A stretch of 64,000 bases of DNA, from NCBI GenBank assembly GCA_022180565.1, contig BQML01000031.1, forward strand, positions 1-64,000, read 5' to 3'. Positions within the stretch are counted from its first letter, which is position 1, and every line of letters starts with the position of its first letter. The notes under the pieces are model-generated. The model worked only from the letters and a program-made list of their open reading frames with translations, ran no database searches and was not told the DNA's origin. A program made the position numbers and the translations under genes. Shown here in pieces: positions 1-64,000 of the stretch. Origin of the DNA: Bacteroidia bacterium (GTDB taxonomy: Bacteria; Bacteroidota; Ignavibacteria; UBA10030).

Positions 1-701
1 AGGCGGCCTGAACACTCAATCTCTGGTCGCCCAAATATGTCTTGACTTTCGGGGGTCAGTACACACACGTCCCGGCCATACATAACAGAAACGCTTTCGT
101 AGAGGCGCTCAAACGTCATGGATTGGAATTTTTGATTAAAAGCCTCTGAAAGCCGCTGGATGGCCTTGTGCTCCTCCACGTTTGGTAGGTTTGTGTTGGA
201 ATAGAGGAGCAGCTCGTAACTATCGGCCTCTTTATAATGTGATTTATTGAGTTTCGCAATCTTGTCGGCGATCGCGACCAATGCGAGCTTTGCCCATTCC
301 TCGAGGGCCTCGCTTTCTGGAAGTCCTGGACCGGGATCATAGAGCATTCCGCCACTTTCCCTGATTTTCTTGCCGAGATAGGTTAGGTTCTTCTGCCATT
401 GTTCTGTGGAAACATCGGTATGTTCGAGGCCAATGGTAGTCCCATCTTTTAAGGTTATTTGGAAGTCCGGACACTCAGACTTGCAAATAGAGAAAGGGAA
501 TTCGTTTGGATTGTGCTCGACGAACGACTGTAGGTAATGGATCGCGCAATAGCGCTCCCTGTGAAATGATTTTCGTCCAAGATCCCTTGGTGGAACGGTG
601 AGATCAAGTGACGCGAGGGTAGTATTGAAATTATCGCGACTTCTGAAAGAAAGGCAATCGCCCTCATTCTGCAAGAAGTCTGATCTTGGGGAGTTATTCA
701 T
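1..701 (-). CDS. Unknown protein, cut by the left edge; candidate integron cassette gene
   Basis: Reading the minus strand from an ATG at 701 gives an open frame with no stop to base 1, so at least 233 residues with the C-terminus missing. An in-frame TAG lies about 18 bases upstream, which limits the start to this ATG or a TTG at about 710. The protein begins MNNSPRSDF. Near residues 72-95 it reads ICKSECPDFQITLKDG followed by TIGLEHTD. The pattern PDF - short loop - IGLEHT resembles the core of PD-(D/E)XK-like nuclease folds, but I cannot assign a family. No signal peptide or membrane segment is visible. It is transcribed away from the integron-type integrase at 887, as the first cassette of an integron would be. 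The frame is real by codon pattern; function is unknown. Confidence 0.7.
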   Translation of the reverse strand, partial: MNNSPRSDFLQNEGDCLSFRSRDNFNTTLASLDLTVPPRDLGRKSFHRERYCAIHYLQSFVEHNPNEFPFSICKSECPDFQITLKDGTTIGLEHTDVSTEQWQKNLTYLGKKIRESGGMLYDPGPGLPESEALEEWAKLALVAIADKIAKLNKSHYKEADSYELLLYSNTNLPNVEEHKAIQRLSEAFNQKFQSMTFERLYESVSVMYGRDVCVLTPESQDIFGRPEIECSGR

Positions 702-886
702 TAGGCGCAACGCCAGCTAACCTAGGCTTAAACCTAAGGGAGGTACACTAATGTGAAACGGGGAATGTTAGTGAACCCCCACTTGCGGGTAATGTGCGAA
801 TTTCTATATTATGGCGGGTAAAGTCAAGTCCGCTCGCCCCGGGGGGCCTACGGCAACCACAATTCCATCCAAAAAAGGGGGGAACC
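702..886. other. Spacer between integrase and divergent gene; candidate attI/Pc region
   Basis: In integrons the recombination site attI and the cassette promoter lie between intI and the first cassette, as this spacer does. On the minus strand GTTAGCT (715-721) matches the core site GTTRRRY at six of seven bases, just before the start of the divergent gene. I could not recognise a full attI or attC (R/L boxes), so this is a positional suggestion only. A small hairpin-like CCC..GGG lies near 776-789. Confidence 0.3.
783..810 (+). promoter_or_regulatory. Putative promoter of the integrase gene
   Basis: TTGCGG (783-788), a 16-base spacer and TATATT (805-810) lie about 76 bases before the integrase ATG. 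The -10 is good and the -35 is moderate compared with the TTGACT form seen elsewhere in the window. Confidence 0.4.
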
Positions 887-1933
887 ATGCAAAAAACCAA
901 ACTTCTCGACCAGGTCCGCGAGGTCATCAGATTCAAACACTTGAGCCTCAGAACAGAAGAGGCTTATGTCTACTGGATTAAGCAGTTTATCCTCTTCCAC
1001 AACAAAACCCACCCCCAAACCATGGGCGAAAAAGAAATCCGACAATATCTCTCTCACCTCGCAACGGATAAAAACGTCGCCGCATCAACACAAAACCTGG
1101 CCCTCAATGCAATCATGTTTCTCTATAAGCAAGTGCTCAGAAAAGACCTCGGGACGCTGGGCGAAATCGAACAGGCGAAAAAACCCAAAAAACTGCCGAC
1201 GGTGTTTTCGCAAAATGAAGTTCTGATGATCCTGAGCGCCATGGAAGGTACACCACAACTGGTGGCAGGCTTACTCTACGGGGCGGGGCTAAGACTCATG
1301 GAATGCCTGAGACTACGCGTCAAAGACATAGACTTCGAGCGAAATCAAATCATCGTCAGAAGCGGAAAAGGCGAAAAAGATCGCATAACGCTGCTTCCGG
1401 AAACAATGAAAGAACCACTGAGGAAACATCTGGAATGGGTGAAACAACTTCATCAGAAAGACCTCGAAGACGGCTTCGGCGATACCTACCTCCCCCCGTC
1501 TCTGCTCCGAAAACACCCGCGGATGGCCTATGAATGGCCCTGGCAATATGTCTTCCCCGCACTCGAACGGTCAAATGACCCGCGATCAACAAGAATCGGA
1601 CGACATCACTTCCCGGAACTCAAAATCCAAATGGCCGTCAAACAAGCCCTCGCCAGTGCCAACATCCCGAAACAAGGAAGCCCGCATTCCTTCCGCCACT
1701 CGTTCGCAACCCATCTGCTCGAACAAGGACAAACCATCAGAGTGGTCCAACAACTGCTCGGTCATAAAGACGTGAGAACCACGATGATCTATACGCACGT
1801 GATCCAACGACCCGAAGCACCGGTGAAAAGCCCCCTGGATACAAACATCTCACAATCACTCACAGTGCTCAAAAGCACTTATCACCGCAAACAACTCCCC
1901 AAACCGAATCGCCTCATGAACCCCAATCCTTGA
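887..1933 (+). CDS. intI: Integron-type tyrosine recombinase (IntI)
   Basis: A 348-residue site-specific recombinase that would insert and excise gene cassettes at attI/attC sites. The start ATG at 887 is preceded by AAAGGGGGG; an in-frame ATG at 794 has no such site. An N-terminal SAM-like DNA-binding domain (1-100) is followed by a catalytic domain with R136, K161, H267, R270, H293 and nucleophile Y302. These lie exactly ten residues before the equivalents of class 1 IntI1 (R146, K171, H277, R280, H303, Y312). The IntI-specific insert between K and H-R-H is present (WPWQYVFPA at 218, then DPRSTRIGRHH at 231), which separates it from XerC/D. It ends in the usual SPLD motif plus about 30 extra residues. 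It stops five bases from the convergent isomerase gene. All catalytic residues are intact, so it is probably active. Confidence 0.93.
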   Translation: MQKTKLLDQVREVIRFKHLSLRTEEAYVYWIKQFILFHNKTHPQTMGEKEIRQYLSHLATDKNVAASTQNLALNAIMFLYKQVLRKDLGTLGEIEQAKKPKKLPTVFSQNEVLMILSAMEGTPQLVAGLLYGAGLRLMECLRLRVKDIDFERNQIIVRSGKGEKDRITLLPETMKEPLRKHLEWVKQLHQKDLEDGFGDTYLPPSLLRKHPRMAYEWPWQYVFPALERSNDPRSTRIGRHHFPELKIQMAVKQALASANIPKQGSPHSFRHSFATHLLEQGQTIRVVQQLLGHKDVRTTMIYTHVIQRPEAPVKSPLDTNISQSLTVLKSTYHRKQLPKPNRLMNPNP

Positions 1934-1937
1934 AGTC

Positions 1938-2420
1938 CTAATGCGCCCCGCCCGGACCATGCACATGACCATGACTGAGCTCCTCCGCAGTCGCTTCGCG
2001 AACGTTGACAACCTCCACCTCGAAATTCAAGGTCTTGCCTGCAAGGGGATGATTCGCATCAATCGTTACTGTGTCTTCACCAACCGCCGTCACCGTTACG
2101 ATCTGGCTCCCCCCGCTTCCCCCCTCGGCACGAAACTGCATCCCTACCTCCAACACTTCCACCCCCTCAAACCTGTCGCGCGCAACACTCACTACGCGCT
2201 TCTCATCCCTCTCCCCATATGCATCCACAGGACGAACGGAGACCTTGAAGGTGTCCCCGGCCGATCGACCGTCGAGAGAACTCTCCAAACCCGGAATGAT
2301 GTTCCCCATGCCTTGAATGTACGACAAGGGCTCACGACCATTCGACGTATCTATGACTTCTCCTCCCTCATCGGTCAGAGTGTAGTTGATCGTCACAACA
2401 CTGTTCTTTGCTATCTTCAT
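1938..2420 (-). CDS. slyD: FKBP-type peptidyl-prolyl isomerase, SlyD family
   Basis: A 160-residue cytoplasmic prolyl isomerase and chaperone. The FKBP half-domain (1-70) has the typical start VTINYTLTDEGGEVIDTS and the PLSYIQGMGNIIPGLE stretch. An insert-in-flap domain spans about 70-120. The return strand NHPLAGKTLNFEVEV (123-137) is a SlyD signature. The tail SHGHVHGPGGAH is a short histidine-rich stretch that may bind nickel, as in longer SlyD tails. Start: two adjacent ATGs (2423 and 2420) follow GGAGAGG; the second has better spacing, while a farther in-frame ATG at 2435 would place the ribosome site inside the gene. It converges on the integrase and has its own putative promoter at 2515-2542. 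Confidence 0.9.
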   Translation of the reverse strand: MKIAKNSVVTINYTLTDEGGEVIDTSNGREPLSYIQGMGNIIPGLESSLDGRSAGDTFKVSVRPVDAYGERDEKRVVSVARDRFEGVEVLEVGMQFRAEGGSGGSQIVTVTAVGEDTVTIDANHPLAGKTLNFEVEVVNVREATAEELSHGHVHGPGGAH

Positions 2421-2438
2421 CATTTTCCTCTCCATTAT

Positions 2439-2493
2439 GAACCTTAAACCTTAAACCTTGAACTTTAAACCTTGAACCCATACCTTCAACCTA
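2439..2493. repeat. Degenerate 7-base repeats (ACCTTAA / ACCTTGA)
   Basis: Direct repeats of ACCTTAA-like units upstream of the slyD start. The same motif recurs at 57617-57653 and, more degraded, at 22098-22158. They are non-coding and their role is unknown. Confidence 0.8.
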
Positions 2494-2514
2494 ACAATCC
2501 CGCGGAAACATGCC

Positions 2515-2542
2515 AGAATAAAATCACAATACGCACTGTCAA
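2515..2542 (-). promoter_or_regulatory. Putative slyD promoter
   Basis: On the minus strand TTGACA (2542-2537), 16 bases, TATTCT (2520-2515), about 95 bases before the slyD start and abutting the stop of the upstream gene. Confidence 0.5.
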
Positions 2543-3589
2543 TTAACGAAACGGATACCCCACATACTCCCTCGACCACTCTCCCTCAATAGTCAGCTCC
2601 TCTTGGTAGCGCTTGGCAGGATTGAAAAACAACGCCCCCAACGTGCCTTTTTGCCAATACAAATCCAAGGCGAACGGCGAAATGCCCCGGTCTGAACCGA
2701 AAGGACCGCTGAAATTGTCGGCATCGTAATACCGAGGAACCGGCGCGTCCACGAGCTCATCCTTATACCTCCAAATGCCGTCAAATAACTTCCCGTCACC
2801 CGTAACCTCCCCGCGCCGTACCAATGGCCAAAGCCGGGCCAACGTGGATTCCAACTGATACGGAACCTCCCCGCGCTTATACGACTTCGGCTCCCGCACT
2901 TCTTCAGCACCGCGAACCGGCCTGAACAACAGTCCACTCCCGCCTTCAAAGGAATACAGACTGTCCCTCTGAAAATGAACGTCGCTGTCTGAATCCAGTG
3001 TTCCATAGATGCCGTGGCCGTGAGACTCGACGAAAACCGCAACGTGTGTGCCAAAAGGACTCGGAATCCCTGCGTCGTCTACAGTCTGGAACTCTCCCGT
3101 GATATCGAATTCCCCCGAGGCGATGCCGGAATAGGAATTGACGTACACATCGCAAGCATAGTGCGCCTGCGTCCAAAGAAGAACGACCCGACCGTCCGAT
3201 TTGCGGACGACAACCTGGAGATTCTCCCCATCGTTTTCATGAGTGTCGTGAACGTAAAACGTGAACCCCGCCCAGTCCCGGGGATGAAACAAATGATACG
3301 AAATGAAATAGTGCGACCAGGTCTCCAGAACGGCGTAATACACCGTGGGTTTGAGATCATACAACTCGAAATTCTCCCAGTTGTTCTCGCCAATCAGATC
3401 CCCGTCGAAATCGATGTTCGTGATGATGTCCTGCCGCCCCTTGGTTTCGTGCGTGGCGTGGTAGATGTACGGAGCATAGCGGAGCGCAACAGCATACTGC
3501 TCGTCGCGAACCGCAGGAACACCCCGGTTGGGCTGTCGGGACGGGTCCTGAAACAGAAGTACGAAGAGGAGGATCAGAAAAGCCGGCAT
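2543..3589 (-). CDS. Secreted protein of unknown function
   Basis: A 348-residue protein with a short hydrophobic N-terminus (MPAFLILLFVLLF), so probably exported. No catalytic domain is recognised with confidence. Aromatic and acidic motifs are abundant: YAPYIYHATHETKG near 38, then IDFDGDLIGENNWEN near 59, then ETWSHYFISYHLFHPRDW near 88, then DTHENDGEN near 114, a possible metal or carbohydrate site. The order 'water/HPRDW - H-E-N-D - GE' faintly recalls Vps62/NPP1-like proteins with an HxxDWE-type motif, but I would not name it so. It sits alone between slyD and the permease genes, with its own promoter-like site at 3624-3652. Confidence 0.75.
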   Translation of the reverse strand: MPAFLILLFVLLFQDPSRQPNRGVPAVRDEQYAVALRYAPYIYHATHETKGRQDIITNIDFDGDLIGENNWENFELYDLKPTVYYAVLETWSHYFISYHLFHPRDWAGFTFYVHDTHENDGENLQVVVRKSDGRVVLLWTQAHYACDVYVNSYSGIASGEFDITGEFQTVDDAGIPSPFGTHVAVFVESHGHGIYGTLDSDSDVHFQRDSLYSFEGGSGLLFRPVRGAEEVREPKSYKRGEVPYQLESTLARLWPLVRRGEVTGDGKLFDGIWRYKDELVDAPVPRYYDADNFSGPFGSDRGISPFALDLYWQKGTLGALFFNPAKRYQEELTIEGEWSREYVGYPFR

Positions 3590-3623
3590 GGAAAAAGATG
3601 GAAAACGTCTGAATTCCTAAATG

Positions 3624-3652
3624 AATCTACGGATGAGTGAAGAGATGTGCAA
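3624..3652 (-). promoter_or_regulatory. Putative promoter of the secreted unknown
   Basis: On the minus strand TTGCAC (3652-3647), 17 bases, TAGATT (3629-3624), 35 bases before the ATG at 3589. Confidence 0.4.
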
Positions 3653-3653
3653 T

Positions 3654-3700
3654 GAAAAAGGAAAAGGGAAAAGGGAAAAGGGAAAATGGAAAGGAAAATG
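3654..3700. repeat. Purine tandem repeat (GGGAAAA units)
   Basis: Four or more copies of a 7-base GGGAAAA-like unit in the spacer after the permease gene at 3724. It belongs to the same class of 7-base purine arrays as 9939-10012 and 21991-22096. Confidence 0.85.
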
Positions 3701-3723
3701 AATAAGGCGATGAGTGCGACGAA

Positions 3724-4965
3724 CTACTCGTATCTCAGAGATTCCACAGGATCGACCGATGCGGCTTTACGGGCAGGGAAGAAGCCGGCCAGGAGACCAA
3801 TGAGCGTGAGAATCCCCGTCGTGAGGAGAGTCGTGCTTGCCGATAGAATGGGCTTTCCAAGAAACTGCATAGCGCCGTCGTCGGATGGAAGAAGACGAAC
3901 GACGGAGACAATGCCATAGGAGATCGCCAGACCCACCACCCCCCCAAGAGCGGCAAGAAGCAACGCCTCAAAAATGAATTGTGCCAGAATATACCTCCGC
4001 CGCGCCCCGATGGCCATCTTGATGCCGATCTCGCGGGTCCTCTCCTTCACCACAACATACATGACATTCGCCACCCCGACACCGGCAATGAGAAGGGTGA
4101 GGAAACCGACCGAGAAGAGGAAGATCGAAACGCCCAAACCAATCCTCCGGCTGATCTTCTCGCCTTCGATGAAATCCCAAATGCCCAGCGCCCGCTCATC
4201 GTCCGGACTGAACTTATACTTGCGGCCGAGAATCCTGTACAGATCGGACTTTACTTCTGCCTGTTTGCCGGGATCGGTGGGACGAATGACAATACTGTTG
4301 ACAAACGTACTGCCGTAGGATGTCTTGAAGGTCGAGTACGGAATGATGGCCCGGCGGGTGTCCGGACCGTTGTTCATCGATGTCTGGATCTTCTTCTGCA
4401 TGATCCCGATGATCGTAAAAGGAACGCCGTCAACCAGAATGGTCTTGCCGACCGGGTCCTCGTCCTTGAAGATCTCCTTCGCAATGACCTCGCCCAGGAA
4501 CAGTACGCGGCGTTGAAGCACGACATCCATCTCGTTCAGAAACCGACCTCCCGCGGCGGGATACATGCGGCGCATTTCTTCGAAGAACGGATTGACACCC
4601 TCGCATTCCGTGGTGACCGAATACTTCCCGTAGGTGAGTGTGATGTTCTTGCGATACTGCGGACTGATCATGTCGATCGCCGGCACGATGCGGTCGAGCA
4701 GTTCGGCGTCCTCCTCGAGAAGACGAATACGACGGCCCTTGGGAAGGCCTTCATGAACCATGCCGGTCTCGCCGCCGTACACCACAAGAATGCGGTCGCC
4801 GGCGTTGAGCAAACCGTTCATCATCTGAGTGCCCAACCCGTCGCCGAAGGAGAGGAGGAGGACCACCGCGACCGTGCCCCACGTGATGGCAGCCAGGGTC
4901 AGCATGGCCCGCGTGCGATGGGCCTTCAGATCGAGAAAAAAGTCTTTAAGAAGTTCGAGCCACAT
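3724..4965 (-). CDS. ABC transporter permease, MacB/FtsX family
   Basis: A 413-residue inner-membrane permease of the MacB/LolCE type, likely half of an efflux or lipoprotein-type transporter that transmits force to the periplasm. There is one membrane helix at about 22-42, a periplasmic MacB-PCD domain (about 45-270), then three helices at about 278-308, 330-356 and 378-400. Conserved features are the cytoplasmic loop RTREIGIKMAIGARRR and the C-terminal PARKAASVDPVESLRYE, both hallmarks of the family. It is the last gene of an operon with a second permease and a membrane fusion protein. No ATPase gene lies in the window, so the transporter needs a partner from elsewhere. Confidence 0.9.
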   Translation of the reverse strand: MWLELLKDFFLDLKAHRTRAMLTLAAITWGTVAVVLLLSFGDGLGTQMMNGLLNAGDRILVVYGGETGMVHEGLPKGRRIRLLEEDAELLDRIVPAIDMISPQYRKNITLTYGKYSVTTECEGVNPFFEEMRRMYPAAGGRFLNEMDVVLQRRVLFLGEVIAKEIFKDEDPVGKTILVDGVPFTIIGIMQKKIQTSMNNGPDTRRAIIPYSTFKTSYGSTFVNSIVIRPTDPGKQAEVKSDLYRILGRKYKFSPDDERALGIWDFIEGEKISRRIGLGVSIFLFSVGFLTLLIAGVGVANVMYVVVKERTREIGIKMAIGARRRYILAQFIFEALLLAALGGVVGLAISYGIVSVVRLLPSDDGAMQFLGKPILSASTTLLTTGILTLIGLLAGFFPARKAASVDPVESLRYE

Positions 4966-4989
4966 GGGCTTGGTTGAATTCTGTAATTT

Positions 4990-5094
4990 ATCGGATCATC
5001 GGAACATCGGATCATCGGATCATCGGGTCTTCCCGATCCCCCGATCCCCCGATGACCCGATCCCCCGATCCCCCGATCCCCCGATGACCCGATC
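4990..5094. repeat. Two-part tandem array with inverted halves
   Basis: The left half is built of CGGATCAT-like units and the right half of CCCCCGAT / GACCCGAT units. The junction ATCGGG-TCTT-CCCGAT is a perfect hairpin stem, so the halves are partly inverted. The array fills the whole spacer between the two permease genes and could form a large hairpin in mRNA. Confidence 0.85.
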
Positions 5095-5096
5095 TT

Positions 5097-6329
5097 TCAT
5101 GTCCTCAAACATTCCACCACATCCAGATTGGATGCCTTGCGGGCGGGCATCAGGCCGGCAATGAGGCCGATGATCGTCAAAATCGCTACGGTCACAAATA
5201 CCACGTCCATGGAGAGCACGGGAGCACCGACGAACTCCCGGATCGGGATAAACTGAAGAAGCTCGATCAGGCCCACAGCGATGAGGAAGCCGATCAACGA
5301 TCCCATCCCCACGATGAAGAATGTCTCCATGAAGAACTGAAAGAGTATGTTGGACCTCTTCGCGCCGACAGCGCGCTTGATGCCGATCTCCTTAATCCGC
5401 TCCTGCACGACAATGTACATGATGTTCGCTACCCCCAGGCCGGCCACACCGAGCGTAAAACTGCCGATGAGACCCATGAAGATATTGAAACCAAGAAAGA
5501 AATAAAAAATAAACTTGTCGAAGCGCGACGTGTCCCAAATCCACACCGCATCCTCATCGGTCGGGTCGAATTTGTACCTCTTGCCTAGCACGGCCCTCAC
5601 CTTGTTGTTGACTTCTTCCGCAATCGTGGGGTCTTTCACCTTGTAGATGATATTGTTGAGCCGAACCGCTCCAAACACGCTGGCGTACGTCGCCGACGGT
5701 ATGAACACACGGTCCTGATCACGGGAATTATACGACGAGTTCTGAGTCTTCTTCTGCATCACCCCGATCACCGTGAACGGCACTTCACCGACGTATATCA
5801 CGCGCCCGATGGGATTGGTTTGACCGAACAGAAAATCGCGTACCCTGTTGCCGATGACCGCCACACGGCGGCGCAGATCGACGTCGGGCTGGTTGATGAA
5901 CCGGCCCCCCGGTTCGGGAATGATGTTGCGCATGTCGCCGTAGATCGGAATGACACCCGCGACCAGAGGATTGAGAATGTTTTCACCCACGCGCGCCGAA
6001 ACACGCGTGGAATACTCCGGACTCACAGACTCAAGCTCGGGAATCTGCTGGGCCAAAAGGCGTACGTCGTCCTCCAGAAAACTGATGGACCGTCCCGTCC
6101 CGAATCCCTCCCACGCCTTGGTCGTGCGGCCCGGAAACATGATGGCAATGCTCTCCCCGATGCCGTGCATGTTGATGGACATCTGCTGTTTGAAGCCGAC
6201 GCCGAAGGCGATCAGCACCACGATCGCCACCGTGCCCCAGATGATGCCGAACATCGTCAGGAACGCACGAAGCTTCTGGGCCTTGAGGTCCAGATAGAAT
6301 TCCGTGATAATGGTGCGAAGATGATCCAT
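5097..6329 (-). CDS. ABC transporter permease, MacB/FtsX family (second copy)
   Basis: A 410-residue paralogue of the permease downstream. The start is placed at MDHLRTIITEFYLDLKAQK (6329) because residues added by an earlier ATG (6401) are translated from the repeat array. There is an N-terminal helix (LTMFGIIWGTVAIVVLIAFGVG), a periplasmic domain that includes MRNIIPEPGGRFINQPDVD, then three C-terminal helices and the family end PARKASNLDVVECLRT. Two different permeases side by side suggest a heterodimeric MacB-like or LolCE-like complex. Their order after a membrane fusion protein supports export across the envelope. Confidence 0.9.
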   Translation of the reverse strand: MDHLRTIITEFYLDLKAQKLRAFLTMFGIIWGTVAIVVLIAFGVGFKQQMSINMHGIGESIAIMFPGRTTKAWEGFGTGRSISFLEDDVRLLAQQIPELESVSPEYSTRVSARVGENILNPLVAGVIPIYGDMRNIIPEPGGRFINQPDVDLRRRVAVIGNRVRDFLFGQTNPIGRVIYVGEVPFTVIGVMQKKTQNSSYNSRDQDRVFIPSATYASVFGAVRLNNIIYKVKDPTIAEEVNNKVRAVLGKRYKFDPTDEDAVWIWDTSRFDKFIFYFFLGFNIFMGLIGSFTLGVAGLGVANIMYIVVQERIKEIGIKRAVGAKRSNILFQFFMETFFIVGMGSLIGFLIAVGLIELLQFIPIREFVGAPVLSMDVVFVTVAILTIIGLIAGLMPARKASNLDVVECLRT

Positions 6330-6334
6330 GGGGA

Positions 6335-6461
6335 AATCAGAAATTCGAAATTCGAAATTCGAAATCCGAAGCAAATCCAAAAATCCGAAATCACAAATCA
6401 AAAGCGATTGGAATTTCGTGCTTCGAATTTGTGTCGAAATTCGGATTTCGAATTTCGTGCT
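6335..6461. repeat. AAATTCG tandem repeats with inverted arm
   Basis: The left arm (about 6339-6371) has GAAATTC/GAAATCC units. The right arm (about 6423-6458) carries the reverse-complement words TTCGAATTT / GGATTTCG. The units also occur upstream of metK (16451-16600). Any ORFs across this stretch are artefacts of the repeat. Confidence 0.85.
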
Positions 6462-7552
6462 TACTCTATCTTCTTCACCGGCTTCTCCGCCACCTCATCC
6501 CCTTCCTTCAATCCCTCAAGGACTTCAATGCTGATCGCGTCGCTTAAGCCGGTCTTAATCACGCGTTCCTCTTCCTGCTGAGGTCCCAGGGCCACCTTCA
6601 CAAAGGCGGAATCGTTTCGAAATGTGACGGTCCGTTCCGGGATCGTCAGAACATCCGTTTTCTTGTTAATGATGATGTTCGCATTGGCCGAATACCCCGC
6701 CCGGAGCACGGTGTTCTTGGAGGCCGGAATGAGAATCTCAATCGGAAACACTGTGGCATTGTCCTTCTTCTCGGCTTTGAGCCAGATCTTTCTCAAAACC
6801 CCCTTGACGGTGTCGTTCGGAAGTGCCCCGACTTTCAGATCGGCTTCCATCCCTTCCCTGAGTCTGCCCACGTCGATCTCGTCCACCGTTCCCTTGAAAA
6901 TGAGCCTCTCCATGTTCGCCATCTTCATGAGCACCGTGCCTTCTTGAAACGTTGTAAGAGGAGTGACGGGATCACCGACCTCCACGGTGCGACTAAGAAC
7001 AAAACCGTCGATTGGAGCTTTGATGATCGACTCGATCTGCGTCTTGCCGATCATCACCCTGCCGCTTTCAAGCAGAGCCAGCTTTTCACGGCTGATCTGG
7101 AGCTGAAGCATGGCCTCGTCATATCGCCGCACAAAATCCTCATATTCCTTCTGGGAAATGAGCTGGGCCTTAATGAGGGCTTCCTGTCGGGTCTTTTCCT
7201 TGGTCAGGTTGTCCACCTCGACTTCCCGAAGCTCGACCTGGCGTTTGGCATCGGCGAGTTCGAGGGGCGTCGGGTCGGGCTTGACCTCGAGAAGCGGATC
7301 TCCCGCCTTCACGTATGTGCCGACATCGGCGAAGATCCTCTTGACCACGCCCGTTACCTTGGATTTGACCGAGACCTCGTTCTCGGGCTCGATCGTGCCC
7401 ACAGCAAGAGCCTTGTCGACGATCGTCCCCCGGACAACCTTGACGCGGGGAAGCATGGCTTCGGCCGATTCATTGGATCCGCCGAAAAGGAACACGGCAA
7501 CGATCACGAGAGTAACGATGACTATGGTGGGTACAATGACTTTTTTCTTCAT
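6461..7552 (-). CDS. Membrane fusion protein (MacA/HlyD family periplasmic adaptor)
   Basis: A 363-residue adaptor linking an inner-membrane exporter to an outer-membrane channel. The start is set at MKKKVIVPTIVIVTLVIVA (7552), which gives a normal short anchor; an ATG at 7579 is also possible. The order is an N-terminal helix, half of a lipoyl domain (GTIEPENEVSVKSKVTG, then DVGTYVKAGDPLLEV), a long alpha-helical hairpin rich in Glu/Lys/Gln, the second lipoyl half (IIKAPIDGFVLSRTVEVGD), then beta-barrel and membrane-proximal domains. It is the first gene of the operon with the two FtsX-like permeases at 5097 and 3724. No outer-membrane channel (TolC) is seen nearby. Confidence 0.9.
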   Translation of the reverse strand: MKKKVIVPTIVIVTLVIVAVFLFGGSNESAEAMLPRVKVVRGTIVDKALAVGTIEPENEVSVKSKVTGVVKRIFADVGTYVKAGDPLLEVKPDPTPLELADAKRQVELREVEVDNLTKEKTRQEALIKAQLISQKEYEDFVRRYDEAMLQLQISREKLALLESGRVMIGKTQIESIIKAPIDGFVLSRTVEVGDPVTPLTTFQEGTVLMKMANMERLIFKGTVDEIDVGRLREGMEADLKVGALPNDTVKGVLRKIWLKAEKKDNATVFPIEILIPASKNTVLRAGYSANANIIINKKTDVLTIPERTVTFRNDSAFVKVALGPQQEEERVIKTGLSDAISIEVLEGLKEGDEVAEKPVKKIE

Positions 7553-7751
7553 AAAAATCCGCAGGAAAGAGAGGTTCATGAAAACACCCGTAGGGTGGTC
7601 CGGACGGTTCGATGACCATTCGACTACGTGAATTTCTCAGAAATGTTGCGGCAAGGGTTGGAAAAGTCTTGCGACTCCATGCCGGACAGCGCTGTTGTAC
7701 TTAGACTGTCCGAAGGCCCAAAATGTTGCAAATGGAAGGAGGGAAGACCCT

Positions 7752-8612
7752 TTATTTTTTCTCTTGCCCAAGCGAAGACAGGGCAAAGTCACGAAGAAGA
7801 GAAAGGTAGGATTCACCGGCAACGAAAAGAATGTCGTTGTGATCGGCTCCGGCAATGGGCTCGAATCGCTTGGGGTGATTCGCGGCTTCAAAGAGTTTTT
7901 TGCCGAGCCGGAACGGAATGACGGAATCGTTCGTGCCGTGGATGAAGAGGAGAGGCAGATGCAGGGAACCGATCTTGGATTCAGAATCGAGCCGTGTGCG
8001 CATGAGAAAACGTGCGGGGAGGAAAGGATAGACGGCGGCGGCGACATCTGGGGCCGAGGAGAACGTGGATTCGAGGATCATGGCCGCGAACCTGCGGTGA
8101 ACAGCAACATCGACCGCGACGGCTCCACCGAGACTCACCCCATGAGCAATAATGCGGGATGGATCAATATTCGGAAGCGTCACGAGATAATCATGAGCGG
8201 CGCGCGCATCCTTGTACACACCCTCCTCGGTCGGAGATCCCTCGCTTCGCCCGTACCCGCGATAGTCGGGGATAAATATGGTAAACCCCGCGTTGCGGAG
8301 ACGACGCAGTTTCTCTGATCTGTGGGCCAGATTACCTGCATTGCCGTGGAAGTACAGGAGCACGCCAACCGGCCGCTCTGCACGCACGAGCCACGCATGA
8401 ATCCTCGTACCGTCCTCCGAAGGGAAAAAATGGTCTTCGGGATTGACCCCCACCGCGGCGGAACGGTAGAGCTCTTCAGAATACCTCGAGGGAAAATAGA
8501 CGAGCTTTTCTTCAAAGATCATGGTGATGAAAGACCAGAAGATGATGGCGACCGCAAGGGCGATGAATACGGATCGGGCGAAACGGAGTATGGGATTGAG
8601 CTTTTTTTTCAC
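7752..8612 (-). CDS. Alpha/beta hydrolase (BEM46-like), membrane-anchored
   Basis: A 286-residue serine hydrolase. It has the oxyanion motif FHGNAGN, nucleophile elbow HGVSLGGA, acid IHGTNDSVI and histidine AGADHNDI, all in the order of the BEM46/YqkD group. An N-terminal helix (about 8-28, FARSVFIALAVAIIFWSF) anchors it with the catalytic domain probably outside. The frame continues upstream to an ATG at 8942, but those 110 residues are low-complexity and cross a GC-rich hairpin, so I use GTG at 8612 (VKKKLNPILRF). A TATACT -10-like box ends six bases before this GTG, which would suit a leaderless transcript. The substrate is unknown. Confidence 0.85.
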   Translation of the reverse strand: MKKKLNPILRFARSVFIALAVAIIFWSFITMIFEEKLVYFPSRYSEELYRSAAVGVNPEDHFFPSEDGTRIHAWLVRAERPVGVLLYFHGNAGNLAHRSEKLRRLRNAGFTIFIPDYRGYGRSEGSPTEEGVYKDARAAHDYLVTLPNIDPSRIIAHGVSLGGAVAVDVAVHRRFAAMILESTFSSAPDVAAAVYPFLPARFLMRTRLDSESKIGSLHLPLLFIHGTNDSVIPFRLGKKLFEAANHPKRFEPIAGADHNDILFVAGESYLSLLRDFALSSLGQEKK

Positions 8613-9044
8613 GAATGGAGTATATTGAAAATAATGAAAGAATGTGAGGTTATTCGAGCGCAATGACCTGCCTTCAACTATTGGCGAAGCTGCGATCAAT
8701 GGGGTGCATGAGGGGTTGGATTTGGAATGTTGCCTGAGGAGGTGGTCTGTCTTTGTACGTGATTTTTTTTTTGGCGTTCCCCCGCCCTCAAAAACGGGCG
8801 GGGTCGGGCTGCTTCGGGGTGCGCTTCGCTTCCGTGCTCCCGCATCATAGTGTTGGATGAGATGGTCGCACCGGCCGCCGTGGAAGGCGGCCGCCCTTCG
8901 CATCCCTAACGCACAAGTCTTGAGGTATTGGAGAATACCCATGTACGTCCCAGAACCGTCGAAATGTCAATATCGATCTCCCTCATTGATTATAGGTTAT
9001 ACCGTCCATTCTCTTAGTTGCAAAATTCATATCCAACCGACTAA
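8613..9044. other. Spacer with GC-rich hairpins, no gene seen
   Basis: About 430 bases between divergent hydrolase genes. It contains a perfect 8-bp inverted repeat CCCCGCCC/GGGCGGGG (8780-8803, 8-base loop) next to an 11-base T run (8763-8772 region), and a 7-bp inverted repeat GGCCGCC/GGCGGCC (8873-8892). The T run precedes the hairpin on plus and is an A run on minus, so it is not an ordinary terminator. It could be a REP-like element. No convincing ORF. Confidence 0.6.
8780..8803. repeat. REP-like GC hairpin
   Basis: Inverted repeat of eight bases with loop TCAAAAAC. Its surroundings (CGGGGTCGGGCTGCTTCGG) have the look of an extragenic palindrome. Only one copy was noticed in this window. 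Confidence 0.45.
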
Positions 9045-9938
9045 ATGTTAATCCGTCTCATCATACTACTTCCATCCCTCCTCTCAGCACAAAGTTATTA
9101 TAACTTCCGCGACGGATTTCTGGACCGCAAAGGTGAGATCGAAACGATGGAACTCTCGTTCGTGGATGAAACGCCGACGACGAGGACCTTCGACTTTCGC
9201 CTGACCTCGTCCAGCGATGACTCTCTGCACGGAAGGATCCGCATGCCGAAGGGGACAGGTCCGTTCCCTGCCGCGCTTCTGTGCGTGGGACTGGAGACGG
9301 GCAGAGAAGTGATCGAGATGATCGAGGGACAAGACAGCGTGATGCTGATGGCGGCGGACTACCCTTTTGAAGGGGAGTGGAATTTTCAGGGATGGGCCGC
9401 GGTCGGAACGACGTTTCGATTGCGGTCGGCCGGATTTCGCACCGTGCCGCTTCTGCTCAATTGCCTGGACTGGCTGTTCGAACTGGACGCCGTGGACAAG
9501 AGCGATGTGACTGTTGTTGCCGTGAGCTTCGGCGCCTTTACCGGTGTGCCGGCGGCCGTGTTGGACCCACGCGTGAAGCAGCTGGTCATCGTGCAGTCAG
9601 GGGGCAACCTGTCGGGCGTGATCGCTCACAATTCCAAGCGCTGGGGGGTAGCCCTGCCGTCATGGCTTGCGGGATGGCTCGGCGGAGGAATCCTCGCGGC
9701 ATTCGAACCGACAAAGTACATTAGACACCTGACGCCGCGAAGGCTGATCATGATCAACGGCGAGGGCGACAGCTTCTTCACCCGCGAATCAGCTGAGGTA
9801 CTGTATGAAGCGGCTGATGAACCGAAGGAGATTATCTGGCACAAGAGCCGCCATGTGATGCCTGGAGAGAAGAATCTGATCAGGGAGTTGACGAATATGG
9901 TGGTCGGGAGGATCTATCAAGTAAAATGGAAAATGTAA
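9045..9938 (+). CDS. Exported alpha/beta hydrolase (dienelactone-hydrolase-like)
   Basis: A 297-residue protein with a short signal peptide (MLIRLIILLPSLLSAQ). The core has the alpha/beta-hydrolase order: strand and oxyanion region PAALLCVGLETGRE near 85, nucleophile elbow VVAVSFGAFTG near 163, acid region MINGEGDSFF near 235 and histidine KSRHVMPGE near 267. The elbow is V-S-F-G rather than the usual G-x-S-x-G, so the first glycine is missing. The serine, acid and histidine are still in place, so it may be active. Divergent from the other hydrolase at 8612. No close family name is offered. Confidence 0.75.
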   Translation: MLIRLIILLPSLLSAQSYYNFRDGFLDRKGEIETMELSFVDETPTTRTFDFRLTSSSDDSLHGRIRMPKGTGPFPAALLCVGLETGREVIEMIEGQDSVMLMAADYPFEGEWNFQGWAAVGTTFRLRSAGFRTVPLLLNCLDWLFELDAVDKSDVTVVAVSFGAFTGVPAAVLDPRVKQLVIVQSGGNLSGVIAHNSKRWGVALPSWLAGWLGGGILAAFEPTKYIRHLTPRRLIMINGEGDSFFTRESAEVLYEAADEPKEIIWHKSRHVMPGEKNLIRELTNMVVGRIYQVKWKM

Positions 9939-10012
9939 AAAGTGAAAAGTGAAAAGCGAAAAGTGAAAAGCGAAAAGTGAAAAGTGAAATGTGAAAAGTG
10001 AAATGTGAAAAT
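9939..10012. repeat. 7-base tandem array GTGAAAA / GCGAAAA
   Basis: About ten units of G(T/C)GAAAA directly after the hydrolase stop codon. The third-base T/C choice varies from unit to unit. A sister array with G in place of A (GTGAGAA/GCGAGAA) lies at 21991-22096. Confidence 0.9.
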
Positions 10013-10095
10013 CGACTCTCCCTAAAAAAGGAACAGGAACCGACAGGGGGTATCGTATCCCTTTTTTGGATTTTGTCAACCGTCCCGAAACGTAA

Positions 10096-10122
10096 AGGGG
10101 CAACGCGGTGCGCGCTGCCCCT
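10096..10122 (-). terminator. Possible terminator after the beta-helix gene
   Basis: Stem AGGGGCA/TGCCCCT with a 13-base GC-rich loop, 25 bases past the stop of the beta-helix gene. On the minus strand it is followed only by TTT-ACG-TTT, so the U tract is weak. Confidence 0.4.
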
Positions 10123-10146
10123 CGGAATCATCGTTGCGAACATCTA

Positions 10147-13100
10147 TCAGCGGACCAACAGCATTCTTCTGGTTTCGACAAATGATCCGGCCTCGATGCG
10201 GAAGAAATATACTCCGCTGGCGACCTGTTGGCCGTAGAGATTGCGGCCGTTCCAGGTCACGCTGTGGAATCCCACGTCCATCTCGTCGTTTACCAGTGTG
10301 GCGACTTCGCGACCAAGCAGATCAAACACCTTCAGCGAAACCCGTGCGGCCTCCGGGATCTGGAAGCGAATCGTGGTTTCCGGATTGAAGGGATTCGGGT
10401 AGTTCTGCTGGACGGCGTAGGTCGTCGGAAGCGCTTGGTCTTTACCCGTACTCAGCACCACGTCCGTCTCGAAAGTTGAAACAGGTGAAGACGCGAAACC
10501 TTCGCGCTTGTCGGAGGCGACGACGCGCCAGAAATAGGTTGTATTTGGTGTCAACGCGCCGGCCGAGAGATAGATGGATGTGTCCGTCGTGGCACTGAGA
10601 CGCACGGAGCCCTCAAACGTGCTGGACGGAGCGTATTCGAGGATGTACTCGACGGGGTCGCCGTCCGGATCGATCGCACGCGTCCAAACAAACCGTGGGG
10701 CGCTTGCGACCTTCGTGTTCGGAGCGGGTGCGACAAGATTGAAGGGGAAGGGACTATTGTTGTCGTACATGAATCCTTTGAACAACGTATCGGCCTTCCC
10801 GTTGGCGTTGTACACGATCACGTGAACCGGACCGCCGGGACCGGGAGGGATCGTGAATGTGAGAAGATCCGAGCTTACATACTCGTATGTTTCCAGGGTA
10901 TCCGTTCCGATGACCACCGTCGCCCCGGGGAGGATCTGTCTGCCCTTCAACACCGCGGCACCGCCGCCTGCACGAGGCGATTGCGCCGGCGTTACTTCGG
11001 CGATGTCCGGACGGGCCTCGGAGAGATACGTAGGCGCTTGGAGGAATGGATCCCAGTCGATCTGGTCACTGACATGATCGCCCCGACCGTTGTTGATCAG
11101 ACCCAAACCGTCTGAATCATCAACGTCGCGCGGCCCCGACGCGTCTCCCCAGAAATTGCCCTCCGCGTTCAGGGATTGAATGGCTCCGTAGTAGTACGAT
11201 CCTTCCAGGTTGCGGAAAAACGTGTTGCCGGTGACCCAGGAATCATTCGTGGTGTAAGAGATGCTGAAGCCGCCTTCATTCTGAGCAATGAAGTTTTCCA
11301 CGACTGCTAGGACCGTGTCACTCGTAGAGATGATTCCATAATCCCCGTTTTCAAGGATCGTGTTGTTTTTGATCAGAAGGCCGCCATTGCCGTAGGTGCT
11401 CAGGCCGCTGTACATGTTGCCGGTGACGTTATTCCGTTCGAAGAACACCGAATCGGCGTAATCCAGAGCCACTCCCGTGCCTTGGTGGCCGTAGATGTCG
11501 TTTTCCCAGACATGGGCAAACCTGCTGTATTCCACAGAGAGACCCGTGTATTTGCTTTGCAGGAACGAGTTTTTCCAGACCCAGAGTGAATCCACATTGC
11601 TGAAGTACGCCCCTCCGGAACCCTCCGCCGTCGTGTTGTCTGACACGTAGGCTTTCCGTACGTAATTCAACGACAACGAATTATTGTTATACTGAATGCG
11701 GACTTTGTTCTTTTCAACAACAACGGAGTCCACCTCGTAGACGTAAACTGAAGGACCCGTGTTTCCGACGACGTGCAAAAATTGGACGTATTCCGCGTCG
11801 ATTCCCGCAGAGTACCCGCCTGATTCCACAACATTGGCGTCGAGGACAGCGTGGTGGAGTCCATAGAGGCTGACCGCATTGTAATACAGAGCGGAAAAAC
11901 GGTTGCGCGCCGCCACGAGGACTCCCAGGCCTTCATAGTTCCCGCTTGCGTATATGCCGTAATAAGCGCTGTGGACCTTGTTGTCGTTGATCCAGGTCGA
12001 GTCGGAACTGTACACCGTAAAGGCGTAATAGGTGATATTGGAAAGTTCGTTCAACTGTATCACCGCGTCGTCCGTCTGATAGAGATCTACTCCCTCGTAG
12101 CAGTTCATCAGGAGGTTTCTGGAGATAAAGGCCGAATCGATCGCAGACAAGTAGATCGCCGCGTTATCATCGACTTGACTGATATGATTCTCGACGATTG
12201 TCACAGCCGAGGGGTACGCGGATTGGACGGCAACTGTTTTTGCAAGAACGGATCCGGCATAGTAACCTTCTCCGTAATAATAGTCGCCTCCGATAATTCC
12301 CCCGTAGGAATACTGAAGAGTGTTGTTCTGGATCAACAGGGGACCGACCTGGTAAAACCAGATTTGGGCGTCGTTGCTTCGCTCGATCCTGTTCCTCTGA
12401 ATCGTGGTGAAGGAAGGATAGACGTAGCTTTCCCCCTGGAGATATTCATCAAGAATGATTCCGACGTACCCGCTGCCATAGATCAGGTTGTCTTCGATGG
12501 TCGTGTAGGCTGTTCCGTACAGAGATATGCCGTTGCCGAAATTGCCGACGTGGTCCATCGTGGCCGTTCCGGCACTTGTCGACCGGGGTTCGGCCGGAGT
12601 CGGAGGGGCCTGGTCGCGCTTGCGGTGTGAGACGGGCGGGTCGGGCCTGACGAGCGGCACCCGTGCTCGCCTCGATTCCGCGGCCGAGCGGGCAAGGAGC
12701 AAGGACTGCGTTTCCCCGCTCATGACCGGGACACCATCGGTCCGCACGCGGGCCAGGGCCATTGCCACGGTCGGCACCTGATACACGGCCGACGAATCGC
12801 CGATGGCGTTTTTACGGATCATATTGTATTCACCTGCGTAGATGGAAATGCCGTCAAGATAATTTCCGGCTACGATGTTCTCTTCGACGACGTTATATCC
12901 CTCTCCCTCGAATATCCTCACTCCCCCGCCCGCGTTGCGCCCGAGATAATTGCGGCGCACGGTCAGGGAATCGGATTGAAACGTCCCGATGCCGGAGTTG
13001 TTGCTCCACATGATCACGTTTTCTTCGATCAGGATATTCGATGATGAATCCATCACGACGATTCCCTCGCTGTACCCATAGGACCCGGATTCCGTAACAA

Positions 13101-13608
13101 TATTTCCCCGAATGGTGACATCACGGCTTCGTGCCACTCTGATCCCGTAGTCTTCCGATCCTGTCAGAATGTTTCCGGGACCGATCACCACGGGTCCGCC
13201 GGAGACCGTATCGATCGCGATCGCGGTTCCCTTGAATCCGCTGAAGGTGAGGTTGGAGAGCGTAACCCCGCCCGACTTGATGATCAATCCGTCGAATCGA
13301 ATGCCGTCGAGGAGGGGAGAGGGAGCAAGAATGGTGGTGTCCGGCCGCCCTGTGATGGTCAGCCCGTCTGTATCATTGATCACAAGCGACTCATTGAGAA
13401 GAATGACCGAATCGGGTCCGAAAGCGTTCGCATCGAAGATGATCGCGTTCGGTCCGGCCTCGTTGTTCGCCGCCTCGATCGCTTCACGCAGGGACAAGAG
13501 GCCGTCGGTTGTATCGACGACATCCTGCCGGGTATTGACGATAAGTGTTTGTGCTGTGCTTATCGAGACAGCAGTGAGGAAGAGAAACGCGGTCGCAAGG
13601 ACTTTCAT
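10147..13608 (-). CDS. Large right-handed beta-helix protein exported by T9SS
   Basis: 1,153 residues; the start ATG at 13608 follows CCGGAGG and opens a signal peptide (MKVLATAFLFLTAVSISTAQ). The order is a LSLREAIEAAN motif near 40 typical of polymorphic/CSLREA outer-surface proteins, a long right-handed parallel beta-helix of NosD/pectate-lyase type with many 'N-x-I-x-x-S/N' turns (about 75-840), an IPT/TIG domain (about 870-955), a fibronectin-III-like domain (about 960-1055), then a T9SS type A sorting domain starting at NYPNPFNPETTI and ending VETRRMLLVR. A 75-residue Arg/Pro/Ser-rich segment (about 12560-12790) interrupts the helix. Likely a cell-surface or secreted carbohydrate-binding or adhesive protein; enzymatic activity cannot be told. 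Confidence 0.9.
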   Translation of the reverse strand: MKVLATAFLFLTAVSISTAQTLIVNTRQDVVDTTDGLLSLREAIEAANNEAGPNAIIFDANAFGPDSVILLNESLVINDTDGLTITGRPDTTILAPSPLLDGIRFDGLIIKSGGVTLSNLTFSGFKGTAIAIDTVSGGPVVIGPGNILTGSEDYGIRVARSRDVTIRGNIVTESGSYGYSEGIVVMDSSSNILIEENVIMWSNNSGIGTFQSDSLTVRRNYLGRNAGGGVRIFEGEGYNVVEENIVAGNYLDGISIYAGEYNMIRKNAIGDSSAVYQVPTVAMALARVRTDGVPVMSGETQSLLLARSAAESRRARVPLVRPDPPVSHRKRDQAPPTPAEPRSTSAGTATMDHVGNFGNGISLYGTAYTTIEDNLIYGSGYVGIILDEYLQGESYVYPSFTTIQRNRIERSNDAQIWFYQVGPLLIQNNTLQYSYGGIIGGDYYYGEGYYAGSVLAKTVAVQSAYPSAVTIVENHISQVDDNAAIYLSAIDSAFISRNLLMNCYEGVDLYQTDDAVIQLNELSNITYYAFTVYSSDSTWINDNKVHSAYYGIYASGNYEGLGVLVAARNRFSALYYNAVSLYGLHHAVLDANVVESGGYSAGIDAEYVQFLHVVGNTGPSVYVYEVDSVVVEKNKVRIQYNNNSLSLNYVRKAYVSDNTTAEGSGGAYFSNVDSLWVWKNSFLQSKYTGLSVEYSRFAHVWENDIYGHQGTGVALDYADSVFFERNNVTGNMYSGLSTYGNGGLLIKNNTILENGDYGIISTSDTVLAVVENFIAQNEGGFSISYTTNDSWVTGNTFFRNLEGSYYYGAIQSLNAEGNFWGDASGPRDVDDSDGLGLINNGRGDHVSDQIDWDPFLQAPTYLSEARPDIAEVTPAQSPRAGGGAAVLKGRQILPGATVVIGTDTLETYEYVSSDLLTFTIPPGPGGPVHVIVYNANGKADTLFKGFMYDNNSPFPFNLVAPAPNTKVASAPRFVWTRAIDPDGDPVEYILEYAPSSTFEGSVRLSATTDTSIYLSAGALTPNTTYFWRVVASDKREGFASSPVSTFETDVVLSTGKDQALPTTYAVQQNYPNPFNPETTIRFQIPEAARVSLKVFDLLGREVATLVNDEMDVGFHSVTWNGRNLYGQQVASGVYFFRIEAGSFVETRRMLLVR

Positions 13609-13632
13609 AGGGCCTCCGGAGGAAAGTGCGCC

Positions 13633-13661
13633 AATGTACAAGAAGAATGGATTGCAGTCAA
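13633..13661 (-). promoter_or_regulatory. Promoter of the beta-helix gene
   Basis: On the minus strand TTGACT (13661-13656), 17 bases, TACATT (13638-13633), 25 bases before the start codon. A near-perfect example of the window's promoter form. Confidence 0.65.
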
Positions 13662-13700
13662 CTGGCCTCCGGCGCATGCAACCTGTGAAACGGCAAAAGA

Positions 13701-13725
13701 AAAAGGCGACTTTTAGCCGCCTTTT
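13701..13725. terminator. Intrinsic terminator after ahcY
   Basis: Stem AAAAGGCG/CGCCTTTT, 9-base loop, with T runs on both strands (TTTTTT on plus, TTTTTCTTTT on minus). It lies 27 bases past the ahcY stop and separates it from the beta-helix promoter. Confidence 0.75.
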
Positions 13726-13751
13726 TTGAGGAGGTTGAGAGTGGAGAGATT

Positions 13752-15032
13752 CTAGGTACCGGATGAATAGTCGTTGATGTACCGCTCCTGTTCTCTGGTC
13801 AACCGGTCGATGGAAATCCCCATCGTTTTCAGCTTCAGCCCGGCGATCTCCTGATCCTGCTCGGCCGGGATATCGTGGACCGTGTTCTCAAGCCGTTTGC
13901 CCTTCTTATGAAGCTCGGCAAGTCGAAGCTGAGACATGAATTGGTTGGCAAACGACATGTCCATCACTTCCGACGGATGCCCTTCGGCCGCGGCAAGGTT
14001 CACCAGCCGGCCTTGGGCAAGAAGGTAGATCCGCTTTCCGTTTTTCAGAACATATTCTTCGTTGTCGGAACGAACGGTGCGGACGGACTTTGCGGCTTTC
14101 TTCAGATGTCCGATGTTGATTTCGCAATCGTAATGGCCTGTGTTGCACACAATAGCTCCGTCCTTCATGACTTTGAAGTGCCGGTCAACGATGACGTCCT
14201 TGACGCCGGTTGCTGTAATGAACACGTCGCCGATCCGGGCCGCCGCGTCCATATCCATGACGCGGAAACCCTCCAGAGTAGCCTTGAGGGCCGCGGTGGG
14301 TTTCACCTCGGTGACGATGACATTGGCGCCGAGGCCCTTCGCCCGGATCGCCACGCCGCGCCCGCAGTGTCCGAATCCGGCGACGACAACGTTCTTTCCG
14401 GCCAGGAGAACGCTGGTGGAGCGCAGAATGCCGTCGAGGGTCGATTGGCCCGTGCCGTACACATTGTCAAAGTCCCACTTGGTCTCTGCGTCGTTCACCG
14501 CGATCACGGGGTAGCGGAGGGCGCCGTCGCGGGCCATGGCACGCAGACGATGAACGCCGGTGGTGGTTTCCTCGGTTCCGCCGATGACGGACGTGGCGGC
14601 CAAGTCGGGATACTTGTTGTGGATCGTAAAGATCAGATCCGCTCCGTCATCGAGCGTCAGGTTCGGCTGCATTTTGAGGGTTTCTTCAATGCACCAGTAG
14701 AATTCCCTGACGTTCATTCCGTGCCAGGCAAAAATCGAAATGCCGTCGGCCGCAAGTGCCGCGGCAATGTCATCCTGGGTTGAGAGAGGATTGCATCCGC
14801 TCCAGCTGACTTGAGCCCCGGCTTCCACGAAAGTCTTGACAAGAACGGCTGTTTCCTTGGTGACGTGCAGACAGCCGGCGATTTTGTAGCCTTTCAGAGG
14901 TTTGCTCTTGCGGTACTTTTCCCGAAGCGACATCAGGACGGGCATGCGCGACTCGGCCCATTCAATGCGGAGTTTGCCTTCTCTGGCAAGGGAAAGATCT
15001 TTGACTTTATAAATGCCGGATTTTTCGTTCAT
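13752..15032 (-). CDS. ahcY: S-adenosylhomocysteine hydrolase
   Basis: A 426-residue cytoplasmic NAD-dependent enzyme that splits S-adenosylhomocysteine to adenosine and homocysteine, removing the product of methyl transfer. Signatures: GCLHVTKETAVL near 53, SGCNPLSTQDD near 78, the Rossmann motif AGFGHCGRGVA near 218, and NTGHYDCEINIGHL near 293. It ends in RYINDYSSGT and so lacks the longer K-YRY tail; with 426 residues it belongs to the shorter bacterial/archaeal form. It lies 211 bases after metK on the same strand, so the two methyl-cycle enzymes are neighbours and probably co-regulated, with an odd repeat element between them. Confidence 0.97.
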   Translation of the reverse strand: MNEKSGIYKVKDLSLAREGKLRIEWAESRMPVLMSLREKYRKSKPLKGYKIAGCLHVTKETAVLVKTFVEAGAQVSWSGCNPLSTQDDIAAALAADGISIFAWHGMNVREFYWCIEETLKMQPNLTLDDGADLIFTIHNKYPDLAATSVIGGTEETTTGVHRLRAMARDGALRYPVIAVNDAETKWDFDNVYGTGQSTLDGILRSTSVLLAGKNVVVAGFGHCGRGVAIRAKGLGANVIVTEVKPTAALKATLEGFRVMDMDAAARIGDVFITATGVKDVIVDRHFKVMKDGAIVCNTGHYDCEINIGHLKKAAKSVRTVRSDNEEYVLKNGKRIYLLAQGRLVNLAAAEGHPSEVMDMSFANQFMSQLRLAELHKKGKRLENTVHDIPAEQDQEIAGLKLKTMGISIDRLTREQERYINDYSSGT

Positions 15033-15056
15033 GAGTGAGAGGTGTATGCGTTAAAT

Positions 15057-15231
15057 GGTTGAATGGTTGAACGTGGTTGAATATCTGAGAAAAGGGAAAC
15101 CTGACGCGAGAAGCGAGACGCAAGAAGTGAGAAAGTTTAAGGCCTCTCGTGCCGCAGGACGAGCGGACCCGGTTCTCTTTGCGGCTCACAGGGCTTTAGA
15201 CCCTCTTACTTCTCGCTTCTCACTTCTTAAC
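15057..15231. repeat. Repeat-flanked element between ahcY and metK
   Basis: Three GGTTGAA units (15057-15081) are followed by a purine array GCGAGAAGCGAGACG..AAGTGAGAA (15106-15137) and its pyrimidine counterpart CTTCTCGCTTCTCACTTC (15205-15231). The two arms are complementary and would enclose about 65 bases that include a GCCGCA/TGCGGC stem. I tested it by eye against SAH and SAM riboswitch cores and saw no match. Confidence 0.65.
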
Positions 15232-15243
15232 TATCCTGCCGCT

Positions 15244-16386
15244 TTACCGTACAGCTCTTTTTAGTTTCTCCACCAGATCCGTCTTCTCCCACGTAAACTC
15301 CTCCTCAGTTCTGCCGAAGTGTCCGTACGCCGCGGTCTTGCGGTAGATGGGGCGGAGCAGGTCGAGACGCTGGATGATCCCGCGGGGTGTGAGATCGATT
15401 TCCTTCTTGATGATTTCCGCAATCTGATTGTCGGGGATGGCGCCCGTGCCGAAGGTCTGGACGAGGACTGACACGGGCTCGGCGACGCCTATGGCGTACG
15501 CAAGCTGAATCTGGCATTCCGAAGCCAGCCCTGCGGCGACAATGTTCTTCGCCAGGTGCCGGGCCGCGTAGGCGGCACTGCGATCGACCTTGGTCGGGTC
15601 CTTGCCCGAGAATGCGCCTCCGCCGTGCGGGGCGCGCCCGCCGTAGGTGTCCACAATGATCTTCCGACCGGTGAGGCCGGTGTCACCGTGAGGGCCCCCG
15701 ATTTCGAACAGGCCCGTAGGGTTCACGAAATATCTCGTCTTTGCGTCGAGCAGGTCATTCGGAATGATATGCTTGACGACGTAATCGATCACATCATTTT
15801 TGATCTTTTCCTGACTCACGCCGGGGGCGTGCTGAGTGGAGATCACAATGGTGGTCACCCGCACCGGTTTTTTCCCCTCGTATTCGATCGTCACTTGAGA
15901 CTTGGCATCCGGCCTCAAATACGGCATGTCGTTCCTATGGAGCTTCCGGATCTCCGAAAGACGCTTCACGAGTTTATGAGCGAGCATGATGGGCATCGGC
16001 ATGAGCTCGTCGGTTTCCGTGCAGGCATAACCGAACATCATGCCCTGATCGCCCGCACCGCCGGTGTCCACACCCTGCGCGATATTCGGCGACTGCGCGT
16101 GGATGGCCGAAAGCACCGAGCACGAATCCGCGTCGAAGCCCACGCCGGCTTCCGTGTAGCCGATGCTCTTGATCACGTTCCGAACGATCTTCTGCACGTC
16201 CACATAATGGTCGGTTGTGATCTCGCCGCCGACGAGTGCGAGGCCCGTCGTGACGAAACTCTCGCAGGCCACGCGGGCCGCGGGATCATGTTCAAGGATC
16301 TCGTCCAGGACGGAATCGGAGATCTGGTCGCACACCTTATCCGGGTGGCCTTCGGAAACGGATTCAGAAGTGAAGAGGTGCTTCAT
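15244..16386 (-). CDS. metK: S-adenosylmethionine synthase
   Basis: A 380-residue enzyme making SAM from methionine and ATP. It starts with the classical [20 protein letters not shown] and has [12 protein letters not shown] (near 111, the ATP/methionine site) and [19 protein letters not shown] (near 256, the phosphate-binding signature). Length is normal (about 380-400). The family works as a dimer or tetramer. Gene order metK-ahcY links synthesis of SAM to removal of its product. The spacer upstream consists largely of perfect 25-base direct repeats, and no known SAM riboswitch is visible. Confidence 0.98.
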
Positions 16387-16476
16387 AGGGGCAGGTTAAA
16401 ATGAGAGATTCAAAAATCCTGAAGAGTGATGTTAAGGCTGAGAAGAAAGCTCGAAATCCGAAATATGAAATTCAAA

Positions 16477-16561
16477 ACAAATCCGAAGCACGAAATTTGA
16501 AACAAATCCGAAGCACGAAATTTGAAACAAATCCGAAGCACGAAATTTGAAACAAATCCGA
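16477..16561. repeat. Perfect 25-base tandem repeats upstream of metK
   Basis: The word ATCCGA begins at 16481, 16506, 16531 and 16556, exactly 25 bases apart, and the intervening 25-mers (with AGCACGAAATTTGAAACAA) are identical. Flanking sequence (16451-16475, 16562-16620) holds degraded AAATTCG-type words related to the array at 6335-6461. The identity suggests recent expansion. Confidence 0.92.
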
Positions 16562-16657
16562 ACCGCATATTCGAAGCCAATCGGATCACGAAGTTCGAAA
16601 GCCGGATCGTTCGAGATTCGTATGTCGAATTTGTTGGTTCTTCAATATTGGAATTTC

Positions 16658-17632
16658 TCAATAGAACTCCAGCTCTGACGAGTCTCCAATATTGATCCTC
16701 TTGTAGCTGCCCTTCACTATCGCGTTACTTCCCACAATGGAGTCCTCGAGCAAGGCGTCGGAAACGCGGGCGCCTTCGCTGATAATGGAATTTCTGATAA
16801 TGGCGTTCTCCACCTCGGCCCCCGCTGCGATCGTTGCGTTGGGCCCGATGACGGAGTTTTTCACCACTGCCTCGGGTGAAACGAACACCGGCGTTTGAAG
16901 AAGCACGCCCTTCGGAGCGGAAGGCGGAGCGATATTGGCAAGGAGGATCCTGTTTGTTTCAAGGAGCGTTTCCGGCTTGCCGCAATCGTACCAGCCCTGA
17001 ATGTCGAAGGTTTTCATCTTGTCCCCCCGGTCGATCATCATCTGCAGGGCATCCGTGAGCTGAAATTCGCCCTTGGTCCGGACGTTGGTTTTGATCAATT
17101 CCTTCAAACAGTCGATCAACAACTGGGGTTGTTTGATGTAGTACAAACCCACTACGGCGAGATTGCTTTTCGGATTCTCCGGTTTTTCAACAAGCCTGGC
17201 GATGAAACCGTCGGTGGTTTCGGCCACGCCGAATCGCCTCGCATCCTCGACCTTATGGACACCGAGAACGGAATGATTGCTCGACATCATCTTCTTCAGG
17301 TCGGCATCGAAGATGGTATCGCCGAGGATGATCAGAATGGGATCCCGGGAGATGGTGTGGCGGGACAGAAAGATCGCATGGCCCAGACCCAGTCGTTCTT
17401 CCTGCTCGACAAAGTCAACCTTGATGCGGTAGTTCTGCAGGATGTATTCCCGGATTTTTTCCCCCAGATAACCAATCACGATCGTCGCTTCATCCACACC
17501 ATGCTCGATCAGCCGGTCCATGATATGGCCGATGATGGGTTTTCCGGCGACGTTGATCAGGACCTTGGGGACGGTATAGGTGTGCGGCCGGAGGCGGCTG
17601 CCGACACCGGCAACCGGTACAATGGCTCTCAT
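16658..17632 (-). CDS. Sugar-phosphate nucleotidyltransferase with left-handed beta-helix tail
   Basis: A 324-residue enzyme that activates a sugar 1-phosphate with an NTP. The start MRAIVPVAGVGSRLRPHTYT (17632) opens directly with the pyrophosphorylase signature G-x-G-x-R-x-x-P..PK; upstream in-frame residues from 17713 are non-conserved and cross the promoter. Further motifs are LGDTIFD (near 106, metal Asp), VEKPENPKSN and GWYDCGKPETLLE (near 219). The C-terminal 80 residues form hexapeptide repeats (ATIAAGAEVENAIIRNSII) of the LbetaH type. Similar to glucose-1-phosphate thymidylyl-/uridylyltransferases; the exact sugar cannot be told. Divergent from the IPP isomerase gene. Confidence 0.88.
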   Translation of the reverse strand: MRAIVPVAGVGSRLRPHTYTVPKVLINVAGKPIIGHIMDRLIEHGVDEATIVIGYLGEKIREYILQNYRIKVDFVEQEERLGLGHAIFLSRHTISRDPILIILGDTIFDADLKKMMSSNHSVLGVHKVEDARRFGVAETTDGFIARLVEKPENPKSNLAVVGLYYIKQPQLLIDCLKELIKTNVRTKGEFQLTDALQMMIDRGDKMKTFDIQGWYDCGKPETLLETNRILLANIAPPSAPKGVLLQTPVFVSPEAVVKNSVIGPNATIAAGAEVENAIIRNSIISEGARVSDALLEDSIVGSNAIVKGSYKRINIGDSSELEFY

Positions 17633-17684
17633 GCGCTCAATGAATCCGTTGTGAATTCGGTTGGGTGAAAGAAAGACGATTACA

Positions 17685-17713
17685 AAAGTACTCAACATTT
17701 TTCTTTCAAACAA
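17685..17713 (-). promoter_or_regulatory. Putative promoter of the nucleotidyltransferase
   Basis: On the minus strand TTGTTT (17713-17708), 17 bases, TACTTT (17690-17685), 52 bases before the start at 17632. Confidence 0.4.
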
Positions 17714-17751
17714 ATGGTTTTCTTCCTGATCGCGCCCCCTCGGTCCTTACC

Positions 17752-17780
17752 TTGATTCTCGCCACCCAATTCGCTATTAT
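17752..17780 (+). promoter_or_regulatory. Promoter of the isoprenoid/PTS gene run
   Basis: TTGATT (17752-17757), 17 bases, TATTAT (17775-17780). It decides the start of the downstream gene, since the ATG at 17779 lies inside the -10 and so cannot be translated from this promoter. Confidence 0.6.
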
Positions 17781-17796
17781 GGCGTCAGGGTGCTTC

Positions 17797-18855
17797 ATGA
17801 AATCCCCCACATCATCCCGCAAAGAGCAGCACGTCCGAATCACTCTCTCCAACGACGTTTCCTTCAAAGGAAAGTCATCGGGATTCGAGAGGCTCGACTT
17901 CGTGCACAACGCGCTTCCGGAGCTTGATCTGGACGAAGTCGATCCGTCATCGACCTTCCTCGGCAAGTCGGTGAGATTGCCGATCATTGTTTCCAGCATG
18001 ACCGGCGGGTATCGCGACGCGGTAAGAATCAACCGGGGTTTGGCGGAAGTGTGTGCGGAGTGCGGACTTGCGATGGGGGTGGGAAGTCAGCGGCAAGCGA
18101 TTGAAGACAGTCGGCATCACCGATCCTACAGCGTGGTTCGAGAGGCGGCGCCGTCGATCCCGGTGTTCGGCAATATCGGCGCGGCCGAGGTCGCGAAACT
18201 GCGCACGTCTGATCCTGTTCGCCGGCTTGCAGACCTTATCGGGGCCGACGGGTTCGCTGTTCATCTGAATCCCCTGCAGGAGTTTCTGCAACCCGAGGGG
18301 AGCCCTCGGTTTCGCGGTGTGCTCAGGGGTATCGAAATGCTGGTGAAAGAGCTTGCCATTCCTGTTATTGTCAAGGAAATCGGCGCGGGAATTTCGGCGG
18401 ACGTCGCGCGGAGGCTTATCGATGCGGGAGTGAAAATCATCGACGTGGCAGGGGCGGGGGGAACAAGCTGGGCAGGGGTTGAGATTCTGCGCCGCAACGG
18501 TACGCGTCGCCGAAAGGAGCCCGGCGGCGATTTTTCCGCCCCGTTCTGGGACTGGGGCATCTCCACAGCGGACGCCCTGCGTGAGGTGTGTGCCCTGCGG
18601 TCCCGGCAGACTGCATTAACCGTGATCGCCTCGGGCGGCGTGGGATCCGGACTAGACGTGGCGAAGTCGATTGCGCTTGGAGCCGACCTCGCCGCCGCCG
18701 CACGCCCGATGCTCAAAACACTGGAGCAAGGCGGGACCAAAGGATTGCTGGCCGAAGTCGATGCCTGGGCCAGGCAGCTGCGCGGAGCGATGTTTCTGAC
18801 CGGTTCGCGAACGATAAAGGACCTTCAAACCAAGCAGTTGGTATTGAGAAGCTGA
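17797..18855 (+). CDS. fni: Type 2 isopentenyl-diphosphate isomerase
   Basis: A 352-residue FMN-dependent enzyme that interconverts IPP and DMAPP. The start ATG at 17797 has CAGGG upstream and lies after the promoter; two earlier in-frame ATGs (17665, 17779) are excluded. Motifs in order: SSMTGGYRDA (near 67), GVGSQRQA, GNIGAAEV, HLNPLQEFLQPEG (catalytic Gln-Glu, near 155), KEIGAGISADVA, DVAGAGGTSWAGVE, FWDWGISTADAL and ASGGVGSGLDVAKS, which are the FMN and substrate signatures of the type 2 family. Followed 37 bases later by the polyprenyl synthase, which uses its product. Confidence 0.96.
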   Translation: MKSPTSSRKEQHVRITLSNDVSFKGKSSGFERLDFVHNALPELDLDEVDPSSTFLGKSVRLPIIVSSMTGGYRDAVRINRGLAEVCAECGLAMGVGSQRQAIEDSRHHRSYSVVREAAPSIPVFGNIGAAEVAKLRTSDPVRRLADLIGADGFAVHLNPLQEFLQPEGSPRFRGVLRGIEMLVKELAIPVIVKEIGAGISADVARRLIDAGVKIIDVAGAGGTSWAGVEILRRNGTRRRKEPGGDFSAPFWDWGISTADALREVCALRSRQTALTVIASGGVGSGLDVAKSIALGADLAAAARPMLKTLEQGGTKGLLAEVDAWARQLRGAMFLTGSRTIKDLQTKQLVLRS

Positions 18856-18892
18856 TCAACCAACATCGACCGGGTTTCCGGGGGCACATCGA

Positions 18893-19870
18893 ATGGACTT
18901 CCAACAACGGTATCTCGAATATAAGGAGCGTGTCGATCGGTATCTGCTCGAGGCGGTCGGACAAACCCGGCCGCGCTCGCTCTACAAGCCGGTCACATAC
19001 GTTTTGGCCGGCGGGGGAAAGCGTATCAGATCAATCCTCGTGCTCCTGGCTTGCGAAGCCGTCGGCGCGCCGGCAGAGCGGGCTCTCCATGCCGGTGCCG
19101 GCATCGAGATCCTTCATAATTTCACGCTGGTGCATGACGATATCATGGACAACGCGCCGTCGCGGCGCGGGCGTCCTACCGTGCACACCAAGTGGGATGA
19201 ACACACCGCAATCCTCGTTGGCGACGAATTGCTGGCCCTTGCGTACCGGATTCTCTTGAGAACGGAGTCATCAAGAATTCGCGACATCGCGGCGGTCTTT
19301 ACCGAGGGGGTGGTGGAGGTGTGTGAAGGACAGGCGTATGACAAAGAGTTCGAACGCCGGGCCTCTGTGTCCGTGGAGGAGTACCTTCTGATGATCAGGA
19401 AGAAGACGGGCATGATGGTGGCGGCGGCCACGGAAATCGGCGCGTTGGTTGGAGGAGGAACAGAGGCGGAGGTGCAGGCGCTGAAGTCGTACGGCGAATT
19501 GGTGGGGCGTGCATTTCAGATCCAGGATGACCTGCTCGACGTGGTGGGCGATGAAAAGAAATTCGGCAAATCGATCGGGAGTGATTTGAGGGAAGGGAAG
19601 AAAACATTTCTTCTGCTGGATGCACTGCGCGTGGCGCGGGGGAAGGACCGACAGTTCCTGAAAAAGGTTCTTTCGAACGGGAGGGCGACGAAAGCGGTGG
19701 TACGCGAGTGCAGGAGGATCTTTCACGAAACCGGTGCGATCGATGCCGCGGGACGGAGGATTGAGGCGGATATCGCGGAAGCAAAGGGACACCTGCAGAA
19801 CCTCAAGCCGTCGGAAGCCAGGGACATGTTGTTCTGGTTCACGGACATGTTGTTGAACAGACAGTATTAG
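18893..19870 (+). CDS. Polyprenyl (FPP/GGPP-type) diphosphate synthase
   Basis: A 325-residue trans-prenyltransferase that joins IPP units to an allylic diphosphate. It has GGGKRIRS near 41 (IPP site), the first aspartate-rich motif VHDDIMDNAPSRRGRPT (DDxxD near 81-85), the K-T pair KKTGMMVAAATEIGA near 170, and the second motif FQIQDDLLDVVGDEKKFGKS (near 207). Length and motifs suit either short-chain (GGPP) or longer products; chain length cannot be fixed from sequence alone. It directly follows the IPP isomerase, as expected for an isoprenoid operon. Confidence 0.93.
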   Translation: MDFQQRYLEYKERVDRYLLEAVGQTRPRSLYKPVTYVLAGGGKRIRSILVLLACEAVGAPAERALHAGAGIEILHNFTLVHDDIMDNAPSRRGRPTVHTKWDEHTAILVGDELLALAYRILLRTESSRIRDIAAVFTEGVVEVCEGQAYDKEFERRASVSVEEYLLMIRKKTGMMVAAATEIGALVGGGTEAEVQALKSYGELVGRAFQIQDDLLDVVGDEKKFGKSIGSDLREGKKTFLLLDALRVARGKDRQFLKKVLSNGRATKAVVRECRRIFHETGAIDAAGRRIEADIAEAKGHLQNLKPSEARDMLFWFTDMLLNRQY

Positions 19871-19941
19871 GGATTCGTCGCTGGGCGGAGACCCTGCGCT
19901 CGAATATCCGACAGCCGTTCACCGACTCCTTTTTTCTTGGC

Positions 19942-20211
19942 ATGATCGAACGTGAAGTTGTTATACGGAATCGAGCCGGCCTCCATACAAGGCCTGCGGC
20001 AACGCTTGTGAAGTTGGCGGCGAAGTTCAAGGCGGATTTTCTGATTGCCAAAGACGGCTTTGAGATCAACGGGAAGAGCATCATCGGCGTCATGACGCTC
20101 GCGGCGGAACAGGGGGCGAAGCTCCTTCTGAGATTCAGCGGGCCGGACGAGGAGGAGGCCGCAGACGCGATTCAACAACTCTTCGACAGGGCGTTCGACG
20201 AACCGACATGA
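19942..20211 (+). CDS. ptsH: Phosphocarrier protein HPr
   Basis: An 89-residue small cytoplasmic phosphocarrier. The catalytic histidine is H15 in NRAGLHTRPAA, and the regulatory serine is S46 in GKSIIGVM, so both enzyme I and HPr kinase type modification are possible. The last four bases overlap the start of ptsI. No sugar-specific enzyme II gene lies in the window, so HPr may mainly act in regulation. Confidence 0.95.
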   Translation: MIEREVVIRNRAGLHTRPAATLVKLAAKFKADFLIAKDGFEINGKSIIGVMTLAAEQGAKLLLRFSGPDEEEAADAIQQLFDRAFDEPT

Positions 20212-21971
20212 CCGGGACAGAGCAGACACAACACGAGATGACCTTCCGCGGTATTGCCGCCTCAGCGGGCATTGTTTGGGGGCCGGCGTACATCTTTCAG
20301 AAGCAGACCCCGGTGATCAGTGAAAAGTCGGTAACGGCAGGGGACCTGGATGCCGAGATCCAGCGCCTGCGATCAGCCGTGGACCGCTCACGCAAGGAGC
20401 TGGCGAAGATCTACGAGTTTGCCAAGCAGAAACTCGGCGATCACCAGGCAAAGATCTTCGAAGCTCAGCTGATGATTCTCGAAGATCTGGTGCTCTTTGA
20501 GGCAATTGTGAAGCGCATTCTGGCGGAACAGAAGAATGCGGAATATATCGTCCACGATGAGATTGAGAAGTACCGGAAGGTCATGGTGGCGGCGAACGAC
20601 GAGTACACGCGGGAGCGGGCGCTGGATGTGGAGGATGTGCGCAATCGGATTCTTCGGAACCTCCGTGATGAAAAACTGATATCCCGTCTCGACGGCTCTC
20701 CGGTTATCGTTGCCCCCAATCTTGCCGCGGCCGATGCGCTCATTCTGAGCCGCAACACGATCCTTGCCTACGTCACCGAAGTCGGCGGCGTCACCTCGCA
20801 CATGGCCCTTCTTGCACGCGCTCTCAAGATCCCCGCCGTCGTCGGCTTGCGACAGTTCACCTCAGCGGTACACAACGGTGACAGAATCCTCGTGGACGGG
20901 TACGGCGGCATCGTCGTGGTCAATCCCTCTCCCGAGACCGTCAAGGCCTATGAGGAAAAGAGGGAGAGGTACCGGGAGTTCGAAGAACGTCTGGCGGGAC
21001 TGCGAGATTTGCCCGCGGAAACGCCGGACGGGCGCCGGGTCGAACTCAGCGCGAACGTGGAGCTGGCGGAGGAACTGGAGTTCATCAAACTGCAGGGTGC
21101 CGACGGGATAGGATTGTACCGCTCGGAATCGCTCCTCCTGGGCCGCGAGGTGTTTCCCAACGAAGACGAGCAGTACCGGGAATACCGGATGCTCGTCGAT
21201 ACGATGTATCCGAAGCGGGTCGTGATCCGCACGTTCGATATCGGCGGTGATAAGTTCATGACGTCGCAGACCTCGCGAGAGAACAATCCGTTCCTGGGTT
21301 GGCGCGGGATCCGCGTCATGCTCGATCGTCCGGAAATCTTCCTGGAACAACTGCGCGCGATCCTCCGCGTGAGCGACCGCCGCACGGTCAGCATCATGTT
21401 TCCGATGATCAGCAATATCAAGGAGCTGCGCAGGGCGAAGGAACTGATTGAGGATGCCAAGGGACAACTGCGTTCGCGCGGAGTTGCATTTGACGACAAG
21501 GTGCGAATCGGCACGATGATCGAAGTGCCCGCCGCCGCGGTGATTGTGGAGGATCTTGCCCGCGAAGTCGATTTTATCAGCATCGGCACAAACGACCTCA
21601 TTCAGTATCTGCTTGCCGTGGACCGCGGAAACGACATTGTCTCAGGCCTGTACCAGGAGTTTCATCCCGCCGTGGTCCGATTTCTCCGAAGGATTATTGA
21701 ACGCGGAAGAGAATCCAAAGTGCACGTGGCAATGTGCGGCGAGATGGCAGGCGACCCTCTGGCGACCATCCTCCTGCTGGGCCTCGGCCTCGATGAATTC
21801 AGCGTCGTCCCGAAAGTCCTGCCGGAGATCAAGAAGATCATTCGCACGGTGAAATACCGCGATGCCAAGAAGATTGCGAAGAAGGCATTGAAGATGGTGA
21901 CCGAAGATGAGATGAAAAACTATCTGGCGGATGTCATGAAGGAATATTCGCCGGATATCCCGCGTGAATAA
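20208..21971 (+). CDS. ptsI: PTS enzyme I (PEP-protein phosphotransferase)
   Basis: 587 residues, normal length (570-590). It moves phosphate from phosphoenolpyruvate to HPr. The N-terminal HPr-binding helical domain (about 25-150) is followed by the swivelling His domain with the phospho-histidine H198 in GGVTSHMALLARALKIPAVVG. The PEP-binding barrel has GIGLYRSESLLL (near 301), FDIGGDKF, NPFLGWRGIR and the active cysteine region AMCGEMAGD near 507. The start ATG overlaps the ptsH stop (ATGA), so translation is coupled. Followed, after a repeat array, by the sugar-phosphate isomerase gene. Confidence 0.97.
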   Translation: MTGTEQTQHEMTFRGIAASAGIVWGPAYIFQKQTPVISEKSVTAGDLDAEIQRLRSAVDRSRKELAKIYEFAKQKLGDHQAKIFEAQLMILEDLVLFEAIVKRILAEQKNAEYIVHDEIEKYRKVMVAANDEYTRERALDVEDVRNRILRNLRDEKLISRLDGSPVIVAPNLAAADALILSRNTILAYVTEVGGVTSHMALLARALKIPAVVGLRQFTSAVHNGDRILVDGYGGIVVVNPSPETVKAYEEKRERYREFEERLAGLRDLPAETPDGRRVELSANVELAEELEFIKLQGADGIGLYRSESLLLGREVFPNEDEQYREYRMLVDTMYPKRVVIRTFDIGGDKFMTSQTSRENNPFLGWRGIRVMLDRPEIFLEQLRAILRVSDRRTVSIMFPMISNIKELRRAKELIEDAKGQLRSRGVAFDDKVRIGTMIEVPAAAVIVEDLAREVDFISIGTNDLIQYLLAVDRGNDIVSGLYQEFHPAVVRFLRRIIERGRESKVHVAMCGEMAGDPLATILLLGLGLDEFSVVPKVLPEIKKIIRTVKYRDAKKIAKKALKMVTEDEMKNYLADVMKEYSPDIPRE

Positions 21972-21990
21972 GGGGATGAGACAAGCGGGG

Positions 21991-22096
21991 AGTAAGAAGT
22001 GAGAAGTGAGAAGCGAGAAGTGAGAAGTGAGAAGCGAGAAGTGAGAAGCGAGAAGTGAGAAGCGAGAAGCGAGAAGTGAGAAGCGAGAAGCGAGAC
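21991..22096. repeat. 7-base tandem array GTGAGAA / GCGAGAA
   Basis: About 15 units of G(T/C)GAGAA follow ptsI, with T or C at the second base in an irregular order. The array resembles the one after 9938 and the arms at 15106-15231. The continuation 22098-22158 (GAACTTGAATTC..CTGAACCC..GGACCC..) is a degraded array related to 2439-2493. Confidence 0.92.
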
Positions 22097-22159
22097 GAAC
22101 TTGAATTCAACGCCTGAACCCGGTTCCTGGACCCTAAACTCTGAAACCTCCAACCCACC

Positions 22160-23215
22160 ATGACTTCCCTCAGCTCCGACATTGCCCGGCTCGATCCAAC
22201 CGGGATGTTCCATTGGATCAAGGAATTCCCGCGTCAGATCGAAAAGGCCGTCTCGATCGGTGAACGATCCGGCATCAAGATTGCCTCCCGCGGGGTCGAA
22301 AACATTGTTCTGACAGGCCTCGGAGGCTCTGCGATCGGAGGAGACCTCCTCCGCTCCTATCTTTCCGACGAACTGAGCATTCCCTTCGTGGTCAACAGGC
22401 ACTATTCTCTTCCGGGATTTGTTAAGCAAAAGACGCTGGTTATCGTCTCCAGCTATTCCGGCAACACGGAGGAGACGATTTCGGCGCATAAGGATGCGGT
22501 CAAGAGAAAGGCGCGAATTCTTTGCATTACGACAGGCGGCACGATCGGCACAACAGCCGCGCGGCTCAAACAACCATTGATCGCGATTCCCGCAGGCCTC
22601 TCGCCGAGGGCAGCTCTGGGGTATTCGTTCTTTCCCCTGCTCGTTGTGCTTGCAAAGAGTGGATTCGTGAAACCGAAAACGCGGGAAATCCGCGAAACCG
22701 TGCGTCTGCTCGATGAGCGGAACAGAATCTATGCCGATCCGGACTCGGTCGAGAACGCCCCCCTCGGCCTTGCGCGGCAGATCAAGGACAGACTGCCGGT
22801 AGTGTACAGCCCTACCGAGTATCTTGACGCCGTCAACGTGCGATGGCGCGGTCAAATTGCGGAGAACGCGAAACAACTCTGCTTCGGACATGTGCTTCCG
22901 GAAATGAACCATAATGAGCTTGTGGGCTGGAACGTGTTGACCCCTCTGATGAAACAGATGGAAGTGATCTTTCTCCGCGACCGCGGAACGCACAAGCGCG
23001 TGGCTGTCAGGGAAGAACTCACGAAGGAGATCACCGGAAAGTACGCCGCGCATGTGAGCGAGGTCTGGAGCGCGGGCACGTCGCCCCTGGCACGCATGTT
23101 TTCGCTGATCCAGTTCGGGGACTGGGTGAGCTACTACCTTGCTATCCTGAATCATCAGGACCCAACGCCCGTAAAGGTGATCGATTATCTGAAGGGTGAG
23201 TTGGCAAAGGTATGA
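22160..23215 (+). CDS. Bifunctional phosphoglucose/phosphomannose isomerase
   Basis: A 351-residue SIS-domain enzyme interconverting fructose-6-phosphate with glucose- or mannose-6-phosphate. The first SIS domain has TGLGGSAIGGDLLRSYL (near 52) and SSYSGNTEETISAHK (near 98), and the catalytic region PEMNHNELVGW (near 247). The length (about 350) and the motif set distinguish it from classic Pgi (about 550) and from type I PMI; it matches the archaeal/bacterial PGI/PMI family. It overlaps the protease-barrel gene by four bases (ATGA). The link to mannose activation may serve envelope glycan synthesis. Confidence 0.9.
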   Translation: MTSLSSDIARLDPTGMFHWIKEFPRQIEKAVSIGERSGIKIASRGVENIVLTGLGGSAIGGDLLRSYLSDELSIPFVVNRHYSLPGFVKQKTLVIVSSYSGNTEETISAHKDAVKRKARILCITTGGTIGTTAARLKQPLIAIPAGLSPRAALGYSFFPLLVVLAKSGFVKPKTREIRETVRLLDERNRIYADPDSVENAPLGLARQIKDRLPVVYSPTEYLDAVNVRWRGQIAENAKQLCFGHVLPEMNHNELVGWNVLTPLMKQMEVIFLRDRGTHKRVAVREELTKEITGKYAAHVSEVWSAGTSPLARMFSLIQFGDWVSYYLAILNHQDPTPVKVIDYLKGELAKV

Positions 23216-26019
23216 AGCATTTCCTCCTCGGGTGCGCGCTGTTGCTTGTGTGGACGAATCGTGCGGAGGGCCAGTTCTATTACTTCGGCCGAAACAAGGT
23301 TCAGTACACGGACTTCCGCTGGCAGGTGCTGAAGACCGAACACTTCGACATTTATTTCTATCCGGAGATGCGCGAGCTGGCTGAACGCGGTGCCGCGTTT
23401 GCGGAAGAGGCGTACGGGGAGCTCAAGCAGAAGTTCAATCACTCGATCGCCACGCGCATCCCTCTGATTTTCTACAGCTCCCACCTCCATTTCCAGCAGA
23501 CGAATATCACGCCGGGATTCATTCCGGAAGGGGTCGGCGGATTCTTTGAGTTCCTGAAGGGCCGCGTGGTCATTCCCTCCAACGGATCTACGGCGCAGTT
23601 CGCCCACGTCATTCGCCACGAACTGGTTCACGTGTTCACCGTCAGCAAGATCAATCGCGTTCTTCTGGATCACCGCCAGACACAGGACCGGACGCCTCCG
23701 CTCTGGTTCACCGAGGGCCTCGCCGAGTATTGGTCCACTGCCTGGGACACGCAGGCCGAAATGGTGCTCCGTGACGCCGTGCTGAATAATTATGTCGTGC
23801 CGGTCAGCTCGATGGACAGGATCTCCGGAAGCTTCCTGATGTACAAGGAAGGACAACAGATCTGTGAGTTCATCGCCGAGCGGTACGGCGAGGAAAAACT
23901 CCTCCTCCTCTTCGAAAATTTCTGGAAGGCGTCCTCCTTCAGCCAGGTCCTGAAGCACACGATCGGAAAAGACTATGAGGAGTTCGACGAGGAATGGATG
24001 TACTATCTGAAAAAGCGCTACTATCCCGTGTTGGAAGGTTCCGACCTGCCGAGCGGCGTGACGAGGAAAATTGTGGACGAAGGATTCAACAACAAACCGA
24101 TCTTCTACGCTCATAACGGAAAACGGGAGCTGTATTACATCGGGAATTACACGGGGTATACCAGCGTGTACCGCGTGAACCTCCTTGAAAAGAACCCGGA
24201 CCCGGAAGTGGTGATCAAGGGCGAGACGTCGGATGAGTTTGAAGCATTTCATCCGTTCCAGAGCAAACTCGATATTTCCAGGGACGGCATGCTCGCCTTT
24301 GTCACCAAGAGCGGAGAGAACGATGTTCTCCACCTCTACAATATTCCACAGGAGGAACTGGCGGAGACGATCAGATTCAAGAGTCTGGTTGTTCTCGGCT
24401 CACCCAGCTGGTCGCCCGACGGGAAACGGCTGGTGTTCTCGTCGATCGACAAGTCCGGAAACAACGACCTGTTTCTCTTTGACGTCGGATCGCGCGATCT
24501 GGTGAAGCTTACAAACGATTTCTATGATGACCGTGACCCCGCTTGGTCGCCCGACGGCTCGACCATCGTATTCAGCTCCGACCGCACGCCCCATGGAAAG
24601 CAAGGGCAGTACAACCTCTTTACGCTCGACATGAAAACGCTCGCCATTCGGTACCTTGCCGCGGGACCCGAGAGCTACTATGCGCCCGTCTGGTCTAAAG
24701 ACGGCCGGTGGCTTGCGTTCACGTCGGACAAGGACGGGGCGCAGAACATCTGGATGATGGACATGAGCACGGAGGAGAGTCGAAAATCAATGCGAAAAAT
24801 CACTTCGTTCTCCACCGCTGCGTTCGATCCGGCCTGGGGAGACGAAGGGGAGATGTACTTTGCATCCTTTGAAAATTTCAGCTTCCGACTCCGGAGCATT
24901 GATGATGTCCTGACCCGGTACGATTCGTCCGCCGTCATCCATTCGTTTGCCGTTCTCCAGGATGGTCAACACTGGACCGTCCATGGCCTCGAGGGAGAAG
25001 CCGTCGTGGAACGATTTGATTATGAGGGGGATTACCAGCTCGACATTGCCCAGAGCCAGATTTCGGTCGATCCGGTGTTCGGTACAGCGGGCGGAGCCGC
25101 CCTGGCCATGAGCGATGTGCTGGGAAACGATCTCTATTATTTTCTGATCTACAACACCGCGCAAGCGTCGTCCGAGCTCCTGGAGAGCTTCAACATTGCT
25201 ATGTCCCGCATTTCGCTCGGACAACGGGCAAACTACGCATACGGCATCTTCCATTTTTCCGGAAACCGCTACGACCTGACCGATCCCGACGTCTTTTATT
25301 ATGAACGATCCTTCGGCGGATATTTTGCCCTGAGCTATCCGCTCTCCAAGTTCCAGCGGCTTGAGGGCAACATGACGATCAGCAATTCGGACAAGGATAT
25401 TTACACCGGCGAGATCCCGCGCCGGGCACTGATGATCTCGAACGCTCTGTCGTTTGTTTGGGACAATTCTCTGTGGGGACCGACTGGGCCGCTCGATGGC
25501 AACCGTCTCAAGCTCACCCTTGCCTATACGAGCGATGTACAGTATTCCAATGTGAATTACTACACGGTGATCGCGGATTACCGATCGTACCTCCGCTTGG
25601 GAAACCGGTCGGCGTTTGCTTCGAGATTTAACCTCTGGTACAACGAAGGCCGTGAGGCGAGGCGGTTTTTTATGGGCGGGAGCTGGGACCTCCGTGGCTG
25701 GCGCCGATGGTCGATTCGCGGACAGAAACTCTGGATCACCAGTCATGAGCTCCGTTTTCCCTTCATCGACCAACTGGGCATTCGGTTCCCGTTTGGAGGG
25801 ATTGCCTTCGGCTCCATCCGCGGAGCCTTGTTTGCCGATTTCGGTGGCGCATGGGACCGCTCTTACCGGGAAACCCTCGGAAGCGTGGGAACGGGGATCA
25901 GAATGAACCTCGGGGGATTCCTCGTACTAAGATACGACATCGGCAAGAGGATTGAACAGAACCTCTCGAGATTCCAGAAAGGGATCTTCCATCAATTCTT
26001 CTTCGGATGGGATTTCTGA
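23212..26019 (+). CDS. Fusion of HExxH peptidase, WD40-like propeller and outer-membrane barrel
   Basis: 935 residues with a signal peptide (MKHFLLGCALLLVWTNRAEGQ). Residues about 35-280 form a gluzincin-like metallopeptidase module: HVIRHELVHVF near 140 gives HExxH and WFTEGLAEYWS near 168 gives the third ligand motif. Residues about 320-570 carry PD40/TolB-type propeller repeats (SWSPDGKRLVFSSID, AWSPDGSTIVFSSDR, VWSKDGRWLAFTSDK). Residues about 620-935 look like an Omp85-type barrel, with the strand GGSWDLRGWRRWSIRG near 823 and a C-terminal aromatic F. It is thus an outer-membrane protein with a protease and propeller that probably face the periplasm. It sits in an overlapping trio with a BamB-like lipoprotein and a PEGA protein. 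Confidence 0.85.
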   Translation: MKHFLLGCALLLVWTNRAEGQFYYFGRNKVQYTDFRWQVLKTEHFDIYFYPEMRELAERGAAFAEEAYGELKQKFNHSIATRIPLIFYSSHLHFQQTNITPGFIPEGVGGFFEFLKGRVVIPSNGSTAQFAHVIRHELVHVFTVSKINRVLLDHRQTQDRTPPLWFTEGLAEYWSTAWDTQAEMVLRDAVLNNYVVPVSSMDRISGSFLMYKEGQQICEFIAERYGEEKLLLLFENFWKASSFSQVLKHTIGKDYEEFDEEWMYYLKKRYYPVLEGSDLPSGVTRKIVDEGFNNKPIFYAHNGKRELYYIGNYTGYTSVYRVNLLEKNPDPEVVIKGETSDEFEAFHPFQSKLDISRDGMLAFVTKSGENDVLHLYNIPQEELAETIRFKSLVVLGSPSWSPDGKRLVFSSIDKSGNNDLFLFDVGSRDLVKLTNDFYDDRDPAWSPDGSTIVFSSDRTPHGKQGQYNLFTLDMKTLAIRYLAAGPESYYAPVWSKDGRWLAFTSDKDGAQNIWMMDMSTEESRKSMRKITSFSTAAFDPAWGDEGEMYFASFENFSFRLRSIDDVLTRYDSSAVIHSFAVLQDGQHWTVHGLEGEAVVERFDYEGDYQLDIAQSQISVDPVFGTAGGAALAMSDVLGNDLYYFLIYNTAQASSELLESFNIAMSRISLGQRANYAYGIFHFSGNRYDLTDPDVFYYERSFGGYFALSYPLSKFQRLEGNMTISNSDKDIYTGEIPRRALMISNALSFVWDNSLWGPTGPLDGNRLKLTLAYTSDVQYSNVNYYTVIADYRSYLRLGNRSAFASRFNLWYNEGREARRFFMGGSWDLRGWRRWSIRGQKLWITSHELRFPFIDQLGIRFPFGGIAFGSIRGALFADFGGAWDRSYRETLGSVGTGIRMNLGGFLVLRYDIGKRIEQNLSRFQKGIFHQFFFGWDF

Positions 26020-27176
26020 TGCTACAAAGCCGCGGAATCGGACCATTATTCCTTGCTGTCTTTGTTGCGACTGCGGCAGGTTGCTCCGGCATGCGCCTGA
26101 ACAAGGGACTTTCGCCGAGGCCCGCCGACTGGACCATGTACGGAGGCGGCCCCGCCCGCACCAATGCCCTGGGGACACACGTTCTCCCACCCTTCGAATT
26201 TCTTTGGGAATACAACGCGCAAGCCGGACTGAGCGCAACACCGCTGGTCAGCGACAGTACGATGATTGTTGGAACCCTCCGCGGCGAAATCCAGGCGGTG
26301 GATCTGCGAACAGGGAGAAGATTGGGATATAAAACGCTCGAACAGCCCATCGTCGGTACACCGGCCCTCGACGGCAGCAAGGTGATCCTTCCCCTGTCCG
26401 GACCGGAACAGAGTCTCATGTGTCTTGATCTGGCCGGGGGGAGGGAGGTGTGGGCCGCGGAGCTTGGACCGATCGAATCATCGCCGCTCGTACTTGGCGA
26501 TCACGTCTATGTGACCACGCTTCGCGGGACCGTGCATTGCCTCGACAAGGACGGCGGAAATCAGATTTGGAATTTCGACTCGGGAACAAAGGATCACAGA
26601 GAGGCGATCCGGTCTTCTCCGGCGGTGGAAGGACGTGTGCTTGCATTTGGCAGTGATGACCATTCGCTCTACGGGCTCGATCGCGAGCGCGGAATTCTCC
26701 TCTGGAAAACTCCCACCGGGGGAAGCGTGTTCGCGACGCCTCTGATGGTCGACGGTCTGGTGATCGCAGGCAATCTCGCCGGCGACGTCTATGCGCTCGA
26801 TGCGATGACCGGGGCCGTCCGGTGGACATACCGAACAGGATCCAAAGTGTATGCGTCTGCTTCGACCTCTCGGGGAACTGTGTTCATCGGATCCGCCAAT
26901 GGTGTTCTGCATGCGCTGGACGCGGTCTCCGGCGCGCTTCGCTGGACCTTTTCCACGGGAAGCGTCATCGGTTCCTCCGCTCTTGCGGCCGGGAATCTCG
27001 TGTATGTGGGAACGTTGAACAAGCGCCTTTACGCGCTGGACGCGGCCACCGGGCGGGAACGGTGGGGCTATGAGGCGGAAGGACGGATCAGGGTGTCTCC
27101 CGTTTTGTGGGGCGATATCCTGCTGGTGACGTCTGAAGACAAGTACATCACGGCGCTCAAGGCAAAAGGATCATGA
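26019..27176 (+). CDS. PQQ-propeller lipoprotein, BamB-like
   Basis: A 385-residue lipoprotein: the N-terminus MLQSRGIGPLFLAVFVATAAGC ends in a lipobox (ATAAGC), giving a cysteine at residue 22. The rest is built of PQQ-like blades, visible as repeated W/Y-A-L-D-A-x-T-G-x-x-R-W words (VYALDAMTGAVRWTYRTGS, LHALDAVSGALRWTFSTGS, LYALDAATGRERWGYEAEG). The start ATG at 26019 overlaps the previous stop (TGATG); an ATG at 26007 is also in frame. The family includes BamB, a part of the outer-membrane barrel assembly machine, and the neighbour carries a barrel. No quinone cofactor or dehydrogenase residues are implied. Confidence 0.88.
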   Translation: MLQSRGIGPLFLAVFVATAAGCSGMRLNKGLSPRPADWTMYGGGPARTNALGTHVLPPFEFLWEYNAQAGLSATPLVSDSTMIVGTLRGEIQAVDLRTGRRLGYKTLEQPIVGTPALDGSKVILPLSGPEQSLMCLDLAGGREVWAAELGPIESSPLVLGDHVYVTTLRGTVHCLDKDGGNQIWNFDSGTKDHREAIRSSPAVEGRVLAFGSDDHSLYGLDRERGILLWKTPTGGSVFATPLMVDGLVIAGNLAGDVYALDAMTGAVRWTYRTGSKVYASASTSRGTVFIGSANGVLHALDAVSGALRWTFSTGSVIGSSALAAGNLVYVGTLNKRLYALDAATGRERWGYEAEGRIRVSPVLWGDILLVTSEDKYITALKAKGS

Positions 27177-27943
27177 GAACCGTCATTCTCTTTTTGTTCG
27201 TTCTTCCGACACTCGCTCAGGCCCAGGAGCCGCAGAGTGTTCCGGCGCCATTTCGTCTGAATGTCCTGAGCAATCCGCCGGGAGCGGAAGTCTATGTGGA
27301 CTCCCTCTTTGCGGGCAAGACGCCCATTCGGGGTTTTACGGCGGCAGGAGACGGGCCCCATACCGTGAAGACAGCGTATCCGGAAATTCGGCAATGGAAC
27401 GCCATCATTCAGAGCCAGCAAATCCATGCACGGGAGGGCGAAGAACTGACGCTCGAATTCGAGTTCGGGAGCGTGTTCAGCCTCCATACCGTGCCGGCCG
27501 GTGCATCAGTGTATTATCAGGACAAACTGATCGGCACAACCCCGCTTTATCATAGAAGTGCCGAGTCCCTCAGAAGCGCACTCAGGATTAGAAAGGAGGG
27601 ATACGAGGACCTCTCAGTCGATCCCTCGGCTTCGGGCAGATTTCTCACGTTGAAGATTGCAGACGGCGCACAGCCGCCGGTTACCGACCGGGGAATCGAA
27701 AGTTCGGCGGAGCGTGCCGGAACCCGCCTTGCCACCTATCTTTCCGCCGGCGCCATGGTGGTCTCGGGGGTCACTGCGGCATATTTCAAACAAAAGGCCG
27801 ACCACCGCTTCGGGCTCTATGCTTCGACAAGGAGTGAACGCCATCTGAAGGCGACGAGACGTTATGATGCGTATTCAGGAGTCGCTCTCGTTTTGACCGA
27901 AATCAGTTTTGCCGTTCTTACGTATTTTCTGCTTTCCGAATAA
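27173..27943 (+). CDS. PEGA-domain envelope protein
   Basis: A 256-residue protein with signal peptide MRTVILFLFVLPTLAQAQ. Two PEGA-like modules are seen: FRLNVLSNPPGAEVYVDSLFAGKTPI (from 26) and FSLHTVPAGASVYYQDKLIGTTPL (from 102), the first with the SxPxGAxVYVDG type core. A hydrophobic segment near 180-200 (TYLSAGAMVVSGVTAAYF) and another at the C-terminus (VALVLTEISFAVLTYFLL) suggest a membrane anchor. It overlaps the BamB-like gene by four bases, so the three genes are translationally coupled. PEGA domains are common in surface-layer proteins; no enzymatic role is visible. Confidence 0.85.
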   Translation: MRTVILFLFVLPTLAQAQEPQSVPAPFRLNVLSNPPGAEVYVDSLFAGKTPIRGFTAAGDGPHTVKTAYPEIRQWNAIIQSQQIHAREGEELTLEFEFGSVFSLHTVPAGASVYYQDKLIGTTPLYHRSAESLRSALRIRKEGYEDLSVDPSASGRFLTLKIADGAQPPVTDRGIESSAERAGTRLATYLSAGAMVVSGVTAAYFKQKADHRFGLYASTRSERHLKATRRYDAYSGVALVLTEISFAVLTYFLLSE

Positions 27944-27982
27944 CGTTTCATCCCTCCCGCAAGGTTATCTGTCCCTCTATAC

Positions 27983-28011
27983 TTGACTGGAACCGCGTAG
28001 TGTTGTACTAT
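27983..28011 (+). promoter_or_regulatory. Promoter of the outer-membrane protein at 28041
   Basis: TTGACT (27983-27988), 17 bases, TACTAT (28006-28011), 30 bases before the start codon. Confidence 0.65.
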
Positions 28012-28040
28012 TCGGTGGTTGAACACCGATTGAGGGGACC

Positions 28041-29513
28041 ATGAGACCGTCGATGTTGTCTCTTCTTCTGCTCGCCGTCGTATTTCCTTTCCGCACGGCT
28101 TCTCAAATTATCCCTATCCGTACGATTCCGCTTGCGCGTGGGGACCAGTTTCTCCTTTTTCCTTCACAAAATCGCCCCATGGGCGGCGTGTCCATAGCTC
28201 TCGAGGATTCGCTGGCGGATCCGTTTGTCAATCCGGCCGCCGGGTCTTTGGTGAAGGGCGTGAGGGCTTCCACATCCCCGATGATGTACGGTGTCGGCTT
28301 TGAAAGCGGCGCGCGGAGTACCGTGAACACAACGATTCCAATTGGCGTTGTTCTGGGGGGAGAGAGATATTTCGGAGGTTTGACCTGGGCCCGGCAGGTT
28401 CTTTCTTCGAAAGAGCAGGTATCCTTTCCGATCCCCTTCTCACTTCCATGGGGTCAAACATCCGGTGAATCGAATTCCAACACGTACACGTTTTGGATGG
28501 CCGGAATGAACATTCCGGGAACCGCCTTTTCCGTCGGGTTGAGCGCGTTCTGGGCCGACCTCAACGCGGTGGATGGCGTGCAGTACCTGTACTCGACGCG
28601 GGACGAGCTTACCCAGCGCGGATCCATCGCAACGTATCGGCTTGGGTTTAAGGGCTCATGGGACGGCGGCCGCTCCTTCGAGGCGGTGCTGGCCCATCAG
28701 GTCACCGACATGCGTCACCTGCTGAGCACCAGCACCGTTGGTCCGTGGATGCCTTTTGACAACTCGATAACGCTTCCTACGCTCCGCGCGGAAGAAGACA
28801 AGACTCTCGCCTATGGTCTGCATCTGGAATACAGCCAGCCGTTGAATGCCGTATGGCGGATCGGCGGAATCTTGACCGGGACGATCAAGACGCATCCGAA
28901 GATACCGAACTACGAACTCATGAATATTCCGCGCGACCCCGGCAATTCAACCGCGTGGAACGTGGGCATCGGCCTTTCGAGCAAGGGATCATCGGCAATG
29001 TTCGGCATTGATGTCGTCTATGAGCCGGTGAAGAGCGAGACGTGGGCGGAGGAGGAAGTGCTGGTCATGCCGGTCGAGGAGATGTACGGCGATTTCGCGC
29101 CGGTTACGAGGACCATGCGTACGATCGAGAACTTCTTTGAGTTCTCGAACTATCATCTTCGCTTCGGTGTACAATCCCTTGTGCGCGACTTTGGAGTCGG
29201 ACTGCACTTTCATAGGATTTCGTACGACATGAAGCAGGCTGACCATCGGGCGGGGAGCATCCGGCGACAGAAGGAATCGTGGACCGAAATCACGTTCAGT
29301 GTTGGCTTCGGCTTCGCCTTTTGGGGAGGTCAGGTAAAGTATCTGGGTCTTGCCGACTTCGGAACGGGACGACCGGGTCTAGGCGGAGGAATCGTGCCGA
29401 CGGCGGGTTTTGATTTAGCGACGGATTTTCTTGTTGCGCCGCAAAGTGCAATTGTTGTCGACAACGCTGTCATCCTCACTCATCAGATCTCATTCATCAT
29501 CCAGCTTGATTGA
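28041..29513 (+). CDS. Outer-membrane beta-barrel protein of unknown function
   Basis: 490 residues with a signal peptide (MRPSMLSLLLLAVVFPFRTASQ). The mature part has alternating polar/hydrophobic strands rich in Gly, Tyr and Phe (ERYFGGLTWARQ, NTYTFWMAGMNIPGT, FSVGFGFAFWGGQVKYLG) and it ends in HQISFIIQLD, as in a transmembrane barrel. A segment near 25-70 (PLARGDQFLLFPSQ, then MGGVSIALEDSLADPFVNPAAG) recalls the start of PorV/FadL-like proteins in which the N-terminus plugs the barrel, but this is only a resemblance. Preceded by its own strong promoter; followed by a promoter for crp. Confidence 0.75.
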   Translation: MRPSMLSLLLLAVVFPFRTASQIIPIRTIPLARGDQFLLFPSQNRPMGGVSIALEDSLADPFVNPAAGSLVKGVRASTSPMMYGVGFESGARSTVNTTIPIGVVLGGERYFGGLTWARQVLSSKEQVSFPIPFSLPWGQTSGESNSNTYTFWMAGMNIPGTAFSVGLSAFWADLNAVDGVQYLYSTRDELTQRGSIATYRLGFKGSWDGGRSFEAVLAHQVTDMRHLLSTSTVGPWMPFDNSITLPTLRAEEDKTLAYGLHLEYSQPLNAVWRIGGILTGTIKTHPKIPNYELMNIPRDPGNSTAWNVGIGLSSKGSSAMFGIDVVYEPVKSETWAEEEVLVMPVEEMYGDFAPVTRTMRTIENFFEFSNYHLRFGVQSLVRDFGVGLHFHRISYDMKQADHRAGSIRRQKESWTEITFSVGFGFAFWGGQVKYLGLADFGTGRPGLGGGIVPTAGFDLATDFLVAPQSAIVVDNAVILTHQISFIIQLD

Positions 29514-29854
29514 GCTTCCTTGAAGCCGGGTCGGTATTGAAGGGATTTTGAACGCACAACGAAGGGCTCCCACGGGGATCTCCGGCTTGAGCTTGATCGG
29601 GGGAAGCGACGGGGCGACCCCCATGCCGGAGGAGTACCTGGCGTCAGAGCGGTCCAGCGCCCTATTGACGGGGACGGAATGGATGCAGATTCTGCGGCCA
29701 GGTCCGTCCACCGGCTCGTTCGCACCAATCAGCCTCCGCCAATTACCTTGACTTTCTTTGCCCCTCGGGGTATATTATGCGGCCGGCGAGTTGGGCTCCG
29801 CTCTGACCGGAGCGGTCCATTGTCGGCACCGATTGGCCACTCCACACCCGTACC
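29514..29854. other. Spacer before the Crp-type regulator
   Basis: Of the 341 bases, only the promoter at 29748-29776 could be supported. Short open frames exist on both strands but have no ribosome site or recognisable domain. Confidence 0.6.
29748..29776 (+). promoter_or_regulatory. Promoter of the Crp/Fnr regulator
   Basis: TTGACT (29748-29753), 17 bases, TATATT (29771-29776), about 78 bases before the ATG at 29855. Confidence 0.65.
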
Positions 29855-30538
29855 ATGACCGAAGAAATAACCTTCCTGCGGAACGTTCCAATCTTTGCGG
29901 ATCTTGATGACGGAGAGCTCGAGAAGATCGCGAAGCTCGGGAGCCGCAAAAAATACAAGAAGGGGAATATCATTGTCCTCGAGCAGGAGATGGGAGCGGC
30001 ACTGTTCGTGATCATCACCGGAAAGGTGAAGGTAGTTCGGACAGATGAGGAGGGCCGCGAAGTGATCCTCTCCATCTTTGGCCCCGGCGAGTTCTTCGGG
30101 GAGATGTCTCTTCTGGACGGCCTTGCCCGTTCCGCCACAGTTGTGGCCACGGCGAAGGCAGAGTTATTCATGATCCACCGCCGCGAGTTTCTGGATTTGC
30201 TGAACGAGTATCCCGCAGTTGCGATTTCGCTCTTGGCGGAGCTGACCATGCGTCTGCGCAAAGCGGATGCGCAGATCAAGAGTCTTTCCTTGAAAGACGC
30301 TGCCGGACGCGTGGCAAATGTATTGCTCCTGCTGGCGGACGATGTGGGGGTCTTCAAGAAGGGAAAGGTTGTTATCGAGGATCTTCCGCTCCAGCAGGAT
30401 ATGGCCAACATGGCGGGCACATCGCGCGAAACGGTCTCCCGCATGATTCATCAGTTCATGGAGAAAGGCCATATTGGGGTTGAGGGGAACACGTTGACGA
30501 TAAACAACTACGAGGAATTTCGTAAAGCCTATCTGTGA
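29855..30538 (+). CDS. Crp/Fnr-family transcriptional regulator
   Basis: A 227-residue DNA-binding regulator. The cyclic-nucleotide-binding fold spans about 10-125, with the phosphate-binding cassette GEFFGEMSLLDGLARSATVVA near 79. The helix-turn-helix is near 180-205 (QQDMANMAGTSRETVSRMIHQF), typical of the HTH_Crp domain. No cysteine cluster of the FNR iron-sulfur type is present, so it is more like Crp than Fnr. With ptsH/ptsI in the window a catabolite role is possible but unproven. Confidence 0.92.
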   Translation: MTEEITFLRNVPIFADLDDGELEKIAKLGSRKKYKKGNIIVLEQEMGAALFVIITGKVKVVRTDEEGREVILSIFGPGEFFGEMSLLDGLARSATVVATAKAELFMIHRREFLDLLNEYPAVAISLLAELTMRLRKADAQIKSLSLKDAAGRVANVLLLLADDVGVFKKGKVVIEDLPLQQDMANMAGTSRETVSRMIHQFMEKGHIGVEGNTLTINNYEEFRKAYL

Positions 30539-30558
30539 GGGGCCCGACGGGCCGCCTC
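30537..30558. terminator. Hairpin overlapping the crp stop codon
   Basis: Stem GAGGGGCCC / GGGCC-G-CCTC with loop GAC and a single bulged G. It begins in the stop codon of the regulator. No T tract follows, so termination is uncertain. Confidence 0.3.
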
Positions 30559-30613
30559 CTCCCGCAGTACTGCCGGGGCGGGTGACGAATGGAATGATTG
30601 GGATGCGAGACTC

Positions 30614-31507
30614 ATGGCGAGGACCGAGGAGTTAGGGACGAACGAACCGGCACAGGGGGCAAATCTTCCGATATCCCCGGAAGACGGCAAAGCCGACCTC
30701 CATACCCACACAACGTATTCCGACGGGGCGCTGTCGCCGCAGGAACTCGTACAGAAAGCCGCCGCCGCGGGGATTTCCGTTCTTGCCGTCACGGATCACG
30801 ATCACGTCGGGGCCATCGACGAAGCGACGGCAGCCGGTCGCGAGCTGGGCATCACCGTGGTGCCGGGAGCGGAATTGAGCGTTTCTCTTGCCGGCAAGGA
30901 TCTCCATATTCTTGCTTACTTCATCGATCCCACCAACCGAAGGTTTCTCGACTATCTTGCCTTCTTTCGCGGCGAGCGGCTCCGGAGAGCTGAGCGCATT
31001 GTGCAGAAGCTCAACACTCTGAATATTCCCCTCAAGCTGGACACTGTTCTCGAATACGCCGGTATCGGGGCCGTGGGCCGTCCGCATATCGCGAGCGCGT
31101 TGATGGAGGAAGGCCATGTCGGATCGTTTCACGAGGCGTTCGACCGTTTCATCGGCATCGGCGGTCCGGCGTACGAGACCAAGTTTCAGCTTCAGCCGGA
31201 GGAAGCGTTCCGTCTCGTGACAGCGTCGGGGGGACTTTCGTTTCTCGCCCACCCGGGCAGGTACCTTTCGGAGCAGGAGCTCCTCGAACTGATCAAGATG
31301 GGACTCGACGGTATCGAGGTCACCCATCCCTCCCATTCTGACCAACAGCGTGCATACTATCGCAGTATCGTGCATCAGTATTTTCTCCTGGAAAGCGGCG
31401 GATCGGATTTCCATGGCGGACGCAAGCACGACGATGAGTTGTTCGGGCAGGTGACCATTCCTCTGCACGTTGTTGAAACCATGCGCAGCAGGCTCTTTTC
31501 TCAGTGA
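30614..31507 (+). CDS. PHP-domain phosphoesterase (RNase AM/TrpH type)
   Basis: A 297-residue metal-dependent phosphoesterase of the PHP superfamily. Motifs: DLHTHTTYSDGALSP (H-x-H, near 28), VTDHDHVGAIDEA (near 59), GAELSV (near 83), AHPGRYLS (near 215) and GSDFHGGRK (near 266). All metal ligands are in place. The arrangement and length match the YciV/TrpH group, whose members remove 5' nucleotides or dephosphorylate nucleoside 3',5'-bisphosphates. The next gene, ribH, starts with a GTG inside its stop (GTGA), so the two are coupled. Confidence 0.9.
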   Translation: MARTEELGTNEPAQGANLPISPEDGKADLHTHTTYSDGALSPQELVQKAAAAGISVLAVTDHDHVGAIDEATAAGRELGITVVPGAELSVSLAGKDLHILAYFIDPTNRRFLDYLAFFRGERLRRAERIVQKLNTLNIPLKLDTVLEYAGIGAVGRPHIASALMEEGHVGSFHEAFDRFIGIGGPAYETKFQLQPEEAFRLVTASGGLSFLAHPGRYLSEQELLELIKMGLDGIEVTHPSHSDQQRAYYRSIVHQYFLLESGGSDFHGGRKHDDELFGQVTIPLHVVETMRSRLFSQ

Positions 31508-31998
31508 CGACGCGACCCACCGACCACACAACGCCTTCCGCTGCGATCCGCGGGGCACGCCTTGCCGTGGTTGCCAGCAAATTCAATTCTGCGATCACGG
31601 AAAGTCTGCTTGCGGGTGCAATGGAATGCCTCAGACAGAAGGGCATCGAAGCGAAGGTTTCCGTGTACCGGTGCCCGGGGGCGTTCGAGCTTCCGCAGGT
31701 TGCAGAAAGGCTCGCGTCGGGAGGGCGCTGGGACGCGATCATTTGCCTGGGCGCTGTGATCCGTGGTGAAACACCGCATTTCGAATACGTTGCCCACCAG
31801 TCCGCGGCAGGTATTCAGCAAACCGCGCTCCGTCATGGCGTGCCCGTGATCTTCGGCGTACTGACCACGGATAACGAGCTTCAGGCGAAGGAGCGGGCGG
31901 GCGGCAGGCTCGGCAACAAGGGATGGGACGCGGCCGTGGCGGCATTGGAAATGATCGCTCTGTTCCGGTCACTGCCGAAACGCCGCGGAAAACGGTGA
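31504..31998 (+). CDS. ribH: 6,7-dimethyl-8-ribityllumazine synthase
   Basis: A 164-residue riboflavin-pathway enzyme joining 5-amino-6-ribitylaminouracil and dihydroxybutanone phosphate. It starts with GTG at 31504 overlapping the PHP gene stop. Motifs: VVASKFNSAITESLLAGA (near 21), PGAFELPQVAERL (near 58), CLGAVIRGETPHFEYVA (near 83, with the catalytic histidine) and GVLTTDNELQAKERAGG (near 118). The protein normally assembles into an icosahedral 60-mer or pentamer. Followed by a secreted protein on the same strand after three bases; no other riboflavin gene is nearby. Confidence 0.95.
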   Translation: MTTRPTDHTTPSAAIRGARLAVVASKFNSAITESLLAGAMECLRQKGIEAKVSVYRCPGAFELPQVAERLASGGRWDAIICLGAVIRGETPHFEYVAHQSAAGIQQTALRHGVPVIFGVLTTDNELQAKERAGGRLGNKGWDAAVAALEMIALFRSLPKRRGKR

Positions 31999-32001
31999 AT
32001 C

Positions 32002-34272
32002 ATGCGCGTGAGGGCGGCGATCCTTGTGCTGTGTGCAGTGGGGCCGGTACGGTCCCAGGTTCCGGGGATTTGGAAGAACTTCACGGCCATGGAGGCCGTG
32101 CGTGTGACGGCGCGTGACGCTTCAACCGTCTGGGCAGGAACCGAGGGTGGCGTCTTTGCCGTGGACGTATCGTCGCGGGCGATCAGACAATTCACGGCCG
32201 CCGAAGGATTGAGCACGAACGACGTGAGAGCGATTGCCGTCGTGGGCGGAAACATCTGGATAGGAGCAGCGGACGGCTCGGTAGATGTGCTTGGACCAGA
32301 AGGTGTTTCGAAACGCATAACGGGTATCCGTGAAGCAGAGCGGATTCGGAAGTCTGTCCGGACGTTCTGCGGCATCGGCGATACCGTTCTGATTGGAACG
32401 GACTTCGGGATAAGCGTGTACAGGCTTTCCCGGGAACAATTTGGCGACACGTATGCATCGTTTGGATTCCCCGCCCCTGCCGGCGTGAACGATATCGAGG
32501 TGCGGAACAACGAGCTGTGGGTAGCCACCGACCACGGTATTGCGCGGGCATATCGATTTGCGGGAAATCTCGTGGATCCGGCGGCATGGCAGCTCTTCAC
32601 AAACGTGATGGGGTCATCCGGTCCGATCAGAGCCCTGGCAATCGTCCATGACACCCTTGTGGCGGCGACCCAGGCCGGAGTGGCTTACTTCAACGGCACG
32701 GGCTTCCAGGCCGTAACGAACTTGACGGGCAGGAATGTGGCGGCGCTCAGTGTGGTTGGAGGAGAACTCTATGTCGTGTGGAACGATGCCGGAGGGTTTA
32801 CTCTGGACAAGATCGACGGCGTGACCGGACCGGTTCAAACGATTGGCAATGTACCATGGGGATCGGCGACCGGCCTGGCGGGCATTGAAGGCGGGGGCAT
32901 CCCTTGGGTTGCGACGAATTTTCAGGGAATGGCCGTGAATGCCGGAGGAGGGTGGGAATATGCGGTGCCGAACGGGCCGAAGTCCAATTCCTTGACGAGC
33001 CTCGCGGTCGATGACAACGGTGTTCTGTGGTGCGCGACCGGTATCAGCGGAATGGGTCGAGGGTTCTCGCGGTATGATCCGTCGCGTCCGGAAGGAAGCC
33101 GTTGGAAAAACTTCACGGTGATCGAGAATCCCATTATGGGGTCAAACGATTATTTCAAAGTCGGTTTGGGAGGAAAAGGGTCGGTGTGGATCAGCAGTTG
33201 GGGAAGCGGACTCGTGGAAATCGCTGGTGACAGTATCCTGCGAAGGTTGGATGCGACATCGACTCCGGCGCTCTCAAGCTCCGTTGATTCGGATCCGCTC
33301 TACGTCGTCATGAACGGCGTTGCCGCCGGCGGGGACGGCAGTACGTGGCTGGTGAACTGGGGGGCCAGGAGCGGGAATTACCTGGTACGTCTGACTTCAG
33401 ACACCCTTGCGTCCTACTTCACGCATTCAATCGCGGGGCAGGGTTATTTCACGTCGTTAGCCGTTGATCAGTATGGAACGAAGTGGATGGCCGGTGCACA
33501 ACCGTTCCATCCGACGAGGATGTTCTCTCTCTATTATTTCAATGAGAATCTGTCCGTGGCCGGTACGTCGGCGACGGGCGGATGGGGCGTCATGACTGAG
33601 GCAGACGGTTTGCCCGACGGCGTCGTCTTTTCGGTTGCTGTGGACAGAACCGGCTCCGTGTGTGTGGGAACCGAACACGGATTGATGATCATTTCAGAAC
33701 CGCTTTTTCCGAAAGAGCGTTATTTTTCCTCGTTTCCTCTCAGAGAACAGGCCATCCAGGCGATTGCGGTTGATGCGATCAACAACAAGTGGGTCGGGAC
33801 CCGCGAGGGGGTGTTTCGAATGAATGCGGATGCGACCCGGATTCTTGAACAGCACACGGTTGCATCCACCGGTGGAAGGCTTCCCTCGAACGACATCCGC
33901 AGTCTTGCGATTGACCAGCGAAGGGGGATCCTCTACATCGGAACGGAGCGAGGGCTGGCAAGCCTGACTATTATGCCGGTTGAACCGAAGGGTGCTCTGG
34001 CCGAGCTTGAGATCGGACCGAATCCCTTTATCGTCCCCTCACACCCAGCCGTGGAAATCCGAAACCTGGTTGAGGAAAGCACGATAAAAATCCTGAGGGT
34101 CGACGGATCTCTGGTGACAGAATTCAGAGCTCAGGGTGGCGGGAGGGCGTCGTGGGATGGACGGGACCGGGAGGGCCGGCTCGTCTCTTCTGGGGTGTAT
34201 TTCGTCGTTGCGCACGCGCAGGATGGTGATGAGGTGACTACGGCCAAACTCGCGATCATTCGCAAGCAGTAG
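32002..34272 (+). CDS. Secreted two-propeller protein with T9SS sorting domain, PorZ-like
   Basis: 756 residues with signal peptide MRVRAAILVLCAVGPVRSQ. Two-component-regulator-propeller (Reg_prop) repeats fill about 30-330 and 330-660, visible as 'LSTNDVRAIAVVGGNIWIG', 'SLTSLAVDDNGVLWCATG' and 'LPSNDIRSLAIDQRRGILYIG'. The last 90 residues are a T9SS C-terminal domain: IGPNPFIVPSHPAVEIRNL, then STIKILRVDGSLVTEF, then SWDGRDREGRLVSSGVYF. Length, the double propeller and this CTD together match PorZ, a part of the T9SS attachment complex on the cell surface. A plain propeller cargo is the alternative. Confidence 0.8.
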   Translation: MRVRAAILVLCAVGPVRSQVPGIWKNFTAMEAVRVTARDASTVWAGTEGGVFAVDVSSRAIRQFTAAEGLSTNDVRAIAVVGGNIWIGAADGSVDVLGPEGVSKRITGIREAERIRKSVRTFCGIGDTVLIGTDFGISVYRLSREQFGDTYASFGFPAPAGVNDIEVRNNELWVATDHGIARAYRFAGNLVDPAAWQLFTNVMGSSGPIRALAIVHDTLVAATQAGVAYFNGTGFQAVTNLTGRNVAALSVVGGELYVVWNDAGGFTLDKIDGVTGPVQTIGNVPWGSATGLAGIEGGGIPWVATNFQGMAVNAGGGWEYAVPNGPKSNSLTSLAVDDNGVLWCATGISGMGRGFSRYDPSRPEGSRWKNFTVIENPIMGSNDYFKVGLGGKGSVWISSWGSGLVEIAGDSILRRLDATSTPALSSSVDSDPLYVVMNGVAAGGDGSTWLVNWGARSGNYLVRLTSDTLASYFTHSIAGQGYFTSLAVDQYGTKWMAGAQPFHPTRMFSLYYFNENLSVAGTSATGGWGVMTEADGLPDGVVFSVAVDRTGSVCVGTEHGLMIISEPLFPKERYFSSFPLREQAIQAIAVDAINNKWVGTREGVFRMNADATRILEQHTVASTGGRLPSNDIRSLAIDQRRGILYIGTERGLASLTIMPVEPKGALAELEIGPNPFIVPSHPAVEIRNLVEESTIKILRVDGSLVTEFRAQGGGRASWDGRDREGRLVSSGVYFVVAHAQDGDEVTTAKLAIIRKQ

Positions 34273-34396
34273 AACAGGCGGCTATCCGTCTCAAGAAACA
34301 GTCAGTCCCGGACTTTGCCTGCATGATGGGAGGGGCGGAGAATCCGGGAACGCAACCATGATTCCCATCAACGATCCATTTCAGGGAGGAACACCC

Positions 34397-34684
34397 TTGG
34401 AACAGCAATACAAGGATGAAATCTTCACCAAGCGGGTCCGCGCGGGAAAACGGACCTACTTCTTCGATGTGAAGTCCACGAAATCCGAGAAGGACTTTTA
34501 CATCACCATCACGGAAAGCAAGAGGATTGGTGAGGAGGAGTACGAGAAGCACAAGATTTTTCTGTATAAGGAGGATTTCCAGAAGTTTTTGGATGCGCTC
34601 GACGAGACGGTGGAGCACATTCAGAAACAACTTCTTCCAAGCGTCGCTGAACCTGCGGCACCGGCAGAGGCGGAAAAACCCTAA
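34397..34684 (+). CDS. DUF3276 (PUR-like nucleic-acid-binding) protein
   Basis: A 95-residue protein of the DUF3276/PUR-alpha type, probably a small DNA/RNA binder. The frame is open from an ATG at 34358, but a TTG at 34397 has a strong AGGGAGGA six bases upstream, so TTG is preferred. The core is VRAGKRTYFFDVKSTKSEKDF, then YITITESKR, then IFLYKEDFQKFLDALDETVEHI, with a low-complexity Pro/Ala/Glu tail. The family is common in Bacteroidota and Ignavibacteria. Confidence 0.85.
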   Translation: MEQQYKDEIFTKRVRAGKRTYFFDVKSTKSEKDFYITITESKRIGEEEYEKHKIFLYKEDFQKFLDALDETVEHIQKQLLPSVAEPAAPAEAEKP

Positions 34685-34862
34685 AACCGCTGTTGGGGTG
34701 GAGCAAGATCGGCCCGCGGATTCCTTGCCTGGGTCCGCGCGGGAGGGTCTTGGAGGGCGTTGTCTCTGCGGCGGGATTCAAGTGTTTGCAGAGGTTTGGA
34801 ATTCGTGGACCCGTTTTCCGGGATTTCGGCTATCGTTTCAATCCCCGGGGTTTCCGCCATCC

Positions 34863-34891
34863 TTGACTATCCCGCCACTTATCGCTATATT
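34863..34891 (+). promoter_or_regulatory. Promoter of the fatty-acid operon
   Basis: TTGACT (34863-34868), 17 bases, TATATT (34886-34891), about 84 bases before the DUF177 start. Same form as upstream of 28041 and 29855. Confidence 0.7.
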
Positions 34892-34974
34892 TTGAGCGCT
34901 TTTTCTCGAAAAACGCCCCCATTTCTGTGACCCCGGGGGTATTCCGAAGGATCCTCGGGAAGGGGTGATGCCTT

Positions 34975-35484
34975 GTGAGCAGTCTGAGAATCAATATTTC
35001 GCGGTTGTCCGAGGGCCATCACCATTACTCCCTTTCCGCAGAGGCCTCTGAAATCGGGCTCGACGAGCGGTTCGAGAGGATCGTTGCCGTCGAGGCCGAC
35101 GTTGAGAAGACCAGCCGGCAGATGTTCCTGCAGGCCGAAGCACGAACATCGGGCACGTTTGTTTGTGACCGCTGTTTGGACCAGTTTCGCATGGAGGTTG
35201 CATCCCGCCATGCCGTTGTCTATCTCCAGGGCCCGGGGTCGCCCGAGGACATGCAGGAGTTTGAGGAGGTCCAAGTTCTCTCCCCGGACACCAACATCAT
35301 CGATCTCGGGGAGGATGTGAGGCAGTTTCTGATCCTGTCTCTTCCTCTGAAGATCCTCTGCAGGGAAGATTGTGCCGGGTTGTGCCCGGTGTGCGGGGTC
35401 AACCGCAACAGAAGTTCATGCTCTTGCACGGCAGAGGAGGGGGACCCGCGATGGGCAGAGCTGAAGCGGCTCCTGGGAAATTAG
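34975..35484 (+). CDS. yceD: DUF177 / YceD-family protein
   Basis: A 169-residue protein of the DUF177 family, usually next to rpmF and linked to 23S rRNA/ribosome assembly. It starts with GTG (34975). It contains a CDRCLDQF motif near 60 and a C-terminal CREDCAGLCPVCGVNRNRSSCSC cluster near 122-143, giving cysteines that could bind zinc. It opens the operon 34975-44823. The function is not well established for the family, so only the family name is certain. Confidence 0.88.
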   Translation: MSSLRINISRLSEGHHHYSLSAEASEIGLDERFERIVAVEADVEKTSRQMFLQAEARTSGTFVCDRCLDQFRMEVASRHAVVYLQGPGSPEDMQEFEEVQVLSPDTNIIDLGEDVRQFLILSLPLKILCREDCAGLCPVCGVNRNRSSCSCTAEEGDPRWAELKRLLGN

Positions 35485-35554
35485 GAATATTATTGATGAT
35501 CACGCCGCTCCCGGGCTCCGGGAGTGGTTTCCATGGTATGAGAAAGGGTGCGAC

Positions 35555-35737
35555 ATGCCGAATCCGAAACGACGCCATTCCAAATCTCGAAGCCGCAAGC
35601 GCAGGACGCATTATAAGGCAACTGCTCTGAACACCGTCGAATGCCCGAATTGTCACGAACAAAGGCTTTCCCACCGGGCATGTCCCAATTGCGGGTACTA
35701 TAACGGCCGATCGATCATCGTTCCCCGCGAATCCTAG
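35555..35737 (+). CDS. rpmF: 50S ribosomal protein L32
   Basis: A 60-residue ribosomal protein. It starts MPNPKRRHSKSRSRKRRTHYK and has two CxxC pairs (CPNCHE and CPNCGYY) that would hold a zinc ion, the C+ form. Its place between DUF177 and plsX is the standard one in many phyla. Confidence 0.97.
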   Translation: MPNPKRRHSKSRSRKRRTHYKATALNTVECPNCHEQRLSHRACPNCGYYNGRSIIVPRES

Positions 35738-35750
35738 TTCATTCTCTTCA

Positions 35751-36797
35751 ATGGGATCGCCGTCGTTAAAGATCGTGGTTGACGCCATGGGCGGGGATTT
35801 TGCCCCTCTCAACGAAGTGGCCGGTTCCCTGGAAGCCCTTCGGGATCGCAAGGCGATCGAGGTGATCCTCGTGGGCCGCGAAGAACAAATCAGACCTGAG
35901 CTGGCGAAGCACAATACCCGTGGCCTTTCGGTATCGGTTGTGCATGCTCCGGAAGTGATCACGATGGAGGATTCGCCGACCGCCGCTCTGAAACAGAAAA
36001 AGAATTCGTCCCTCGGCGTCGGAATGAATCTCCATAAGGACAAGAAGGCGGATGCCTTTGTGAGCGCAGGCAACACCGGTGCCGTCCTTTCAGCGTCGAC
36101 GCTCATTCTGGGTCGGATCAAGGGCGTGAGCAGGCCGACCATTGGGGCCTTTTTCCCGTCGGAGGAAGGCGTCTGTCTGCTGCTTGATGCCGGAACCAAT
36201 GTGGATTGTCGCCCTCAACACCTCTACGAGTTTGCGGTGATGGGGAGCATCTACGCAAACAGGATCTTCAAATACGAGAATCCTCCCGTTGGTCTGCTGA
36301 ACATCGGCGAAGAGGAATCGAAAGGCAACGAGGTCGTTCGGGAAGCCTATCAGCTTCTCAAGAACAGTCCGCTGAACTTTGTGGGAAATGTGGAGGGGAG
36401 GGATATTTTGCGCGGGAAGGTTCGTGTGGTAGTGTGCGATGGGTTTGTGGGAAATGCCATTCTGAAGTTCGGCGAGAGTGTGCCGTCGTTTCTCAAGGCA
36501 AAACTGCTTGCCTATGCGGGAAAGAGCGCCGTGCGCAGGGCGATGTTGGGTCTTGTGCGGGGAGCGTTGCGGAGCGTGTTCAAGGAGATGGATTATGAAG
36601 AATACGGCGGCGTTCCGGTGCTCGGGGTCAACGGGGTGTCAATTATCGGTCACGGCAAATCGACGCCGAAAGCAATCAAGAACATGATTCTCAAGGCCGT
36701 GGAGGTAGCCGAAGCCAACGTGAACCAACACATTCAGGATATGCTGGCAGGAGTCGTCGTTCGACCGGCGGATGCCGTCATTCCTGCCCATGAGTAA
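35751..36797 (+). CDS. plsX: Phosphate acyltransferase
   Basis: A 348-residue enzyme converting acyl-ACP to acyl-phosphate, the first step of phospholipid synthesis. It starts MGSPSLKIVVDAMGGDFAPL. Other family motifs are FVSAGNTGAVLSASTLILGR near 100, LLNIGEEESKGNE near 178, GFVGNAILKFGE near 224 and GHGKSTPKAIKNMI near 298. It lies 13 bases after rpmF and 6 bases before fabH, in the usual operon order. Likely peripheral at the inner membrane. Confidence 0.97.
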   Translation: MGSPSLKIVVDAMGGDFAPLNEVAGSLEALRDRKAIEVILVGREEQIRPELAKHNTRGLSVSVVHAPEVITMEDSPTAALKQKKNSSLGVGMNLHKDKKADAFVSAGNTGAVLSASTLILGRIKGVSRPTIGAFFPSEEGVCLLLDAGTNVDCRPQHLYEFAVMGSIYANRIFKYENPPVGLLNIGEEESKGNEVVREAYQLLKNSPLNFVGNVEGRDILRGKVRVVVCDGFVGNAILKFGESVPSFLKAKLLAYAGKSAVRRAMLGLVRGALRSVFKEMDYEEYGGVPVLGVNGVSIIGHGKSTPKAIKNMILKAVEVAEANVNQHIQDMLAGVVVRPADAVIPAHE

Positions 36798-36803
36798 AGA
36801 ACC

Positions 36804-37814
36804 ATGAACAAACGCCGCGCGACGATCACTGCTGTAGGACATTACGTGCCCGACAAGGTTCTCTCGAACTTTGACCTGGAGAAGATGGTTGATACGAGCG
36901 ATGAGTGGATTCGCACACGTACCGGCATTGTTGAGCGGCGGATTCTCGAAAAGGGCGCCACATCGGATTTGGCCGTCGCCGCGTTTGAAAACCTCAGGGC
37001 GAACAGCGGCGTTGATCCTGCGGATATCGAGGTCATCATCGTGGCAACGGTCACGCCGGACATGTTCTTCCCGGCAACAGGGTGTCTGGTCCAGCAACGG
37101 ATCGGCGCGAAGAAAGCATGGGCATTCGATGTCTCTGCCGCATGTTCGGGATTTCTCTACTCGATCGTTTTGGGATCGCAGTTCATTGAGAGCGGCGCCT
37201 ATCGGAAGGTTCTGGTCATCGGAGCGGACAAGATGAGCAGTATCGTGGATTACACAGACCGGAACAATTGCATTTTGTTCGGCGACGCGGGCGCGGCCGT
37301 GCTTCTCGAGCCGAGCGAAGACTCCGAGTACGGGCTGATGGATCACCGGTTATACACCGACGGGTCGGGTGGGGATTACCTCTGCATGTTGGGCGGAGGG
37401 AGCCTCAATCCGCCAACGCACGAGACGGTGGACAAGAAGATGCATTATCTCTATCAAGACGGCAAGGCTGTGTTTAAGGTGGCGGTGATCGGCATGGCCG
37501 AGGTCGCGGCGGAGATCATGAGCCGAAACAATCTGCGGAGCGAAGATGTTGCCTGGCTGGTGCCCCATCAGGCCAACATGCGCATCATTGATGCGACTGC
37601 GGAACGGATGGGTCTTGACCGATCAAAGGTCATGATCAACATTGACAAGTTTGGCAACACGACGGCGGCAACGATCCCCCTGTGTCTTTCCGAATGGTGG
37701 CAGTGCGGCAAGTTGAAGCGCGGACAGAACATTGTTCTGGCGAGCTTTGGGGCGGGATACACCTGGGGTGCGGTTCTCATGAAGTGGTCATTGGAGAATC
37801 CGAAGAAACCGTGA
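36804..37814 (+). CDS. fabH: Beta-ketoacyl-ACP synthase III
   Basis: A 336-residue condensing enzyme that starts fatty-acid synthesis from acetyl- or branched-acyl-CoA and malonyl-ACP. The catalytic triad is C114 in DVSAACSGFLYS, H254 in LVPHQANMRI and N in NIDKFGNTTAATIP. Length is slightly above the usual 317-330. The last bases overlap the start of fabD (TGATG), so translation is coupled. Confidence 0.97.
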   Translation: MNKRRATITAVGHYVPDKVLSNFDLEKMVDTSDEWIRTRTGIVERRILEKGATSDLAVAAFENLRANSGVDPADIEVIIVATVTPDMFFPATGCLVQQRIGAKKAWAFDVSAACSGFLYSIVLGSQFIESGAYRKVLVIGADKMSSIVDYTDRNNCILFGDAGAAVLLEPSEDSEYGLMDHRLYTDGSGGDYLCMLGGGSLNPPTHETVDKKMHYLYQDGKAVFKVAVIGMAEVAAEIMSRNNLRSEDVAWLVPHQANMRIIDATAERMGLDRSKVMINIDKFGNTTAATIPLCLSEWWQCGKLKRGQNIVLASFGAGYTWGAVLMKWSLENPKKP

Positions 37815-38755
37815 TGACGACAACAACGGCATATCTCTTCCCGGGCCAGGGATCTCAGTATGTCGGGATGGGAAAGGACCTGTACGAGCAGAACGAGGAA
37901 GCCCGCGCGCTGTTTCAGAAGGCGGATGAAATTCTGGGATTTTCGTTGAGCGGGATCTGTTTCGAGGGGCCCGAAGAGGAACTGAGACAGACCAGGAACA
38001 CCCAGCCCGCGATTTTCCTGCACAGCATGGTATTAATTGCCCTGATGGAGAAGAACGAGGGTGAAGTGCCTGAAGGCCGGGCAGGGATGGCGGCCGGCCA
38101 CTCGTTGGGTGAGTACTCCGCGCTGGTCTATGCCGGGGCGCTGAGTTTCGAAGACGGCCTTCGTCTCGTGCGCCTGCGCGGCGAGCTGATGCAAAAAGCG
38201 GGCGTCGAGAATCCCGGGACGATGGCGGCCGTGGTGGGGTTGGATCCGGCCGTCGTGGAAGAAGTATGCCGCGAAGCGTCTGCCGACGGCATCGTCCAGC
38301 CCGCGAACCTCAATTCGCCCGGTCAGATCGTGATCTCCGGCAGTGTCGCGGGAGTACGCAAGGGAATGGAACTTGCCAAGCAACGCGGCGCAAAGCTCAC
38401 GAAGGAGCTTCAAGTGAGCGGGGCTTTTCATTCGCCGCTGATGGCCTCCGCAGGTGACGGGCTGAAGTTGGCTCTGGAGAAAACCGCAATTCGCGATGCC
38501 GAAATCCCCGTCTATTCAAACGTCACCGCCCGCCCTGTCCGCAAGGCAGATGATATCCGGTCGTTGCTCTACCGGCAATTAACCAGCGCGGTGCGGTGGG
38601 AAGAAAGCGTCAAAAACATGATTGCCGACGGGGCGGTCCAGTTCATTGAGGTGGGACCGGGAAAGGTTCTCCAGGGTCTGACAAAACGCATCGACGCGAC
38701 TGTTCAGGTGAAGGGGATTGAAAAAATGACCGATCTGGTGACGGCCGGATCATGA
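37814..38755 (+). CDS. fabD: Malonyl-CoA:ACP transacylase
   Basis: A 313-residue transferase loading malonyl onto ACP. The start ATG (37814) overlaps the fabH stop; an ATG at 37682 lies within fabH. Motifs: FPGQGSQYVGMGKDL at the N-terminus, GHSLGEYSA with nucleophile S97, and the catalytic histidine near 205 in VSGAFHSPLMA. The Gln of GQGSQ and an Arg near 122 (LRLVRLRGELM) complete the active site. Overlaps fabG by four bases. Confidence 0.96.
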   Translation: MTTTTAYLFPGQGSQYVGMGKDLYEQNEEARALFQKADEILGFSLSGICFEGPEEELRQTRNTQPAIFLHSMVLIALMEKNEGEVPEGRAGMAAGHSLGEYSALVYAGALSFEDGLRLVRLRGELMQKAGVENPGTMAAVVGLDPAVVEEVCREASADGIVQPANLNSPGQIVISGSVAGVRKGMELAKQRGAKLTKELQVSGAFHSPLMASAGDGLKLALEKTAIRDAEIPVYSNVTARPVRKADDIRSLLYRQLTSAVRWEESVKNMIADGAVQFIEVGPGKVLQGLTKRIDATVQVKGIEKMTDLVTAGS

Positions 38756-39498
38756 ACGTCCTCGAAAACAAGACTGCTCTCGTTACCGGCGGATCACGCG
38801 GAATCGGAAGGGCCATTGCCCTGGCGCTTGCCGCCGCCGGCGCCGATGTTGCCTTCACGTATAAAAGCGCCTCATCAGCCGCTCAGGAAACCGAGAAGGG
38901 CATCACCGCGGCAGGCCGTAGGACTCAGAGTTATCAGTCAGACGCGAGCAGTTTTGGGGATGCGTCGAATGTGGTCGAATCCGTGGTCCGGGAATTCGGG
39001 AGGGTCGATATTCTGGTGAACAACGCCGGCATCACCCGGGATACACTCCTGATGCGCATGAGCGAGCAGGATTGGGATGAAGTGATCGACACAAACCTGA
39101 AGAGCGCCTTCAATTTTTCCAAAGCGGCCTGCAGGCCGATGATGAGCCAGCGCGAAGGGGTCATCGTCAACATTAGCTCGATTGCAGGCGTGATCGGAAA
39201 TCCCGGCCAGACCAACTACGCGGCCGCCAAGGCCGGTATGATCGGCATGACGAAGACCCTTGCAAAGGAGCTTGCGTCGCGGAATATCAGGGTCAACGCG
39301 GTTGCGCCCGGATTCATTGAAACGGATATGACCGGAAAACTCACGCAGCAGCAGAAAGATGCCCTGCTCGGACTCGTTCCCCTGAAGCGCATGGGGACCC
39401 CGGACGATATCGCCCATGTTGTGGTATTCCTGTCGTCCCCCGCGGCGGCCTACATCACAGGCCAGGTGCTGTGTGTGGACGGCGGATTGGTCATGTAA
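38752..39498 (+). CDS. fabG: 3-oxoacyl-ACP reductase
   Basis: A 248-residue short-chain dehydrogenase (NADPH) reducing beta-ketoacyl-ACP. The dinucleotide motif [10 protein letters not shown] is at 12-21, the NNAG motif at 90-93, and the catalytic Ser-Tyr-Lys are S143, Y156 and K160 in [20 protein letters not shown]. Length is standard (244-248). The start overlaps the fabD stop (ATGA). Confidence 0.97.
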
Positions 39499-39536
39499 AC
39501 GTCTTTCATTCATCACATTCCAGTAAGGAGCCTGTC

Positions 39537-39773
39537 ATGGCAGACATCGACGCGAAAGTTAAGGAAATCATCATCTCCAAATTGGGGGTGGATGAGGGTC
39601 AGATCACTCCGGAAGCATCCTTCACGAACGACCTCGGTGCGGATTCCCTCGATACCGTGGAACTGGTGATGGAATTCGAGAAGGCCTTTAACATCCAGAT
39701 CCCTGACGAGGATGCGGAAAAGATCGCGACCGTTGGCGATGCGATCAAGTATTTAAAGTCCAAGTCTTCTTAA
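39537..39773 (+). CDS. acpP: Acyl carrier protein
   Basis: A 78-residue acidic carrier. It starts [20 protein letters not shown] with TAAGGAG six bases upstream; an ATG at 39471 overlaps fabG and is rejected. The phosphopantetheine serine is S37 in [12 protein letters not shown]. It sits between fabG and fabF in the conserved order. Confidence 0.98.
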
Positions 39774-39796
39774 AGGACCGACACAGGAACGAGAAC

Positions 39797-41056
39797 ATGC
39801 CCTTTCACGGTGAACGGCGGCGCGTGGTGGTGACCGGCATGGGTGCCGTCACACCTCTCGGATTGACGAAGGACGAATTCTGGTCGAATCTGTTGGCCGG
39901 CATAAGCGGTGCCGGACCCATCACCCAATTTGACGCGAGCGACTATGATACCAAATTCGCGTGCGAGGTGAAGGGATTCGACCCGCTTGCCTTCATGGAT
40001 CGCAAGCTCGCCCAGAGGTGCGACCGGTTCACCCAATTTGCGATCGTGGCGGCAGACATGGCCCTCAAAGATGCCGGTTTGGATCTGGAGAAGGTGGATC
40101 GTCACAGGGGCGGTGTGATCGTGGGCTCCGGTATCGGCGGGATGTGGACGTACCACAAACAGCAGGAGACGATCTGGGAGACCAAGGGGCCGCACAGAAT
40201 CAGCCCGTTTTTCATTCCGATGATGATTTCGGACATTGCCCCGGGGCGAATCTCCATGCGTCATGGTCTCAAAGGCCCGAATTACGCAACCACCTCGGCC
40301 TGCGCGACCTCGTCCCATGCCATCGGTGACGCCGCCATTCTCATTCAGCGAGGCGACGCAGACTTCATGCTGACCGGCGGCGCTGAAGCGGCCATCTGTC
40401 CCATGGGCATCGGCGGCTTCAACGCGATGAAGGCAATGTCCACGCGGAATGATGCTCCCGGGAAAGCCAGCCGGCCGTTCGACAAGGACCGGGACGGGTT
40501 TGTCATGGGGGAAGGCGCGGCGATTCTCGTTCTCGAGGAACTCGGGCATGCCCTCAAACGTCATGCCCGGATCTACGCGGAGCTTGGGGGGATAGGATTC
40601 ACCGCTGATGCCCACCACATCACGGAGCCGGCGCCGGGTGGCGAGGGCGCTGTTCGCGCAATGCGCCTGGCCGTCGCAGACGCGGGAATCCCGGTCGATG
40701 AGGTTGCCTATATCAACACGCATGGCACATCGACCCCCGTCGGAGACAAAGCAGAGACCGCGGCCATCAAAACCGTTTTCGGAGAACACGCGAAGAAACT
40801 GGCGGTCAATTCAACAAAGTCCATGATCGGCCACCTCCTCGGCGCTGCAGGGGCCGTGGAGGCGGTCGCCACCGTGATGTCGGTGTACGAAGACAAAGTG
40901 CATCCGACCATCAATTACGAAACACCCGACCCTGAATGCGATCTGGATTACATTCCCAACAAGGCTCAAGTCCGGGAAGTCCCTGCGGCAATCAGCAATA
41001 CGTTCGGATTCGGCGGGCATAACGCATCGATCCTCTTCAGGAAGTTCCGTCCCTGA
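39797..41056 (+). CDS. fabF: Beta-ketoacyl-ACP synthase II
   Basis: A 419-residue elongation condensing enzyme. The nucleophile is C169 in TTSACATSSHAIGDA. The two histidines are in NTHGTSTPVGDKAET (near 313) and STKSMIGHLLGAAGAVEA (near 349). The C-terminal signature SNTFGFGGHNASILF is complete. Standard length (410-420). It ends 28 bases before the RNase III start. Confidence 0.97.
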   Translation: MPFHGERRRVVVTGMGAVTPLGLTKDEFWSNLLAGISGAGPITQFDASDYDTKFACEVKGFDPLAFMDRKLAQRCDRFTQFAIVAADMALKDAGLDLEKVDRHRGGVIVGSGIGGMWTYHKQQETIWETKGPHRISPFFIPMMISDIAPGRISMRHGLKGPNYATTSACATSSHAIGDAAILIQRGDADFMLTGGAEAAICPMGIGGFNAMKAMSTRNDAPGKASRPFDKDRDGFVMGEGAAILVLEELGHALKRHARIYAELGGIGFTADAHHITEPAPGGEGAVRAMRLAVADAGIPVDEVAYINTHGTSTPVGDKAETAAIKTVFGEHAKKLAVNSTKSMIGHLLGAAGAVEAVATVMSVYEDKVHPTINYETPDPECDLDYIPNKAQVREVPAAISNTFGFGGHNASILFRKFRP

Positions 41057-41083
41057 CGGCTTTCTGAAGGAGGCGGGAAAAAT

Positions 41084-41932
41084 GTGCGAAACGTTGTAAA
41101 AGCCGTTCTCGGCTTGTTTGTCCCCAGAATGTCGGTGCCCCTTCCCTCGAAAACCTCGAAGGCGATCGACAAGCGGGGAAAACGGAAAAACGGCGCTGCC
41201 GGTTTCGAAGACCTTCCGCAACCGATCCGAGAACAACTTGATTTCCAAAGGTTCCAGAAAACAATCGGGTATACAGCCCGCAACCCGCGCCTGTTTGTCG
41301 AAGCTCTTCTCCACCGATCGTATCTCCCTCAACTCCACGAACGCTGGAACTCCAACGAGCGGCTGGAGTTCCTTGGCGACGCCGTTCTGAACTTTCTGGT
41401 CGCAGAACACCTTCATTCCGCGAATCCGGATATGGAGGAGGGTGATTTGACCAAACTGCGTTCGCGGCTCGTGAACCGGAAGGTCCTCGCTCAGGCCTCT
41501 CGGGATCTTCATCTGGCAGATTTTTTGCTTCTGAGCGCCAGCGCGGCGCAATCGCTCGATCACGGATCGGAATCCATTCTCTCGGACGCGTTTGAGGCCA
41601 TCGTTGGAGCCCTCTATCTTGACGGCGGGATCGAGGGAGCGCGCGCATTCGTCGAGCGGACTTTGCTTAGATCGCGGACGCTCAAGGAAGCTCTCACCGA
41701 TGATAATTACAAGAGCGCTCTCCTCGAGTACGCCCAGGCAGAAGGGCTCGGCATTCCGCGCTATGGAATTCTCCGTGAAGAAGGGCCGGATCACGACCGT
41801 CGCTTCACGATCGAGGTTTTCGTCGGGCAGGAACGCTGCGGAGTGGGGATCGGCAAGAGCAAGAAAGAGGCAGAGCAAGCAGCGGCCGCCCGGGCGCTGG
41901 AACACTTCCAAACAAAGATGACCAAATCATGA
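41084..41932 (+). CDS. rnc: Ribonuclease III
   Basis: A 282-residue double-strand-specific endonuclease for rRNA and mRNA processing. It starts with GTG (41084), with AAGGAGG eleven bases upstream. A basic N-terminal extension (about 50 residues, [15 protein letters not shown]) precedes the catalytic domain. Signature: [20 protein letters not shown] near 87, with metal-binding E/D, and [16 protein letters not shown] near 166. A double-stranded RNA-binding domain follows from 210 ([13 protein letters not shown] to [17 protein letters not shown]). It overlaps gcvP by four bases. Confidence 0.95.
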
Positions 41933-44823
41933 ACAAAACGATCTTCTCCAACGATGATTTCCAATCACGCCAGATCGGTCCGCAGGAGCACGAGATCCCT
42001 TCGATGCTCGAAGCCCTTGGCGTCGGTTCCCTGGATGAACTGGTCGACCAGACAGTGCCCCCGTCCATACGCCTGAAGGAACCCCTTCGACTGCCGGGAC
42101 CGATGAGCGAACATGAGTATCTTGAATGGATCAGGTCGGTGGCGCGGAAGAACAAGGTCCTGAAGTCCTTCATTGGCTGCGGATTCTACGGTACCGTCAC
42201 ACCCTCCGTCATCCGTCGCAATGTGTTTGAGAACCCCGGTTGGTACACGCAATACACCCCGTATCAGGCCGAGATCTCGCAGGGCAGACTAGAGGCTCTT
42301 TTGAATTATCAGACCATGATCATCGACATGACGGGGATGGATGTTGCCAATGCATCACTGTTGGACGAGGGCACGGCAGCGGCCGAGGCAATGGCCATGA
42401 CACATGCCTTGGCGGCGCGCCAAACGAACGGTACCCCGCGCAACAAGTTCTTTGTCTCCGAGGGAGTCTTTGCGCAGACGATCGAGGTCATTCGTACCCG
42501 TGCTCTTCCCCTCGGACTGGAGGTTGTGGTAGGCAATCACGCCCGGGCAAATATCGACAATTCATTCTTCGGCGTTCTGCTCCAGTATCCGGCTGAAACG
42601 GGAGAGGTGACCGATTACACAGATTTCATCTCCGCCGCGCACCAAGCTGGCGCTCTTGCCGTCGTTGCGGCCGACCTCCTCAGTCTCGCCTTGCTGAAAC
42701 CCCCAGGCGAGTTCGGAGCCGATGTCGTCGTGGGTAATTCCCAACGCTTCGGCGTCCCCCTGGGTTTCGGTGGTCCCCATGCGGGCTATTTCGCAACCCG
42801 CAACGAGTTCATTCGCAGCATGCCGGGCAGGATCATCGGAGTGTCTATCGATAGCAAGGGCAGGCGCGCCTACCGAATGACATTGCAGACACGGGAACAA
42901 CACATCCGCCGTGAGAAGGCGACCTCGAACATCTGTACCGCGCAGGCGCTCCTGGCTGTTATGGCGGGTATGTATGCGGTGTACCACGGGCCGGAGGGCA
43001 TCAAACGCATCGCAGCACGCGTGCACGGCTATGCAAAAATACTCGAGGAGGAACTGGCATCGCTCGGTTTTAAACAATTGAACAAGGTGTATTTCGATAC
43101 TCTGAGGGTCGAAACAAAAAACAGCGAAGAGGTTCTCCGGAAGGCCGTCGAAGCGGGATACAACCTTCGGCGAATCGATGCCGCACACGTCGGCATCTCG
43201 CTTGATGAGACAACCGTGCAGGACGACCTTTCCGCGCTTACGGACGTGTTCGCGTCTGTCGCGAGGAAGAGGCCGGCGAAAGTCGATTTCAAGGAACGCA
43301 TGGCAGCGGTTGACGTTTCGTTTCCGGCCGGGTATGCGCGAACATCACCGTTCCTCACGCACCCGGTGTTCTCCCAGCATCACTCTGAAACCAAAATGAT
43401 GCGTTACATCAAATGGCTGGAAAACAGGGATTTATCGCTGATGCATGCGATGATTCCGCTGGGCTCCTGCACCATGAAACTCAATGCCGCGACCGAACTT
43501 CTGCCGGTGAGCTGGCCGGAATTTGGGAACCTGCACCCGTTTGCACCCGACGACCAGGTCGAGGGGTACAAGATCGTGTTCCGCGAACTGGAGGAGGCGC
43601 TCTGTGCCATCACGGGATTCGCGGGGGCGTCGCTTCAGCCGAACTCGGGAGCGCAGGGTGAGTTCACCGGTCTCATGGTCATTCGTGCATTTCATCAGGA
43701 TCGCGGGGACGTTGGGCGTACGATTGCGCTTATCCCCGCTTCAGCTCACGGAACGAATCCGGCGAGCGCAGTGATGGCAGGCATGAAGGTTGTTGTCGTA
43801 CGATGCGACGAGTCGGGAAACATCGATGTGGACGATCTTCGGGCCAAAGCAGAGGAGCACAAGGACCGGCTTGCCGCGCTGATGGTCACCTATCCATCCA
43901 CCTACGGAATCTTCGAAGAGAATATTCGCGAGATCTGTGACATTGTGCATCGAAACGGCGGTCTCGTGTACATGGATGGCGCGAACCTCAATGCCCAGGT
44001 CGGACTCACAAGCCCTGCGGCCATCGGAGCCGATGTCTGTCATATCAATTTGCACAAGACCTTTGCCATACCGCACGGCGGAGGCGGACCGGGCATGGGT
44101 CCCATTTGCGTCGCGAAACCCCTGGTTCCCTACCTGCCGGGCCACCGTGTGCGCGGACTGGGGGGACCCAAGTCGATTCCGGCGGTTGCATCGACACCGT
44201 GGGGAAGCGCGAGCATTCTCTTGATCTCCTACGCGTATATCCGATTGCTGGGCGGCGAGGGCCTCACTCAGGCGTCTCGCATGGCGATCCTGAATGCAAA
44301 CTATCTGAAAACGAAACTGGAGTCCCACTACCCGGCGCTGTATCAGGGAAAGAACGGCCGTGTTGGACACGAATTCATTTTGACCCTGAAGCCCTTTAAG
44401 GACGCGGGCGTCGACGTGGAGGATGTTGCCAAACGGCTGATGGACTACGGTTTTCATGCCCCCACGGTGTCATTTCCGGTACCCGGTGCGCTCATGATCG
44501 AACCCACGGAAAGCGAACCCAAGGCCGAACTGGACCGGTTTGTGGAAGCCATGCGGTCAATCCGGGAAGAGATCCAAGAAATCAGAGAGGGAAAGGCTGA
44601 TAGGGAGGATAATCTTCTGAAAAACGCCCCTCATCCAGCAGAAGACGCCATGACCGATGTGTGGACGCATCCATATACGCGAGAACGGGCATTTGCGCCC
44701 TTGCCAGGCCTCAAGCAGTCGAAATTCTGGATCCCGATAGGGCGGATCAACAACACGTATGGGGACAGAAACATCATATGTGCCTGTCCGCCCATTGAGG
44801 AATACAGCGCTGAGGCAACATAA
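41929..44823 (+). CDS. gcvP: Glycine dehydrogenase (decarboxylating), P-protein
   Basis: A 964-residue homodimeric PLP enzyme of the glycine cleavage system, which decarboxylates glycine and passes the aminomethyl group to the H-protein. It is the single-chain form, not the split gcvPA/PB. N-half motifs: [29 protein letters not shown]. In the C half the PLP lysine is in [21 protein letters not shown], followed by [12 protein letters not shown]. Length is standard (about 950-970). The start ATG overlaps the rnc stop. gcvT and gcvH are not in the window. Confidence 0.97.
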
Positions 44824-44891
44824 GTATCCTGAAGTTTCAACATTCCACGGGTCCGGGCCTGACGCAGGATTTCATTCTGTCAACGACCAAC

Positions 44892-45299
44892 ATGCCGATC
44901 GAGGACGCCGCAACGATCGAAAAAATACTTCGGAACACGAAAACCATTGCCTTGGTGGGGGCTTCGGAGGACCCAACCCGCGATGCAAACCGCATCATGC
45001 GGTTCCTGCTGAATCGCGGCTACACCGTTTATCCCGTGAATCCCCGGTATTCCTCGGTGCTCGGAAAAGCATGTTATCCTAATCTGGCTTCGGTCCCCGG
45101 GCCGATCGATATTGTGGATGTGTTCCGGCGATCGGAGGCCGTTCCCGGGATCGTCGACGAGGCCATCGAGGTCAAGGCAAAAGTGCTTTGGCTTCAATTC
45201 GACGTGATCCATGAGGAAGCGGCCGCGAGGGCAGAACAGCACGGAATGCAGGTCGTCATGAACCGGTGTATTGCCGTGGAATACAACAGAGTTCTCTAG
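44892..45299 (+). CDS. CoA-binding protein (YccU family)
   Basis: A 135-residue Rossmann-fold protein of the CoA_binding_2 family. It reads ALVGASEDPTRDANRIMRFLLNRGYTVYPVNP near 18-49, with the glycine-rich turn, then VDVFRRSEAVPGIVDEAI near 78 and QFDVIHEEAAARAEQHGM near 101. The length and sequence match YccU-type proteins. The ligand is CoA in related structures; the physiological role is unknown. Confidence 0.88.
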   Translation: MPIEDAATIEKILRNTKTIALVGASEDPTRDANRIMRFLLNRGYTVYPVNPRYSSVLGKACYPNLASVPGPIDIVDVFRRSEAVPGIVDEAIEVKAKVLWLQFDVIHEEAAARAEQHGMQVVMNRCIAVEYNRVL

Positions 45300-45357
45300 G
45301 ATCATTCGGACAAATCCTCTGCCTTCTTTTCGGCGGTTCGTTTCCTTTTCATCGAAT

Positions 45358-46656
45358 GTGAAACATCGGACTCCTTCCATCCTCTTTGCATTTCTGATTC
45401 CCGGATTTTCCGTTGCGGCGCAATCCGTTCCGGACGGAGATATCCCGATCGTGCGCTCGATCCGCGTGGAAGGCAATGAGACAACAAAGGACTTTATCAT
45501 AACGCGCGAAATGAGCACGGAACCCGGTGATACCCTCAATCTCGACCGGCTTTCATATGATGAAGCGAGGATCTACAGCCTTGGATTATTCAACCGTGTA
45601 ACGATAGAGCACGTGATCGACGGGAAGTTCGCGGATCTGACGGTGCGCGTTCACGAGCGGTGGTATCTCTATCCCTACCCCATCGTAGGCTTCAAGCATC
45701 GCGATTTCGACAATCTGTACTACGGAATCGGCGTCGCCCATGTGAATTTTCGGGGAAGGAACGAGAAACTCATTTTCCAGTTCGCGCTGGGATTTGACCG
45801 GTGGGTTCAGCTCATCTACCAGACTCCCAATCTGATCGGCCATGACGACGTGTTCTTTCGGTTCTCGCTCTCTGCGGCGCGTGAGCAGAATCTCAGCCCC
45901 GACCGCGGCCTGTATCAACAGCACACGCAAAGCGTCTCGCTCACGCTGGGAAAGCGCTTCGGCATGTACTCGCTGCTTCAGGCACATGGCGGCTACGAAC
46001 TGTGGAAAGTATCCGATGAGATTGCCGGAGGAACCTTGACTCCTGGCGGGCGCGATGAGTTCTTTTCTACGGGGCTGAATTTCACGTACGATACTCGTGA
46101 TATCCGGGAGTATCCCACCAAAGGGGCGATGATCTTCCTGAACACGATGAAGTACGGACTCGGCGGATCGTCCGTCGATTTTTTCCGGTATGGTGCCGAT
46201 GCGAGCCTGTTTATACCTCTGCCCTCGGATCTCATCCTTGCCGCCCGGACGCACGGTCAATTCTCTTCCGGCGGGCCCGTGCCGGCCTACCGGTACGTGT
46301 ACTTTGGGTATCGCGAACGCATCCGCGGCTATTTTAACAGGGTGCTGGAAGGAGAAAATCTCGTGGGAGCCAACGTTGAGCTTCGCGTACCGGTCCTCTC
46401 TCCGCGCTACTTCGAATTCGACTGGTCCCCCATACCGGAGTTCAGCCTCTGGCGTTACGGTCTGTATGTCACCGTCTTCGCGGACGCCGGAAAGAGCTGG
46501 TTTCGGAGTGAGACGTACGGTGGACGACACTGGTACTCCGGATTCGGGATCGGTCTGCACTTCCTCTTGCCGTACAGCCTCATCGTGCGCACCGAGATGG
46601 CGATGAATCCGGAAGGGCGGGCGGAGGCGATTCTGGACGTCGGAGTGTCATTTTGA
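45358..46656 (+). CDS. Minimal Omp85 protein (one POTRA plus barrel)
   Basis: A 432-residue outer-membrane protein. The start is taken at GTG 45358 because it opens a clean signal peptide (VKHRTPSILFAFLIPGFSVAAQ); an ATG at 45271 overlaps the CoA-binding gene. One POTRA module (about 32-105) reads IPIVRSIRVEGNETTKDFI, then SLGLFNRVTIEHVI and a conserved ERWYLYPYPIVGFKHRDFDNL region. The rest is a 16-strand-type barrel with FRGRNEKLIFQF, DTRDIREYPTKGAMIF, and the loop YFGYRERIRGYFNRVLEGEN, close to the (I/V)RGY/F motif of loop 6. It is too short for BamA, which has five POTRA, so a TamA/FhaC-like or other role is more likely. Confidence 0.88.
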   Translation: MKHRTPSILFAFLIPGFSVAAQSVPDGDIPIVRSIRVEGNETTKDFIITREMSTEPGDTLNLDRLSYDEARIYSLGLFNRVTIEHVIDGKFADLTVRVHERWYLYPYPIVGFKHRDFDNLYYGIGVAHVNFRGRNEKLIFQFALGFDRWVQLIYQTPNLIGHDDVFFRFSLSAAREQNLSPDRGLYQQHTQSVSLTLGKRFGMYSLLQAHGGYELWKVSDEIAGGTLTPGGRDEFFSTGLNFTYDTRDIREYPTKGAMIFLNTMKYGLGGSSVDFFRYGADASLFIPLPSDLILAARTHGQFSSGGPVPAYRYVYFGYRERIRGYFNRVLEGENLVGANVELRVPVLSPRYFEFDWSPIPEFSLWRYGLYVTVFADAGKSWFRSETYGGRHWYSGFGIGLHFLLPYSLIVRTEMAMNPEGRAEAILDVGVSF

Positions 46657-47372
46657 TGGATTTCTTTCTCGTTCGTCCCGATCAGATCCACGAGCATGTC
46701 ATTGTTTTGGGGGGGGAGGAGTACAAGCATTTGAGCCGCGTACTGAGGAAGAAGGCCGGCGATCACGTGTTTGTGACGGACGGAAGGGGAATGATGTATG
46801 ATGCGATCATCCGATCCTTTTCGCGTTCCGAAGCCGAGTGTACCATTGTGGCTGCGTACGAGCGCTGGAACGAGCCTCGTCTTGAGGTCACCGTGGCCGT
46901 TTCCCTTCTTCGGAACCCCTCGCGATTTGACACGATGATCGAGAAAACGACGGAGCTGGGTGTGACGACCATCATTCCCCTGTTGTGCGAGCGAACCGTC
47001 CCAAAGCACGAGAAACACGCCCGTTTGGAGAGAATTGCCGTTTCTGCCCTCAAACAATGTGGTCGGAGCATCTTGCCTACCATTTTTGTTCTCACGAAAT
47101 TTGATACACTTGTCCGGAGTGCAGACCGGTTTTCCTTGAAGCTTGTGGCGCATGAGCAGACTGAGCAATCCCAGTTTCTCGGATCGCTCCTTCAGCATCA
47201 CAAGGACGCGGCCTCCGTTTTGCTTGTTGTGGGACCCGAGGGCGGGCTCACCCCAGAAGAGATTGAGCTGGCGACGGAAAATGGGTTCATCCCGGTCTCT
47301 CTCGGTCCGCGGCGACTGCGTTCGGAAACGGCAGCGATCTCGGGTGTGAGCTGGATTGTTGGGGGGATGTGA
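46656..47372 (+). CDS. rsmE: 16S rRNA (uracil-1498-N3)-methyltransferase
   Basis: A 238-residue SPOUT-class methyltransferase. The start ATG at 46656 overlaps the stop of the Omp85 gene (TGATG). An N-terminal PUA-like domain (FFLVRPDQIHEHVIVLGGEEYKHLSRVLR) is followed by the SPOUT fold with the knot motifs KTTELGVTTIIPLLCERT (near 91), VVGPEGGLTPEEIE (near 190) and LGPRRLRSETAAISGVSW near 218. Complete, normal length. Confidence 0.95.
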   Translation: MDFFLVRPDQIHEHVIVLGGEEYKHLSRVLRKKAGDHVFVTDGRGMMYDAIIRSFSRSEAECTIVAAYERWNEPRLEVTVAVSLLRNPSRFDTMIEKTTELGVTTIIPLLCERTVPKHEKHARLERIAVSALKQCGRSILPTIFVLTKFDTLVRSADRFSLKLVAHEQTEQSQFLGSLLQHHKDAASVLLVVGPEGGLTPEEIELATENGFIPVSLGPRRLRSETAAISGVSWIVGGM

Positions 47373-47417
47373 GGGGTACTTATGGGGGGAAATTGAGAAC
47401 TATCGCAAGGGTGTCAC

Positions 47418-48761
47418 TTGAAAATCATTATCATGGGTGTTGGCGAGGTCGGGTTTCATCTGGCGAGGCTCCTGTCGGTCGAGGGGAACGACATCGTTGT
47501 GATTGATCGGGACGCAGACCGGCTCGCTCGGGTGAGGGAAGGTCTGGATGTGATGACCATCCAGGGAAACGGCGCGAAGTCCAGCGTGCTCAGAGAAGCC
47601 GGGGTGGCGAACGCGGACATGATGATTGCCGTGACGTCGCTCGACACCGTGAATTTCACTGCCTGCATGCTGGCGGGATCGCTGGGGGCCAAGAAGAAGA
47701 TCGTCCGGCTGGACGAGCCTGAAGAGGTCCTTGGGGACGATGTTGCGAAAAAGGCACAGGAGCTTGGATTTGACCTTGTTATTTCGCCCGACGTTCTTGC
47801 TGCGCGCGAGATTGTGCGGTTAATCCGCCGGTCTGCCGCGACCGATGTGCTGGAGTTTGCCGACGGAAGAATCCAGATTCTTGGGCTGAAGCTCGATATG
47901 GATAGCCCGCTGATTAACAAGAAGCTGAAGGATGTGACCAACGCGTATTCGGAACTTCCGTTCCGCGCCGTGGCGATCAGCCGCGGGATCCGGACAATCA
48001 TTCCGACGGGCGAAGATGTGTTCCGGCGGGGGGATCAGATCTTCGTCATTTCCAAATCCGAGGCTGTTCCCGAGATGATCAAGCTGTCGGGTAAGGAGTC
48101 GGTGCGGTTTGAGAATATCATGATCCTCGGGGGAAAGGGGATCGGTCTGCGGGTGGCCGAAGAACTGCAGGATGACGTTTCCATCAAGCTCATCGAATCG
48201 AGCAAAGGGGAGGCGATGAAGCTGGCGAATGTTCTCGACAAGGCAATGGTGATACGAGGAGAGGGGAAGGATCTGGACCTCCTTGCGGCCGAAGGCATTA
48301 TGGACATGGATGCCTACATTGCCGTCACGAAGGACGAGGAGGACAACATCATCTCATGCCTGATGGCGAAGCATCTGGGCGTGAAGAAGACGATCGCCCA
48401 TGTGGAGAAGCTCGATTACATCCCGCTGGCCAACACGATCGGTATCGACGCCCTCGTGAATAAGAAATTGTCTGCAGCGAACGAGATTCTGAAGTTTGTG
48501 AGGAAGGGGCAAATTGTGTCCGTGGCCACTCTTCACGGTGTTGATGCCGAGGTTATTGAGATGGTTGCGCAAAAGGGCTCTGCGGTCACGAAAAAACCCC
48601 TGCGCGATCTCAAATTCCCCGAGGGCGCGATCATCGGTTGTGTCATACACAACGGAATGGTGACCATCCCCGTCGGATCGTCCCGCATTTTGCCCCAGGA
48701 TCGTGTGGTCGTGTTCACTCTTCCGACCGCTCTCCGTGATGTGGAGAAGTTCTTCAGCTAA
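47418..48761 (+). CDS. trkA: Trk potassium uptake protein TrkA
   Basis: A 447-residue cytoplasmic NAD-binding regulator of K+ uptake. It starts with TTG (47418; AAGGG upstream). It is built of two tandem RCK halves: Rossmann TrkA-N (MKIIIMGVGEVGFHLARLL) with TrkA-C near 150-220, then a second TrkA-N (IMILGGKGIGLRVAEEL near 234) with TrkA-C to 447. It is a two-RCK TrkA, not a one-RCK KtrA. trkH follows after 36 bases, so both subunits are coded together. Confidence 0.95.
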   Translation: MKIIIMGVGEVGFHLARLLSVEGNDIVVIDRDADRLARVREGLDVMTIQGNGAKSSVLREAGVANADMMIAVTSLDTVNFTACMLAGSLGAKKKIVRLDEPEEVLGDDVAKKAQELGFDLVISPDVLAAREIVRLIRRSAATDVLEFADGRIQILGLKLDMDSPLINKKLKDVTNAYSELPFRAVAISRGIRTIIPTGEDVFRRGDQIFVISKSEAVPEMIKLSGKESVRFENIMILGGKGIGLRVAEELQDDVSIKLIESSKGEAMKLANVLDKAMVIRGEGKDLDLLAAEGIMDMDAYIAVTKDEEDNIISCLMAKHLGVKKTIAHVEKLDYIPLANTIGIDALVNKKLSAANEILKFVRKGQIVSVATLHGVDAEVIEMVAQKGSAVTKKPLRDLKFPEGAIIGCVIHNGMVTIPVGSSRILPQDRVVVFTLPTALRDVEKFFS

Positions 48762-48797
48762 ACCCATGCCGACCCTCACTTCGAGGCTTTGCTCCTC

Positions 48798-50246
48798 ATG
48801 CGAATAATTCCCGTTGCCGGTGTTCTCGGATTTTTGATTCTTGCAACCGGCATTGCCATGGCCTCTTGCATTCCCGTGGCAATGTACTACGGCGAAGCGG
48901 ATATTCGGGCGCTTGTGGTCTCCGTTCTTGTGACCCTTGGCGCCGGGTCATTGTTAACGCTGTTCATCCGACGATTTCAGAAAGAAGAGCTGCGGGCGCG
49001 GGAAGGCTTCGCAATTGTCACACTTTCCTGGATCATCATTCCCTTGTTCGGAAGTCTGCCATTCCTCCTCACGGGATCCGCTTCGTCATTGACAGATGCG
49101 TATTTTGAGAGTGTGTCGGGATTTACAACGACGGGAGCTTCCATTTTTACGGATGTCGAATCCCTGAGGAAATCGATCCTGTTTTGGAGAGCCTTGACGC
49201 ATTGGATGGGGGGAATGGGAATCATCGTCCTCTCCCTGGCGATCCTCCCGTTGTTAGGAATAGGCGGTATGCAGTTGTTCCGGGCCGAGGTCACGGGGCC
49301 GACGAAGGATAAACTGACTCCACGTGTCGCCGAAACAGCCCGCCTCCTGTGGGGGATTTATGTACTTCTCACCATCATCCAAACAGGCTTCTTGATGGCG
49401 GGAGGTATGTCATTCTTTGATGCTGTCTGTCACTCCTTTGCGACCATTTCGACGGGAGGATTCTCCACGAAGAACGCAAGCATTGCGGCGTTTGATTCGC
49501 CTTTCGTGGATGCAGTCGTGACGTTTTTCATGTTTGTCGGGGGCACGAGTTTTGCCCTTCACTACCAGGCGATCCGCGGTCGATGGGAATATTTTCACGA
49601 TCAGGAATTCCGCTTCTTTGTCATCACGTTTCTTATTGCTGTTGCCATCGTCATGGCGGCGGTTGTTCCCGGGGAATACCAGGGTGATCTGGCGAAGGGT
49701 TTCAGATTCGCCGCATTCAATGTGATGACGGTTATGACCTGCACAGGATTCGCAACGGCGGACTTTGCCCTTTGGGCTCCCCTGGCTCAGGTCGTTCTGC
49801 TCTTCCTGATGTTTCCGGGGGCGTGTTCAGGATCGACGGGGGGTGGAATGAAAAACGTGAGGGTGCTCTTGCTTCTGAAGGCAGGGACGATTGAGCTCAA
49901 GCGGTTGCTCCATCCCAGTGTTGTGGTCCCCATTCAATTGAACAAGAAGCCGGTGGAGCAGGAAACGATGTTCACGATCGCCGGCTTTATTATTCTGTAC
50001 CTCGTGACATTCTCCACGGCTACCATTCTGCTGACCGCGATGGGTCCGGACATTGTAACCGCGATGAGCGCCGTTGCCGCTTCAATGGCCAACATCGGTC
50101 CGGGACTCGGGGCGGTTGGACCGATGGCGAACTATGCGGGATTGAGCGACGCGGCGAAATGGCTGTTGGATGCCTGCATGATTCTGGGCCGACTTGAGCT
50201 GTTCACCGTGTTTGTTCTCTTCAGCCGTACATTCTGGCGAACTTAA
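48798..50246 (+). CDS. trkH: Trk potassium uptake protein TrkH
   Basis: A 482-residue K+ channel-like membrane protein. The start ATG 48798 (MRIIPVAGVLGFLIL) is preferred to an in-frame TTG at 48789, which lies too close to the GAGG site. About ten helices with four pore-helix motifs are visible: SGFTTTGASIFTDV near 112, SFATISTGGFSTKN near 219, TCTGFATADFALW near 315 and MANIGPGLGAVG near 437. These are the filter loops of the family (S/T-T-G or T-G-F). It ends in an overlap of four bases with the convergent cyclodeaminase gene. Confidence 0.95.
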   Translation: MRIIPVAGVLGFLILATGIAMASCIPVAMYYGEADIRALVVSVLVTLGAGSLLTLFIRRFQKEELRAREGFAIVTLSWIIIPLFGSLPFLLTGSASSLTDAYFESVSGFTTTGASIFTDVESLRKSILFWRALTHWMGGMGIIVLSLAILPLLGIGGMQLFRAEVTGPTKDKLTPRVAETARLLWGIYVLLTIIQTGFLMAGGMSFFDAVCHSFATISTGGFSTKNASIAAFDSPFVDAVVTFFMFVGGTSFALHYQAIRGRWEYFHDQEFRFFVITFLIAVAIVMAAVVPGEYQGDLAKGFRFAAFNVMTVMTCTGFATADFALWAPLAQVVLLFLMFPGACSGSTGGGMKNVRVLLLLKAGTIELKRLLHPSVVVPIQLNKKPVEQETMFTIAGFIILYLVTFSTATILLTAMGPDIVTAMSAVAASMANIGPGLGAVGPMANYAGLSDAAKWLLDACMILGRLELFTVFVLFSRTFWRT

Positions 50247-50869
50247 CTCAGAACCGTCTCCACGCGTTTCCGGAGACCGTCTGACAACACCTCCACGTTT
50301 GTGGCAATGGCATCCAGGAGGGCCCGGGTTTCCGAAACAAACCGGCCGTCTTTGAGTGTTGCCAGATTGATCCTCACATTCAGAGCTGCCCCCTCGCATG
50401 CCGCTTTCAACATCACACCCGCCACGCCGGCATCGGAGATCGAATTCACGTTTCCTTTTTCAGCCGCCGACTTCGCCAGGGTCAGTGCGCGTTCGGCAAG
50501 TTTCATGACTTCCAGGGGCACCAAGGTTGCCTGCTTGGTTGCCTCCTGAATCGCTGTGCTGCGCTTCTCCTTTTCCGCATCCGTACTACGCGGCATCCCG
50601 AACGCCTCCATGACGCGGTTGAACGCCTCGGTATCCTGATCCATCAGGATTATCAGCCGCGCCTTGAGCTCATCCGCCTGGCCCAGGAGGCCGATCATCT
50701 CGGTCTGAACGTCTTCGTACTTCTTCTTTCCGATGGTCAGATGGCACACCATCGCTGTGAGTGCGGCGCCGAGAGCTCCCGCAAGCGCCGCCACGCTCCC
50801 CCCCCCGGGCGCCGGGGAGTCGGACGCAACATTGTCGATGAATTCACTGACAGTTTTCAAGGCAAGCAT
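50243..50869 (-). CDS. Formimidoyltetrahydrofolate cyclodeaminase
   Basis: A 208-residue helical enzyme of the FTCD_C family that turns 5-formimino-THF into 5,10-methenyl-THF and ammonia. The start ATG 50869 follows GAGGATCTT; the ATG at 50935 lies within the ftcD gene. Motifs: DNVASDSPAPGGGSVAALAGALGAAL (from 11) carries the folate-binding glycine turn, and FNRVMEAFGMP near 84. It lies 28 bases after ftcD and completes the one-carbon recovery of histidine breakdown. It ends convergent with trkH, the stop codons overlapping. Confidence 0.93.
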   Translation of the reverse strand: MLALKTVSEFIDNVASDSPAPGGGSVAALAGALGAALTAMVCHLTIGKKKYEDVQTEMIGLLGQADELKARLIILMDQDTEAFNRVMEAFGMPRSTDAEKEKRSTAIQEATKQATLVPLEVMKLAERALTLAKSAAEKGNVNSISDAGVAGVMLKAACEGAALNVRINLATLKDGRFVSETRALLDAIATNVEVLSDGLRKRVETVLS

Positions 50870-50897
50870 AAGATCCTCGTGACATACGATGAGAAAC

Positions 50898-51917
50898 CTA
50901 TAATTGTTCTTCAATGATCTTCTTCTTCGGATCAAACCTCTCCAACTGACTCAACCCAAGCTTCTCAATCGCGATTTTGATCAGCTTTTGTTCCTCCCGT
51001 TCGTGGGGCGAATAGAAGCGTCCCGCAACCAGGAGCGCTTCCTTCGGCGTTAATCCGACAATTTCGCTTCCCGTGGCTTCCACACCAAGGGCTCTTGCCT
51101 GCTTTCGCACCTCTTCGAACGCGACGTGCGGAGGAGTGACCTCAAAATCAACAAGATTGATCGACACCTGTGCAATATTGAATCTCTCCAGAAACACTCC
51201 CATGGCCTTGACGGCCTTGAGCGTACCGGGGATCTTTACGGTCCGGCCCTGTTCGTCTTTGACCGTGTTGCCCTCAGCGTCTCTTTTCGGTCGTCCCGCT
51301 TCGCGGATCCGCAACGCGATCTCGTGGGCGATCTTCGGGTCGGGAGTGTTCAAATTCACGTTGTAGGCGATAAGGAATTTCCGTGCTCCCGTGACCGTGG
51401 CTCCGGATTTCGCATTAAAGATCGCTTTCCCGAAGTCGGGTTTCCAGGCCGGATCGGCGAGCTTCTCCTTTAATCCCTCATATTCCCCTTTTCGGATGTC
51501 GGCGAGATTGCGACGCTCCGGCCGCGACGCCGCGTATTCATACAGATACACCGGAATGCCGAGTTCGCGGGCAACGCGCTCGCCGTACCTGCGGGCCAAG
51601 GCGACGCAGTCCTCCATGGAAACGCCGGAAATCGGTATGAACGGAACGACGTCCGTTGCTCCGATTCTGGGGTGTTCGCCTTTGTGCATCGTCATGTCAA
51701 TAAGCTCCGACGCGATCTCTGTGGCGCGGAATGCCGCTTCCACGACGCTGTCCGGTGATCCAACAAAGGTGACCACACTGCGATTGTAATCCTTGTCGGG
51801 TTCGATGCCGATCAGTTTCACGCCGGCCACAGCACGAATTGCTTCACCGATGGCATCGAGAGTCGTCTGGTTCTTGCCTTCACTGAAATTGGGTACGCAT
51901 TCGACCAGGGGCTTCAT
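50898..51917 (-). CDS. ftcD: Glutamate formimidoyltransferase
   Basis: A 339-residue enzyme moving the formimino group of formiminoglutamate to tetrahydrofolate, giving glutamate. It starts MKPLVECVPNFSEGKN and has TMHKGEHPRIGATDVVPFIPI (near 77, with catalytic histidine and folate site). It is the transferase domain alone; the cyclodeaminase is a separate gene downstream. The start overlaps the hutI stop (TGATG). Together with hutH, hutU and hutI it makes the Glu-forming hut route without hutG. Confidence 0.97.
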   Translation of the reverse strand: MKPLVECVPNFSEGKNQTTLDAIGEAIRAVAGVKLIGIEPDKDYNRSVVTFVGSPDSVVEAAFRATEIASELIDMTMHKGEHPRIGATDVVPFIPISGVSMEDCVALARRYGERVARELGIPVYLYEYAASRPERRNLADIRKGEYEGLKEKLADPAWKPDFGKAIFNAKSGATVTGARKFLIAYNVNLNTPDPKIAHEIALRIREAGRPKRDAEGNTVKDEQGRTVKIPGTLKAVKAMGVFLERFNIAQVSINLVDFEVTPPHVAFEEVRKQARALGVEATGSEIVGLTPKEALLVAGRFYSPHEREEQKLIKIAIEKLGLSQLERFDPKKKIIEEQL

Positions 51918-53164
51918 CAGAATTCCAGAATGGTTCCGTGCTTGACAATGAGCGAAACGTGGTTGGTGCCGAAGTGATACGCAAGATAACGATAATTCGG
52001 AACATCATACAAAACAATATCGGCCTTCTTGCCCGTCTCGATGCTGCCGTAAACCTGTGACAGATTCAGGGCCGCCGCCGCATTGAGGGTGGATGCGGTG
52101 ATAGCCTCCTCCGGTGTCATTCCCATATGCGTGCAGGCAATGGTCATCATCAGCGGCATGCTGAAGGACATGCAGGAGCCCGGATTGAAGTCGCTCGCGA
52201 TGGCCACGGGTACGCCGGCATCGATCAACTGTCTGGCAGGCGCGTAGCTGTGATTGAGGAAGAACGAGACGCCCGGGAGGAGTGTGGCGACGACCCCTGC
52301 ATTCTTCAGGAGAGCGATCGACGCCTCGTCGATATGTTCCAGGTGGTCCGCGGAAACGGCGCGCAGCTCGGCGGCAAGCGCCGACCCTCCGGACGGAGCC
52401 AGCTCGTCAGCGTGGACCTTGATGCCGAGGCCCAATTCGCGGGCTTTCTCGAGAATGCGCCGTGATTGCTCTACGGAGAAATAGCCTGCGTCGCAAAAAA
52501 CGTCGCAAAATTGCGCCAGACCCCGTTTCCCGATGTAGGGAAGCATGCGGTCGCGAAGGAGGTCGACGTAGGCTTCGCGCGAATTGCGAAATTCCGGAGG
52601 GAAGGCATGTGCGCCGAGAAAGGTGGCAACGACCGTGGTGTACTGTTCCTTGGCGAGCTCCTGAATGCATTCCAGCATCTTGATTTCGGATTCCTCGTCA
52701 AGGCCGTACCCGGATTTGATTTCGACCGTTGTCGTACCGTGCTGCAACATGGCGTCAAGGCGGACGCGAGCGAGACGCTTGAGGTCGTGCTTTGAAGCCT
52801 GCCTGGTAGCTCGGACCGTGCTGAGGATTCCGCCGCCCTGCTCGGCAATCTGTTGATAGGTCTTTCCTTCTGCCCGCATCGCGAATTCGTCCTCGCGGCT
52901 CCCCGCAAACACAAGGTGCGTGTGGGAATCAACGAACCCCGGCAGCGCAATTTTTTCGGACGCATCGACCACGGTCGCGTCCTCGCTGAGCGCCGGGTGT
53001 TTGTCGTTTGGGCCGCCAATCCAGAGGAACACTCCGTCCTCGATCAGGACCGAGGCGTTCTCTATGACGCCGAGATCACGCATCCCTGCCGCCGTTTTTA
53101 CACGCGCTCCATTGCTCCGGACGGTCACGAGCTGGGCGATGTTCTTAAGCATGAGTTGGTGCAT
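51917..53164 (-). CDS. hutI: Imidazolonepropionase
   Basis: A 415-residue metal-dependent amidohydrolase opening the imidazolone ring to formiminoglutamate. The start ATG at 53164 has AAGGA six bases upstream; it overlaps the methyltransferase by 20 bases. Metal-binding motifs: DSHTHLVFAGSREDEF (near 72), GIKVHADELAPSGGS (near 243), SADHLEHIDE (near 268) and ASDFNPGSCMSF (near 318). All ligands are in place. Normal length (about 410). Confidence 0.96.
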   Translation of the reverse strand: MHQLMLKNIAQLVTVRSNGARVKTAAGMRDLGVIENASVLIEDGVFLWIGGPNDKHPALSEDATVVDASEKIALPGFVDSHTHLVFAGSREDEFAMRAEGKTYQQIAEQGGGILSTVRATRQASKHDLKRLARVRLDAMLQHGTTTVEIKSGYGLDEESEIKMLECIQELAKEQYTTVVATFLGAHAFPPEFRNSREAYVDLLRDRMLPYIGKRGLAQFCDVFCDAGYFSVEQSRRILEKARELGLGIKVHADELAPSGGSALAAELRAVSADHLEHIDEASIALLKNAGVVATLLPGVSFFLNHSYAPARQLIDAGVPVAIASDFNPGSCMSFSMPLMMTIACTHMGMTPEEAITASTLNAAAALNLSQVYGSIETGKKADIVLYDVPNYRYLAYHFGTNHVSLIVKHGTILEF

Positions 53165-54251
53165 GGCGAATCCTTGCCTCAAGCGTGAAGTACGCCCCTG
53201 TTATGCCAAACGTCGACAGGACACCGTCTGCGGCCCGAAGCAGACGGAGCGTGGCAGGCCGCATGGCGAGCGGAATCCTGAGCTTTGGAGCCAGAAAGAA
53301 CCAGAAGGGGAGCATTGTTTCATATTTCGTGATAGCGAACATTGCGTGGAGAAGGCGCGGCAAGGACGATTGGGAGATCTCCTCAAAGGGAGACCCCGGA
53401 TGCAGGCTGGACGCGTCCCCCATCGCGATCGCGGACCGCTTTTCGTGTTCGTTGGCCAGAAAACCTTTCAGCCGTGTTCTCAGCTTCCACTTTTCTCGGT
53501 AGGGCTTGTAGGTCGGAAGCAGGGCATAGAGCGTCGCTGCGGCCACTTTTCGCGGGAGACTCATTCCGCAATAATCCATCACAAGAAAAACCCCGTCGGG
53601 ATGAAGCGCCGATCGGACCTGCAGGAACAGGTGTTCGAGATTGAGAACATGGTGGAGGGCATCGTGGGCAAGGATGCAGGAATAACGATGCGGCTCAAGC
53701 GTCAGAGTGTTCAAGTCTGCCGTCTGAAACACGGCACGGCCGCTCAATCCGTGTTCCGCTGCTGCCTCGGTCGCTCTCCGGATGCGTGCGGGGCTCAGGT
53801 CGACTCCCGTTACCCTGCACCCGCGTCGTGCAAGCTCCAATGCGATCGTGCCTTCGCCGCATCCAAGTTCGAGCACGTCAGGACCGCATGTCGCCGCACG
53901 TTCGATGAACGCCCGATACGCCGGCCCAAAAAACAGCTCAAAGAGTTCCGGATCATGCCAGATCTGGGGCGAGGCAGGATCGGGTTGAACCCGGTCCCAG
54001 TATTCCTGTTCGCGTTGAAGATGCCGAAGGAATTGCGCATGTTCAGCGATCGGAGGGGATGTCGACCCACTCACCTCATATCCCTTGCAGGCCACGACAG
54101 GCACGGTCGGGTATTTTGGAAACGCGGGGTTCCTTTCTGAGAGGCGGCATAGAACGAACGTGCTCCCGCGTGCTGAATGGATCGCGCGCATATGGAGACA
54201 TGTTGCGCAAAGGCCCTGTGGAGGAGATTGTTCCTGTCGCGCCTCTGACAC
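53145..54251 (-). CDS. Class I SAM-dependent methyltransferase with cysteine-rich N-terminus
   Basis: A 368-residue protein between hutU and hutI. It starts with GTG 54251, immediately after the hutU stop. Residues 15-57 hold C15, C18, C35 and C55 in CATCLHMRAIHSARGSTFVLC, then FPKYPTVPVVACKGYE, a possible zinc finger-like module. The methyltransferase core starts near 124 with PDVLELGCGEGTIALELARRG (motif I), GVDLSPARI and the acidic-histidine motif LAHDALHHVLN. The C-terminal 100 residues are hydrophobic and basic (LYALLPTYKPYREKWKL) and may be a helical cap. The substrate is unknown; no hut function is established for it. Confidence 0.85.
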   Translation of the reverse strand: MSEARQEQSPPQGLCATCLHMRAIHSARGSTFVLCRLSERNPAFPKYPTVPVVACKGYEVSGSTSPPIAEHAQFLRHLQREQEYWDRVQPDPASPQIWHDPELFELFFGPAYRAFIERAATCGPDVLELGCGEGTIALELARRGCRVTGVDLSPARIRRATEAAAEHGLSGRAVFQTADLNTLTLEPHRYSCILAHDALHHVLNLEHLFLQVRSALHPDGVFLVMDYCGMSLPRKVAAATLYALLPTYKPYREKWKLRTRLKGFLANEHEKRSAIAMGDASSLHPGSPFEEISQSSLPRLLHAMFAITKYETMLPFWFFLAPKLRIPLAMRPATLRLLRAADGVLSTFGITGAYFTLEARIRHAPTHA

Positions 54252-55919
54252 TTAGCTTCCATCCATCATCGGAATTTTCAGGTCCCAGCGTCGGGCGTTG
54301 TCTTGCGCACGTTTGTATCCGGCGTCCGCATGGCGAAGGATGCCCATGCCGGGATCGTACGTGAGGACGCGGTGAATCCGGTCTTCGGCGGCCTGTGTGC
54401 CGTCGCAGACCACGACCATCCCTGCGTGGATCGAAAGTCCGATCCCCACCCCGCCGCCGTGATGCACGCTTACCCAGCTCGCGCCGCCCACGGCATTGAG
54501 CAGAGCGTTCAGGATCGGCCAGTCGGCTATTGCATCGCTTCCGTCTTTCATCCCTTCGGTTTCCCTGTTGGGCGATGCCACACTCCCGCAATCAAGATGG
54601 TCTCGTCCGATCACAATCGGAGCGCTGACCTCACCTCGCGCCACCAGGTCGTTGAAAATCTTGCCCATCCGGGCACGCTCCCCATATCCCAGCCAGCAAA
54701 TGCGTGCCGGGAGCCCCTGGAAGGCAACCTGTGATTGTGCCTTCTCGATCCACGTGCAGAGTGCCTTGTTGTCGGGAAAAGTTTCCATGACGGCCCTGTC
54801 GGTGCGGTAGATATCCTCCGGATTACCGGAGAGGGCGACCCAGCGAAACGGACCCTTGCCGTCGCAGAAAAGCGGACGAATGAATTCGGGTACGAATCCT
54901 GGAATCGCAAAAGCGTTCTTGACACCCGCCGCCTGAGCCTCACCGCGAATATTGTTGCCGTAATCGAACACCACAGACCCCTTCTTCTGGAGCCGAAGAA
55001 GCCCGCGAACATGATCCGCGATGGAAGCACGTGCCAGCTCCACATAACGCTTCGGGTTTTTCCTGCGCAGTTCCAGCGCCTTTTCATACGGCATGCCGGC
55101 AGGGACGTATCCGTTCAGCGTGTCATGTGCCGATGTCTGGTCGGTTACAACATCCGGAATGAATCTGCCCGCGGCGATTTTCGGAATGATCTCCGCTGCG
55201 TTGCCGAGGAGACCGATGGAAAGGGGGAGCTTCTTTGCACAGGCGGCGCGGATTTGCCCAAGAGCGTCGTTCAGGTCCTCGGTCATCGTGTCCAGGTAGC
55301 CGGTCTCAAGACGCCGCCGGATGCGCTGACGATCGACCTCAACCACAAGGCATGCAGCGCCGTTCATCGTTGCAGCGAGCGGTTGGGCCCCGCCCATTCC
55401 GCCGAGTCCGGCGGTCAGGAGAAACCTGCCCGTCAGAGAGCCCCTGAAGTGCTTCTGGGCCGCGGCGGCAAACGTTTCATACGTGCCTTGAAGAATCCCC
55501 TGTGTGCCGATGTAGATCCAACTCCCCGCGGTCATCTGCCCAAACATCGTCAGGCCGAGCCCCTCGAGCCTCCGGAATTCGTCCCAGGTAGCCCACTTTG
55601 GGACAAGCATTGCGTTGCTCATTAACACCCGCGGGGCATTGACGTGTGTGCGGAAGATGCCGACGGGCTTGCCGGATTGCACGAGGAGCGTTTCGTCGTT
55701 GTCCAGACGCTGGAGGCTCGCAACGATGGCGTCATAGCATTCCCAATTGCGCGCCGCCTTGCCCGTGCCCCCGTAGACGATCAGTTCTCCCGGTTTTTCG
55801 GCGACCGCAGGATCGAGATTGTTCATCAGCATTCTGAGGGCCGCTTCCTGGATCCATCCGCGACAGTGGAGCACAGTTCCGCGGGGGGCGTGGATGAGGC
55901 GTTGGGGTTTCGGGGACAT
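54252..55919 (-). CDS. hutU: Urocanate hydratase
   Basis: A 555-residue NAD-dependent enzyme converting urocanate to imidazolonepropionate. Motifs: [27 protein letters not shown] near 32-58, [20 protein letters not shown] near 131, [18 protein letters not shown] near 171 (NAD site), [20 protein letters not shown] near 259 and the catalytic cysteine region [14 protein letters not shown]. The length matches the family (about 555-560). The next gene starts at the base after its stop. It follows ridA by 87 bases on the same strand. Confidence 0.97.
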
Positions 55920-56006
55920 GGGAAATTATGGGATAAAGAGTTTCAAGTCTCAGGTCTCAGGGTGCAGGCTGTTCTTCGAGAAGATGCCAAGCACAGTACC
56001 CCGAAT

Positions 56007-56480
56007 CTATTTGAACGCGATAGCGGCAATTTCGATGATGGCCCCGCGGGGCAGATTCGATACTTCGACCGTTGTGCGGGCCGGATAGCCGGATTCGGGG
56101 AAATAGCCGCCGTAGGTCAGATTCATATCCTGAAAGTCGTTGATGTCTTTCAGGAAGATTGTGCACTGGACCACGTGGCTCGAGTCATAGCCGGCTTTTT
56201 GGAGGATCGCATTGAGATTCCTCAATGCCTGGTTTGTCTGGGTCTTGATATCCCGGCCGGCGAGCGTCTGGGTCTCAGGGTCGAGCCCGATCTGACCGGA
56301 AACGAAAAGAAAGGGACCCACTTGAACGGCAGGTGAATAGGGGCCGATCGGGGTTCCCTCCTGAATGATGGTCTTTTGTGCGGCACGCGATATTTCGTCC
56401 CGCACCAGCGAGCGAACATCTTCTTCTGACGGCCCGCATCCACACAGCAAGAGCAACAGAACAATAAGCAGGGGTTTCAT
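56007..56480 (-). CDS. RidA-family protein, predicted lipoprotein
   Basis: A 157-residue member of the RidA/YjgF/UK114 family (2-iminobutanoate deaminase type). The core begins near 40 (GTPIGPYSPAVQVGPFLFVSGQIGLDPETQ). The conserved arginine that binds the carboxylate is in YPARTTVEVSNLP and the catalytic Glu near IIEIAAIA. Unusual is the N-terminus MKPLLIVLLLLLCGCGPSEED, a lipobox with two cysteines (LLCGC), so the protein should be lipid-anchored outside the cytoplasm. Neighbour of hut genes, where imine intermediates are not obvious. Confidence 0.88.
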   Translation of the reverse strand: MKPLLIVLLLLLCGCGPSEEDVRSLVRDEISRAAQKTIIQEGTPIGPYSPAVQVGPFLFVSGQIGLDPETQTLAGRDIKTQTNQALRNLNAILQKAGYDSSHVVQCTIFLKDINDFQDMNLTYGGYFPESGYPARTTVEVSNLPRGAIIEIAAIAFK

Positions 56481-56510
56481 ATTCAGGTCCTTCGGGAAAC
56501 GTGTTCAGTA

Positions 56511-56993
56511 TTACAGTTTGTATCCTATTTTTCTCAGGAGGTGCTTCCGCGCAGTGATGTCGTTGTCCGTCTCAATTCCCTTGCTCTTGACTCCATCCAC
56601 CACGCCTAAAATTCCGCGCCCCTGCTCCGTTTCGGCCACAATCACCTCCACCGGATTTGCCGTTGCGCAATAGATATGGCAGACTTCGGGGACGCTCTTG
56701 ACGGCGTTAAGAATGCTGATTGGAAATCCGTTCTCCATGAAGATGAGAAAGCAATGTCCACAGGAGAGGGTAAGAGCGTTGGATGTGGCGAGATGGATGA
56801 GGGGCTGATCGTTGCCCGCCCAACGGACAAGAGCGGGTCCTGAGGCCTCGCAGAAGGCCAGGCCGAACCGCATGCCGGGGTTTGTCTGTACCACAGCCTC
56901 GTACAGATCCTCCACCGACTTGATGAAATGTGTCTGGCCGATAATGACGTTCGTGGATTCTGGTTTTTGGACGGGGATCGTAAGAATGTTCAT
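56511..56993 (-). CDS. Adenosine-specific kinase (DUF355 family)
   Basis: A 160-residue protein of the DUF355/adenosine-specific-kinase family known from archaea (PAE2307) and some bacteria. Family features: VIIGQTHFIKSVEDLYEAVV, GMRFGLAFCEASGPALVRWAGND, HLATSNALTLSCGHCFLIFMENGFPISILNAVKSVPEVCHIYCATANPVEVIVAET is read across residues 65-122, with GRGILGVVDGVKSKG after it. A GGAGG precedes the start codon. Family membership is clear; kinase activity for this protein is inference. Adenosine metabolism is also represented by add at 61888 and by ahcY. Confidence 0.88.
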   Translation of the reverse strand: MNILTIPVQKPESTNVIIGQTHFIKSVEDLYEAVVQTNPGMRFGLAFCEASGPALVRWAGNDQPLIHLATSNALTLSCGHCFLIFMENGFPISILNAVKSVPEVCHIYCATANPVEVIVAETEQGRGILGVVDGVKSKGIETDNDITARKHLLRKIGYKL

Positions 56994-57088
56994 GGGGTCC
57001 TCCGGAACGGAGATGAGGAAACATAGCCACTTATTGGAACAAATTCATCAGGGAACGGGGGAGGAAGCGGGATCGAATCCAGCGACAT

Positions 57089-57574
57089 CTAGCGCATGGA
57101 ATCCATCTGAGCAACCGTGACAAGCCACGAAAGCACAGCATGGCCCTTTTTCACTGGGAATTCTGTTTCGACACGGGCGAGAGATGCTTTTCGCATTTCC
57201 ACGCGAAAATGGTCGTCCCCCCCTGTCAGAACGGAGATGGCACTGCTAAGTTGGGGCTCATGGCCGACCAGGAGGAGGGCGTGCGAGTGCTGTCCGTTGA
57301 TGAAACCGAAAAGTTCGCGCACAGAGGCACCGGCGGCCAGGGTGTCGGTTGTGATGACGGCGGGCAGGTCCAGCGCGTCACGAACAATTTCAGCCGTTTC
57401 CCGCGCACGCACGAGGGGGCTGGAGAGGATGATCTCGAGTTCGTTTCGGTACGCTCGGAGAAATCGCCCAACGGTCTGGATTTGCCTCCTGCCTGCCTCG
57501 CTCAGCGGCCGCTGGGTGTCGTGAAAATGCGGGGATTCAACAGCATCTCCGTGTCGGAGAAACAAGAGTGGCAT
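57089..57574 (-). CDS. sixA: Phosphohistidine phosphatase SixA-like
   Basis: A 161-residue histidine phosphatase of the RHG fold. The signature MPLLFLRHGDAVESP carries the phospho-accepting histidine H8; further conserved residues are SSPLVRARETAEI near 51 and LLVGHEPQLSSAI near 102 (second catalytic histidine). In E. coli SixA removes phosphate from HPr-type and HPt histidines. Here it lies next to a histidine kinase/regulator pair, and ptsH/ptsI are in the same window, so either could be a target. Confidence 0.88.
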   Translation of the reverse strand: MPLLFLRHGDAVESPHFHDTQRPLSEAGRRQIQTVGRFLRAYRNELEIILSSPLVRARETAEIVRDALDLPAVITTDTLAAGASVRELFGFINGQHSHALLLVGHEPQLSSAISVLTGGDDHFRVEMRKASLARVETEFPVKKGHAVLSWLVTVAQMDSMR

Positions 57575-57616
57575 ATCGGTGACCTCAGCTTGGACCCCGG
57601 AACTTGGAATCAGGCC

Positions 57617-57653
57617 TCAACCCTTAAACCTTAAACCTTAAACCCTAAACCTA
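57617..57653. repeat. ACCTTAA tandem repeats
   Basis: Four units of AAACCTT(A) in the spacer between the sixA start and the NtrC-type regulator. Same word as at 2439-2493, 55 kb away. Confidence 0.85.
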
Positions 57654-59018
57654 TTTCCCCTCTTTCGTCAAATTGTACTGCTGGATCTTCGTGTAGAGAG
57701 TCTTGAGACTTATGCCCAGGATCTTGGCTGCCACGTTCTTGTTCCAGCTCACACTGTCCAGCACGCCCTTCATGTGTGCTTTTTCCACTTCGCGGAACGG
57801 CACCGCCGAGCCGATCAGGGAGTCGCGCTTTTGTTCCTGTGGGTGCATCCCGATGGGCAGGGCAAGGTCGTCGCGTTTGATAGTGGGGCCTTGAGAAAGA
57901 ATCGCGGCGCGCTCGATCACGTTCTCCAGTTCGCGTACGTTTCCGGGCCATGAATAGGCCGTGAGGACCTCAAGCGCCTTCGGATCAAGTGTCTTCGGCT
58001 CCCGGTTGCGGAATTTGGACTTCAGAAAATGATCGACGAGAAGGGGAATATCTTCCTTGCGATCTTTGAGGGGAGGAAGTGTCAGCGTGATGACGTTAAT
58101 TCGGTACAGGAGATCCTCGCGAAACCGGCCTTCCGCAACTTCATGGCGAAGATCTTTGTTCGTCGCGGAAATCACCCGCACCTCTGCCTTGAGGTTCTTG
58201 TTTCCGCCGACGCGCCGAAACTCTCCGGTCTGCAAAAACCGCAGGAGTTTTGGTTGAAGAACGAGGCTGATCTCACCGATCTCATCGAGAAAAAGTGTGC
58301 CGCCGGCCGCGATCTCCACAAGACCCTGCCTGGCGGTCTGGGCGTCCGTGAAGGCTCCCTTCTCGTGCCCGAACATCTCGCTTTCAAGGAGGGTTTCGGG
58401 GATCGATGAACAGTTCAGTGCGATGAAAGGTTTGTCTTTGCGCAGGCTGTTGGCATGGATGAAATGAGCGACCAGCTCCTTCCCCGTTCCGCTTGCTCCC
58501 TGGATCAGCACGGTCGAGTCGGTGGGAGCAACCTTGTGGGCCACCTTGAGGATCTCGAGGAGCTTTGGACTGCGCCCCACCATCTGCGCCGATGCCGCGT
58601 ACCTCGACAGTTCTGATTTCAGCGCCTTGTTCTCAAGCACCAGGCGCCGCCGCTCAAGAGCGCTGTCGATGACCGTCAGCAGTTCTTCGGTGGAATACGG
58701 CTTCGAGAGATAATTGGTCGCCCCCATCTTCATGCACTCCACCGCGGTCTTCAGGTCGTTCACGCCGGTCACCATGATTACCGGGATGTCAATGAACTGG
58801 TCGCGAATGTACTTCAGAACTTCAATGCCGTCGACGCGCGGCATCCGGACGTCGAGGAGAGCTAGGTCGAACGTGGAGGACTGCAGAAGATTGATTGCTT
58901 CAACTCCGTCGGAGGCGGTGTGGAGAGAGTATCCCTCCGCTGTGAGGATGGTCTGAAGAACATCAAGAAAACTTTCCTCGTCGTCGACGGCGAGAACGGA
59001 GATTGCGCGCGAACCCAT
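57651..59018 (-). CDS. NtrC-family sigma-54 response regulator
   Basis: A 455-residue transcription activator: receiver (1-120, with DDEE and phospho-Asp D56 in LLDVRMPRVDG and Lys in LSKPYSTEE), sigma-54 interaction AAA+ domain (about 140-375: GASGTGKELVA Walker A, GAFTDAQTARQG, which is the sigma-54-contact GAFTGA-type motif with D in place of G, and GTLFLDEIGEISLVLQPKLLRFL), and a Fis-type HTH at the end (NVAAKILGISLKTLYTKIQQY). The GAFTDA motif is a common variant. It is the second gene of a two-gene operon with the histidine kinase, 30 bases apart. Confidence 0.95.
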   Translation of the reverse strand: MGSRAISVLAVDDEESFLDVLQTILTAEGYSLHTASDGVEAINLLQSSTFDLALLDVRMPRVDGIEVLKYIRDQFIDIPVIMVTGVNDLKTAVECMKMGATNYLSKPYSTEELLTVIDSALERRRLVLENKALKSELSRYAASAQMVGRSPKLLEILKVAHKVAPTDSTVLIQGASGTGKELVAHFIHANSLRKDKPFIALNCSSIPETLLESEMFGHEKGAFTDAQTARQGLVEIAAGGTLFLDEIGEISLVLQPKLLRFLQTGEFRRVGGNKNLKAEVRVISATNKDLRHEVAEGRFREDLLYRINVITLTLPPLKDRKEDIPLLVDHFLKSKFRNREPKTLDPKALEVLTAYSWPGNVRELENVIERAAILSQGPTIKRDDLALPIGMHPQEQKRDSLIGSAVPFREVEKAHMKGVLDSVSWNKNVAAKILGISLKTLYTKIQQYNLTKEGK

Positions 59019-59048
59019 TGCCAGACTATTCCATGAATATGCCCCGGA

Positions 59049-60155
59049 TCAACGCACGGGGAGAGCGAAGAAAAACGTAGCCCCCTTTCCGGGCTCGGAT
59101 TCGACCCAGATCTTGCCGTTGTGGGCCTCCACGATGCGCTGACAGATGATCAGGCCTAGTCCGGTGGTTTTTTGCTTGTTTTCCTTGCCGGAAACGACTT
59201 CGCGGTACCGGTCGAAGATCAGAGGCAGTTCCTCCTTCGGAATTCCTGGTCCGCTGTTGAAGACCGACACCATTATGAACTGGGAGGGCTGCTGGCCTTC
59301 TTCGAGGACCAGTTGGACCGAGCGTACCTGGACGACGATGGCGCCGTGCTGAGGAGTGTACTTGACGGCGTTGCTCAGGAAATTCTGCAACACCTGCTCG
59401 ATCTTCTCTGAATCGTACTCCAGAGGCGGCAGATCCGGTTCAATGGAGTGTTCGAGGGTGATCTTGTTGGACTTGATGGGGATCTGGAACTCATGAATCA
59501 TCTTAGTAACCGTGTCGGCAACATTGCCGATTCCCTTGTTGAGCCGGACACGCCCCCCCTCGAGCTTCGTCAGGTCCATCATGTCGCTCAGAAGGAGGAT
59601 CACTTTGTCGATCGAATTGGTCATGTAGCCAAGGAGTTCCTTCTGGTGGTCTCCGATCGCACCGGCCATTCCCTTCAGGAGGTATCCGATGCTTTGCTTC
59701 AGGCCTGCGATCGGATTATGGAGGTCGTACAGCAGGCGAGCTGTGTGCTCGGATTGCAGGCGGCGGATGCGGTCCTCCGCGTCACGCTTCTTGAGGAGTG
59801 CGCGCAGCTGAGGAACAAGTTGATCCATGTCGAGCGGCTTCGTGAGGTATTCGCGGGCGCCGAGCTTCATGGCCTCAACGGCCATGGTCACGTCGCTCAT
59901 GCCCGTCATCATCACGACTTCGGTGGCTACGGAATTCTTCTTGATGTAACGCAGTACTTCGAGTCCGTTTGCTCCCGGCATTTTGATGTCGAGAAGTGCA
60001 ATGTCGTAATCGTTCGCCTGCACTTTTTTGATGGCTTCGGATCCGTCCGGGGCCTCCTCCACGACAAAACCCTCATCGGTGAGCCAGGCGGCAATGGTGG
60101 ATCGTAGTCCGTCCTCGTCGTCGGCGATCAATACGCGTATTTTGTCTTCATTCAT
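59049..60155 (-). CDS. Receiver-histidine kinase (REC-HisKA-HATPase)
   Basis: A 368-residue hybrid sensor without a membrane segment or sensory domain. The start is placed at MNEDKIRVLIADDEDGL (60155); earlier in-frame residues from 60260 are not conserved and lie over the promoter. An N-terminal receiver (phospho-Asp D56) is followed by a coiled DHp region with the phospho-histidine in LLYDLHNPIAGLKQSIG (near 144-160; a variant of the usual H-E-x-x-x-P) and a HATPase_c domain (NFLSNAVKYTP, GPGIPKEEL, TTGLGLIICQRIVEAH). A receiver in front of a kinase suggests that another regulator phosphorylates it. It lies upstream of its putative partner. Confidence 0.92.
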   Translation of the reverse strand: MNEDKIRVLIADDEDGLRSTIAAWLTDEGFVVEEAPDGSEAIKKVQANDYDIALLDIKMPGANGLEVLRYIKKNSVATEVVMMTGMSDVTMAVEAMKLGAREYLTKPLDMDQLVPQLRALLKKRDAEDRIRRLQSEHTARLLYDLHNPIAGLKQSIGYLLKGMAGAIGDHQKELLGYMTNSIDKVILLLSDMMDLTKLEGGRVRLNKGIGNVADTVTKMIHEFQIPIKSNKITLEHSIEPDLPPLEYDSEKIEQVLQNFLSNAVKYTPQHGAIVVQVRSVQLVLEEGQQPSQFIMVSVFNSGPGIPKEELPLIFDRYREVVSGKENKQKTTGLGLIICQRIVEAHNGKIWVESEPGKGATFFFALPVR

Positions 60156-60231
60156 GATGATGTGCCGATGCGGGCCTTCGGGTTGAGGGGAAGGCTCTGC
60201 CGCGTGATGCTGGGGGGGAAGAATGCGTGGC

Positions 60232-60260
60232 ATGATAACCAGATTCGCCAAAAAAGTCAA
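60232..60260 (-). promoter_or_regulatory. Promoter of the kinase/regulator operon
   Basis: On the minus strand TTGACT (60260-60255), 17 bases, TATCAT (60237-60232), 77 bases before the kinase start. Confidence 0.6.
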
Positions 60261-60282
60261 TGAGGAAGTCTCGCCGTCCGGC

Positions 60283-60311
60283 TTGAATTTCTAAAAAGCC
60301 CCTGCTACATT
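60283..60311 (+). promoter_or_regulatory. Promoter of hutH-add
   Basis: TTGAAT (60283-60288), 17 bases, TACATT (60306-60311), 18 bases before the hutH ATG. Back-to-back with the kinase promoter, so the histidine genes and the regulator share one 174-base control region. Confidence 0.6.
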
Positions 60312-60328
60312 ACAGGCTCTATTCTGCA

Positions 60329-61891
60329 ATGAAATCCTACCCGCTCGACGGCATCTCGCTCAGTATCCCCGCAGTGTACGACATTGCCGTCCATCAGGCG
60401 TCAGTCCGTCTTGCCCCCGCCGCGCGCCGGCGTATTCAGGCCGCGCGCAACCTTGTGGAACGATGGGTGCGCTCCGGTGAAACGGTGTACGGTGTCACAA
60501 CAGGGTTCGGAGAATTCAGCTCCGTGCGCATCGGACCCGCGGATCTCGAACGACTTCAGGAGAACCTCATTGTCAGCCACTCCGCCGGGGCCGGCGACCC
60601 TCTCCCGGCCGAGGTTGTGCGCGCAATGATGGCTCTTCGCGTGAATGCGCTTGCCGCCGGTTACTCCGGCATCAGGCCCGAAACCGTCGATCTGCTGGTG
60701 GCGATGCTGAACCGGAACATTGTTCCATACATCCCTTCTCAGGGTTCCGTGGGATCGAGCGGCGATCTCGTGCAGCTCTCCCATTTGGTCCTGGCCATGA
60801 TCGGCAAGGGCCGGATCATGCTTCAGAACAAGGGGGCCGTGAAGACCGTGCCGGCTCGAAGTGTCCTTAAACGCGCGAGACTCGCGCCTGCAAGGCTTAC
60901 CGCCAAGGAGGGCCTGGCGCTCATTAACGGTACCCAGATGATGACGGCGTTCACGGCCCTGGCGGCCCACGAGACAAGGCGACTTGTGACAATTGCTGAT
61001 ATTGCGGCGGCCATGAGCACCGAAGCCCTGCGCGGAAGCGACACACCGTTCGATGACCGGATTCATCGCGTTCGCCCGCATCCCGGCCAGCGGCTTGCGG
61101 CCCGGAATGTGCGAACTCTGATGCGCGGAAGCGAAATCAGGGAGTCGCACAGACATGATGATCCACGTGTGCAGGACGCGTATTCGATACGGTGCGTGCC
61201 GCAGGTGCACGGGGCATCGCGAGACGCCCTTGTCTATGTCGAGCGTGTCATTTCAACCGAAATCAATTCTGCCACCGACAATCCCCTCATTTTCCCGGGC
61301 CAGGGTGTTCACCTGGAGGGGGGTAATTTCCACGGACAGCCCGTGGCTCTGGCGGCGGATTTCTTGGCGATCGCGCTTGCCGAGCTTGCCAATATTTCCG
61401 AGCGTAGGATTGAACGGCTTGTCAACGGCTCGCTCAGCGGCCTCCCGAAGTTTCTGACGCCAAACGGGGGATTGCACTCAGGACTGATGATCGCCCAATA
61501 CACTGCCGCATCACTCGTGTCGGAGAACAAAGTGCTCTGCCATCCGGGGAGCGTGGATTCGATCCCGACGTCGGCCAACCAGGAAGATCACAACAGCATG
61601 GGATCGATCAGCGCCCAGAAGGCCTGGAGGGTGTTGAGAAACACACAAACGGTCCTTGCCATCGAACTCCTGTGCGCCGCCCAAGGTTTGGACTTTGCGC
61701 GTATCTACAAAGGATCGACCCCTCTGAAAGCCGGCGCAGGTGTTGAAGCCGCCTACCGAACCGTCCGGTCAGTCGCAAGACCGATCGTCCGGGATCGCGT
61801 TCTGCACGATGACATCGAGCGTCTTCAGGTCCTTACGAGGTCGGACAAGCTGATCACTGCCGTTGAACGTGTCACAGGAATCCTGCAATGA
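60329..61891 (+). CDS. hutH: Histidine ammonia-lyase
   Basis: A 520-residue MIO enzyme that removes ammonia from histidine to give urocanate. The active-site Tyr54 is in VYGVTTGFGEF, the substrate-selecting histidine region is NLIVSHSAGAGD, and NGTQMMTAF, AYSIRCVPQVHGAS and ANQEDHNSMGS are all present. The MIO triad at 143-145 reads Ser-Ser-Gly (GSVGSSGDLVQLSH), where Pseudomonas HutH and most others have Ala-Ser-Gly. The serine that forms the cyclic cofactor is S144. It is transcribed divergently from the regulators and apart from hutU/hutI. It overlaps add by four bases. Confidence 0.93.
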   Translation: MKSYPLDGISLSIPAVYDIAVHQASVRLAPAARRRIQAARNLVERWVRSGETVYGVTTGFGEFSSVRIGPADLERLQENLIVSHSAGAGDPLPAEVVRAMMALRVNALAAGYSGIRPETVDLLVAMLNRNIVPYIPSQGSVGSSGDLVQLSHLVLAMIGKGRIMLQNKGAVKTVPARSVLKRARLAPARLTAKEGLALINGTQMMTAFTALAAHETRRLVTIADIAAAMSTEALRGSDTPFDDRIHRVRPHPGQRLAARNVRTLMRGSEIRESHRHDDPRVQDAYSIRCVPQVHGASRDALVYVERVISTEINSATDNPLIFPGQGVHLEGGNFHGQPVALAADFLAIALAELANISERRIERLVNGSLSGLPKFLTPNGGLHSGLMIAQYTAASLVSENKVLCHPGSVDSIPTSANQEDHNSMGSISAQKAWRVLRNTQTVLAIELLCAAQGLDFARIYKGSTPLKAGAGVEAAYRTVRSVARPIVRDRVLHDDIERLQVLTRSDKLITAVERVTGILQ

Positions 61892-62964
61892 AATTCTCCC
61901 CTGCCTTCATCAGAGCTCTGCCGAAGGTCCTCTTGCATGACCATCTTGATGGGGGGGTCCGGCCGAAAACGGTGATCGAGCTGGCGAAAGAAACCGGCTA
62001 CGGCAAATTGCCCACGACCAATCCGGCACAGCTTGCCGAGTGGTTTCACCGCGGGGCGACACGCGGCAGCCTCCCGCTGTTTCTGGAAGGATTCGAACAC
62101 ACGTGCGGTGTCATGCAGACCGAGGATGCCCTCGAACGCGTCGCGTACGAGATGATGGAAGACATGAAAAAAGATGGTGTCGTGTATGTCGAGACCCGGT
62201 TCGCGCCGGTGTTTCATCAAGAGAAAGGACTTCACCTCGAAACAATTGTCAAAGCAGTGCTGAGAGGATTAGAAAGGGGAAAAGAGGATTTCGGCGTGGA
62301 GTACGGGCTGATCCTCTGCGCGATGCGGAACATGAAGCCTGCGATTTCCATGGAAATCGCTGAACTCGCGGTGGATTTTCGCCAACAGGGCGTCGTAGGC
62401 TTTGATCTTGCGGGGGAAGAGGGCGGCTATCCTCCCAAGAAACATGTGGATGCGTTTCACTTCATTCAACGCGAGAACTTCAATATCACGATCCATGCCG
62501 GTGAAGCCTTCGGGAAGGAGTCCATCTGGCAGGCCATCCAGTGGTGTGGAGCCCACCGCATCGGCCATGCCACACGGCTGATCGAAGATATGAAGGTGAA
62601 GAACGGCACGGTCCAGAGCATGGGGACCCTCGCGCAATACATCCTCGACAAGCGCATTCCGTTGGAGATCTGTCTGACCAGCAATGTACACACCGGCGCT
62701 GTGAGGGATCTCAAGGAACATCCGTTTGGAATCTTCTTCCGGTACAAGTTCAGAGTTATGCTGAACACAGACGACCGACTCATGAGCATGATTACGCTCA
62801 GTGATGAATACAAGACCGCGGCGGAAGTCTTCGGTTTGACGCTGAACGATCTGGAAAAGCTCACGATCAACGCGATGAAAAGCGCGTTCATGCCGTACAA
62901 AAAACGGATCGACTTTATCTATAATGTCATCAAGCCGGGGTTTGCGAAAGCGCGGAAGGGGTGA
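61888..62964 (+). CDS. add: Adenosine deaminase
   Basis: A 358-residue zinc hydrolase making inosine from adenosine. Motifs: LPKVLLHDHLDGGVRPKTV (from 11, H-x-H), FDLAGEEGGYPP near 172, TIHAGEAFGKESIWQA near 202 (HAGE), HRIGHATRL near 219 and LTSNVHTGAV, then LNTDDRLMS near 290 (Asp-Asp). The LHDHLDGG start and the TSNVHTGAV and NTDDRLMS words are the pattern of the actinobacterial-type adenosine deaminases rather than the E. coli form. It overlaps hutH (ATGA), so the two are translationally coupled. Adenosine is produced by the ahcY reaction. Confidence 0.92.
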   Translation: MKFSPAFIRALPKVLLHDHLDGGVRPKTVIELAKETGYGKLPTTNPAQLAEWFHRGATRGSLPLFLEGFEHTCGVMQTEDALERVAYEMMEDMKKDGVVYVETRFAPVFHQEKGLHLETIVKAVLRGLERGKEDFGVEYGLILCAMRNMKPAISMEIAELAVDFRQQGVVGFDLAGEEGGYPPKKHVDAFHFIQRENFNITIHAGEAFGKESIWQAIQWCGAHRIGHATRLIEDMKVKNGTVQSMGTLAQYILDKRIPLEICLTSNVHTGAVRDLKEHPFGIFFRYKFRVMLNTDDRLMSMITLSDEYKTAAEVFGLTLNDLEKLTINAMKSAFMPYKKRIDFIYNVIKPGFAKARKG

Positions 62965-63000
62965 AGACGGCCAAGGAGATCATGGACTGACGGATGTCGC

Positions 63001-63363
63001 ATGAAGAAGATCACGATTTATCAGAAGCCGACCTGCACCACCTGCCGCAAGGTGTATGCCATGCTGAAGGAGTCCGGGGTCGATGTTGAGGCCGTCAACT
63101 ATTATGTGGAGCCGATTCCGAAGGCAAAGCTGAAGGAGCTTTTGAGGAAAATGGGGATGTCCGCGAGGGATCTGCTGAGGACGAAGGAGCCGCTCTATAA
63201 GAAATTGAAGCTGGGGGAGAAGGAACGATCGGAAGCAGAACTCATCGATCTCATGGTTCGCTATCCTGATCTTCTCCAGCGTCCGATTGTGGAACGAGGA
63301 AAACGAGCAATTCTGGCGCGTCCCGCCGAGCGGATCAGGGATTTTCTCTTTGAACGTGGGTGA
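63001..63363 (+). CDS. ArsC/Spx-family protein
   Basis: A 120-residue thioredoxin-fold protein of the ArsC/Spx/YffB superfamily. The active-site cysteines are C12 and C15 in YQKPTCTTCRKVY, a CxxC as in Spx/YffB rather than a single Cys. The later RPIVERGKRAILARP near 94 carries the RP and arginines of the ArsC fold. Either an arsenate reductase (glutaredoxin- or thioredoxin-linked) or an Spx-like regulator; the sequence does not decide. It is next to hflX and not to other arsenic genes. Confidence 0.85.
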   Translation: MKKITIYQKPTCTTCRKVYAMLKESGVDVEAVNYYVEPIPKAKLKELLRKMGMSARDLLRTKEPLYKKLKLGEKERSEAELIDLMVRYPDLLQRPIVERGKRAILARPAERIRDFLFERG

Positions 63364-63433
63364 GCCCGCGTTCGACCCTCGTGCACGGCACGACGGGGCC
63401 TGCAACCTGGTTCTTGGCACGACTGCATCAGAA

Positions 63434-64000
63434 TCACTCTTCGCCATTGTTCCCCTTGTGTCCCCTCACCAGCTGGGTCAGGTGCACGGCTTTACTCTTG
63501 GGGACCCTGACCTTCAAAACGACCGCGTTGTCCACATAGGTTCGCTCCCGAATTTCCGCAATCGAATGAAGGATCGAGATCAGCTTCTGGTTTCCCTGGG
63601 AAACAGTAAACACTCTTTCCACGAATTCCTCTTCAAGAAGCATCCGGACCTGTTCTTTCAGTCCAAGGAGGTTAATTCCGCGCGTGGCGGAGATGAAGAC
63701 CGACCGGGAGTATTCCTTCGCGAGGTTGTGCAGGAGACTTCGGTCGGCAAGGCGGTCGATCTTGTTGAAGACCATGAGGGTGGGTTTGAGCGCGCAGCCC
63801 AGATCCTCCAGAGTTTCGCGTACGATGACAATCTGTTCCTCGAATACCCTGTTTGTCACATCGACCACATGCAGGAGTACATCGGCCTCGGTGATCTCTT
63901 CCAACGTGCTCTTGAACGATGCAACCAGGTCATGCGGAAGCTTCCGGATGAATCCCACCGTATCTGTCATGAGAATGTCCACGCCGGATCCGAGCTGAAC
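63434..64000 (-). CDS. hflX: GTPase HflX, cut by the right edge
   Basis: About 189 residues of the C-terminal part; the start is beyond the right edge. The frame is open to base 64000 and reads VQLGSGVDILMTDTVGF (G3), then IRKLPHDLVASFKSTLEEI, NKID (G4, FNKIDRLADRS) and SATRG (G5). This is the HflX GTP-binding signature; the GTPase rescues or splits stalled ribosomes in related bacteria. The remaining C-terminal stretch (RVFTVSQGNQKLI to RVPKSKAVHLTQLVRG) is a family-specific tail. G1 and the N-terminal domain are missing only because of the window. Confidence 0.93.
   Translation of the reverse strand, partial: VQLGSGVDILMTDTVGFIRKLPHDLVASFKSTLEEITEADVLLHVVDVTNRVFEEQIVIVRETLEDLGCALKPTLMVFNKIDRLADRSLLHNLAKEYSRSVFISATRGINLLGLKEQVRMLLEEEFVERVFTVSQGNQKLISILHSIAEIRERTYVDNAVVLKVRVPKSKAVHLTQLVRGHKGNNGEE

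Follow-up and report, generated by a model that had tools for sequence, protein, structure and literature searches.

The window, a stretch of 64,000 bases, corresponds to positions 1-64000 of C31. This contig measures 65,048 bases and belongs to the genome of an uncultured bacterium of the Bacteroidota-like group (G000), which comprises 3.0 Mb in 111 contigs and has a listed completeness of 100% and contamination of 0%. The first base of the window coincides with the contig end. GC content was 56% across the window, an Rfam scan of the window returned zero matches, and the FCB affiliation suggested in a preliminary description of this DNA found support in a T9SS PorZ gene within the window. 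The left edge was found to contain the following features.

1..63, plus strand: right end of an IS3-family insertion sequence (IS), terminating in ...GGGGGTCAGTACA, with the rest of the element beyond the contig end
64..720, minus strand: probable first gene cassette, 5' portion, which starts directly behind the predicted attI cleavage point and is truncated by the IS
66..710, minus strand: putative cassette ORF, starting at TTG 710 or ATG 701, 215 amino acids before the IS
712..733, minus strand: candidate attI core region, GTTTAAGCCTAG-GTTAGCT-GGC, with the core at 715-721; motif derived from ten relatives
722..886, no strand: spacer between intI and attI, the expected place, by its position, of the intI and cassette promoters
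887..1933, plus strand: intI, predicted integron integrase of 348 amino acids starting at ATG 887, assigned by TIGR02249, Pfam, its PDB relative, catalytic residues and tree

An in-frame GTG at 794, upstream of ATG 887, is unlikely to be the intI start. On its other side, intI is met by a convergent gene (1938-2435) encoding a SlyD-like FKBP peptidyl-prolyl isomerase, the two genes lying 4 bases apart at their ends; this side is ordinary chromosomal flank.

The product of intI scored 439.6 bits against TIGR02249 (integron integrase; cut-off 265), and 155 and 144 bits against the XerC and XerD models, whose cut-offs are 335 and 330, respectively. It possesses SAM_4 and Phage_integrase Pfam domains, and its top relative among solved structures (PDB) was Vibrio IntI4 (282 bits), with XerC/XerA-like chains at 112-114 bits; the closest single relative was a protein from a Calditrichia MAG (63% identity). 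Alignment with plasmid IntI1 (48% identity) paired R146, K171, H277, R280, H303 and Y312 of IntI1 with R136, K161, H267, R270, H293 and Y302, in agreement with the preliminary description, which had placed all six catalytic residues exactly ten positions before their IntI1 counterparts. The IntI-only insert also reported there (WPWQYVFPA...DPRSTRIGRHH) was seen in the protein. The phylogeny with XerC/D that had been proposed as a check was run by maximum likelihood and placed the window protein with IntI rather than Xer, within a 42-row integron integrase clade including IntI1 (support 100/100); the genome's own XerC (C5) and XerD (C20) and a recombinase encoded on C44 all fell outside this clade. 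Judged on its sequence, the window recombinase is an integron integrase, and no other integrase of the genome exceeded the TIGR02249 cut-off. The C44 recombinase (L002 650-1732) is IntI-like without the IntI insert and pairs with an archaeal MAG protein in the tree; genes similar to it look common in the order.

Outward of intI, relatives were found to share a motif, NCTAATC-N3/4-GTTARRC-CGC, located about 100-300 bases from the gene. When a matrix built on the sites of ten relatives, with the window left out, was applied to the window, GTTTAAGCCTAGGTTAGCTGGC (core 715-721, minus strand) ranked first of 255,912 placements. This rank alone is weak evidence, since the maxima of whole shuffled windows were often higher than the site score; shuffled windows attained the score at 1.1e-5 per placement, which corresponds to a p value of about 0.004 when the spacer is considered in the orientation expected of attI. 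The window score of 12.9 is below that of all relatives (13.9-26.8, leave-one-out). The GTTAGCT described earlier at 715-721 on the minus strand, one mismatch away from GTTRRRY, is present, and this mismatch is unremarkable because GTTAGCC occurs as the core of five attC sites in the same genome. The site agrees with the attI of relatives in its motif, its position and its orientation, and cleavage would be expected in G^TTAGCT. As for the cassette promoter Pc, the best outward match in the window spacer was not significant (P 0.11). A near-consensus outward promoter, TTGACA-17-TATATT/TAGATT, lies between intI and attI in the genomes G008 and G013 (L022, L027), where it is likely to be the cassette promoter.

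The ORF facing away from intI was listed as running from 710 (TTG) or 701 (ATG) to 3 on the minus strand, and the 185-base spacer that had been described between the two genes holds for ATG 701. It had also been stated that this ORF runs out of the window. It is indeed open at base 1, but base 1 is the end of the contig and the last codons, about 21, are IS sequence, because the first cassette gene is cut at window 63/64. Window positions 1-63 are 100% identical to C80:6478-6540 and, over 62 bases, to C40:1-62. The element belongs to the IS3 family, as indicated by an OrfA (HTH_Tnp_1) and an OrfB transposase (DDE, rve) typical of this family in the full copy on C80, a terminal ...CA and several copies (the full one on C80, ends on C31 and C40), and C31 stops at base 1 because this element is repeated in the genome. 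Domain and family searches assigned no family to the ORF product, two weak relatives (25-27%) were retrieved among 395 genomes of the phylum, and a single-sequence structure prediction was unusable (pLDDT 39).

Of 100 genomes searched (the present one and relatives), 23 had an integrase above the integron-integrase cut-off. Eight relatives offered enough sequence to look for an attC matching their attI. In each of them the attI core, read as its reverse complement, recurred as the R'' of an attC located 191-1537 bases outward, and the first cassette began at the core site (8/8). The relative G008, which belongs to the same family, carries intI and about 17 attC sites on one contig, on the expected side. 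A conserved location of the integron is not supported, since the genes flanking the window intI were absent from the surroundings of intI in the stretches compared from relatives. As each R'' complements the core at which its cassette starts, the attI core of the window predicts an R'' reading AGCTAAC. The attC of the first cassette itself is missing from the window because it has been cut off by the IS and the contig end; a pattern search of the assembly found no attC with this R'', which may lie in the sites cut by the contig starts of C72, C78 and C98.

The genome was searched for attC half-sites with the pattern CAGCTTA-N9-CGTTAGGC, refined to TTAGCTCC-N3-CCGTTA. This search recovered 30 lineage-specific half-sites on seven short contigs totalling 38 kb (C64, 4; C67, 4; C70, 3; C72, 6; C78, 1; C81, 8; C98, 4). 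Complete sites measure about 130-200 bases (NNNTAACCGGTCGCT...CAGCTTAGCTCCCAACCGTTANNC) and are of a type carrying CCGGTCGCT. In a scripted check of 23 neighbours, R'' was the reverse complement of the preceding R' core in 22; the lone mismatch was a spurious core hit on C67 whose true neighbour was concordant. Within each array contig the attC sites have a single orientation, and long cassette ORFs run in the array direction. A 47-column covariance model, made from 26 sites of other genomes, showed clear covariation (0/500 shuffles), which is partly a product of selection as these sites had been picked by their pairing. Our attC scan gave long attC low scores, and the model missed or weakly scored sites of about 150 bp; the half-site pattern recovered them. 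Taken together, these results show that true attC arrays with cassette structure exist in this genome.

At least nine cassettes of the arrays contain no ORF, with about 107 bases between attC sites, and most of them are of one sequence family. Their ends extend the attC pairing and their middle is conserved (AGCTCCGTGG). They were located at L173 4327-4438; L174 5044-5151 (reversed); L175 22-129, 280-387 and 3166-3273; L176 225-328, 478-585 and 737-845; and L177 3267-3374 (reversed). Such cassettes could be regulatory or RNA-coding. Others carry defence-like genes, namely a SIR2-like and HerA pair, a Ser/Thr kinase like PD-T4-6 and an OLD/GajA-like ATPase, at L174 (C70) 1015-4084, L175 (C72) 585-1919 and L177 (C98) 1028-2713.

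Integron sequences were also found on two further contigs. On C28, the C-terminal part of IntI survives as two fragments. Behind each of them, in the array direction, comes an attI-like site (18.9 and 14.6 in score), and farther on lie attC sites and genes that look like cassette genes (beta-lactamase fold, AHSA1, cupin, DUF4440 and type II methyltransferase); its integron features are at 2315-2446, 6804-6914, 4717-4776 and 1536-1625 of L146. A canonical 60-base attC on C28 was detected by the covariance model (35.4 bits, E 6.6e-6). C28 is open in the array direction, contig base 1 coming right after GCCTAA, a possible attC start. On C8 (L182, C8:15000-32000), an attI-like site at 22016 is accompanied by an attC (21604-21421) with an R'' that matches the core of this site, by R'' boxes at 20763 and 19193, and by an IntI fragment (25922-26197) in which the HxxR motif is absent; the attC boxes are of the main-array type. 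From their sequence features, C28 and C8 represent two decayed integron relics besides the intact platform of C31.

Several other explanations have to be weighed. A Xer-type housekeeping or phage recombinase would have the tyrosine-recombinase fold in common with the window protein, but the existence of separate XerC and XerD genes outside the IntI clade makes this identity almost inconceivable, and it was dropped since family scores, tree and insert all point to IntI. The minus-strand ORF might be an ordinary chromosomal gene next to an empty attI or a core matching by chance, a reading compatible with the ORF being nearly without relatives and with no attC lying beyond it on C31. We consider this improbable: the attI-like site is in the right place and orientation, the ORF begins just past the core, and the cassette stretch, with a GC content of 47.8%, resembles the array contigs (48-50%) in being low in GC. 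A chance core site was dropped on the same points, and the ORF is presumably a cassette gene. That the array contigs entered the genome bin as contamination, as their short length and their GC content vs 56% might suggest, is very improbable and was likewise dropped, because attC of the array type (TAACCGGTCGCT) also occur inside the 167 kb contig C8 and because this type resembles attC adjoining intI in the same family.

The more serious question is to which integrase the arrays belong. No contig of this assembly joins intI to an attC, C31 ending inside the IS. The platform could be nearly empty, In0-like, with intI, attI and one truncated cassette, the attC contigs belonging to another integron such as C28, whose array end is also open. 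No attC with R'' AGCTAAC in the assembly, and attI-like sites of their own on C28 and C8, would be in line with such an arrangement. We regard it as unlikely: IntI survives on C28 only as relics, and the clear attC there, 60 bp long, differs in type from those of the main array (130-200 bp), the array of C8 ends within its contig, and the window IntI is the genome's sole integrase over the family cut-off. We therefore favour, with a probability of about 85%, the reading in which a sedentary chromosomal integron has its integrase end at the left edge of the window and its main array beyond the IS, on the seven contigs. The integron platform proposed in the preliminary description is upheld by the integrase family and tree, by an attI like that of relatives, and by attC arrays present both in this genome and, next to intI, in eight relatives.

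According to this chromosomal integron model, and by analogy with the IntI/attC family, IntI would recombine attI (715-721) with the folded bottom strand of the attC of circular cassettes, new cassettes entering beside attI and pointing away from intI. The minus-strand ORF would then be the latest inserted cassette gene, and the IS3-family insertion that splits the first cassette at 63/64 would have come later. The repeat ended the contig, and the remaining array, with at least 30 attC, would have been assembled as the seven short contigs, which we infer to follow the first cassette of the window. The system is presumably active. It is tempting, if somewhat short of even odds, to propose that three distinct integrons have resided in this genome: besides the intact one on C31, with a main array of at least 30 cassettes that include phage-defence and multicopy ORF-less (maybe regulatory or RNA-coding) ones, there would be decayed ones on C8 and on C28, that of C28 with IntI relics upstream of attI in the array direction.

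This integron resembles the Vibrio superintegron type in that IntI is divergent from the array, attI lies beside intI, the many attC are near-identical and lineage-specific, and the cassettes are without known function, some with defence-like genes. It differs in its phylum, in its attC of 130-200 bp with a sequence of their own, in an attI with a lineage motif, in the IS-interrupted first cassette and in an array that is not contiguous in the assembly. Complete integrons have been reported in the Bacteroidetes/Chlorobi group, in Ignavibacteriae, Chlorobi and Salinibacter ruber (PMC9024848); the present one belongs to the same broad group, the likeness being at group level. G008, of the same GTDB family, is alike in its IntI (60% identical), attI motif, related attC type (CCAGGCGCTCAAGCTGACGG) and array side, whereas its array is contiguous with intI and its attI core is GTTATAC. 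Class 1 integrons share with it all catalytic residues of IntI1; in contrast, the present integron is chromosomal, has another attI, and no resistance cassettes were seen.

For a poorly sampled lineage, this defines an integron together with attI and attC rules specific to it. Without experiments, the motif drawn from ten relatives points towards attI sites, and the concordance between core and R'' offers a check on cassettes and broken arrays in draft genomes, in which arrays are usually fragmented. As about a quarter of the searched genomes carry an integron integrase, integrons are a regular source of gene turnover around this lineage. In L074 and L084 (Planctomycetia) and in L079 (Acidobacteria), attC-like sites were observed to follow intI downstream and to share its strand, which is the inverted integron arrangement.
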